A stretch of 36,710 nt of DNA from Candidatus Fermentithermobacillaceae bacterium (lineage in GTDB: Bacteria; Bacillota; Sulfobacillia; Fermentithermobacillales; Fermentithermobacillaceae): assembly GCA_012842685.1 (NCBI GenBank), contig DUSI01000039.1, forward strand, positions 1-36,710, given 5' to 3'. The notes under the pieces were generated by a model. It ran no database searches. It had not been told where the DNA came from and worked only from the letters and a program-made list of their open reading frames with translations. Positions 1 to 36,710 of this stretch are shown piece by piece. A program made the position numbers and the translations under genes. Each line of letters opens with the position of its first letter. The stretch's first letter is position 1.

Positions 1-319
1 CGTCGCGGAAGCCACTTCTCTTCTTGGCGGGATGTGCTATGGGCGTCCAGGAGACCTGCCAGCGGTGCACTATCCCTTGCGCCCACGCCAGGCAAATTGA
101 TAATATGCCCCAGGAGCTTTCTTTGTCGCTTCTCAGACTTTTTCTTAAGGGGCTCTGGCGTTTCCAGGTGGTGTCTTGAGTTCTCTGGTGTTTCCTTGGC
201 GCTTTAGGTGGTATTCTATGGAGAGCTGCTACCGAGGTGGCCATGGGGTTTTGAGGTGCCCGTCAAGCGCCTTTCGAGAATTTTGCGAGGTTTGTTTCTA
301 AGCGTAGGAGGAGATAGCT
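1..319. other. left-edge region without a firmly supported gene
   Basis: All three plus-strand frames are open from the left edge for a while: frame 2 closes with TGA at 98-100, frame 3 with TGA at 177-179 and frame 1 with TAG at 205-207. One may be the 3' end of a gene that begins outside the window. Frame 3 contains several cysteines and frame 2 is glycine-rich, but no domain is recognisable and I cannot choose between them. Two imperfect direct repeats lie at 153-165 and 183-195, each followed by AGGTGGT. The last 15 bases hold the ribosome binding site of the next gene. I see no clear sigma-A promoter. Confidence 0.35.
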
Positions 320-2398
320 TTGAAAGAGTACACTACGGACAACATCCGAAACATTGCTCTCATATCCCACGGCGGAGCCGGGAAAACCACGCTGGGCGAC
401 GCGATGTTGTTCGTATCCGGCGGCAACGACCGTTTCGGTCGCACCGATGACGGTACATCGGTACTTGACTTCGATCCCGAAGAACAAAGAAGGAAGACCA
501 CGATTTCCACGTCCATCGCTCCCGTCGAGTGGAAAGGATGCAAGCTCAACGTCCTTGACACGCCGGGATACTTCGATTTTGTTGGCGAGGTCCGTTCGGC
601 CCTCCGCGTCTGCGACGGCGCCATCGTGGTTGTCGACGCGACGGGCGGAGTCGAGGTCGGGACGGAGCTTGTTTGGCAGTACGCAACCGAGTACGAGATC
701 CCTCGCCTCATAGTCGTAAACAAGCTGGATAGAGAAAACACTGACTTCCAGGCGACGCTCCGCGAGATAAACGAGGCCTTCGGAAGCCGGGCGACGCCCC
801 TCTACCTGCCTGTCGGAAAAGAGGCGAATTTCAAGGGGATCGTCGACGTCATACGGGGCGTCATGCTGACCCCGGGACAGAACGGGAAGGTCACCGAAGG
901 TCCCGTGCCCGATGACATGGCTTCTGAGGTGGCAGACGTAAAGGAGCAGCTCAAGGAAGCCGCTTGCGACGGCGACGACGAGCTGATGGAGAAGTACCTG
1001 GAGGAAGGAGACCTCTCTGACGAAGAGATCCTCCGCGGTCTGCGACTGGCTTCTCAGAAGGGCCGCATATACCTGGTCGTGCCCGTCTCGGCGGCCAAGC
1101 TCATCGGCATCGTCCAGCTCATGGATGCCGCGATAGAATACCTGCCGTCGCCGAACGCCGTGCCAACGGTGAAGGGGACCCTTCCCGGGCAGGAGACAGA
1201 GGTGGAGCGCGAGATTTCCGTGTCCGCCCCGTTCTCGGCCCTGGTGTTCAAGACCACGGCGGACCCCTACGTCGGCAAGCTGACCCTATTCAGGGTTTAC
1301 TCGGGCAAGTTTGCTTCCAACAGCACGGTGCTGAACGCCACGAGGAATAAGACCGAGAGGATCGGCCAGCTATACACGATAAAAGGCAAGACTCAGGAAC
1401 CGGTGGCCGTGGTGAACGCCGGCGATATCGGCGCCGTCGCCAAACTGCAGGACACTCTCACCGGAGATACCCTTTGCACCCAGGAAGATCCCATCGTCTT
1501 TGCGCCCATTAAGTTCCCGCCGCCCATCTATTCGGTGGCGGTCCGTCCGAAGACAAAGGGCGACGAGGATAAGATCTCTTCGGGCCTCACCAGGCTTACC
1601 GAAGAAGATCCCACCATCCGCGTGGAGAGGAACGTGGAGACCGGCGAGACCATCCTGTCCGGCCTCGGCGAGGTCCACGTCGAAGTGACCACGGGCAAGC
1701 TCAAGAGGAAGTTTGGGGTAGACGTGGAGCTCACGACGCCCACCATCCCCTACCGTGAGACGATAAAAGGCACTGCGAAAGCCGAAGGAAAGCACAAGAA
1801 GCAGACGGGAGGCCGCGGTCAGTACGGTCATGTGTGGGTCGAGTTCGAGCCTACCGAGGCCGAATTCGAGTTCGTCGACAAGATCTTCGGCGGCGCCGTT
1901 CCTCGCCAGTACATCCCGGCGGTCGAAAAGGGCCTTCGCGAAGCCATGCAGGAAGGAGTCCTCGCAGGGTACCCCGTTACCGGACTCAAGGCTACTCTAT
2001 ACGACGGGTCTTTCCACCCTGTAGACTCCTCGGAAATGGCCTTCAAGATCGCCGCAAACCTGGCGTTCAAGAAAGGGTGCATGGAGGCCAATCCGGTCCT
2101 CCTCGAACCCATCATGAGGCTTGAGGTCATGGTTCCCGAGCAGTTCATGGGCGATATCATGGGAGACCTGAACAAGAAGCGAGGAAGGATCCAGGGTATG
2201 GAGTCCCGGGGCAACTTCCAGGTGATCAAGGCCATGGCGCCCCTCGCCGAACTCCAGAAGTACGCCATAGACCTTCGCTCCATGACTCAGGGTAGGGGGC
2301 TCTTCACGATGGAGTTCGACCACTACGAGGAAGTACCCCCGAACATCGCCGAGACCATAATTGAGGAAGCCAAGAGGCGCAAGGAGCAGGAGAAGTAA
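320..2398 (+). CDS. fusA2: elongation factor G-like GTPase (EF-G2 type)
   Basis: A 692-residue translational GTPase with the full EF-G layout: G domain, domain II, and C-terminal domains III-V. The P-loop reads SHGGAGKTT (about residues 15-23), the G3 motif DTPGYFDF and the G4 motif NKLD. The G3 motif carries Tyr where classical EF-G has the catalytic His (DTPGHVDF); this, and the P-loop form, match the EF-G2/EF-G-like paralogue group rather than the housekeeping translocase. The housekeeping fusA normally follows rpsL/rpsG downstream of rpoC, outside this window. The start is TTG at 320, preceded by AGGAGGAGAT. It is monocistronic, ends in a strong hairpin and faces spoIID convergently. The paralogue's cellular role is not firmly established, so the precise function is open. 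Confidence 0.9.
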   Translation: MKEYTTDNIRNIALISHGGAGKTTLGDAMLFVSGGNDRFGRTDDGTSVLDFDPEEQRRKTTISTSIAPVEWKGCKLNVLDTPGYFDFVGEVRSALRVCDGAIVVVDATGGVEVGTELVWQYATEYEIPRLIVVNKLDRENTDFQATLREINEAFGSRATPLYLPVGKEANFKGIVDVIRGVMLTPGQNGKVTEGPVPDDMASEVADVKEQLKEAACDGDDELMEKYLEEGDLSDEEILRGLRLASQKGRIYLVVPVSAAKLIGIVQLMDAAIEYLPSPNAVPTVKGTLPGQETEVEREISVSAPFSALVFKTTADPYVGKLTLFRVYSGKFASNSTVLNATRNKTERIGQLYTIKGKTQEPVAVVNAGDIGAVAKLQDTLTGDTLCTQEDPIVFAPIKFPPPIYSVAVRPKTKGDEDKISSGLTRLTEEDPTIRVERNVETGETILSGLGEVHVEVTTGKLKRKFGVDVELTTPTIPYRETIKGTAKAEGKHKKQTGGRGQYGHVWVEFEPTEAEFEFVDKIFGGAVPRQYIPAVEKGLREAMQEGVLAGYPVTGLKATLYDGSFHPVDSSEMAFKIAANLAFKKGCMEANPVLLEPIMRLEVMVPEQFMGDIMGDLNKKRGRIQGMESRGNFQVIKAMAPLAELQKYAIDLRSMTQGRGLFTMEFDHYEEVPPNIAETIIEEAKRRKEQEK

Positions 2399-2464
2399 GC
2401 GGCAAGACCCGTGAAGGAGAGAGCCTGAGGCTGCTTGGCAGGCGGCCAATGGCGACTTAAGAGG

Positions 2465-2493
2465 AGGAGTCCCGGCTTGTGCCGGGACTCCTT
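2465..2493. terminator. shared hairpin terminator between convergent fusA2 and spoIID
   Basis: A perfect 12-bp stem (2465-2476 with 2481-2492) closes a TTGT tetraloop and is followed by CTTATACGTT. It lies 67 bases after the fusA2 stop and 15 bases beyond the stop of the minus-strand gene, so it can serve both. The T-tract is short on both sides. Confidence 0.8.
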
Positions 2494-2507
2494 ATACGTT
2501 CTTGCGC

Positions 2508-3458
2508 TTACTCCCAGATCTTCTTCACTTCCACGTTGCTGAAGTAGTACTTTATGATGTCCTCGGCGTTCTGGCCTCTTTGGGCCAGGATGAAGGCGCC
2601 CCACTGAGACATCCCGACGCCGTGGCCGTATCCCCGGCCCTTCATGACGATGGAGTCTCCCGACATGTACACCGCGTCCAAGAGGGTAGACCTCATGGCC
2701 GCCGCGCCTAGGGCCACCCTGAAGGCGGGGGCGGGGACCTCTTTTCCGTTTATGACCAGCACCTCAGCCCTGCCCGAGGGGCCCTTGCGACCGATCTTTA
2801 TGGACTCCACGCGATCGATGGGGACTCCCACCTTCGTGGCCGCCCGCGCTACCTCCTCGTTGGAGAAAACCTTGTACCACGTCTGGGTGGGCTCTTTCTG
2901 GACGTCGGTCTTGGGCGCCACGTAGGGGGTCTTTTCCTTCTGGTAACCGAGACCTTCAACGGCGCTTGCGGTCACTCCGCCCGAGCTCGCGTGGAACCAC
3001 GCGTTTATGGGCTGCCCGCCGTAGAGGATGACCTGGCCCCTCGTATCCCTCACCGCCTGCTTCACCCGGTCGTTGATCCTGTCGGCGTTGTAAGCCTGAA
3101 ACTCGTTGGGGTCTGTGCTCGCGTGGGTCCCTCGCTGGGGGACGCCGCCTTCGCTGAGCTTCTTGATCGTGAACGTCCGGGCCACGATTGCCTGAGCCCG
3201 TAGGGCCTCAATGGGCCAGCTGGGATCCATCTCGGCGGCCACCACGCCTTCCAGGTAGGTCTCGAGGGGCATATTCCGCACCTCGCCGGTTTCGTGCATG
3301 TAGACCGATATGGTCGGTTCAGAGTCAGGGAGCGCAACTTCCTGCCTGCTCCGGCTTCCTCTCACGACCATGGCGAGGATGATCGCCAGCGCGATCCCGG
3401 GTATTATCAGCCATTTTTCGTTTCTAAACGTCTTTCTCCAGGAGTTTCGAGTAGACAT
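2508..3458 (-). CDS. spoIID: SpoIID/LytB domain protein (membrane-anchored peptidoglycan lytic transglycosylase type)
   Basis: A 316-residue protein with a short basic N-terminus, one hydrophobic segment (about residues 15-36) and then a SpoIID domain. Typical features are the block ending VVAAEMDPSWP..EALRAQAIVARTF, the ASSGG stretch and the C-terminal GRGYGHGVGMSQWGA signature. SpoIID proteins cleave glycan strands after stem-peptide removal, in sporulation at the engulfing membrane; LytB-like relatives act in cell-wall turnover. The open frame extends upstream to 3521, but ATG at 3458 is the better start because GGAGGT sits 7 bases before it and translation then begins directly before the basic/hydrophobic anchor. 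No spoIIQ or spoIIIA gene is adjacent, so a spoIID-like wall enzyme outside sporulation is possible. Confidence 0.87.
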   Translation of the reverse strand: MSTRNSWRKTFRNEKWLIIPGIALAIILAMVVRGSRSRQEVALPDSEPTISVYMHETGEVRNMPLETYLEGVVAAEMDPSWPIEALRAQAIVARTFTIKKLSEGGVPQRGTHASTDPNEFQAYNADRINDRVKQAVRDTRGQVILYGGQPINAWFHASSGGVTASAVEGLGYQKEKTPYVAPKTDVQKEPTQTWYKVFSNEEVARAATKVGVPIDRVESIKIGRKGPSGRAEVLVINGKEVPAPAFRVALGAAAMRSTLLDAVYMSGDSIVMKGRGYGHGVGMSQWGAFILAQRGQNAEDIIKYYFSNVEVKKIWE

Positions 3459-3649
3459 CCTCCATACCTCCATGAACGCAGGCCTCTGGGTTCGTCTACG
3501 TAGTAGGCTTCCCACGCACAAGCGTGTAAAACCCTTGAATCGTCTTGGATCTCCCTCGGGCGCGTGTTAGCATTCCATGTGATGACGGTCCTTAAGACAT
3601 AGGTGTGGGAAAGGCCCTTCGAGACGGAATACTGTAAGGGGTGAGGCGC

Positions 3650-4576
3650 GTGGACTACGACATTATAGTTGTGGGCGGCGGTCCCGCGGGGATGACGGCG
3701 GCCATATACGCCGGAAGAGGGGGCTGGAACACCCTCCTTATCGACCCGATGGGCGGCGGCGGGCAACCGAGCACGACAGACACGATCTACAATTACCCCG
3801 GCTTTCCCGAGGGGATAGGCGGCACAGAGATCATGGACCTCATGGCCCGCCAGGCCAAGGCGTTCGGAGTGAAAATCGCCTTCGACGAGGTTGCGAGGAT
3901 AGATAAAGAGCAGGAAGGCGGTTTCAGAGTCACTACGGGCGAAGGCGGACATACCGCAAAGGCGGTGGTGTACGCCGCCGGCACCCACCCGAGGAAGCTG
4001 GGCGTGCCCGGCGAGGAAAAATACCTGGCCAAGGGGATAAGTTTCTGTGCCACGTGCGACGGAGCGCTCTTCAGGGATAAAGTGGTCGCCGTCGTGGGCG
4101 GCGGCGATTCTGCCCTGACGGAGGCCGTTTTTCTCACGAAGTACGCCAAAGAAGTGCTCCTCATCCACAGACGGGACGAGTACCGCGCGGGGATGGCCAA
4201 CGTAAAGCTCGTACGCGAGAACCCTAAGATCAAGGAGCTCTTGTCGACGGTCGTCGAGTCTGTGAGGGGAGAAGAGTTTCTGACGGGCATCACCGTCAGG
4301 GACCTTAGGTCCGGCGAAGTCCGCGATCTTGAGGTGCAGGGCCTCTTCCTGTACGTGGGGTGGACGCCCAATGTGGAACCGGTGAAGCATTTGGTGGATA
4401 CCGACGACCACGGCTACGTGCTGGCCGCCGAAGACATGTCCACGAAGACGCCTGGCCTGTTTGTCGCCGGCGACGTGAGGCGGAAACCCCTCCGCCAGAT
4501 AACCACGGCAGTGGGCGACGGCGCTACGGCGGCGTGGTCGGCCGAGAACTACCTGCTCTTAAGAGGCGCGAAATGA
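3650..4576 (+). CDS. trxB: thioredoxin reductase (NADPH, FAD)
   Basis: A 308-residue flavoprotein of the low-molecular-weight thioredoxin reductase family. It has the N-terminal FAD motif VVGGGPAGMTAA, the redox-active disulfide CATC (Cys133/Cys136), a second nucleotide-binding motif VVGGGDSAL with the HRR motif that binds the 2'-phosphate of NADPH, and the C-terminal FAD signature TTAVGDGATAA. It transfers electrons from NADPH to thioredoxin or a related small redox protein in the cytosol. GTG codons occur at 3641 and 3650; 3650 is preferred because AAGGGG lies 8 bases before it, whereas at 3641 the purine tract directly abuts the start. The stop overlaps the next start as ATGA. No thioredoxin gene is adjacent. 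Confidence 0.93.
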   Translation: MDYDIIVVGGGPAGMTAAIYAGRGGWNTLLIDPMGGGGQPSTTDTIYNYPGFPEGIGGTEIMDLMARQAKAFGVKIAFDEVARIDKEQEGGFRVTTGEGGHTAKAVVYAAGTHPRKLGVPGEEKYLAKGISFCATCDGALFRDKVVAVVGGGDSALTEAVFLTKYAKEVLLIHRRDEYRAGMANVKLVRENPKIKELLSTVVESVRGEEFLTGITVRDLRSGEVRDLEVQGLFLYVGWTPNVEPVKHLVDTDDHGYVLAAEDMSTKTPGLFVAGDVRRKPLRQITTAVGDGATAAWSAENYLLLRGAK

Positions 4577-5775
4577 GGCCGGTAGTACGCCTTTTGCCGA
4601 GAGTGACCCATAGGGTTTTCAGCGGCCACCCGTGGATATTCTCAAGCGAGATCGGGGCGGTGGAAGGAGCGTTTAGCCCGGGCGATATTGTGGAGGTCCG
4701 CGATCCCAAAGGCCGGTTCGTGTGCCTGGGCTACATAAACCCGGAATCCACCATCACCGTCAGGGTGCTTTCCAGGGAAGACCGCGACATAGACGAAGGG
4801 TTCTTCAAAGAACGGGTGCGACGAGCGGTTGAATACCGGCACCTCCTGTTTGGTGTGAAAGGCTCTTTTGGAGACGAGCCCGGAGGGTACAGGCTGGTCT
4901 TTTCTGAGGGAGACTTCCTTCCCGGGCTCGTCGTGGACATTTTCGCGGGGTACGTTTCTTTCCAGACGCTCACGCTGGGGATCGACCGGTGGAAGGAAAC
5001 CATCTTGGACGCGATAAGGGAGTACGTAAACCCGAAAGGTATCTACGAGAGGAATGATGCCCCGGTGAGGGCGCTGGAAGGTATGCCTCTGCGGGCGGGA
5101 TATGTCGGCGAACCTTTCGACCCGCTCATAGAGATGGACGAAAACGGCGTTACCGTCCTCGTAGATATCCAGCGGGGCCAGAAGACCGGCTACTTCCTGG
5201 ACCAGTCCGACAACAGGCTGGTCGTGAGGAAGTACCTTACGGGCAAGACCGTGCTGGATGCTTTTTCCTACTCGGGCGGATTCGGGCTTTCGGCCCTTGT
5301 GGGCGGCGCGCTTAACGTCCACTTCCTGGACGCCAGCGAAGCCGCTCTGGACCTCGCCAAGGCGGCCTGCGACAGGAACGGCTTCGCGGAGAAAGCCTCG
5401 TTTGAGTGCGGCAACGTTTTCGATGTGCTCAGAGACTATGAGCGCAAAGGGCTGAGGTTCGGTGCGGTCCTGCTGGATCCGCCGGCTTTCGCCCGCTCGA
5501 GGAAGATGGTTGAAAGCGCCCTTTCCGGTTACAAAGAGATAAACCTAAGGGCCATGAAAGTGGTGAAAGACGGCGGCATTCTGTGCACGTCGTCCTGCTC
5601 ACAGCACATAACCCCCCAGGAATTCGACTCCATGTTGGAAGATGCGGCCAAAGACGCGAGAGTGACTCTCAGGCTCATCGAGCGCCGCGGGCAGCGCTCC
5701 GACCATCCCATCCTCTCAGGAGTCCCCGAGACCGAATACCTCAAGTTCAGGATGTTCCAGGTCCTGAAAGCTTAA
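4573..5775 (+). CDS. rlmI: class I SAM-dependent 23S rRNA methyltransferase, RlmI-like (PUA + Rossmann)
   Basis: A 400-residue protein with an N-terminal PUA domain (GHPWIF near residue 20) and a C-terminal Rossmann methyltransferase. Visible motifs are the SAM-binding stretch VLDAFSYSGGFGL, LDPPAFA (the DPP catalytic motif) and TSSCSQH. E. coli RlmI makes 5-methylcytosine at 23S position 1962; the family also includes close paralogues with unproven targets, so the exact site is inferred. The frame is open further upstream inside trxB, but ATG at 4573 overlaps the trxB stop by four bases (ATGA), the usual translational-coupling arrangement, and matches the family N-terminus. It probably shares the trxB transcript. 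Confidence 0.88.
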   Translation: MRPVVRLLPRVTHRVFSGHPWIFSSEIGAVEGAFSPGDIVEVRDPKGRFVCLGYINPESTITVRVLSREDRDIDEGFFKERVRRAVEYRHLLFGVKGSFGDEPGGYRLVFSEGDFLPGLVVDIFAGYVSFQTLTLGIDRWKETILDAIREYVNPKGIYERNDAPVRALEGMPLRAGYVGEPFDPLIEMDENGVTVLVDIQRGQKTGYFLDQSDNRLVVRKYLTGKTVLDAFSYSGGFGLSALVGGALNVHFLDASEAALDLAKAACDRNGFAEKASFECGNVFDVLRDYERKGLRFGAVLLDPPAFARSRKMVESALSGYKEINLRAMKVVKDGGILCTSSCSQHITPQEFDSMLEDAAKDARVTLRLIERRGQRSDHPILSGVPETEYLKFRMFQVLKA

Positions 5776-5786
5776 ATAGAAAAAAC

Positions 5787-5835
5787 TTGATCGGGCGCCG
5801 GCAGCAGGCGTATAATATAGTCAAAGAAAGACAAA
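5787..5835 (+). promoter_or_regulatory. ctsR operon promoter with CtsR operator
   Basis: The -35 box is TTGATC (5787-5792), then an 18-base spacer and a perfect -10 TATAAT (5811-5816). Directly downstream, 5819-5835 reads AGTCAAA-GAA-AGACAAA. This is the CtsR heptad direct repeat with a 3-base spacer (consensus A/GGTCAAA NAN A/GGTCAAA) with one mismatch in the second half. It covers the expected transcription start near 5823, so CtsR should autorepress the operon by blocking initiation. Confidence 0.88.
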
Positions 5836-5871
5836 GTAAAGAATTCCTGCTTTGAGAGGTGGTAGGTACCG

Positions 5872-6348
5872 GTGGCCAGCCTGGCCGATCACATAGAGAG
5901 ATATATCGAATCCCTCATCGCTGAAGGCGAAGGCGTGGCCGAAATACAGAGGGCACTCATCGCGGAGCTTTTCAGGTGCGCGCCTTCCCAGGTGACCTAC
6001 GTGATAAGCTCCCGGTTTTCGCCCGAGAGGGGCTACATCATAGAGTCCCGTCGCGGGGGCGGGGGCTTCATCAGGCTCATCAAGGTTACCCTGGACTCTG
6101 AGAGAGTGCGGGATGTGCTCAAGAACGTGGGAAGCCACTTGAGCCAGGGTGAAGCTTACGCCTACCTCGATAGATTGCGGGAGGAAGGCCACCTCGACGA
6201 GAGGACCTATGCGGTGATGAGGGCAGCCTTGTCCAGGAACGCCCTTGCGGTAGGACTTCCCGAGCGGGATCTCCTCAGGGCAAACATATTCAAGGCGATG
6301 CTGAACGCATATTTCTCCGTAGAGCAAAGGGAGAGTGAAGAGAAATGA
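5872..6348 (+). CDS. ctsR: transcriptional repressor CtsR
   Basis: A 158-residue repressor of class III heat-shock genes. The N-terminal half is a winged helix-turn-helix DNA-binding domain that includes the glycine-rich wing RRGGGGFIR, whose tip acts as the thermosensor in Bacillus/Geobacillus CtsR. The C-terminal half is the helical dimerisation domain. Start is GTG at 5872 with GAGGTGGT about 12 bases upstream. The stop overlaps the mcsA start (ATGA). A CtsR operator lies at the promoter, so autoregulation is expected. In characterised Firmicutes, McsB and ClpC remove CtsR during heat or thiol stress, and both are encoded in the same operon. Confidence 0.95.
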   Translation: MASLADHIERYIESLIAEGEGVAEIQRALIAELFRCAPSQVTYVISSRFSPERGYIIESRRGGGGFIRLIKVTLDSERVRDVLKNVGSHLSQGEAYAYLDRLREEGHLDERTYAVMRAALSRNALAVGLPERDLLRANIFKAMLNAYFSVEQRESEEK

Positions 6349-6869
6349 CTTGTGAAGAATGCGGGAAGAACCCTGCGACGGTCCACTTTGAGCAAGTAGT
6401 GAACGGCAAGCGGACGGTCATGAACCTCTGTTCCGAGTGCGCCCAAAAGAAGGGCGTCTTCAGCGTGCTCTTTCAGCCGACGTTTTCCATAAACAACCTG
6501 CTTTCCGCGCTCCTGGGTTCACAGATGAAAAGCCTTCCCGCTTCTTCCGCCGGAGAGGAAGAGAAACGGTGCCGGATATGCGGCATGAGCTACAGGGACT
6601 TCGCCCGCGCGGGCAGGCTCGGTTGCTCCCGGTGTTATGAGACTTTTGAGGACAGGCTAGACCCGCTCCTCAGGAGGATACACGGGTCGGGTAGGCACAT
6701 CGGCAAGGCTCCAGCCAAGGCCGGCGGCGCCGCAAAGGCCCGGCGAGAGCTGGAAGAACTGAGGAGGCAGCTTGCGGCCGCCGTCGCCGAAGAAGCCTAC
6801 GAAAGGGCCGCGGAGCTGAGGGACAAGATCAAGGCGCTCGAGGCCAAGCTCGGGAGGGAAGAGGAATGA
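6345..6869 (+). CDS. mcsA: McsA, zinc-finger activator of the arginine kinase McsB
   Basis: A 174-residue protein with two pairs of CxxC motifs in the N-terminal two thirds (Cys3/Cys6 with Cys29/Cys32, and Cys76/Cys79 with Cys94/Cys97), which bind zinc in the characterised homologue. A C-terminal UVR motif (about residues 135-170, ELRDKIKALEAKL) is related to the one in UvrB/UvrC and the ClpC middle domain. McsA stimulates McsB kinase activity and links it to thiol stress. The gene overlaps ctsR and mcsB by four bases on either side, so the three proteins should be made in similar amounts. Confidence 0.94.
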   Translation: MTCEECGKNPATVHFEQVVNGKRTVMNLCSECAQKKGVFSVLFQPTFSINNLLSALLGSQMKSLPASSAGEEEKRCRICGMSYRDFARAGRLGCSRCYETFEDRLDPLLRRIHGSGRHIGKAPAKAGGAAKARRELEELRRQLAAAVAEEAYERAAELRDKIKALEAKLGREEE

Positions 6870-7954
6870 GGCGTGAAAAGTCGCTCCTTGAGAGCCTGGT
6901 GAGGAGCTCGGCTTCTCCCTGGATGGACGGTTCTGGGACCATGGCCGACGTCGTGATCTCCTCGAGGGTGAGGCTTGCGAGGAACCTCCGGGACATTGAG
7001 TTCCCCCACCGCATGGACGAGAGGACTGCCTCGGGTGTGCTCGAGAAGGTAAAAGAGGCCGTCTCAGACATCAACGCCCGCAGGGCCGTGCCCGAGCTTA
7101 CCTGCATTGACCTTGAAGACGTAAGCGAGCTTGACCGTCAGGTTCTCGTGGAAAAGCACCTTATGAGCCCGCAGCACGCGCAGCCTCTCCCGGGCCGCGG
7201 GCTGGTCACTCGCCCGGACGAACGGGTTTCCATCATGGTGAACGAGGAAGACCACCTGAGGGTCCAGTGCCTTTACTCGGGACTGGAGCTGGACGAGGCC
7301 TATATTACCGCCAATGGGATAGACGACCTCTTGGACGAGCGGCTCGATTTTGCCTACGACGAGAGGACGGGGTTCCTCACGGCGTGCCCCACCAACGTGG
7401 GCACGGGGCTCAGGGTTTCGGTGATGGTCCACCTCCCGGCCCTGGCCATAGGGGACGAGGTTTCCCGGGTGCTGTCGGCGGTGAACAAGATGGGTCTTGT
7501 AGTCCGAGGGCTCTACGGTGAAGGTACGGAAGGTCAGGGGAACGTGTACCAGGTGTCCAACCAGATAACCTTGGGCCAGACGGAGAAGGAGATATTGGAA
7601 AACCTCGCGCTAATCGCAAAGCAAGTCGTGGCCGAAGAAAGGCGCTACCGCGAGACGCTCATGAAGAACCAGCGGACTGCCCTGGAAGACCGCATATTCA
7701 GGGCTTGGGGCATACTCACAAACGCCCGCTCCATGAGTTCGAGCGAAGCCGTGAAACTCTGGTCGGATGTCAGGCTTGGAGTTGAGCTGGGGCTCATAGA
7801 AGGTCTGGATACCAGGCACATCAACGAGATCCTCGTTATCGCCCAGCCCAACTTCGTGATGCGGTCCGCCGGTAGGACGATGACTCTCGAGGAAAGAGAC
7901 GTGACAAGGGCGGAGCTCGTGAGGCGTCATCTCGCTAAAGTGAAACCTTCGTGA
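6866..7954 (+). CDS. mcsB: protein-arginine kinase McsB
   Basis: A 362-residue protein of the ATP:guanido phosphotransferase family. The nucleotide-binding motif SSRVRLARNL is near residues 32-41, and the catalytic-cysteine block CPTNVGTG has Cys174 as the likely catalytic residue. McsB phosphorylates arginine side chains on proteins; in B. subtilis phosphoarginine is a degradation tag read by the ClpC N-domain. ATG at 6866 overlaps the mcsA stop. The gap to clpC is 30 bases, so clpC is in the same operon. Length and motif order are normal for the family. Confidence 0.95.
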   Translation: MRREKSLLESLVRSSASPWMDGSGTMADVVISSRVRLARNLRDIEFPHRMDERTASGVLEKVKEAVSDINARRAVPELTCIDLEDVSELDRQVLVEKHLMSPQHAQPLPGRGLVTRPDERVSIMVNEEDHLRVQCLYSGLELDEAYITANGIDDLLDERLDFAYDERTGFLTACPTNVGTGLRVSVMVHLPALAIGDEVSRVLSAVNKMGLVVRGLYGEGTEGQGNVYQVSNQITLGQTEKEILENLALIAKQVVAEERRYRETLMKNQRTALEDRIFRAWGILTNARSMSSSEAVKLWSDVRLGVELGLIEGLDTRHINEILVIAQPNFVMRSAGRTMTLEERDVTRAELVRRHLAKVKPS

Positions 7955-7984
7955 AACCCGACCTGAGGAGGGAGGTTTGATTAA

Positions 7985-10504
7985 GTGAACGGAAGACCGA
8001 GGTATACGGAAAATGCGTCTCGCGTCATAGCTTGGGCCGAGGAATTCGCCAAGCAGTACGGCGCAGAAGCTATGGATACAGAACATATCCTGCTGGGCCT
8101 CCTGAAAGCTGAAGGAGGGCTGGCGAGGAAGGTCATGGAGGCTCTGGGGGTACAGCCTTCGGACATCCAGAATGAGCTCCAGAAGCTCATCGAGAAACGT
8201 CCCCCGTCCAACGTAGATACCGCTACCCCGGCGGCCAAGAGGGTCATCCAGAACGCCCAACGAGAGGCCGTGGCCTTGGGTCACGGATGGGTCGGCACGG
8301 AGCACATCTTGCTGGCCCTCCTTCGCGAGCAGGAAGGTTTGGCTGCCCAAGTGTTGAGGAAACTAGGGCCGGAGATCGAGTCGGCGAGGGAACAGGTCCT
8401 GAGCCTGCTCGGCGACGTGCAGCAGCAGGGTCCTCAGCAGGGCCAACCGCCTTTCCCGCCTATCCCGGGATTCCCTGGATTTCCCGGGTTCATGGGCCAG
8501 CATACCTCGCAGGAGAGGCGCGGCGACCGGAGGCGGACGCCCGCGCTCGAGACCTACGGGCGGGACCTAACTGAGCTCGCCAAGAAGGGAGAGCTCGACC
8601 CGGTCATCGGACGCGAGAAGGAGATCGAGCGGGTAATCCAGATCCTCTGCAGGCGTACTAAGAACAACCCGGTGCTCATAGGCGAGCCGGGAGTAGGCAA
8701 GACGGCTGTGGCAGAAGGGCTCGCCCAGGCTATAGCCGACGGGAAGGTCCCCGAGATGCTCAGGGATAAGAGGGTCATCACTCTCGACCTGGGTTCGCTG
8801 GTAGCGGGGACGAAATACCGCGGCGAATTTGAAGAGCGGCTCAAGAAGATCCTTGACGAGATCAAGAGGGCCGGCAACGTCATCCTCTTCATCGATGAGA
8901 TGCACAACCTTATCGGCGCGGGCGCGGCCGAAGGCGCCATAGATGCCTCCAGCATCCTGAAACCGCTCCTCGCCAGGGGCGAGCTCCAGTGCATCGGCGC
9001 TACCACCCTTGATGAGTACCGGAAGCACGTGGAGAAGGACGCGGCGCTGGAGAGGAGGTTCCAGCCGGTTATGGTCTCCGAGCCGTCGGTCGAGGAGACC
9101 ATCAAGATCCTGCAGGGTCTCAGGAGCCGTTACGAAGAGCACCACAAGGTGAAGTACACGGATGAGGCCCTGGAAGCGGCCGCGAGGTTGTCCGACAGGT
9201 ACGTGTCAGACCGCTTCCTGCCCGACAAGGCCATAGACCTTATCGACGAGGCCGGTTCGCGGGTCAGGATGAAGGCCTTTGAAACCCCCGACGGCATCCG
9301 CGAGATGGAGCGCCAGATAGAGGAGCTGGCCAGGCAGAAGGAACTTGCCGTCGCGAACCAGGAGTTCGAAAAGGCGGCCGAGTTCAGGGACAAAGAGCAC
9401 CGGCTGCGCCAGGAGCTGGAAGAGAGAAAGAAGAGCTGGCAGGCCCAAGAAGTGCCGACAAAGTCGACGGTCACTGAAGAAGACATCGCCGTGATAGTCT
9501 CCGACTGGACGGGCATCCCCGTGAAGAAACTGGCCGCGGCCGAGACGGAGAGACTCCTGAACCTTGAAGAGGAACTCCACAAGAGGGTTATCAAGCAGGA
9601 CGAGGCCGTGCGGGCCGTAGCGAGAGCCATAAGACGTTCGAGGGCGGGTCTCAAGGATCCCAAGCGTCCCATCGGTTCGTTCATCTTCCTCGGACCGACG
9701 GGCGTCGGCAAGACCGAGCTCGCTCGGGCCCTGGCCGAGGCCCTTTTCGGGGACGAAGACGCGCTCATCAGGCTGGATATGTCGGAGTACCAGGAGAGGC
9801 ATACCGTGTCCAGGCTCGTGGGTGCTCCTCCGGGGTATGTAGGCTACGATGAAGGCGGCCAGCTCACCGAGGCCGTAAGGCGCAAGCCCTATTCGGTGGT
9901 CCTGTTGGACGAGATCGAGAAGGCCCACCCGGATGTCTTCAACGTGCTCTTACAGGTGCTTGAAGACGGAAGGCTCACCGAGGCAAGGGGACGCACCGTG
10001 GACTTCAGGAACACGGTCATAATAATGACGTCCAACGCAGGCGCCGAAGTGATCCACGGGAAGGCGGTGCTCGGCTTTACCACGGAGCGTGATAAGGCCA
10101 AAGAGCACGAAGAGATGAAAGACAGGGTCATGGACGCCCTGAAGCGGACATTCCGCCCCGAGTTCTTGAACAGGGTGGACGAAGTCATAGTCTTCCAGTC
10201 CCTCACCGTGGAGGACCTCAAGGAGATCGTGCTCCTCCAGCTCAATCAGGTGGCCAAGAGGCTGGAAGACGCGGCCAACCTCAAGATCGAGATCACGGAC
10301 AAGGCTAAGGAGAAGCTTGTCGAAGAAGGGACCGATCCGGAGTACGGAGCAAGGCCTCTCCGCCGCGCCATACAGCGGCTGGTTGAAGACCCGCTTTCGG
10401 ACCTCGTGCTCCGCGGCGAGTTCAAGCAGGGCGACACGGTCGTGGTGGACGTAGACGAAACCGGACGGTTCACCTTCAAGGCTGCAGCCGGCGCGGCCCG
10501 GTAA
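7985..10504 (+). CDS. clpC: ATP-dependent Clp protease ATP-binding subunit ClpC
   Basis: An 839-residue AAA+ unfoldase: a double Clp-N domain (residues 1 to about 145), AAA-1 with Walker A GEPGVGKT (233-240) and Walker B ILFIDE (300-305), a coiled-coil middle domain with a UVR-like motif (about 440-485), and AAA-2 with Walker A GPTGVGKT (570-577). It unfolds tagged proteins and feeds them to ClpP. The linker between Clp-N and AAA-1 is rich in Pro, Gly, Gln and Phe (about 145-180), longer than in B. subtilis ClpC (about 810 residues). Start is GTG at 7985 with GGAGGGAGG 9 bases upstream. clpP is not in the window. Confidence 0.96.
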
Positions 10505-10545
10505 GGGCCCAGAGACCGGCGCGGCTGGCAAGAGGGAGAAACAGG

Positions 10546-10573
10546 AAAGGCCCGGTGGCTACCGGGCCTTTTT
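10546..10573 (+). terminator. terminator of the ctsR-clpC operon
   Basis: An 11-bp stem (10546-10556 with 10561-10571) with a GGCT loop and a short T run, 41 bases after the clpC stop. A classical intrinsic terminator. Confidence 0.9.
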
Positions 10574-10661
10574 CGTTCTGCTGTGAGACGCGGAGAGCCG
10601 CATAGAGGAAAGACCCCTTGCGCGGAGAATGTTAACGACGCTAGTGGAAAGGACTGGTGTC

Positions 10662-12020
10662 ATGCCTCGAAGCGCGTCTAAATTCGTCTGTTCTTCCTGC
10701 GGTTTTCAATCCCTCCGCCTGTACGGCAAGTGCCCCCGGTGCGGCGAGTGGAACACCATGATCGAAGAAGTAGAGAGACCGGTGAAATCGTCGAGAGCCG
10801 AAGGACGGACCGTTGAACCCGTGATTCTGTCGAAAGTCCCTCTACAGGACGTCAGGCGTTTCAGCAGCGGCATGGGGGAATTCGACCGGGTGCTCGGTGG
10901 CGGTTTTGTGCCGGGTTCGGTGATCCTCCTGGCCGGAGAGCCCGGGATCGGCAAGTCGACGCTGCTCCTCACCGTGTCTGAATCGGTGGCCAAATCGAGA
11001 GGCCGCGTGCTGTACACGTCCGGCGAGGAATCCCAGAACCAGGTCAGGATGAGGGCGGAGAGGCTGGGTGTCTTGACTGATGAGCTGTTTTTCGCGGCCG
11101 TGCAGGACGTTGACGCCATCCTGGAGATGTGCTCGAGGGTGAGGCCCGAGCTCCTCGTCGTTGACTCCATCCAGACTTGCGAAGACCTGTCCGTTGATTC
11201 CCTGCCGGGAGGTCCCAACCAGGTCAGGGCGTGCGCCGTGAAGCTTCAGCAATATGCCAAGGAACACGGAGTCACCTGCGTGATGGTGGGACACACGGTG
11301 AAAACCGGCGGCATCGCGGGCCCTAGGCTCCTCGAGCACCTCGTGGATACGGTCCTCTATTTCGAGGGTGACTCGAACCACCTCTACAGGCTGGTACGGG
11401 CCCAGAAAAACCGCTTCGGGCCCACCAACGAAGTGGCCGTATTCCAGATGGAAGACAAGGGGATAGTCGAGATACCGAACCCATCCGAGATCTTCCTATC
11501 CGAGCGAAACGCATCCAGGGCCGGTTCTTGCGTGGCCGTATGCCTCAAGGGAAACCAGGCGATGTGCCTCGAAGTCCAGTCTCTCCTGGCTGCGTGCGTC
11601 TACGGTTCACCCCGCAGGGTAACCGGGGAGATAGACCAACAGCGGGTTTCTCTGATACTCGCCGTCCTGGCAAGGAAGCTGGAGCCGGGGCTCGATACCA
11701 GGGATGCCTACGTAAAAGTGGCCGGAGGGATAAGGATCGATGAGCCCGGTGTCGACCTGGCGGTGGGTTTAGCCCTTATGTCTTCTTACTACGACCGCCC
11801 CGTGAAACCTGGACTCGTGTGTTTTGGAGAGATCGGCCTTTCAGGCGAAGTGAGGATGGTCTCCCGTATGGAAGATAGGGTGAAGGAAGCACAGAGGGTG
11901 GGTTTTGAGGAGATACTTGTCCCAGTCGGCTTCGTGAAGAGGCACAAAGCTCAGGGAAATCTCAAGGGCATCTCGTCGGTCGAAGAGGCCGTGCGATACG
12001 CCCTTGGGGGAAACCTATGA
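10662..12020 (+). CDS. radA: DNA repair protein RadA (Sms)
   Basis: A 452-residue protein with an N-terminal four-cysteine zinc finger (CSSCGF..CPRCGEW), a RecA-like ATPase with Walker A GEPGIGKST (92-100), the RadA-specific KNRFG motif (249-253) and a C-terminal Lon-protease-like domain. RadA is a hexameric helicase that drives branch migration of recombination intermediates. The frame is open from ATG 10629, but ATG at 10662 is preferred: AAAGGA lies 8 bases before it and the product then starts MPRSASKFVC like its homologues. Its last six bases overlap the stop of the convergent minus-strand gene. In many Bacillota radA is followed by disA, which is missing here. Confidence 0.94.
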   Translation: MPRSASKFVCSSCGFQSLRLYGKCPRCGEWNTMIEEVERPVKSSRAEGRTVEPVILSKVPLQDVRRFSSGMGEFDRVLGGGFVPGSVILLAGEPGIGKSTLLLTVSESVAKSRGRVLYTSGEESQNQVRMRAERLGVLTDELFFAAVQDVDAILEMCSRVRPELLVVDSIQTCEDLSVDSLPGGPNQVRACAVKLQQYAKEHGVTCVMVGHTVKTGGIAGPRLLEHLVDTVLYFEGDSNHLYRLVRAQKNRFGPTNEVAVFQMEDKGIVEIPNPSEIFLSERNASRAGSCVAVCLKGNQAMCLEVQSLLAACVYGSPRRVTGEIDQQRVSLILAVLARKLEPGLDTRDAYVKVAGGIRIDEPGVDLAVGLALMSSYYDRPVKPGLVCFGEIGLSGEVRMVSRMEDRVKEAQRVGFEEILVPVGFVKRHKAQGNLKGISSVEEAVRYALGGNL

Positions 12021-12413
12021 GAAGTTGTACATGCCCAGACAGGCGACCCGCTCTTTTTCCTTAAGGATGATGTCGCTAAGGTTGAGTCCGAGGATGTTGC
12101 AGAGGGCTGCCAAGTAGAACAGATTGCGACCGATCTCGTCTTCCAGTATTTCCGCGCAGTGCTCGCAGAGCTTTCCCTTTACATGTGTGCTCATGTGCGC
12201 TTTGAGTTCTTCGAGGGAGTCAAGATCAGGAGGGATTCTCTGTTTTCCTGCTTCGATCTCAACGCACCCGCAGCTGGTTACCGCCTTGGCCACTGCGCGG
12301 CTTACCCTTCCCGTCGATTCGGTGAGTTTGGTGACTACGTCGAGGATGCTTCTGTGCCTGACAAGGTAACTCTCTACCGTCTCCTGAAAGCCGTCACAGA
12401 GGACATCTTTCAC
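12015..12413 (-). CDS. small conserved protein of unknown function
   Basis: A 132-residue predicted soluble, mostly helical protein. It has one CGC motif (TSCGCVEIEA) and a later CxxC (KLCEHCAEI), which could bind a metal, and a hydrophobic helix FYLAALCNILGL. I recognise it as resembling small proteins encoded near radA/carD in clostridial genomes but cannot name the domain with certainty. The open frame continues upstream through the tRNA-Ala gene, which cannot be coding. GTG at 12413 has GAGGTG 8 bases upstream and is the likely start. It lies 38 bases downstream of tRNA-Ala on the same strand and may be co-transcribed with it. Its stop overlaps the radA stop by 6 bases. Confidence 0.75.
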   Translation of the reverse strand: MKDVLCDGFQETVESYLVRHRSILDVVTKLTESTGRVSRAVAKAVTSCGCVEIEAGKQRIPPDLDSLEELKAHMSTHVKGKLCEHCAEILEDEIGRNLFYLAALCNILGLNLSDIILKEKERVACLGMYNFS

Positions 12414-12451
12414 AATAGCTTCACCTCGCTGAAGGGCGATGGAGAAAGGGT

Positions 12452-12526
12452 TGGTGGACGTGGGGGGATTCGAACCCCCGACCTTTCGGATGCGAACCGA
12501 ATGCTCTCCCACTGAGCCACACGCCC
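12452..12526 (-). tRNA. tRNA-Ala (anticodon CGC)
   Basis: Complete cloverleaf on the minus strand with a 7-bp acceptor stem including the G3-U70 wobble pair that identifies alanine tRNAs, anticodon loop TTCGCAT (anticodon CGC, reading GCG), a 5-bp TTCGAAT T-arm and an encoded CCA end. Reading GCG with a dedicated tRNA fits the GC-rich codon use of the genome. Confidence 0.95.
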
Positions 12527-12551
12527 ACGCCAACTCACGAATGCAAAATCC

Positions 12552-12580
12552 ATTCTAATCTAGCGGCCTTAAGGAGTCAA
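12552..12580 (-). promoter_or_regulatory. promoter of tRNA-Ala
   Basis: On the minus strand TTGACT (12575-12580), a 17-base spacer and TAGAAT (12552-12557), about 25 bases before the 5' end of the mature tRNA. It lies in the 77-base gap after carD. Confidence 0.8.
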
Positions 12581-12603
12581 GAAAGCCGTTTTGGAGTGCA
12601 GCT

Positions 12604-13095
12604 TTAACCGTGAGATTGTTTCGACAGAACGTTTTCGATGACTTCTACGGTCTTTTCCCTGTCCCAGTTCTTGGCGAGGATGATCTCCGAGATGAGGATT
12701 TCCTTGGCGCTGTCGAGCATCTTCCTTTCTCCCGTGGAGAGCCCCTTTTCCCTCTCGCGGGCCGACAGGTTGCGCACGACGTCGGCGACTTCGTAAATAT
12801 CCCCGCTCTTTATCTTCTCGAGGTTGGAGCGATAGCGGCGGTTCCAGTTGGATGACATTACGGTGCACTCTTGCTGGAGCACTTCCAAGACTCTGTCGAC
12901 TTCTTCGGGAGATATGACGTCCCTGAGGCCTATGTCTTCGGTGTTGTCCACGGGGATCATGACCTTCATGTCCCCGATGGGAAGCTTCAGGACATAGTAG
13001 CGGTGGCGTTTGCCCAGAATTTCCTTCTCTTCAACTCCCTCGATCGTCCCGGCGCCGTGCATCGGATAGACGACGCGGTCACCGACCTTGAACAT
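12604..13095 (-). CDS. carD: CarD/CdnL-family transcription regulator
   Basis: A 163-residue protein. The N-terminal Tudor-like RNA polymerase-interacting domain (FKVGDRVVYP..HGAGTIEGVE) is followed by an all-helical C-terminal domain with the conserved NWNRRYR stretch, whose tryptophan contacts the upstream edge of the -10 element in mycobacterial CarD. Family members bind the RNA polymerase beta subunit and stabilise open complexes, particularly at rRNA and growth promoters. The frame is open to 13128, but ATG at 13095 has GGGAGG about 7 bases upstream and gives the usual N-terminus. Its own promoter is at 13127-13156. It is divergent from the PIN/TRAM gene. Confidence 0.93.
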   Translation of the reverse strand: MFKVGDRVVYPMHGAGTIEGVEEKEILGKRHRYYVLKLPIGDMKVMIPVDNTEDIGLRDVISPEEVDRVLEVLQQECTVMSSNWNRRYRSNLEKIKSGDIYEVADVVRNLSAREREKGLSTGERKMLDSAKEILISEIILAKNWDREKTVEVIENVLSKQSHG

Positions 13096-13126
13096 CTCGA
13101 TACCTCCCAGTGCGCCTTCGCAGGCC

Positions 13127-13156
13127 ATTGTACCATTAACTGGTGTTTTGCGTCAA
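13127..13156 (-). promoter_or_regulatory. carD promoter
   Basis: Minus strand: TTGACG (13151-13156), an 18-base spacer and TACAAT (13127-13132), about 32 bases before the carD ATG. A good sigma-A match. Confidence 0.82.
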
Positions 13157-13200
13157 ACCATGGAGAAAGCCATCTCTTGGAAACCGCAGTTCGATACGGG

Positions 13201-13230
13201 TTGGAGGAGTCGGCTAGGCTCGACTATAAT
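13201..13230 (+). promoter_or_regulatory. promoter of the PIN/TRAM-ispDF-thyX-rlmB gene group
   Basis: A perfect -10 TATAAT (13225-13230) with a weak -35 TTGGAG (13201-13206) at 18 bases. The first gene of the rightward group starts 53 bases further on. The poor -35 box makes dependence on an activator or on CarD possible, but this is only inference. Confidence 0.65.
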
Positions 13231-13282
13231 AAGTCAGTTAGAAAACGCGCAGGCAGTTTTGAACGAGAAGGAGGTGCTCTTG

Positions 13283-14401
13283 TTGGAAAAGGTCCGTCGC
13301 TATTTTGCGATGGCCGGTGCGATTCTCGGAGGGACCGGTGCCTACTACTTGAGAGGGCCCCTCGAAACCCTGCTGAAGAAGGAGTTTACCCCGATCGTAT
13401 CGGTGAGTTTCATAGTCTTCACTGCCGCCGTGTTCGCCGTGATCTTCTTCTTCATCGGAGCGCCCTTGTCAAAGGGGATCGTCGGAAGCGTTGACTGGCT
13501 TGCAAAGTCGCTGGGCGGTGCTTCGCTTCAGGACATTGCGGTGAGTGTCGGAGGGCTTATTGTCGGCCTTATAATTGCCAATTTATTGACTCCGTCCCTC
13601 GCCCGGATCCCGATAGTAGGCGCGTTCTTGCCGGCCATTGCGATGGTGGTACTTGGCTACATCGGCATCGCCGTGGCCAAGAGCAAGAAAGAAGACATCC
13701 TTTCCCTGAGCCCGGGTCGCCTGATGCAGGCCGTAAAGGGCGGGCGAAGCGCGCTCAAGCCCGAAAGGAAGGGTGACTTGCCCTTTACCCAGGCAACGCC
13801 CAAGCTGCTCGATACGAGCACGATCATAGACGGCAGGATAATAGACATCTGCCGGTCGGGCTTCATCGAGGGGAAGCTCATCATCCCCAGTTTCGTTCTG
13901 GACGAGCTCAGGCGGATCGCCGACTCCGCGGACAACATAAAGCGAAACAAGGGCCGGCGAGGGCTTGATACCTTGAACATGCTGCAGCGGGACTTTCCCA
14001 CGGACGTACTCACGTGGGACTGGCCTTCGAACCCGGGCGACGACGTAGATTCCCTGCTTCTCAAGATGGCGAAGGAAACCGGGGCCGAAGTCATAACCAC
14101 AGATTTTAACCTGGCCAAGATAGCGGAGCTCCAGGAAGTGGGCGTCTTGAACGTGAACCGCCTGGCCAACGCCCTGAAGCTCATGGTTGCCCCCGGAGAG
14201 GAACTCACCGTGGAGATCCACCGTGAGGGAAAACAGCCCGGGCAGGGTGTCGGTTACCTGGACGACGGCACGATGGTTGTCGTTGAACAGGCCAAGAAGC
14301 ACCTGGGCGAAGAGATCACGGTGGTGGTTACCAACGTTCACACTTCCCCGGCCGGGCGCATGGTGTTTGCAAGGCCTAAGTATCTCGACAGGGCGGAGTA
14401 G
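13283..14401 (+). CDS. membrane-anchored PIN/TRAM domain protein (YacL family)
   Basis: A 372-residue protein. The N-terminal part has about four transmembrane helices (residues 5 to 135). It is followed by a PIN nuclease domain that begins LLDTSTIIDGRI (first catalytic Asp177) with later acidic residues in TTDFNLAKIA, and ends in a TRAM RNA-binding domain (about 305-365). PIN domains are metal-dependent RNases; B. subtilis YacL is the usual homologue at this locus, but its substrate is not well defined. Start TTG at 13283 has AAGGAGGTG about 7 bases upstream; the longer open frame from 13088 runs across the carD promoter. The stop is two bases before the ispDF start. Confidence 0.88.
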   Translation: MEKVRRYFAMAGAILGGTGAYYLRGPLETLLKKEFTPIVSVSFIVFTAAVFAVIFFFIGAPLSKGIVGSVDWLAKSLGGASLQDIAVSVGGLIVGLIIANLLTPSLARIPIVGAFLPAIAMVVLGYIGIAVAKSKKEDILSLSPGRLMQAVKGGRSALKPERKGDLPFTQATPKLLDTSTIIDGRIIDICRSGFIEGKLIIPSFVLDELRRIADSADNIKRNKGRRGLDTLNMLQRDFPTDVLTWDWPSNPGDDVDSLLLKMAKETGAEVITTDFNLAKIAELQEVGVLNVNRLANALKLMVAPGEELTVEIHREGKQPGQGVGYLDDGTMVVVEQAKKHLGEEITVVVTNVHTSPAGRMVFARPKYLDRAE

Positions 14402-14403
14402 AG

Positions 14404-15657
14404 TTGGACCGTTTCGTCTGGGTGATAATTGCCGCTGCCGGCCGGGGCCTGAGGGCCCGAGGAGAAGTCCCGAAGCAGTTCAGGCGCCTTGGCGATTCTA
14501 CCGTGATCGAGACGGTCGTATCTCGCTTTGCCGGGATGCCCGAGGTCGGTGGGATAGTCGTGGCGCTCCCGCCTTCGGGTATCCCCGAGGAAACCGGGAT
14601 AGCCTCGCGCCATATCGAGGCCGCCGGGCGAGGCAGGGTTCCTGTCGTGTGCGTCTCCGGAGGCGAGACGAGGCAGGAATCCGTGAAGAATGCCTTGCGC
14701 TTCCTACCCGAGGACGCCTGCTGGGTGGCGGTGCATGACGCCGCCCGGCCTTTCTTCTCTGATGAGCTTTTCCGGCGGGTGCTCGATGCGGCTCTCTCGT
14801 CGGGCGCAGCTGTCCCTGGGGTTACCCCGTCAGACACCATCAAGCGGGTTTCGGGCGAGTCCGGCGCAGAAGATGCCGAAATAGAAGCCACCCTCGATAG
14901 AAAGATGCTCGTAGCAGTACAAACTCCCCAGATATTCAGGAGAGATATCCTCGTTTCAGCTTACCGCCGGGCAGAGGAAGACGGCTTTTCCGGGACCGAC
15001 GACAGCCAGCTGGTAGAGAGGCTGGGGGTAAGGGTAAGGGTCGTAGAAGGTGAACCGGAAAACGTGAAGCTCACCTATCCTTCCGATTTCGAGAAAGCCG
15101 AGATCTTCCTGGGCCGGAGAGGCATCGCGGAAGGCAGGCCGCAAGACGCATGGGTTACGGTGACCGGATTCGGCTTCGATGCCCATCCTATGGACGAGGG
15201 CCGCCCGTGCGTGCTCGGCGGGGTGACCATCCCCCATTCCAAAGGACCGGCCGGGCATTCTGACGCAGACGTTCTGACCCACGCGGTGATGGATGCCCTG
15301 CTGGGCGCCATGTCGGCGGGAGACATCGGGAAATGGTTTCCAGAGACACCTGAGTATAAGGATGCCCGGAGCGTAGAACTCATGAAAGCGATGTGGGAGG
15401 AGCTTTCGTCCGGAGGAAAAGCCGAGATCATCCACGTGGATACCGTAATCCTCGCCCAGGCTCCCCGTATCGCTCCCTACACCGGCGCAATGAAAGAGAC
15501 TCTTGCCCGCTCTCTCGGGATAGGTCCGCAGAAAATCTCCATCAAAGCGACGACAACCGAGGGTATGGGGTTTGTCGGTCGAGAAGAAGGGATCGCCGCG
15601 TTTTGTACCGCCACAGTAAGAAGAAGTTTGCGATCCGCGTCGAATGAAAGGTCATAA
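14404..15657 (+). CDS. ispDF: bifunctional IspD-IspF (MEP cytidylyltransferase / MEcPP synthase)
   Basis: A 417-residue fusion of two enzymes of the non-mevalonate isoprenoid pathway. Residues 1 to about 235 are IspD, with the nucleotide-binding loop AAAGRGLRARGEVPKQF, HDAARPF and TPQIFR. Residues about 255-417 are IspF, with FDAH (metal ligands Asp259 and His261), GHSDADVLTHAVMDALLGA and the ending KATTTEGMGFVGREEGIAA. IspD makes CDP-methylerythritol; after IspE phosphorylates it, IspF cyclises the product to MEcPP. ispE is not present here. Start TTG at 14404 has GGCGGAG a few bases upstream and sits two bases after the previous stop. Separate ispD and ispF genes are the more common Bacillota arrangement. 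Confidence 0.95.
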   Translation: MDRFVWVIIAAAGRGLRARGEVPKQFRRLGDSTVIETVVSRFAGMPEVGGIVVALPPSGIPEETGIASRHIEAAGRGRVPVVCVSGGETRQESVKNALRFLPEDACWVAVHDAARPFFSDELFRRVLDAALSSGAAVPGVTPSDTIKRVSGESGAEDAEIEATLDRKMLVAVQTPQIFRRDILVSAYRRAEEDGFSGTDDSQLVERLGVRVRVVEGEPENVKLTYPSDFEKAEIFLGRRGIAEGRPQDAWVTVTGFGFDAHPMDEGRPCVLGGVTIPHSKGPAGHSDADVLTHAVMDALLGAMSAGDIGKWFPETPEYKDARSVELMKAMWEELSSGGKAEIIHVDTVILAQAPRIAPYTGAMKETLARSLGIGPQKISIKATTTEGMGFVGREEGIAAFCTATVRRSLRSASNERS

Positions 15658-15693
15658 CGTCGTCAAGGGACCATCTTCTCGGGAGGGACAAGC

Positions 15694-16533
15694 ATGTCGC
15701 AGGAAACCTCGAGGAAGGCCGAACTAAAGGTCAAGGTTTTGTACTACCCCTTCATGGGGACGGGCATAAACACGGAGAGGCTCATCCTCCTTACTCGCCT
15801 GTGTTATTCACCTCTGGGTATCGGGGCATTGGAAGATCTCCTCACTGGCAACAAGCCGTCGGACGAGAAGTGCGGTGAGTTCATAAGGAACCTCATAGAC
15901 ATGGGCCACATGGGCGCTCTCGAACACTGGTACACGACCTTTGCCGTCGAGGGGTACTCCAGGATTTCCAGCCAGCAGAACGACAGGCACAGGCTCATAA
16001 AGGTGTTCAAGGACCACGGCGTGGTCTACATGAACGCCCCGGAGCAAGGCTCGCCCTTTGTATCCCAGCTTCAGCAGTCCCAGCGCTACGTGAAAGAGGA
16101 CAATTTCAGATACGTAACGCCTCCCAGTTTCTCGCGTCATCCCGAGTTCTTGAGGAAATACGAGGAGCTACAGGAACAGGTGTTGAACCTCCAGCGAGAA
16201 GGGCTGTCTCTCGGGCTCCCCGCCGAGGATGTCCGTTTTGCCCTTACAAACGCCACCGAGACCCGGTTCGTGATCACTACCAACGCCCGCCAGCTCAGGC
16301 ACATGTTCAACTTGAGGTGCTGCCAGAGGGCCCAGTGGGAGATCCGGCAGCTGTTTACGAAACTACTTGATGAATATAAGCGGATAGCTCCTAATATTTT
16401 CTACCGTGCGGGGGCTTCATGCGACGACCTCGGGTACTGCCCGGAGGGGAAGATGAGCTGCGGCAGGGCGCCGACTCTCGAAGAACTGAAGGAAGCTTAC
16501 AGGAAAGAACGAGAGAGGGCGAAGACATCCTAA
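15694..16533 (+). CDS. thyX: FAD-dependent thymidylate synthase ThyX with an interrupted signature motif
   Basis: A 279-residue protein that would make dTMP from dUMP with methylenetetrahydrofolate and NADPH/FAD. Family landmarks are GHMGALEHWYTTFAVEGYSR, RHR (residues 98-100), SQLQQSQRY (from Ser124), the TTNARQL block, CCQRAQWEIR and a cysteine-containing tail. The canonical motif RHRxxSxNExSxR has two residues between RHR and Ser; here there are 23 (101-123), so about 21 extra residues split the motif. The frame is intact and codon use is like the neighbours, so this is not a sequencing frameshift. Start ATG 15694 follows GGGAGGGA. Whether the enzyme is active cannot be told from sequence alone. 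Confidence 0.85.
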   Translation: MSQETSRKAELKVKVLYYPFMGTGINTERLILLTRLCYSPLGIGALEDLLTGNKPSDEKCGEFIRNLIDMGHMGALEHWYTTFAVEGYSRISSQQNDRHRLIKVFKDHGVVYMNAPEQGSPFVSQLQQSQRYVKEDNFRYVTPPSFSRHPEFLRKYEELQEQVLNLQREGLSLGLPAEDVRFALTNATETRFVITTNARQLRHMFNLRCCQRAQWEIRQLFTKLLDEYKRIAPNIFYRAGASCDDLGYCPEGKMSCGRAPTLEELKEAYRKERERAKTS

Positions 16534-16576
16534 CATCCTGACAGTCCCAAGACGAAACGCGAGGCGGAAGTGAGAG

Positions 16577-17326
16577 TTGAGGTACGTTAGGATACACGGG
16601 AAGCAGCCGGTTAGCGAAGCCCTGTCAAGCGGGTGGCCCGTGCGCGAAATCGTGGTCAGGCAGGGGTCTAAGGACGCCTTCTTGACCGAGCTGATGTCAA
16701 AGGCCTCATCTTTGGGCATAAAGACGGTTGTTATGGACTCTTCCCAGTTTGACCGGGTGTTTCCCAGGCAAAGCCAGGGCGTGGTGGCTACGGTCAGGGA
16801 AGTGGAGATGAGGAGCCTGGACGACGTGCTCAGGGACATCCCAGCGGGAGAGGATCCCCTTTTCGTCGCCCTAGATGGGATCGAAGACCCTCACAACTTG
16901 GGGGCGATTGCGCGGACTTGCCTCGCCATGGGGGTACACGCGGTGGTGATCCCCAAGAGGAGGACCGCGGGACTCGGCGAGGGGGCGGCCAAGGCGTCCG
17001 CTGGAGCCATCTTCAGGCAGCCCATCTGCCAGGTTTCCAACATCCACTACTTCATCGAGTGGGCCAAGCGGAACGGGATGTGGGTGTATGGGCTCGACGC
17101 CGGAGGCACTTCGGACATTTGGAGCACCGACCTCACAGGCCCGGTGGCCCTGATAATCGGGGGAGAGGATAGGGGGCTTTCGCGGCTTACTCGAGAAAAA
17201 TGCGATTTCCTCATGAAAATACCCATGTTCGGCGAGATTGGCAGCCTAAACGCGAGCGTTGCCTGTGGCATAGCCATTTCCGAATGCAGAAGGCAGAGAC
17301 AGGAAAAGGCCAGCATAAGGCCCTAA
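16577..17326 (+). CDS. rlmB: 23S rRNA (guanosine-2'-O)-methyltransferase RlmB / TrmH family
   Basis: A 249-residue SPOUT methyltransferase. An N-terminal substrate-binding domain (residues 1-75) precedes the knotted SAM-binding domain with the three TrmH-family motifs: DPHNLGAIART (motif 1), IIGGEDRGLSRL (motif 2) and SLNASVACGIAISE (motif 3). E. coli RlmB methylates the 2'-OH of G2251 in the peptidyl-transferase P loop. Start TTG at 16577 with GGCGGAAGTGAGAG before it. In B. subtilis the homologue lies in the cysS-mrnC-rlmB-yacP-sigH segment; here it sits between thyX and sigH, which supports this assignment. Confidence 0.92.
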   Translation: MRYVRIHGKQPVSEALSSGWPVREIVVRQGSKDAFLTELMSKASSLGIKTVVMDSSQFDRVFPRQSQGVVATVREVEMRSLDDVLRDIPAGEDPLFVALDGIEDPHNLGAIARTCLAMGVHAVVIPKRRTAGLGEGAAKASAGAIFRQPICQVSNIHYFIEWAKRNGMWVYGLDAGGTSDIWSTDLTGPVALIIGGEDRGLSRLTREKCDFLMKIPMFGEIGSLNASVACGIAISECRRQRQEKASIRP

Positions 17327-17336
17327 AAACCCTCTA

Positions 17337-17366
17337 TTGCTTTTGTGAAGTTTACAAAAGTATAAT
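17337..17366 (+). promoter_or_regulatory. sigH promoter with inverted repeat in the spacer
   Basis: TTGCTT (17337-17342), an 18-base spacer and a perfect TATAAT (17361-17366). A perfect 7-bp inverted repeat, CTTTTGT (17340-17346) and ACAAAAG (17354-17360) with a 7-base centre, fills the interval between the boxes, which suits an operator for an unidentified repressor. The start codon is about 88 bases downstream, leaving an untranslated leader of about 80 bases. Confidence 0.72.
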
Positions 17367-17453
17367 GGGTTTGTCCCGGCAGCTCGTCCTAAGGAGCGCC
17401 GGGGATACGAGCGGGTACAGAGAAAGCTCCAGGGACCGGGGGAGGGGTGCTTT

Positions 17454-18131
17454 TTGACTAATGGCCCGCAGAGGGATCTGTACGCGGCTTTCGAGGCTTT
17501 GCAGGATGAAGAAGTCGTCGAAATAGCCCGTGCAGGGTCGGTGTTGGCGCAGGAGTATCTGATAAACAAGTTCCGGAGTTTCGTAAGGGCAAAAGCTAGG
17601 TCGTACTTCCTTATCGGCGCCGATAGGGAAGACATTATCCAAGAGGGCATGATAGGGCTTTATAAGGCCATACGAGATTTCCGGAGCGACAAGCTGGCTT
17701 CGTTCAAGGCGTTTGCCGAGCTATGCATTACGAGACAGATCATCACGGCAATCAAGACGGCAACACGGCAGAAGCACATTCCGCTCAACTCGTACGTCTC
17801 GCTGAACAGGCCAATCTATGACGAAGACTCAGACAGGACTCTTCTGGATATCATGCCCGGCAATCAGGTTCTCGATCCGGAAGAGATGGTTATCAATACA
17901 GAAGAAATCGGTTCTATGGAGACGAAGATCACCGAGATCTTGAGCGATCTCGAGTGGCAGGTTCTGAACTCGTATCTGGACGGCAAGTCCTATCTTGAGA
18001 TTGCTCAAGATCTGGACAGGCACGTAAAGTCGATAGACAACGCGCTCCAGAGAGTAAAACGCAAACTGGAGCGCTACCTGGATTCTAAGAACGGAACCAG
18101 GCACCAATCGGAGAACGTGGCCGCGAGGTAG
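17454..18131 (+). CDS. sigH: RNA polymerase sporulation/transition sigma factor SigH
   Basis: A 225-residue sigma-70-family factor with region 2 (DIIQEGMIGLYKAIRDF and the following helix through TRQIITAIKTATR) and region 4 (LSDLEWQVLNSYLDGKSYLEIAQDL) but no region 1.1 or full region 3. Sigma-H starts the transition to stationary phase, competence and sporulation in Bacillus. Start TTG at 17454 behind GGGGGAGGGG. It has its own promoter with an embedded inverted repeat and a strong terminator, so it is an independent unit after rlmB. Homologues at this position between rlmB and the rpmG-secE-nusG block are typical of Bacillota. Confidence 0.94.
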   Translation: MTNGPQRDLYAAFEALQDEEVVEIARAGSVLAQEYLINKFRSFVRAKARSYFLIGADREDIIQEGMIGLYKAIRDFRSDKLASFKAFAELCITRQIITAIKTATRQKHIPLNSYVSLNRPIYDEDSDRTLLDIMPGNQVLDPEEMVINTEEIGSMETKITEILSDLEWQVLNSYLDGKSYLEIAQDLDRHVKSIDNALQRVKRKLERYLDSKNGTRHQSENVAAR

Positions 18132-18152
18132 AAGCACAAGCGGCTCGGAAGC

Positions 18153-18184
18153 AGCAGGCCCGGCCAGAGGCCGGGCCTGCTTGT
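18153..18184 (+). terminator. sigH terminator
   Basis: A perfect 13-bp GC-rich stem (18153-18165 with 18169-18181) with an AGA loop, 21 bases after the sigH stop. Followed by TGTGTC, so the T tract is weak, but the stem is strong. Confidence 0.8.
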
Positions 18185-18213
18185 GTCGACATGCCGCTCA
18201 AGACTGGGGTGAG

Positions 18214-18242
18214 TTGACACCTCGGTCTTCACACGGTAGCAT
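18214..18242 (+). promoter_or_regulatory. promoter of tRNA-Thr(TGT)
   Basis: A perfect -35 TTGACA (18214-18219), a 17-base spacer and TAGCAT (18237-18242), 27 bases before the tRNA. Confidence 0.82.
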
Positions 18243-18269
18243 GGTTTTTGCGGCTTAGGTGCCGTGCGA

Positions 18270-18344
18270 GCCAGCGTAGCTCAAGGGTAGAGCAACTGAT
18301 TTGTAATCAGTAGGTTGGGGGTTCGATTCCCTTCGCTGGCTCCA
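18270..18344 (+). tRNA. tRNA-Thr (anticodon TGT)
   Basis: Acceptor GCCAGCG/CGCTGGC, anticodon loop TTTGTAA (anticodon TGT, reading ACA), a normal T-arm, discriminator T and an encoded CCA end. Confidence 0.95.
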
Positions 18345-18426
18345 TTTCTTTTTGCTAATCTTCTGGCCTTCCGGGGCACACTTCCAGCGAGAAGTTTCAG
18401 GAGTTCCCTGCCGGGAGGCGAGGAGA

Positions 18427-19758
18427 TTGCTAAGCAAGCTTCTTTACGCGATCGGCAACCCCCTAACAGATGAAGCCCTTGAGCTGATGCTTACCGAGGA
18501 CTATCCCAATAACCCCTTTGAGGTCGTAACCGTTGCCGAAAAACTCGGGCTCAGGGCGATTGTGGAAGCCATGATGCGGGCGCAGCTCGGAACGCCCCTC
18601 CAAAGGCCCTTCGGGAGCCCAAACGTGTGGTCGCCATGGCACAAGATTTTTCTGAACCCGAGGCAGCTCCACCACTTGCCCACGCCGAGCGTGAAAGAGA
18701 TAGACACTGAAACCGTCATCGGGCCCAGGGCTAAGAGGCCCCTTACTCTCAGCATACCCATCATGATAACCGGGATGTCCTACGGTGGCTCCCTGAGCCT
18801 AAAGCTCAAGATGGCCCTTGCCAAAGGTTCGGCCATGGTTGGGACTTCGACCAATACCGGGGAGTCAGGACTTGCGCCCGAAACGCGGGCGCTGGCAAAG
18901 TACATGGTTGGGCAGTACAATCGCGGCAATTTCCTGAGAGACCACGAGGCTTTGAGCCAGCTGGACGCGATCGAAGTACAGTGCGGCCAGGGTGCATTCG
19001 GGGGCGGCGTCGAGTCTACGATGCCGGCGGCGGGGATAGACGAACACCTACGGAAGACGATGGGCCTCAAGGAGGGCGAAGATGCGGTCATCTACTCGCG
19101 GCACGCCGGTACGGAGACTCCGGAAGACGTCGTCAGGCTTGTAAACGATCTCAAGGCCCGGTACGACGTCCCCGTCGGAGTCAAGATCGCCGCCTCAGAC
19201 TTCATAGAGCTGGACCTCGAGGTGATCGCCTGCACCAAAGCGGACTTCATCGTGATAGACGGGTCAGAGGGAGGGACTGCGGTCGCGCCGCCGACCCTAG
19301 AGGACGATGTGGGGCTCCCTACCCTATATGGCCTGGTCCGTGCGACTGACTGGCTGAACGCGCAGGGCATCAGGGATCGCCTGAGCGTCATCGCCGCCGG
19401 AGGCCTCAAGACCCCGGGCGATTTCCTGAAAGCGCTTGCCCTCGGGGCGGACGCGGTGTACATAGGCACCATGGCCGTCCTGGCGGCGATCCACACGCAG
19501 GTCACGCAGGTAGTACCCAAAGCCGCCCCTGCCCAGATGGCCTTGTACACCGGTCGCTTCGCAGACAAACTGGACGTGGAAAAGGCGGCGTCCTCTCTCG
19601 CCAAGTTCCTTCAGTCGTGCGTTGCCGAGATGAAACTCGCCGTCCAGGCCGTAGGCAAGCGGTCAACCAGAGAGCTGACGCGGGATGACCTCGTGACGGT
19701 CGATAAGGACCTGGCAGAGTTCGCCGGGATAAGGTACGCCGGGCACAGGAGGGAATAG
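18427..19758 (+). CDS. stand-alone glutamate-synthase-type FMN-binding domain protein
   Basis: A 443-residue protein built around the FMN-binding TIM-barrel of the glutamate synthase large subunit. Visible blocks are IMITGMSYGGSLS, GTSTNTGESGL, VGVKIAAS, VIDGSEGGTAVAPP and IAAGGLKTPGDFLKALALGADAV. It lacks the N-terminal glutaminase domain and the C-terminal beta-helix of GltB, and I see no cysteine cluster for a 3Fe-4S centre. It may be an archaeal-type glutamate synthase subunit or an unrelated FMN oxidoreductase. Start TTG at 18427 has GGGAGG 8 bases upstream; TTG at 18352 gives an extra 25 residues with no good ribosome binding site. It follows tRNA-Thr by 82 bases and may be read from the tRNA promoter. 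Electron-donor and glutaminase partners are not in the window. Confidence 0.82.
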   Translation: MLSKLLYAIGNPLTDEALELMLTEDYPNNPFEVVTVAEKLGLRAIVEAMMRAQLGTPLQRPFGSPNVWSPWHKIFLNPRQLHHLPTPSVKEIDTETVIGPRAKRPLTLSIPIMITGMSYGGSLSLKLKMALAKGSAMVGTSTNTGESGLAPETRALAKYMVGQYNRGNFLRDHEALSQLDAIEVQCGQGAFGGGVESTMPAAGIDEHLRKTMGLKEGEDAVIYSRHAGTETPEDVVRLVNDLKARYDVPVGVKIAASDFIELDLEVIACTKADFIVIDGSEGGTAVAPPTLEDDVGLPTLYGLVRATDWLNAQGIRDRLSVIAAGGLKTPGDFLKALALGADAVYIGTMAVLAAIHTQVTQVVPKAAPAQMALYTGRFADKLDVEKAASSLAKFLQSCVAEMKLAVQAVGKRSTRELTRDDLVTVDKDLAEFAGIRYAGHRRE

Positions 19759-19760
19759 GA

Positions 19761-19791
19761 CCTGGAACCGCGTGCGTCTTGAGGTTCCAGG
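19761..19791. repeat. inverted repeat between convergent genes (possible terminator)
   Basis: A perfect 9-bp inverted repeat (19761-19769 and 19783-19791) with a 13-base loop starts two bases after the stop of the FMN-domain gene and sits in the gap to the convergent capA-like gene. There is no T run on either strand, so termination is only possible, not shown. Confidence 0.4.
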
Positions 19792-19855
19792 GTAACCCGC
19801 CTCGAGGCCGCACGCGCGCCGCGATCCGGAACGACAGATCTCAAGGGACAGGTCC

Positions 19856-21199
19856 CTAGGACAACTCTATGATGCCCGTCTCCCCATCGATGCGGATCTC
19901 CGTCCCGTAGGGCTCGGAGAGCCTCTGCATCCTCTCCAGGATCCTCCGGGCGATCTCTTTCCGCGCCAGCACCGGGCGTCCCCGCTGGGGTCTGGGCCTA
20001 TCCCAACCCAGATACAGGGGGTAGAGGACGGCGCGTTTGAACTCTCCGCCTTCGTACTGGAGGGACCCCAAGATGCTCTCCCAGTAGGCCACGTCGGCCG
20101 GGAATCCCCTGGTATCGTTCATGCTCCTCTTGTCGTACATGTCCGCAGGAGTCGCGTCGAGGCCGAGCCCGGCCCGGTCGTAGATGTCCTGCGGGTGTCG
20201 TCGGACAAGGTCGTTCTGGAAGATGAAGTTGCCCAGGCTGTAGAAAATGGGTTTGCCGTTGTAGATCTCGATGCCCCTCAAGACGTGAGGGCCGTGGCCT
20301 ATGAATGCGTCTGCTCCCGCGTCTATGCACGCCCTCGCGAAAGTCTCGATGAAATCGGCCGGGACTTCCCTTTCGAGGCGGCTCTCGTGGGCGTGGAGGG
20401 AAAAGAACACCCAGTCCGCCTGCCTCCTGGCATCCCTTATCCACTTGGTGATCTCGGCGACGTCCTGAGCGTTCGGCTCCGTACGGATACCCGGTTTGTC
20501 CGAAAGCACGAACCTAAGACCGGAGAATAGGAGCTCGCCTTCTTTTTCGTGGAGGTACCCTGCCTTCTTGGCGTAGGCCTTTGCGGCAGAAAGCCCGAGG
20601 GAGTCCTCCAGCTGCCTCAGGAAGTCCATCTGCTCCGTGGTGACTTCGTAATACGTCGTGTACCTCAGGGGCGATAGCCCGGGACGGCCCTGGAAATCGG
20701 GCCGCTGGTGTCCTGCCCTTCCCCACGGCGCAAAGGTCGAGCTGGCCGAGAGGAGGGCCACTCTCCCTCGTGGCGTCTCGAGGTAGGCGGGCGACCTCGC
20801 TTCTCCCAGGTTTTCGCCCACGCCCGCGTGGGCTATGCCTGCTTTATCCAGGACCTCGGTCGTTATGCGCATCCCTTCGTATGAGTAATCGAGGGAATGG
20901 TTGTTTGCCCTGCTGACCATTTGGAAGCCTGCCCACTTGAACTCCTCAACCAAGGAACATGCGGCCCCGGCATAGGTGCCTCCGCTGTCTGCTGCCGGGA
21001 TCCCCTTCCAGTCATTTAGCAGGACCTCCAGGTTAGTAAACCCGACCGTGTGGCTCCTTATTGTGTCGAACACGGCCAGGAAATCGTCTTCCTGGTAGGT
21101 GGAAATCTGGGTGGTCATAAACGAATCGCCGGTTATGGCAAGGTCAAACTTGCCGTCCACGCCTCTAGCGATCTTCGCGCTCTTCGCTTCTTCGGCCAA
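19856..21199 (-). CDS. CapA-family protein (PGA_cap metallophosphatase-like), no signal peptide
   Basis: A 447-residue protein of the CapA/PgsA-like calcineurin-type fold: metal-site motifs ITGDSF near the N-terminus, FTNLEV, ANNHSLDY, a HAGVG block, FFSLHAHES and the C-terminal GHGPHVLRGIEIYNGKPIFYSLGNFIF stretch split across several conserved residues. CapA members take part in poly-gamma-glutamate capsule export or have unknown phosphoesterase roles. Unlike CapA/PgsA it has no N-terminal membrane anchor or signal peptide, and no capB/capC neighbours, so a cytoplasmic enzyme with another substrate is more likely. TTG at 21199 with GAGGTG 6 bases upstream is preferred over GTG at 21208, which lies inside that ribosome binding site. 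Confidence 0.8.
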   Translation of the reverse strand: MAEEAKSAKIARGVDGKFDLAITGDSFMTTQISTYQEDDFLAVFDTIRSHTVGFTNLEVLLNDWKGIPAADSGGTYAGAACSLVEEFKWAGFQMVSRANNHSLDYSYEGMRITTEVLDKAGIAHAGVGENLGEARSPAYLETPRGRVALLSASSTFAPWGRAGHQRPDFQGRPGLSPLRYTTYYEVTTEQMDFLRQLEDSLGLSAAKAYAKKAGYLHEKEGELLFSGLRFVLSDKPGIRTEPNAQDVAEITKWIRDARRQADWVFFSLHAHESRLEREVPADFIETFARACIDAGADAFIGHGPHVLRGIEIYNGKPIFYSLGNFIFQNDLVRRHPQDIYDRAGLGLDATPADMYDKRSMNDTRGFPADVAYWESILGSLQYEGGEFKRAVLYPLYLGWDRPRPQRGRPVLARKEIARRILERMQRLSEPYGTEIRIDGETGIIELS

Positions 21200-21414
21200 G
21201 CCAATCACCTCACGTTAGTCTTTCGCCCCCGGTTGCCCTACTCCTCTAGGGCACAAGACTTCTTCACACCATAAGAGCCTTTCAGGTAATCGATCCGGTT
21301 GGTACAATTAGAGTAGTCTGCCTGTCTGTTTCTTCTGCGGAGGATAAGCTCTGGCAAGCCCGCTGAAGAGAACGCAATACAGATAAAAAATGTGATGCAG
21401 ATACTGTCTGAGCA

Positions 21415-22935
21415 TTGGGGGAGGCGGTTGAACTGGCGGTTCTGGGAGAGAAGTTCCGGGAAGTCGTAATGTCAGTTTTTCCAGTCGTCGTAATCACGCT
21501 CATCCTCAGCGTCACTGTGGTCCCCCTCGAGCCGGTCGTCTTGACTCGCTTCCTCATAGGAGCCCTGTTCATTGTCATCGGGCTTTCTATCTTCCTGTTT
21601 GGGGCGGAAATAGGTGTCGCGGCGATCGGCAACCACATGGGTTCGGCGATAGCCAGCAGCAACAACTTGTGGGTCGTAGGGATCGCAGGACTCGTCCTGG
21701 GCTTTCTGATAAGCATCTGTGAACCGGATCTTCACATCCTGGCGGGTCAAGTGAACAAGGTGACTTCCGGTGCTCTATCTAAAGCTTCACTCGTCGTGGC
21801 GGTTTCCGTAGGGATAGCCGTATTGCTTGCGGTCGGGTTCTTGAGGATCATCAAGAACGTTGCCCTCAAATGGGTGTATTTTGCGTGCTACCTCTTCATA
21901 TTCATCCTTGCCCTCAATTCGTCCCCCGAATTCGTGGCGATAGCCTTTGACTCGTCGGGGGCGACCACCGGAGCCATGACGGTGCCGTTCATGCTGGCTC
22001 TCGGACTGGGAGTCTCCTCGCTAAAAGGGATTGCGTCTGAAGAGGACAGCTTCGGCCTGGTGGGGATCGTCTCTGCCGGGGCGATCATGCCGGTGCTCCT
22101 CATGAGCGTGCTGTCGGCTGACGCAAGAGTGACCGGGTCTTTGCCTCCGGCCGATTTGGATAACGGCGCCCTTTTCGGGCCTTTTGCCCAAGCTCTGCCC
22201 GGAGCCATGAGGGACATCGGCCTCTCTCTTCTTCCCATGGCCGTGCTGTTCGCGATCTTTCAAATAAGGTACTTGAGGCTGCCGAGGAGGCCCCTATCCA
22301 GGATCGTAAAGGGGATCATCTACACGTTCGTAGGCCTCACGCTGTTCCTCACGGGCGTGAACGCCGGCTTCATGGACGTGGGCAGCATCGTAGGGTACAC
22401 CCTCGCGTCCCTTGAGAACAAGGCCATCGTGGTGTTCGCAGGGCTCTTCCTGGGTCTTGCGGTGGTGCTTGCAGAACCTGCCGTCCACGTGCTTGTGAGG
22501 CAGATCGAGGACGTGACAAGCGGTTACCTTACTGGTAAAGTAGTTTTCCCTGCCCTTTCGCTGGGGGTGGGCCTTTCGGTAGGCCTTTCTATCCTCAGGA
22601 TAGTGGTCCCGGGCATAAAGCTCTGGCACTACCTGCTCCCGGGCTGGGCAGTGGCCGTGGGGCTGGGCTTCCTCGTCCCCGGCCTTTTCGTGGGTATGGC
22701 TTTTGACTCGGGTGGCGTAGCTTCAGGGCCTATGACCGCCACGTTTATCCTGGCGTTCGCCCAAGGCGTCGCCGAGGCCATTGAAGGCGCCGACGTCATG
22801 GTCGAGGGCTTCGGCATGATCGCCATGGTAGCTATGACACCGGTCATAGCTTTGCAGGTCTTGGGTCTTCTCTATGCGAAAAAGTCGGTAAAGGAGGCGG
22901 AACCCGGTGGCACAGGAAGCCGAGAGGAAGTATGA
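21415..22935 (+). CDS. DUF1538-type membrane protein with internal duplication (putative transporter)
   Basis: Up to 506 residues, with about 12 hydrophobic segments. It is an internal tandem duplication: the block EPxxHxLxxQxxxVTSG begins at residue 103 and again at 354, and the block AFDSxGxxxGxMTxxFxLA at 177 and again at 429, giving a repeat period of about 252 residues. I recognise this as the DUF1538 family; its function is not established. The charged/polar signature inside hydrophobic surroundings suggests ion or substrate binding in a two-fold pseudo-symmetric transporter. The start is uncertain: TTG 21415 lies within the only good Shine-Dalgarno (GGGGGAGG, 21417-21424); a CTG at 21433 has ideal spacing, and ATG 21469 would cut into the first helix. 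The gene overlaps the P-II-like gene by 29 bases. Confidence 0.85.
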   Translation: MGEAVELAVLGEKFREVVMSVFPVVVITLILSVTVVPLEPVVLTRFLIGALFIVIGLSIFLFGAEIGVAAIGNHMGSAIASSNNLWVVGIAGLVLGFLISICEPDLHILAGQVNKVTSGALSKASLVVAVSVGIAVLLAVGFLRIIKNVALKWVYFACYLFIFILALNSSPEFVAIAFDSSGATTGAMTVPFMLALGLGVSSLKGIASEEDSFGLVGIVSAGAIMPVLLMSVLSADARVTGSLPPADLDNGALFGPFAQALPGAMRDIGLSLLPMAVLFAIFQIRYLRLPRRPLSRIVKGIIYTFVGLTLFLTGVNAGFMDVGSIVGYTLASLENKAIVVFAGLFLGLAVVLAEPAVHVLVRQIEDVTSGYLTGKVVFPALSLGVGLSVGLSILRIVVPGIKLWHYLLPGWAVAVGLGFLVPGLFVGMAFDSGGVASGPMTATFILAFAQGVAEAIEGADVMVEGFGMIAMVAMTPVIALQVLGLLYAKKSVKEAEPGGTGSREEV

Positions 22936-23572
22936 GCTTATTTGGGTCGTTGTCAATTTCGGCGTAGGCAGCAAAGTGCTCAGGGCCGCCAGAGAACACG
23001 GGGTGACCGGCGGGACTGTCCTCCTTGGACGGGGCACCGTCAGAAGCTCGCTGCTGGAGCTGCTAGGGATAAACGATATCCGGAAAGAAATCGTACTCAT
23101 GATAGCCGACAGCCAGACGGCGCAAAAGGCTCTAGAAGAACTAGACAAGAAGTTTGATTTCGCCAAGCCGCACCACGGCATTGCCTTCTCGACCGACGTC
23201 GTAGGGCTGTTCGGAGTGCGGGATTGTCCTTGCTATGACTCAGGCAAAAGCACAGGTGGTGACGACATGTACAAGGCGATTTTCGCCGTTGTCGACAAGG
23301 GAAAGGCGGAAGAAGTGATAGACGCTGCTACGGCCGCAGGCTCGAGAGGGGCCACCGTCATCCACGGCAGGGGTTCGGGGATCCACGAGAAGAAGATGCT
23401 TTTCTCCATGCCGGTTGAGCCGGAGAAAGACATAGTGATGATCTTGGCTCCGGAGACCTTGGTTGAACCCATATCCAACGCGATCAGGGAAGCCCTCAGG
23501 ATCGACGAACCGGGCAAGGGAATAATGTTCATCCTCGACATAAACAAGACCTACGGACTCACCCAAGGGTGA
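22907..23572 (+). CDS. tandem P-II-like (GlnB fold) regulatory protein
   Basis: A 221-residue protein that reads as two P-II-like ferredoxin-fold domains in tandem (about residues 8-107 and 121-221). Each starts with a hydrophobic strand (ELIWVVVNFG, YKAIFAVVDKG), continues with a helix and a strand ending in GRG at the base of a T-loop-like segment, and then a strand such as EIVLMIAD or DIVMILAP. A linker with CPCYDSG (about 108-120) joins them. P-II proteins are trimers that sense ATP/ADP and small effectors and gate transporters or enzymes. The canonical uridylylated Tyr of GlnB is not apparent. Start GTG 22907 with AAGGAGG 9 bases upstream. Overlap with the DUF1538 gene strongly suggests that it regulates that membrane protein. 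Confidence 0.85.
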   Translation: MAQEAERKYELIWVVVNFGVGSKVLRAAREHGVTGGTVLLGRGTVRSSLLELLGINDIRKEIVLMIADSQTAQKALEELDKKFDFAKPHHGIAFSTDVVGLFGVRDCPCYDSGKSTGGDDMYKAIFAVVDKGKAEEVIDAATAAGSRGATVIHGRGSGIHEKKMLFSMPVEPEKDIVMILAPETLVEPISNAIREALRIDEPGKGIMFILDINKTYGLTQG

Positions 23573-23591
23573 GCTCCAAAGAGTCTTCTGG

Positions 23592-23638
23592 GACAAGGCC
23601 GGCCTCGCTTCATGAGGCCGGTCTTGTCGTTCGTTTTT
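23592..23638 (+). terminator. terminator of the DUF1538/P-II pair
   Basis: A 15-bp stem (23592-23606 with 23614-23628, one G-T pair), a 7-base loop and a T-rich tail (GTTCGTTTTT), 20 bases after the stop of the P-II-like gene. It closes the two-gene unit. Confidence 0.9.
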
Positions 23639-23745
23639 CGTCCGTTCAGCCCGGCGTGCTCAAGGATGGTCACTTTCCGCCCGCAAGGGATCGAGCCCAT
23701 CCCGTGGAATTCTTCCCTGAAGTTCTGTGGCAGGGAGGGTCTTAG

Positions 23746-25536
23746 TTGTTTAAGGATCTGAACCAGACCTGGGACCTGGATGTTTTCTTTCCCGGAGGAA
23801 GCCGGTCCGAGGCTTTTGCCCAGTATCTTGACCGTCTCGAGGCGGATGTCAAAGAGTTCGTAGATGAGGTCGAAAAGGTTCCGGCGGACAGTAGCGAGTG
23901 GGTAAGACGCATCGAAAGAGCCCAAGAGCTCACGAAGAGGCTCCGCCAGGCTTCGGCGTTCATCTCGTGCCTCGATGCCCAGGACGTCCACGACAGGTTG
24001 AGTAGGGTCCTGGGCGGCCGTGTGAGGCAGATCCATGCGTCTTTTTCGTCGGCTATGACCGTCATGGACCGTCAGATGATGGATGTCCCCGACGACCGGT
24101 GGGAGGCGCTGGTTTCTTCTGAGGAGCTCAAGCCAGTGGCTTTCAACCTCAATGAGAGGCGGACGAGAGCCAAGAACCGGCTGCCCGTGGAGCAGGAGAT
24201 CCTGGTCAATGAGCTGTCCGTGGACGGGTATCAAGGGTGGTCGGACCTTTACGACTTGGTGACCGGGCGCATGACCCTGACCATCGTCGAAGATGGGAAG
24301 GAAGTCAAGCTTTCTCCCGGCCAGGCCTCAAACCGCATGTCTCATCCGGATCCCGCGTTCAGGCGCCACGTCATGGAGAGGTGGGAAGAGGCGTGGGCTA
24401 AGGAAGCCGACCTCTGCGCCCTGGCCTTGAACCGCCTGGCGGGTTACCGCCTGGCTCTATACCGCCGTCGCGGGTGGGATTCGGTCTTGAGAGAGCCACT
24501 CGAGATGAACCGGATGTCCCAGGCCACTTTGGACGTGATGTGGGACACCATCAACAAGAACAAGGACCGCCTGGTCGAGTACATGAAGCGCAAGAAGGAG
24601 TTCCTCGGGCTCAAAGAACTGGGTTGGCAGGACCTTGGCGCTCCCGTCGGAAAGGCCCAGAGCAAGATGACCTACCAAGAAGCCGCCGAGTTTATCGTGG
24701 AACAGTTCGGTACGGTGAGCGAGAAGATGGCGCGCCTCGCCGAGAAGGCCTTTAGAGAGAGGTGGATCGAGGCCGAGGACAGACCCGGAAAACGCATGGG
24801 CGGGTTCTGCACGAGCTTCCCCGAGTCCAAACAGTCGAGGATTTTCGTGACCTTCTCGGGTACCCTCGGGAATGTCGCCACGGTTGCCCACGAGCTCGGG
24901 CATGCGTTCCACCAGTCGGTCATGAACGACCTGCCGCCCATGGCCCAGCAGTACGCGATGAACGTCGCGGAGACCGCGTCCACCTTCTCCGAGATGGTGG
25001 TCGCCGATGCCGCGGTGAGGGCAGCGAAGGACAGGGACGAAAAGCTCTTGCTCGTCGACGACAAACTCCAGCGGGCGACCTCTCTCCTCATGAACATCCA
25101 GGCCAGGTTCCTCTTTGAAGTCAGGTTCTACGAGGAAAGGCGAAAGGGCATGGTCAGCGTCCCCCGCCTTAACGAGCTCATGGTCGAGGCACAGAAGGAA
25201 GCCTTCGCCGGGGCGCTGGATCTCTACCACCCGCATTTCTGGGCATCTAAGCTCCACTTCTACAACACTCGCGTGCCCTTCTACAACTTCCCGTACACGT
25301 TCGGTTTCTTGTTCAGCGCCGGAGTCTACTCGTGGGCGAAGGAAGCCGGAAAGGGGTTCGAGGAGCGCTACATCGGCCTGTTGAGGGATACAGGTCGTAT
25401 GCAGGTGGAAGACCTTGCGAAGAAGCACATTGGCTGCGACCTTACGAAGCCTGACTTCTGGCAGAGCGCCATCGACCTGGTCCTTTCTGACTTGCCGGAG
25501 TACCTGGAGCTCACGGCTGCCGGGAGCGAGGGCTAA
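23746..25536 (+). CDS. pepF: oligoendopeptidase F (M3 family zinc metallopeptidase)
   Basis: A 596-residue cytosolic peptidase that cuts short peptides. The zinc-binding HELGH motif is at residues 382-386, with Glu409 in NVAETAS as the likely third zinc ligand, and the C-terminal YFxNxRVPFYNFPYTFG-type substrate-binding tyrosine block is present as FYNTRVPFYNFPYTFG. The N-terminal helical domain (about 1-200) belongs to the M3B clade. Start TTG at 23746 has GGGAGG 7 bases upstream. It lies 108 bases after the preceding terminator and is a single-gene unit before the tRNA cluster. Length is normal for PepF. Confidence 0.94.
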   Translation: MFKDLNQTWDLDVFFPGGSRSEAFAQYLDRLEADVKEFVDEVEKVPADSSEWVRRIERAQELTKRLRQASAFISCLDAQDVHDRLSRVLGGRVRQIHASFSSAMTVMDRQMMDVPDDRWEALVSSEELKPVAFNLNERRTRAKNRLPVEQEILVNELSVDGYQGWSDLYDLVTGRMTLTIVEDGKEVKLSPGQASNRMSHPDPAFRRHVMERWEEAWAKEADLCALALNRLAGYRLALYRRRGWDSVLREPLEMNRMSQATLDVMWDTINKNKDRLVEYMKRKKEFLGLKELGWQDLGAPVGKAQSKMTYQEAAEFIVEQFGTVSEKMARLAEKAFRERWIEAEDRPGKRMGGFCTSFPESKQSRIFVTFSGTLGNVATVAHELGHAFHQSVMNDLPPMAQQYAMNVAETASTFSEMVVADAAVRAAKDRDEKLLLVDDKLQRATSLLMNIQARFLFEVRFYEERRKGMVSVPRLNELMVEAQKEAFAGALDLYHPHFWASKLHFYNTRVPFYNFPYTFGFLFSAGVYSWAKEAGKGFEERYIGLLRDTGRMQVEDLAKKHIGCDLTKPDFWQSAIDLVLSDLPEYLELTAAGSEG

Positions 25537-25548
25537 GGCAGGTCAAAA

Positions 25549-25621
25549 GCCGCGTCCTTGTCTTGCGTTCAGTGCCGCAAGCAGGTATAATGAACGATGC
25601 GGCACTGAACGCCGCGTCCTT
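25549..25621 (+). promoter_or_regulatory. promoter embedded in a 15-bp inverted repeat, upstream of the tRNA cluster
   Basis: TTGCGT (25563-25568), a 17-base spacer and TATAAT (25586-25591). The promoter sits inside a perfect 15-bp inverted repeat: left arm 25565-25579, right arm 25598-25612, with the -10 box in the 18-base loop. The 11-base sequence GCCGCGTCCTT occurs directly repeated at 25549-25559 and 25611-25621, bracketing the structure. It could be an operator, a hairpin ending pepF transcription, or the remnant of a small mobile repeat. Confidence 0.65.
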
Positions 25622-25659
25622 CGAGCAGATTCTCCGGATGTCCTTCCGGCAAGAACGAC

Positions 25660-25688
25660 TTGCATCGAAGGGCCATTGATAGTAAGAT
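25660..25688 (+). promoter_or_regulatory. proximal promoter of the tRNA-Tyr cluster
   Basis: TTGCAT (25660-25665), a 17-base spacer and TAAGAT (25683-25688), 16 bases before the mature tRNA-Tyr. The spacing to the tRNA is typical. Confidence 0.6.
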
Positions 25689-25704
25689 AGATATCGCGTT
25701 TTGG

Positions 25705-25790
25705 GGAGAGGTACCCAAGTGGCCAAAGGGGGCAGACTGTAAATCTGTTGGCAAACGCCTTCGCTGGTTCGAATCCAGCCCTCTCCACCA
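25705..25790 (+). tRNA. tRNA-Tyr (anticodon GTA)
   Basis: Acceptor GGAGAGG/CCTCTCC, anticodon loop CTGTAAA (anticodon GTA), the long variable arm expected of bacterial tRNA-Tyr, T-arm GCTGG/CCAGC and an encoded CCA end. Confidence 0.95.
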
Positions 25791-25822
25791 TCCAACACTT
25801 GAAAACTCATATACTGTAACGT

Positions 25823-25899
25823 CGCGGGGTGGAGCAGCCAGGAAGCTCGTCGGGCTCATAACCCGGAGGTCGCAGGTTCGAATCCTGCCCCCGCAACCA
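25823..25899 (+). tRNA. initiator tRNA-fMet (anticodon CAT)
   Basis: Anticodon CAT in the loop CTCATAA, unpaired C1-A72 at the end of the acceptor stem and three G-C pairs next to the anticodon loop, the two hallmarks of bacterial initiator tRNA. CCA is encoded. Confidence 0.95.
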
Positions 25900-25914
25900 A
25901 AGTCATCAAATGGT

Positions 25915-25978
<64 letters not shown>

Positions 25979-25990
<12 letters not shown>

Positions 25991-26043
25991 TTTTTTGTGG
26001 ATATAATGCTGAATTGACACTGCACATGTCAGCGTGTTAGACT
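25979..26043 (+). promoter_or_regulatory. two candidate promoters for rpmG-tRNA-Trp-secE-nusG
   Basis: The downstream one has a perfect -35 TTGACA (26014-26019), an 18-base spacer and TAGACT (26038-26043). The upstream one has TTGCGA (25979-25984), located inside the 3' end of tRNA-Thr, a 17-base spacer and a perfect TATAAT (26002-26007). Either or both could drive rpmG. Confidence 0.65.
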
Positions 26044-26081
26044 CGGTTGCAGTGGTTTTTCCGGGATGGGAGGTTAGGAAC

Positions 26082-26243
26082 GTGGCCAAGGGACAGGTGG
26101 AAGTGGTGACACTGGCTTGCCAGGAGTGCAAGCAGCGGAATTACACGACGAAGAAGAACAGAAAGTCCCATTCCGGCCGTCTTGAGTTCAGGAAGTACTG
26201 CAGGTTCTGCCGGACTCACACGGTGCACAGGGAAACCAGATAG
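26082..26243 (+). CDS. rpmG: 50S ribosomal protein L33
   Basis: A 53-residue L33 of the zinc-binding type: CxxC in [11 protein letters not shown] and a second CxxC in [13 protein letters not shown]. Cys-containing L33 paralogues are replaced by Cys-free forms under zinc limitation in Bacillus. GTG at 26082 with GGGAGG 8 bases upstream is chosen; the frame is open from 26034, but that start would run through the promoter region. It precedes tRNA-Trp, secE and nusG, the standard Bacillota order. Confidence 0.95.
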
Positions 26244-26250
26244 TCAGCGC

Positions 26251-26327
26251 AGGCCCGTAGCTCCAATAGGTAGAGCGGCGGACTCCAAATCCGATGGTTG
26301 GGGGTTCGAGTCCCTCCGGGCCTGCCA
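26251..26327 (+). tRNA. tRNA-Trp (anticodon CCA)
   Basis: Acceptor AGGCCCG/CGGGCCT, anticodon loop CTCCAAA (anticodon CCA), discriminator G and encoded CCA. It lies 7 bases after rpmG and 29 before secE, so it must be processed from a mixed mRNA/tRNA transcript. Confidence 0.95.
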
Positions 26328-26356
26328 ATACCAAACCGGCAATTGGGTGGAAAGAC

Positions 26357-26563
26357 ATGAACAAACTCACACGCTTCTTTGGGTCCATAGCCACCTTCCT
26401 GCGGGAAACCCGCGCCGAACTCAGAAAGGTCGTTTGGCCGAGCTGGGCGCAGGTCAGGGTTTTGACCGCAGTTGTTTTGTTTGTCTTGATTGGACTCGGC
26501 GCCATCCTCTGGAGCACAGATGCTTTGGTCGCTTTCGCCCTCAGCACCGTGCTCGGCAGGTAG
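26357..26563 (+). CDS. secE: preprotein translocase subunit SecE
   Basis: A 68-residue single-span SecE. The amphipathic cytoplasmic helix contains the conserved AELRKVVWPS motif, followed by one transmembrane helix (about residues 35-57). It clamps SecY in the Sec translocon. ATG at 26357 is chosen (GGTGGAAAG upstream); the longer frame from 26294 would run through tRNA-Trp. nusG follows after 20 bases. Confidence 0.95.
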   Translation: MNKLTRFFGSIATFLRETRAELRKVVWPSWAQVRVLTAVVLFVLIGLGAILWSTDALVAFALSTVLGR

Positions 26564-26583
26564 GAGAGAGGTATTTTTAGTTT

Positions 26584-27138
26584 ATGAGCGGTAAGAGCGA
26601 CTCGGCACCCGGGAAGCCACAGTGGTTTGTGGTCCACACGTACTCGGGGTACGAAAACAAGGTCAAGGCCAACCTCGAGAAGCGCGTGGACAACATGAAT
26701 GTGAAGGACAAGATATTCCAGGTGGTTGTCCCCGAGGAAGAGGAAGTCGAGTATAAGGAAGGCAAGAAGAGGATCGTCAAGCGTAAGGTGTTCCCCGGCT
26801 ATGTCGTGGTGAACATGATTATGAGTGACGATTCCTGGTATGTTGTGAGAAACACTCCCGGAGTTACCGGATTTGTGGGACCGGGCTCGAAGCCCATCCC
26901 TTTGGAGGAGCACGAGATCGAAAACATCCTCAAGAGGGCCAGCGGCGAGGGCGCCCCGAGAATCCGCGTTCACTTTACGCCTGGGCAGACTCTCAGGGTG
27001 AAGTCGGGTCCTTTCCAGGGGATGATGGGTCTTGTCCAGGACGTAATGGTGGACAGAGGCAAGCTCCGCATGCTACTCTCGATATTCGGTCGCGAAACTC
27101 CGGTCGAGTTCGATTTCAACCAGGTAGAGGAAGTGTGA
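26584..27138 (+). CDS. nusG: transcription termination/antitermination protein NusG
   Basis: A 184-residue NusG. The N-terminal NGN domain ([19 protein letters not shown] to about residue 120) binds the clamp of RNA polymerase; the C-terminal KOW domain ([17 protein letters not shown]) binds partners such as S10 or Rho. Start ATG 26584; the purine-rich site GAGAGAGG is about 12 bases away, a rather long spacing. It is followed by rplK after 4 bases. Confidence 0.96.
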
Positions 27139-27142
27139 GCCC

Positions 27143-27568
27143 ATGGCGAAGAAAGTTAAGGCCGTCGTCAAGATCCAGCTGCCGGCAGGAAAGGCCACTC
27201 AGGGACCGCCGGTTGGCCCGGCGCTTGCTCCTCACGGCATAAACACCCAGCTGTTCGTCAAGCAGTTTAACGACAGGACAGCCAAGGATGCCGGCAATAT
27301 CCTTCCCGTCCAAGTCACCATTTTCGAGGACAGGTCCTTCACTTTTGTCGTGAAAACCCCCTATGCTTCGGCGCTACTGAAGAAGGCAGCCGGCATTGAG
27401 ACCGCTTCCGGCGAGCCGAACAGGAATAAGGTCGGCAAAGTAACCAAGGACCAGGTCCGTGAGATCGCCGAGATCAAGATGAGGGACCTAAACGCCTCCA
27501 GCATCGAGGCTGCTATGAAGATTATCGAAGGGACCGCCCGTTCGATGGGCATCGAAGTAGTCTCTTAA
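27143..27568 (+). CDS. rplK: 50S ribosomal protein L11
   Basis: A 141-residue L11. The N-terminal domain contains the proline-rich [14 protein letters not shown] that contacts thiostrepton and the GTPase centre. The C-terminal domain binds the 23S rRNA around position 1067 and ends with [14 protein letters not shown] 27143, normal length. Confidence 0.97.
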
Positions 27569-27634
27569 CGATAAGTGTCGGTTAGGACCGTGGGAGGACT
27601 TAAGTCCGCAAGTACCACAGGGAGGCAATGAGAA

Positions 27635-28336
27635 GTGAAGAGAGGCAAGAAGTATTTAGAAGCCGTAAAACATGTTGAACCGGGCAAGATCTACGATCCC
27701 CGCGAAGCCTTTGAACTCATCGGAAAAATAGCCTACGCCAAGTTTGACGAGACCGTCGAAGCCGCCGTGAAGCTCGGCGTCGACCCCAGGCATGCCGACC
27801 AGATGGTAAGAGGAGCGGTCGTGTTGCCTCACGGTACCGGCCAGGTTGCCAGGGTGCTCGTCTTCGCCCGCGGCGACAAGGCCAAAGAGGCGAGAGACGC
27901 CGGCGCAGATTACGTGGGAGCCGAAGACCTGGTCGAGAAGATCCAGGGCGGCTGGCTCGAATTTGACCGCGCTGTGGCGACCCCCGATATGATGGGGCTC
28001 GTAGGCCGCCTCGGGCGCATACTTGGTCCCCGCGGCCTGATGCCGAATCCCCGTACCGGGACGGTGACCAACGATATCGCGGCGGCAGTGAGGGAGATTA
28101 AGCAGGGTAAAGTGGAGTTCCGCACTGAAAGGACCGGTATCATCCACGCGAGGATAGGTAAGGTTTCTTTCGGGCCGGATAAACTCACGGAGAACTTCGC
28201 GGCGCTGATAGACGCCCTCTTGAAGGCGAGGCCCGCGGCCGCGAAGGGGCAGTACCTGAGGAGCGCGTATGTGTCTAGCAGCATGGGACCCGGCATTCCG
28301 GTGAACCCGCTCAGGGCCGTCCGCCCCGACGCGTAA
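27635..28336 (+). CDS. rplA: 50S ribosomal protein L1
   Basis: A 233-residue L1 with the conserved blocks [23 protein letters not shown] and [14 protein letters not shown]. It forms the mobile L1 stalk and in many bacteria represses its own mRNA. GTG 27635 with GGGAGG 9 bases upstream; the ATG at 27628 is out of frame. Confidence 0.97.
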
Positions 28337-28365
28337 GAGAAGCCAATAGAGACGAAAACCGAATA

Positions 28366-28510
28366 CGGGATAGCCGTAGACAGCAGGTGTCGTGAGACGT
28401 AAAGGCGCCGGAATACGGTGCCGCCCGCCGAGGCATGGATCCTGGTGACGAACTTGGAGTTATGCTTGTCATCTCGAGGACCTACGCTTCTGCGGGGTCC
28501 TCTCAAGTTT
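28366..28510 (+). ncRNA. L10 leader (autoregulatory 5' leader of rplJL)
   Basis: The sequence GCCGTAGACAGCAGGTGTCG (28373-28392), followed later by CCGCCGAGGCA, matches the core of the L10 leader, where L10(L12)4 binds its own mRNA. A hairpin GAGGACC...GGTCCTC (28476-28482 with 28496-28502) follows, in the place of the terminator-like stem of Bacillus leaders, although the T tract is weak. Together this points to autogenous control of rplJ-rplL. The exact ends are approximate. Confidence 0.78.
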
Positions 28511-28554
28511 ATATGGACCGTGACGGAGGTCTGGTGCGCAAAGGGGGGAAGAAG

Positions 28555-29091
28555 TTGGAGAAGAAGCAAAGGCTGGAGAAGCAGAAGGTCCAGGATAGCC
28601 TGAAGGACGCTTTCTCCAAGGCGAAAAGCGTGGTGTTTGTGGACTTTCGCGGCGTGACCGTGGCCGACGACACGAAGCTCAGGCGCGCTTGTCGCGACGC
28701 CAAGGTCCTTTACAAGGTAGCCAAGAACACCTTGATCCGCAGGGCCATCGATTCGCTGGGATGGAAGGATCCCGGTGCGATGCTGGAAGGTCCCACCGCC
28801 CTTGCCTTGAGCGAGCTTGACCCGACTACCGCGCCCAAGACGGTAGCCGGAGTCATGAAAGACGTGCCCGCCCTGAAGATCAAGGGCGGTCTCATGGAGG
28901 GGGAGGTCCTCAGCGCCGACAGGGTGATGTTCCTGGCGACCCTGCCGACCCGGGAAGAACTCCTGGCCAAGACCGCAGGCGCCCTGCAGAGTCCTCTCAC
29001 CGGCTTTGCCGTGGTTCTCAACGAGACTCTCGCGGGCTTCGTAAGGGCGGTCGAAGCCCTGCGCCAGAAGAGGCAAGAGGCTGCAAGCTGA
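28555..29091 (+). CDS. rplJ: 50S ribosomal protein L10
   Basis: A 178-residue L10 that anchors the L7/L12 stalk. The N-terminal rRNA/L11-binding domain has [15 protein letters not shown] and [11 protein letters not shown]; the C-terminal helix ([14 protein letters not shown]) carries the L12 dimers. TTG at 28555 with AAAGGGGGG 6 bases upstream gives the usual N-terminus. GTG at 28534, with GGAGGT before it, is an alternative adding seven residues. The frame is open upstream to 28435, but this lies in the leader RNA. Confidence 0.94.
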
Positions 29092-29151
29092 GCTGGTGCG
29101 CATATTTCTCGCCGCCTAAGAAAATTTCAAAGAAGGACGGGTGTTTGAAGA

Positions 29152-29538
29152 ATGTCCAAGGTTGAACAGGTACTCGAGATCGTAAAGGGTATGACCGTGC
29201 TCGAGCTCGCCGAGCTGGTCAAGAAGTTCGAGGAAGAGTTCGGAGTTTCTGCCGCCGCGACCGTGGTCGCCGCTCCTGCAGGCGCCGCTCCTGCTGCTCA
29301 GGAAGCCCAGGCTCCCGAAGAGGAGAAGACCGAATTTGACGTCATCCTCGTCGATGCCGGAGCCAACAGGGTTGCGGTAATCAAGACAGTCCGCGAGCTG
29401 ACCGGTCTCGGACTCAAGGAAGCCAAGGAACTTGTCGAAGGCGCTCCGAAGCCTGTCAAGGAGAAGGTCACCAAGGAAGAAGCCCAGAAGGCCAAGGAAG
29501 CCCTCGAGAAGTCTGGCGCCAAGGTCGAGGTCAAGTAA
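29152..29538 (+). CDS. rplL: 50S ribosomal protein L7/L12
   Basis: A 128-residue stalk protein: an N-terminal dimerisation domain, an Ala/Pro-rich hinge (about residues 38-58) and the C-terminal factor-binding domain with [23 protein letters not shown]. Four to six copies bind L10 and recruit translation factors. Downstream of rplJ by 60 bases and under the same L10 leader. Confidence 0.97.
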
Positions 29539-29582
29539 GACCTGTAGCGCGGAGGAGCCTCGCAGAAAATCGAAGACCGAGC

Positions 29583-29706
29583 TATCACGCCTGTTGACGC
29601 ACCTCGACAGGCGTGATAATATTGGTATTTGTAGCAGATTTTCTTTGCCGGAAGGAATCAGTTTACGGAACTATGGGTAGAATAGGGAAGTGATGGTAAG
29701 TTCCGT
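29583..29706 (+). promoter_or_regulatory. rpoB promoter and structured leader
   Basis: TTGACG (29594-29599), a 17-base spacer and TAATAT (29617-29622). A perfect 12-bp inverted repeat, 29583-29594 with 29607-29618, spans the -35 box and ends at the -10 box. Further on, 29665-29672 and 29699-29706 form a perfect 8-bp inverted repeat in the transcribed leader of about 130 bases. Internal promoters between rplL and rpoB are known in bacteria; the stem could also act as an attenuator for read-through from rplL. Confidence 0.6.
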
Positions 29707-29761
29707 CCCTACAGAAGCAGCCGGCATAACTACTAACTCTTCCCCCTAAGGAGTGAACTTC

Positions 29762-32700
29762 ATGGCCTATCCTATCAAGGTAGGCAGGCGCGAACGGCTT
29801 TATTACGGACGCATCAAAGAAGTCTTGGAAATCCCCAATCTCGTGGCCGTTCAAAAGGAGTCGTACAGGTGGTTCCTCGAGGAGGGCCTCAGGGAAGTCT
29901 TCAGGGATATCTCTCCCATTAAAGACTTCACCGAGAACCTGGTCCTGGAGTTTATCGACTACAGCCTTGGAGAACCCAAGTATTCGGTCCGCGAGTGCAA
30001 GGAACGGGATGTTACGTATTCCGCGCCTCTGAAGGTCAAGGTAAGACTCATAAACCAACAGACGGGAGAAGTTAAGGAACAAGAAGTTTTCATGGGCGAT
30101 TTCCCGCTTATGACCGACGCGGGGACGTTCATCATCAACGGAGCCGAAAGGGTTATCGTCAGCCAGCTGGTGCGCTCGCCGGGGGCCTACTACTCCTACG
30201 AGACGGACCCGAGCGGCAAGAAGATTTTCTTCGCGACGCTCATACCCAACCGGGGCGCATGGCTGGAGATGGAGTCGGATTCCAATGACGTATGCTGGGT
30301 TAGGGTAGACAGGACCAGGAAGCTGCCCCTTACGGTGCTCCTCAGGGCAGTCGGGCTGGAGACCGACGCGGCCATCCTTGAGGCCATGGGCGACAGCATC
30401 CCGGTGCGGAACACCCTGGACAAAGACCCGACCAAGTCCAGAGATGAGGCACTGGTTGAGATATACAAGAGGCTGCGTCCCGGAGAGCCTCCTACTATAG
30501 AAAGCGCGAGAAACCTGTTTGAGTCGCTCTTCTTTGAGCCCAGACGTTACGACCTGGCTACCGTGGGACGGTACAGGCTGAATAAGAAGTTCATTCCGAG
30601 AAGGCGTATTGTGGGCACGACCGCGACGATGGACGTGCTTGACCCGGTTACCGGCCACCTCCTGGTGAAGGCCGGGACGTACATCGACAGAGATATTGCT
30701 GCCATGCTTACGGACAAGCGGGTCAATGCGATCGATGTCACCACGCCGGACGGTCAGGTAGTCCACGTTGTAGGAAACGGCCGCTTTGACCTATCCGTCG
30801 AAGTGCTCGCAAAGGAGAAGACGCTCTTCCGCGAAGACATAATCGCGGCAGTCAACTATTTCTTTGGGCTTTTCAAGGGCGTAGGCACCATAGACGACAT
30901 CGATCACCTCGGGAACAGGCGCGTTAGGTGCGTCGGGGAGCTCCTCCAGAACCAGTTCAGGGTTGGGCTCACGAGGATGGAGCGGGTCGTCCGCGAGCGC
31001 ATGACGATTCAAGACATCGACATCATAACCCCCCAAGCCCTCATAAACGTGAGGCCGGTTGTCGGCGCCATCAAAGAGTTCTTTGGCTCAAGCCAGCTTT
31101 CCCAGTTCATGGAGCAGACCAACCCCCTCACCGAGCTTACGGCCAAGAGAAGGCTGTCGGCGCTCGGGCCGGGAGGGCTCACCCGCGACAGGGCGGGGAT
31201 GGAAGTCCGCGACGTGCACCATTCCCATTACGGGCGCATGTGCCCGATCGAGACCCCTGAAGGTCCCAACATTGGCCTTACCGGTTCGCTCACGTGTTAC
31301 GCGAGGGTCAACAGGCTTGGATTTATCGAGACTCCGTACCGCGTAGTAGACAAAGAGCACAAGAGAGTTACGGACCAGGTGGTATACCTCACCGCCGACG
31401 AAGAAGACGAGTGCGTGATCGCCCAGGCCAACGCCGCGATCGGCGAGAACGGAGAGTTCTTGAGCGATAGGGTCCTCGCCCGCTACAGGGACGAAGTGTT
31501 GGAGGTTTCTCCTGAGCGCCTCGATTACATGGACGTCTCGCCGAAGCAGGTCTTCTCGGTGGCCACCTCGCTCATTCCGTTCCTTGAGCACGACGAAGGC
31601 GCTCGTGCGCTCATGGGTTCGAACATGCAGCGTCAGGCAGTGCCGCTCATTAGGACCGAGGCTCCTCTCGTCGGGACCGGCCTCGAATACAGGGCGGCCC
31701 TGGATTCAGGCGCCATCGTGGTGGCCAAGCGGTCCGGCCGGGTGAAGAGAGTTTCCTCGTCCGAGATAGTCATTGAGACCGAAAACGGCGAAGAAGACCG
31801 TTATACCCTTCCCAAGTTCGTAAGGTCCAACCACGGGACCTGCTTCAACTTCAAGCCCATCGTCACAAAGGGAGAAGAGGTTAAGGAAGGCGACGTCATA
31901 GCCGACGGACCTTCTGCGTCAGGCGGCGAGCTTGCCCTCGGGAGAAACGTGCTCGTGGCTTACATGCCCTGGCAGGGCTACAACTACGAAGACGCCATAC
32001 TCATTTCGCGTGAGCTGGTGGAGGACGATACTTACACTTCCATCCACATCGAGGAGTACGAGTGCGATGCCAGGGACACCAGGCTCGGGCCTGAAGAGAT
32101 CACCAAAGACATACCCAACGTTAGCGAAGACCAGCTGAAAGACCTGGATGAGCGCGGGATTATCAGAATAGGCGCCGAAGTCCGGGCAGGAGATATCCTG
32201 GTCGGGAAGGTCACTCCCAAGGGCGAAACCGAGCTCACCGCCGAAGAGAGGCTTCTCCGGGCCATCTTTGGAGAAAAAGCCAGGGAGGTCCGGGATAACT
32301 CCCTGAAGATGCCTCACGGTGAGAGCGGTATCGTGGTGGACGTTAAGTATTTCAGCAGGGAAGCCGGGGACGAACTGCCTCCGGGCGTAAACCAGCTGGT
32401 GCGCGTTTACGTGGCCCAGCGGCGGAAGATCTCCGAAGGTGACAAGATGGCTGGGCGCCACGGAAACAAGGGCGTAGTGGCGAAGATACTTCCCAAGGAA
32501 GATATGCCCTTCTTGCCCGACGGGACTCCGGTCCAGATAGTGCTCACGCCTTTGGGAGTGCCGTCGAGGCTCAACCTGGGTCAGATCCTTGAGTGCCACC
32601 TGGGCTGGGCTGCCCGGGCCCTGGGGCTCCACATTGCCACCCCGATATTCGACGGTGTTACCGAGAAAGAGATCCAGGAACTCCTGGAGAAAGCGGGTCT

Positions 32701-33727
32701 TCCGAAAGACGGCAAGATATGGCTCCGGGACGGGAGGACCGGCGAGTACTTCGACAACCCCGTCACCGTGGGCTACGTATACATGATGAAACTCCTGCAC
32801 CTCGTAGACGACAAGGTCCACGCAAGGTCTACAGGGCCCTACTCCCTGGTCACCCAGCAGCCTCTGGGCGGAAAGGCCCAGATGGGCGGCCAGCGCTTCG
32901 GCGAGATGGAGGTATGGGCTCTCGAGGCTTACGGCGCGGCCTACACGCTCCAGGAAATGCTCACGGTCAAATCGGACGACAGGACCGGGCGGGTTAAGAC
33001 CTACGAGGCCATCGTCAAGGGTCTCAACATCCCCGAACCCGGAGTGCCTGAGTCCTTCAAGGTGCTCCTCAAAGAGCTCCAGAGCCTCTGCCTGGATGTG
33101 AAGGTGCTCGACGAGGAAGGCAACGAGATCGAGATCAAAGAGATCGAAGACGAAGGCCCCGAGCCTCCGCGGGAGCTGGATCTTGTGACCGAAGGCGAGC
33201 CCAGGCGCCTGGCCAGGCAGCCGCGTAGGCGCGAGGTGCTGCCTGAGGTGGCTGGAGAAGAAGAGGAAGCCAAAGAAGACATTGCCGCAGACGACGACAT
33301 CGCGGCTCAAGACGAGGCTATCCCGGCTGACGAGTCTCTCGAGGAAGAAGACATGTACTTCGAAGAAGCCGGGGACGAAGAAGAGGATGTGTCTATGGAT
33401 ACCCTCGATATGGACGACCTGAAGGATCTCGAGCCCACGCGGACATTCCAGGATGAAGAAGCTGAAGAGCAGGAAGAAGCGCATGGAGAGACCGACCAGA
33501 AACTCTCCCTCGACGATCTCTTCAAGAACCTGACCATCCCCACTGTCGTCCCGTTTGAGGAAGACGACGAACTGGAAGAGCCTAAGAAGAAGAAAGCGTC
33601 AGGTAAGGGCAAGGCCAAGAGGCGGCCAAGACGTGAAGTCGACGAGTTCGAGAGGCTCGGGCGCGTACGGTCCTTGCGCGATCTTGACCTCGAGGACGAA
33701 GACGATGAAGACGAACCGATAAACTGA
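29762..33727 (+). CDS. rpoB: DNA-directed RNA polymerase subunit beta
   Basis: A 1321-residue beta subunit. Core landmarks include the rifampicin region (31081-31185, [15 protein letters not shown]...), [16 protein letters not shown], the [12 protein letters not shown] segment of the active centre and the C-terminal [19 protein letters not shown]. At the position of E. coli His526 it has Ala461, and at Asp516 it has Glu451. The beta core ends near residue 1120; about 195 further residues form a low-complexity tail, first rich in Asp/Glu, then with a basic stretch [17 protein letters not shown], and finally acidic again. B. subtilis RpoB (1193 residues) has a much shorter acidic tail. ATG at 29762 with AAGGAG 8 bases upstream is preferred over GTG 29753. 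Confidence 0.97.
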
Positions 33728-33747
33728 CGCAAAGGGGATGTGAGTGA

Positions 33748-36710
33748 ATGGACGTAAACAGCTTCTCTGCCATACGCATTTCTCTGGCGTCACCCGAGAA
33801 GATCCGTGAGTGGTCCCACGGTGAGGTCAAGAAGCCCGAGACGCTGAACTACCGGACCCTCAAGCCCGAGCGTGACGGTCTTTTCTGCGAGAGGATTTTT
33901 GGACCCACCAAAGACTGGGAGTGCTATTGCGGAAAATACAAGAGGATCCGCTACCGTGGTGTGGTCTGCGACAAGTGTGGAGTCGAGGTCACCCGCTCTC
34001 TGGTGAGGCGGGAGAGGATGGGGCACATCGAGCTGGCGAGCCCCGTCTCCCACATCTGGTATTTCAAGGGTATCCCTTCCCGGATGGGCCTGCTCCTCGA
34101 CGTGTCGCCCAGACTTCTTGAAAGAATTCTCTACTTCGCGGCTTACGTCGTAACAGATCCCGGCGATTGCGAAGGGCTTTCATATAAGCAAGTTCTCACC
34201 GAAACCGAATACCGGGAGGCCAGGGAGAAGTACGGCAACCGCTTCAAAGCGGGTATGGGAGCCGAGGCCGTCAAGCAGCTTCTAATGGACATCGACCTCG
34301 ACAAGCTCGCGGAAGAGCTCCGGGCTGAAGCGAAGAACGCAAGCGGCCAGAGGAAGATCCGCGCCATCCGCAGGCTCGAGGTCGTGGAGGCCTTCCGTAA
34401 GTCCGGAAACAGGCCCGAGTGGATGATCCTCGACGTCATCCCCGTCATCCCGCCGGATCTAAGGCCCATGGTCCAGCTGGACGGCGGCAGGTTCGCCACG
34501 TCGGACCTCAACGACCTCTACAGGCGCGTCATAAACCGCAACAACCGCCTGAAGAGGCTCCTGGACCTCGGTGCGCCCGACATCATCGTGAGGAACGAAA
34601 AGAGGATGCTCCAGGAAGCCGTCGACGCCCTCATCGACAACGGGCGCCGGGGACGTCCTGTGACAGGGCCGGGACAGAGGCCGCTCAAGTCCCTTTCGGA
34701 TATGCTCAAGGGCAAGCAGGGGCGTTTCCGCCAGAACCTCCTGGGCAAGCGCGTCGACTACTCCGGGCGCAGCGTGATCGTGGTCGGCCCGAACCTCAAG
34801 TTCCACCAATGCGGTTTGCCCAAGGAGATGGCCCTCGAGCTTTTCAAGCCCTTTGTCATGAAAAAGCTCGTGGAGAGGGGAGACGCCCACAACATAAAGG
34901 GCGCGAGGAAGCTGGTGGAGAGGGCCAGGCCCGAAGTCTGGGATGTCCTCGAAGAGGTCATCAAAGACCATCTGGTGCTCCTAAACCGCGCCCCCACGCT
35001 CCACAGGCTTTCCATCCAAGCGTTTGAGCCAGTGCTGGTCGAAGGGCGCGCCATCCAGATACACCCGCTGGTGTGCCCGCCCTACAACGCGGACTTCGAC
35101 GGCGACCAGATGCCGGTCCATGTGCCTCTTTCGGCGGAGGCCCAGGCCGAGGCCAAGATCCTCATGGCTTCGACCAGGAACCTCCTGCTCCCCAAGGACG
35201 GGACTCCTTCGGTTACGCCGCAAAAGGACGTCGTTTTGGGGATCTACTACCTGACGCTCATCGACGAAGACGGCCGCGACGTGAAAGAGCTCAGGGCTTT
35301 CGAGTCTGAGGACTCGGCGATAGTCGCCTATGACGTGGGAGTCATAAAGCTCCACGAGAGGATACTGGTCCGCCTGCGGTCCGGAGATAAGGTTATAACG
35401 ACCGTGGGACGCGTCATTTTCAACGAGGTGCTGCCGGAAGGGCTCAGGTTTGTCAACGAAGTGGTAGACCGGAAAGCCCTCGGTAAGATCCTCCTAAGGT
35501 GTATCCGCATGTACGGCATGGAGAAATCCGCCAACATGCTGGACGGCATAAAGGAATTGGGGTTTGACTATGCCACCCGGGCAGGGTCTACCATCGCCAT
35601 AACCGACATCACGATCCCCGAGGAAAAGCCCCAGCTCCTCGAAGAGGCGGAAGCCAGGGTCAAAGAAGTGGAAAACCAGTACCAGATGGGGTTTTTGACC
35701 AGAGAAGAAAGGTACGACAAGATCATCTCCATCTGGCGTGAGACGACAGACAAGGTCACCGAGGCTATGAAGAAGGCCTTCGACCCGCGGAACCCGGTCA
35801 TCATGATGGTGAACTCGGGCGCCCGCGGTAACCCGCAGCAGATTTCCCAGCTGGGAGGAATGCGCGGTATCGTGGTTGACCCGTCGGGCCGCATGGTCGA
35901 GCAGCCTGTAAGGTCCAACTTCCGCGAAGGGCTCACGGTACTCGAGTACTTCACCTCGACCCACGGCCAGCGCAAGGGTCTCGTCGACACCGCCCTGCGC
36001 ACCGCGGACTCGGGTTACCTCACCAGGCGTCTCGTGGACGTAGCCCAGGACGTCATCGTGAGGGAAGAGGACTGCGGCACAGAGCACGGCATAGTCGTGA
36101 GGGAGATCAAGGTCGACGGCGAGCTTGTGGAGAGCCTTTACGAGCGGCTAATCGGCAGGTTCGCCCTTAGAGACGTGGTCGACCCGCGCACGGGAGAGGT
36201 CATAGTCGAGGCGGATCACGAGATAGACGAGGAAAAAGCCCAGAGGATCGTGGATGCGGGCATAACCGAAGTCGAAGTACGTTCTGTCCTCACCTGCGAG
36301 ACGAGGCATGGAGTGTGCGTCAAGTGCTACGGCCGGGATCTCGCGACGGGAGGTCTCGTGCAGGTGGGCGAGGCCGTCGGGATCATCGCCGCCCAGTCCA
36401 TCGGCGAGCCGGGTACCCAGCTTACGCTGCGTACCTTCCACCTTGGCGGTATCGCGGGCGAAGACATCACCCAGGGTCTCCCGAGGGTGGAAGAGCTGTT
36501 TGAAGCCAGAAAGCCCAAGGGTCAGGCGGCCATCGCGGAGATCTCGGGCGTGGTTGAGATCTCAGAGGGAGACAGGAAGCGGGAGATCCGCATCACGTCG
36601 CCGGAAGGTGACCAGACCGTCACGGTGGTACCGTACGGCGCCCTGATAAAGGTAGAAGATGGACAGTATGTTGAGGCCGGCGAGCCTCTCACCGAAGGGT
36701 CGATAAACCC
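33748..36710 (+). CDS. rpoC: DNA-directed RNA polymerase subunit beta' (3' end outside window)
   Basis: The first 987 residues are present; the frame is still open at the right edge. Two zinc sites are seen: Cys59, Cys61, Cys74, Cys77 in the clamp, and Cys776, Cys850, Cys857, Cys860. The catalytic loop NADFDGDQM (447-455) holds the three Mg-binding aspartates and is followed by Pro456, where bacterial subunits usually have Ala. The bridge helix region reads [13 protein letters not shown] (738-750), with Gln741 and Val746 in places where Ala is the common residue. Start ATG 33748 with AAAGGGG about 10 bases upstream, 20 bases after rpoB. Confidence 0.97.

Follow-up and report, generated by a model that had tools for sequence, protein, structure and literature searches.

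The analyzed window is a stretch of 36,710 nucleotides from an uncultured member of the Bacillota, Candidatus Fermentithermobacillaceae, the nearest named relatives of which are 91% identical. It encodes a FAD-dependent thymidylate synthase, ThyX, in which the two halves of the family signature are set apart by an extra segment. The features of the locus are as follows.

14404–15657, forward strand: ispDF, the upstream neighbor of thyX, presumed from the sequence and general knowledge
15694–16533, forward strand: thyX, 279 aa, an insert-bearing variant of FAD-dependent thymidylate synthase (PF02511 and TIGR02170 scores, fold match)
15745–15765, forward strand: Y18-P-F-M-G-T-G24, a second clade-specific insertion near the N-terminus, with P19 and G22 invariant in the clade
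15955–15984, forward strand: pre-RHR segment Y88-S-R-I-S-S-Q-Q-N-D97 with clade-specific positions; Q95 (Q75 of Thermotoga maritima ThyX) is kept
15985–15993, forward strand: RHR, residues 98–100, the first half of the ThyX signature, equivalent to R78-H79-R80 of T. maritima in the alignment with 1kq4
16000–16062, forward strand: the 21-aa insert, residues 103–123, placed by the break of BLAST matches at 102/124 and by the clade alignment
16063–16092, forward strand: S124-Q-L-Q-Q-S129-Q-R131-Y132-V133, the second half of the signature and the start of the active-site loop, corresponding to S83...S88-G-R90-Y91 of T. maritima
16420–16464, forward strand: C-terminal motif C243-x5-C249-x6-C256-G, common to canonical Bacillota ThyX
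16577–17326, forward strand: the downstream neighbor, which we take, from sequence and general knowledge, to be an rlmB-type rRNA methyltransferase gene
17454–18131, forward strand: a gene assumed on the same grounds to encode a sigH-type sigma factor

The product of thyX scores 160.4 bits against PF02511 (Thy1), above the cut-off of 24.8, and 127.6 bits against the NCBI equivalog TIGR02170, above the cut-off of 87.9; Thy1 is the only Pfam domain found in the protein. The AlphaFold2 monomer model, built with 55 relatives, has a mean pLDDT of 84.8 and a pTM of 0.82. When compared with solved ThyX-family chains (Foldseek, VIA-align), the model yields Z values of 14.8–19.1, most of them 16–19, and the next unrelated row has a Z of 2.9. 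Among the solved structures, ThyX of Mycobacterium tuberculosis (3gwc, 2af6) is the top match both in sequence and in fold. Thymidylate synthase activity, FAD binding and a homotetrameric state are predicted, with indirect support from the genome, which holds no other candidate for making dTMP.

The preliminary description of this DNA, made from the letters alone, had claimed that the signature is split by an extra in-frame segment, with 23 residues instead of 2 between RHR at 98–100 and S124. Both the translation of the open reading frame and the breaks in BLAST matches bear this out. The codon of S124 occupies nucleotides 16063–16065 and S129-Q-R131-Y132 is encoded by nucleotides 16078–16089, so the motif takes the form of RHR, 28 residues and SQRY. 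With 23 residues in place of 2, the strict signature RHRxxSxNxxSxRY is not matched, but it does not serve here as a criterion of membership, being carried by many, not all, ThyX proteins. Its N is also missing in 102 canonical relatives, which have S, T or D instead, and RHR followed by a spacing of 8 is found in some canonical relatives. The motif could be located in 133 distinct gathered proteins; the stretch between RHR and SxRY measures 7 or 8 residues in 101 of them and 27–44 residues in 32, with no overlap. BLAST matches of the window ThyX to canonical relatives of the same class typically end at residue 102 and restart at 124. Thus, the insert corresponds to residues 103–123, with ends that are set by alignment and may shift by one or two residues. 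The segment lies in an open frame of 279 aa, and its GC content is 0.587 versus 0.558 for the whole of thyX. RHR is invariant in 31 of 31 alignment rows of the insert clade. The possibility, raised in the same description, that another RHR serves in its place found no candidate: it is RHR at 98–100 that matches the RHR of the family, and Q95 and S89-R90 align along with it.

Trivial origins of the segment were considered as well. An assembly error is excluded, as the insert recurs in independent genomes of the order, at the same place and with the same 21-aa length. A pseudogene or a frameshift is excluded by the open frame, purifying selection and the retention of the gene in many genomes. 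ThyX inteins are self-splicing elements that contain splicing motifs and are much longer than 100 aa. An intein or intron remnant is excluded by the length of the insert (20–37 aa across genomes) and its conservation; only Thy1 was found by Pfam.

The catalytic set is complete. Residues H53, Q75, R78, H79, R80, S88, R90, Y91, E144, R147, N163, R165, R174 and Q180 of T. maritima ThyX are kept in the window ThyX and in 100% of the clade rows; R takes the place of H178, and the same holds for 99% of the canonical relatives used. In T. maritima ThyX, R78, R80, S88 and R90 bind dUMP (PMC3498832), R78 faces the reduced flavin, and the active-site loop 86–97 carries Y91, which is paired with H53 (PMC11940539). 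In M. tuberculosis ThyX, the FAD phosphates are bound by RHR (PMC6514825). In T. maritima numbering, the insert falls between RHR, which contributes to FAD and dUMP binding, and the active-site loop with S88, R90 and Y91. The surroundings of the insert are altered in the same clade. Y88, S92, Q94, N96 and D97 of the clade are opposed to mostly V/I, L/T/C, H, L and V, respectively, in canonical proteins. Further fixed substitutions are W79 and T81, located like Y88 in the preceding strand, and Q125 in the returning strand; canonical relatives differ at these positions. Residues P19–G22 of the N-terminal insertion are missing from all canonical rows. From the sequences we infer that the fixed substitutions may represent an adjustment of the surroundings to the insert. 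At the C-terminus, 56 sequences all have C243 and C249, and almost all have C256. This motif is conserved in ThyX of Bacillota and relatives, whether insert-bearing or not (the window ThyX and L019–L078), and a metal or disulfide site is possible there.

Over the clade, the insert is 20–37 aa long (spacer of 27–44 minus the canonical 7), with conserved ends and a variable middle or tip in the clade alignment. RHR is followed by [LIM]-[MIL]-K-x-F-K, in which K103 and K106 are invariant in the clade; beyond the variable tip, P116-x-Q118-x-S120-x-D122 leads into S-Q-L-Q-Q-S-Q-R-Y. P116, Q118 and S120 are conserved at 97%, and position 122 is D in 91% of the clade rows and F in the window ThyX. 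For the insert codons, dN is 0.084 and dS 2.41 against relative L002, and 0.106 and 0.77 against L003, values read from the nearest relatives, dS being saturated for more distant pairs. By this codon comparison, the insert is under purifying selection where dS can be estimated; its dN is about 2–3 times that of the remaining thyX. In the AlphaFold2 model, pLDDT is below 50 at residues 103–120, and a canonical control from the same sequence set (L021) has no such stretch. Helix 90–98 and strand 124–127 of the window ThyX correspond to helix 71–77 and strand 84–87 of the control, which places the insert in the helix-to-strand turn, with the flanking elements kept. The prediction that the preliminary description had proposed as a check, made here for the monomer, hence retains the ThyX fold and both flanking elements and gives the insert low confidence; order of the insert in the tetramer or with ligands is beyond the scope of a monomer model.

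The alignment with relatives, proposed there too, confines the insert to one clade made up of the order, further members of the class and a second class. The insert is found in 17 of 17 genomes of the order, Ca. Fermentithermobacillales, and in four more genomes of the class, from three other families (G302, G356, G433 and G434); it is missing from those canonical-type ThyX of the class that were inspected (L133–L141, where the motif was readable). In the second class of the phylum, 11 of 12 genomes have the insert, and the twelfth, which is 87% complete, gave no match. In a sample of 398 genomes of the phylum, matches at E ≤ 1e-60 came only from insert-bearing groups. In a tree computed after excision of the insert from the data, a single branch with support of 100/100 sets apart the 33 insert-bearing rows, and the insert requires one change, versus an average of 26.8 in shuffles. 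Judged from these sequences, the insert arose once on this tree. At 1.68 changes per column, the stem branch of the insert clade is long, a sign of strong divergence of the clade; with branches of such length, the tree does not settle its exact sister group. No relative was found in viral contigs scanned with the clade alignment, and the best phage match (L209, 36% identity), the motif of which was read, lacks the insert. An ispDF gene precedes thyX in nearly all loci of the order; by eye, IspD and IspF seem to be fused in the window in one 417-aa frame. The order thyX-rlmB-sigH is also found beside canonical thyX, e.g., in L026, L029, L036 and L050. This common arrangement favors vertical descent at a housekeeping locus. 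Recent horizontal acquisition is not supported, as the insert is order-wide and the locus is the same as in canonical genomes. The insert clade is uncultured and no enzyme report was found for it; the insert is thus not a feature of a well-studied clade of known activity. The literature searched contains no report of such an insertion in ThyX, although papers on extended or distinctive ThyX motifs were not covered and may already mention it.

The preliminary description saw no other thymidylate synthase gene in the window and proposed to look for thyA in the rest of the genome. The claim extends to the whole genome searched (97.5% complete), in which the family search found no ThyA and no ThyX other than this one. 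ThyX is present in all 27 insert genomes searched, and no ThyA was found in 26 of them; only in G225 was there a ThyA match, a partial one covering profile positions 108–220, on a contig of unconfirmed genome membership. Neither thymidine kinase (PF00265) nor deoxynucleoside kinase (dNK, PF01712) was found in any of eight genomes of the order and class (G000, G321, G322, G317, G316, G319, G308 and G302), including the single-contig closed genome of Ca. F. carboniphilus (G317). Positive controls were detected in all of these searches, the negatives of which apply to known families and, with the exception of G317, to draft genomes. With ThyA, thymidine kinase and dNK all undetected, ThyX is the only route to dTMP in this organism, barring an unrecognized enzyme. 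Thymidine kinase is present in three tested second-class genomes with the insert (G175, G036 and G114).

From the split, the preliminary description had expected either a new loop at the active site or abolished activity. The former part stands and is likely: the insert separates RHR from the active-site loop, and the ThyX fold persists in the AlphaFold model. The latter does not. Abolished activity appears very unlikely, because the residues for FAD and dUMP are kept and the searches yielded neither a ThyA nor a thymidine kinase or dNK, and the retention of the loop by two related uncultured groups argues for a working variant rather than a broken gene. That the insertion inactivates ThyX and dTMP comes from another, unrecognized source would agree with the interruption of the FAD/dUMP signature, and a ThyX-family protein of Corynebacterium glutamicum NCHU 87078 is indeed dispensable for thymidylate synthesis (entry titles 3fnn/3ge9). 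However, C. glutamicum has ThyA as an alternative and none was found here. Together with purifying selection, conservation across two classes and the intact catalytic set, this makes inactivation scarcely credible. We consider it quite probable, judging by sequence, that the window encodes a functional lineage-specific ThyX, the sole detected dTMP route, in which an ancestral insertion after RHR was fixed as a putative active-site lid or inter-subunit element. In such an enzyme, FAD and dUMP would be bound as in canonical ThyX, and the catalytic cycle would be that of ThyX. Where the RHR helix ends, the insert would begin with a short conserved stem, LMK-[MV]-F-K with K103 and K106, continue into a tip of variable length and rejoin the active-site loop via PxQxSxD. 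In the tetramer, the entrance for dUMP and folate would be covered by the insert, as a lid or as an inter-subunit element, and the remaining pocket would have been re-tuned around it. Loops are known to move in this family: in T. maritima ThyX, both the active-site and folate loops do so (PMC11940539), and PolB offers a precedent for loops near a ThyX-type site that gate substrates (PMC5003785). Their invariance and position lead us to guess that K103 and K106 probably contact a phosphate or the glutamate tail of folate. A stronger version, in which the insert is a new active-site element that alters the chemistry or substrate handling of ThyX, and these lysines, located next to the FAD/dUMP site, take over binding of the dUMP phosphate or folate tail and define a mechanistically distinct ThyX subclass, the sole thymidylate synthase in two uncultured Bacillota classes, is possible but unlikely.

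The insert might also be a structural, oligomer-stabilizing, or neutral surface loop with no catalytic part in an otherwise ordinary ThyX. Its length range of 20–37 aa, the poorly conserved tip, the lack of confident predicted structure and a dN above that of the remaining gene all fit such a loop, but conservation at its ends is strong (97% for P116, Q118 and S120, and complete for K103 and K106), and S92, Q94, N96 and D97 of the RHR helix and Q125 of the returning strand changed in the same clade. We therefore see this as a tentative alternative with a minor, if real, share of the probability. A changed substrate or one-carbon donor set by the insert, e.g., UMP besides dUMP as in PolB, or another folate, appears quite improbable. 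In PolB, a homologue of ThyX, the choice between UMP and dUMP is set by flexible loops and a substrate-recognition peptide (PMC5003785), and the many near-motif substitutions fixed in the clade and its long stem (1.68) would suit such a shift. On the other hand, dUMP methylation must be retained, since this is the only thymidylate synthase found and no salvage route was detected; the mapped dUMP-binding residues are unchanged, and the gene resides in the housekeeping thyX locus rather than in a biosynthetic cluster. If the insert is indeed part of a functional, lineage-specific ThyX, the family signature tolerates an insertion of 20–37 residues between its halves in a seemingly essential enzyme. 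The clade would then offer a natural system in which to examine the control that the active-site loop and the interface between subunits exert over substrate order in flavin-dependent thymidylate synthases. Strict motif searches would overlook enzymes of this type.

Other ThyX proteins of unusual architecture were noticed among the gathered sequences. Those encoded in L145 (745–1905; G037) and L146 (715–1908, minus strand; G176), of 387 and 398 aa, have about 140 extra residues just past the signature SLRY, where Pfam finds only Thy1; by eye, the pattern Y(V/L)RGIF(D/E) in this stretch recalls a LAGLIDADG-type domain. L143, L144, L148, L149, L150 and L151 encode tandem ThyX of 460–674 aa with two Thy1 matches each, in which the ordinary RHR...SxRY signature was not found with the pattern used.

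Among known systems, canonical Bacillota ThyX (Sporomusa, Pectinatus; L019–L025) are 45–48% identical to the window ThyX in the alignment. They share with it the catalytic residues, the CCQRAQWEIR segment, the C-x5-C-x6-C motif and the thyX-rlmB neighborhood, but have neither the insert (RHR + 7/8 + SxRY) nor YPFMGT, and their pre-RHR residues are H-Q-L-V, versus Q-Q-N-D in the window ThyX. PolB (4p5a, 4p5b), a UMP/dUMP methylase, is a ThyX homologue with flexible active-site loops that gate the substrate. It is 18–19% identical to the window ThyX over the structural alignment, its special loops (117–131 and 192–201) are located elsewhere than the insert, and it is an enzyme of an antibiotic cluster. 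ThyX of M. tuberculosis (3gwc, 2af6), unlike the window ThyX, has no insert after RHR. ThyX of T. maritima (TM0449; 1kq4, 1o26, 8reo) has a common fold with the window ThyX (Z of about 17–18), and its R78, R80, S88, R90, Y91, H53, Q75 and R174 are all kept. However, whereas RHR of the T. maritima enzyme runs straight into the active-site loop (86–97), in the window ThyX 21 additional residues stand between the counterparts of T. maritima positions 81 and 83.
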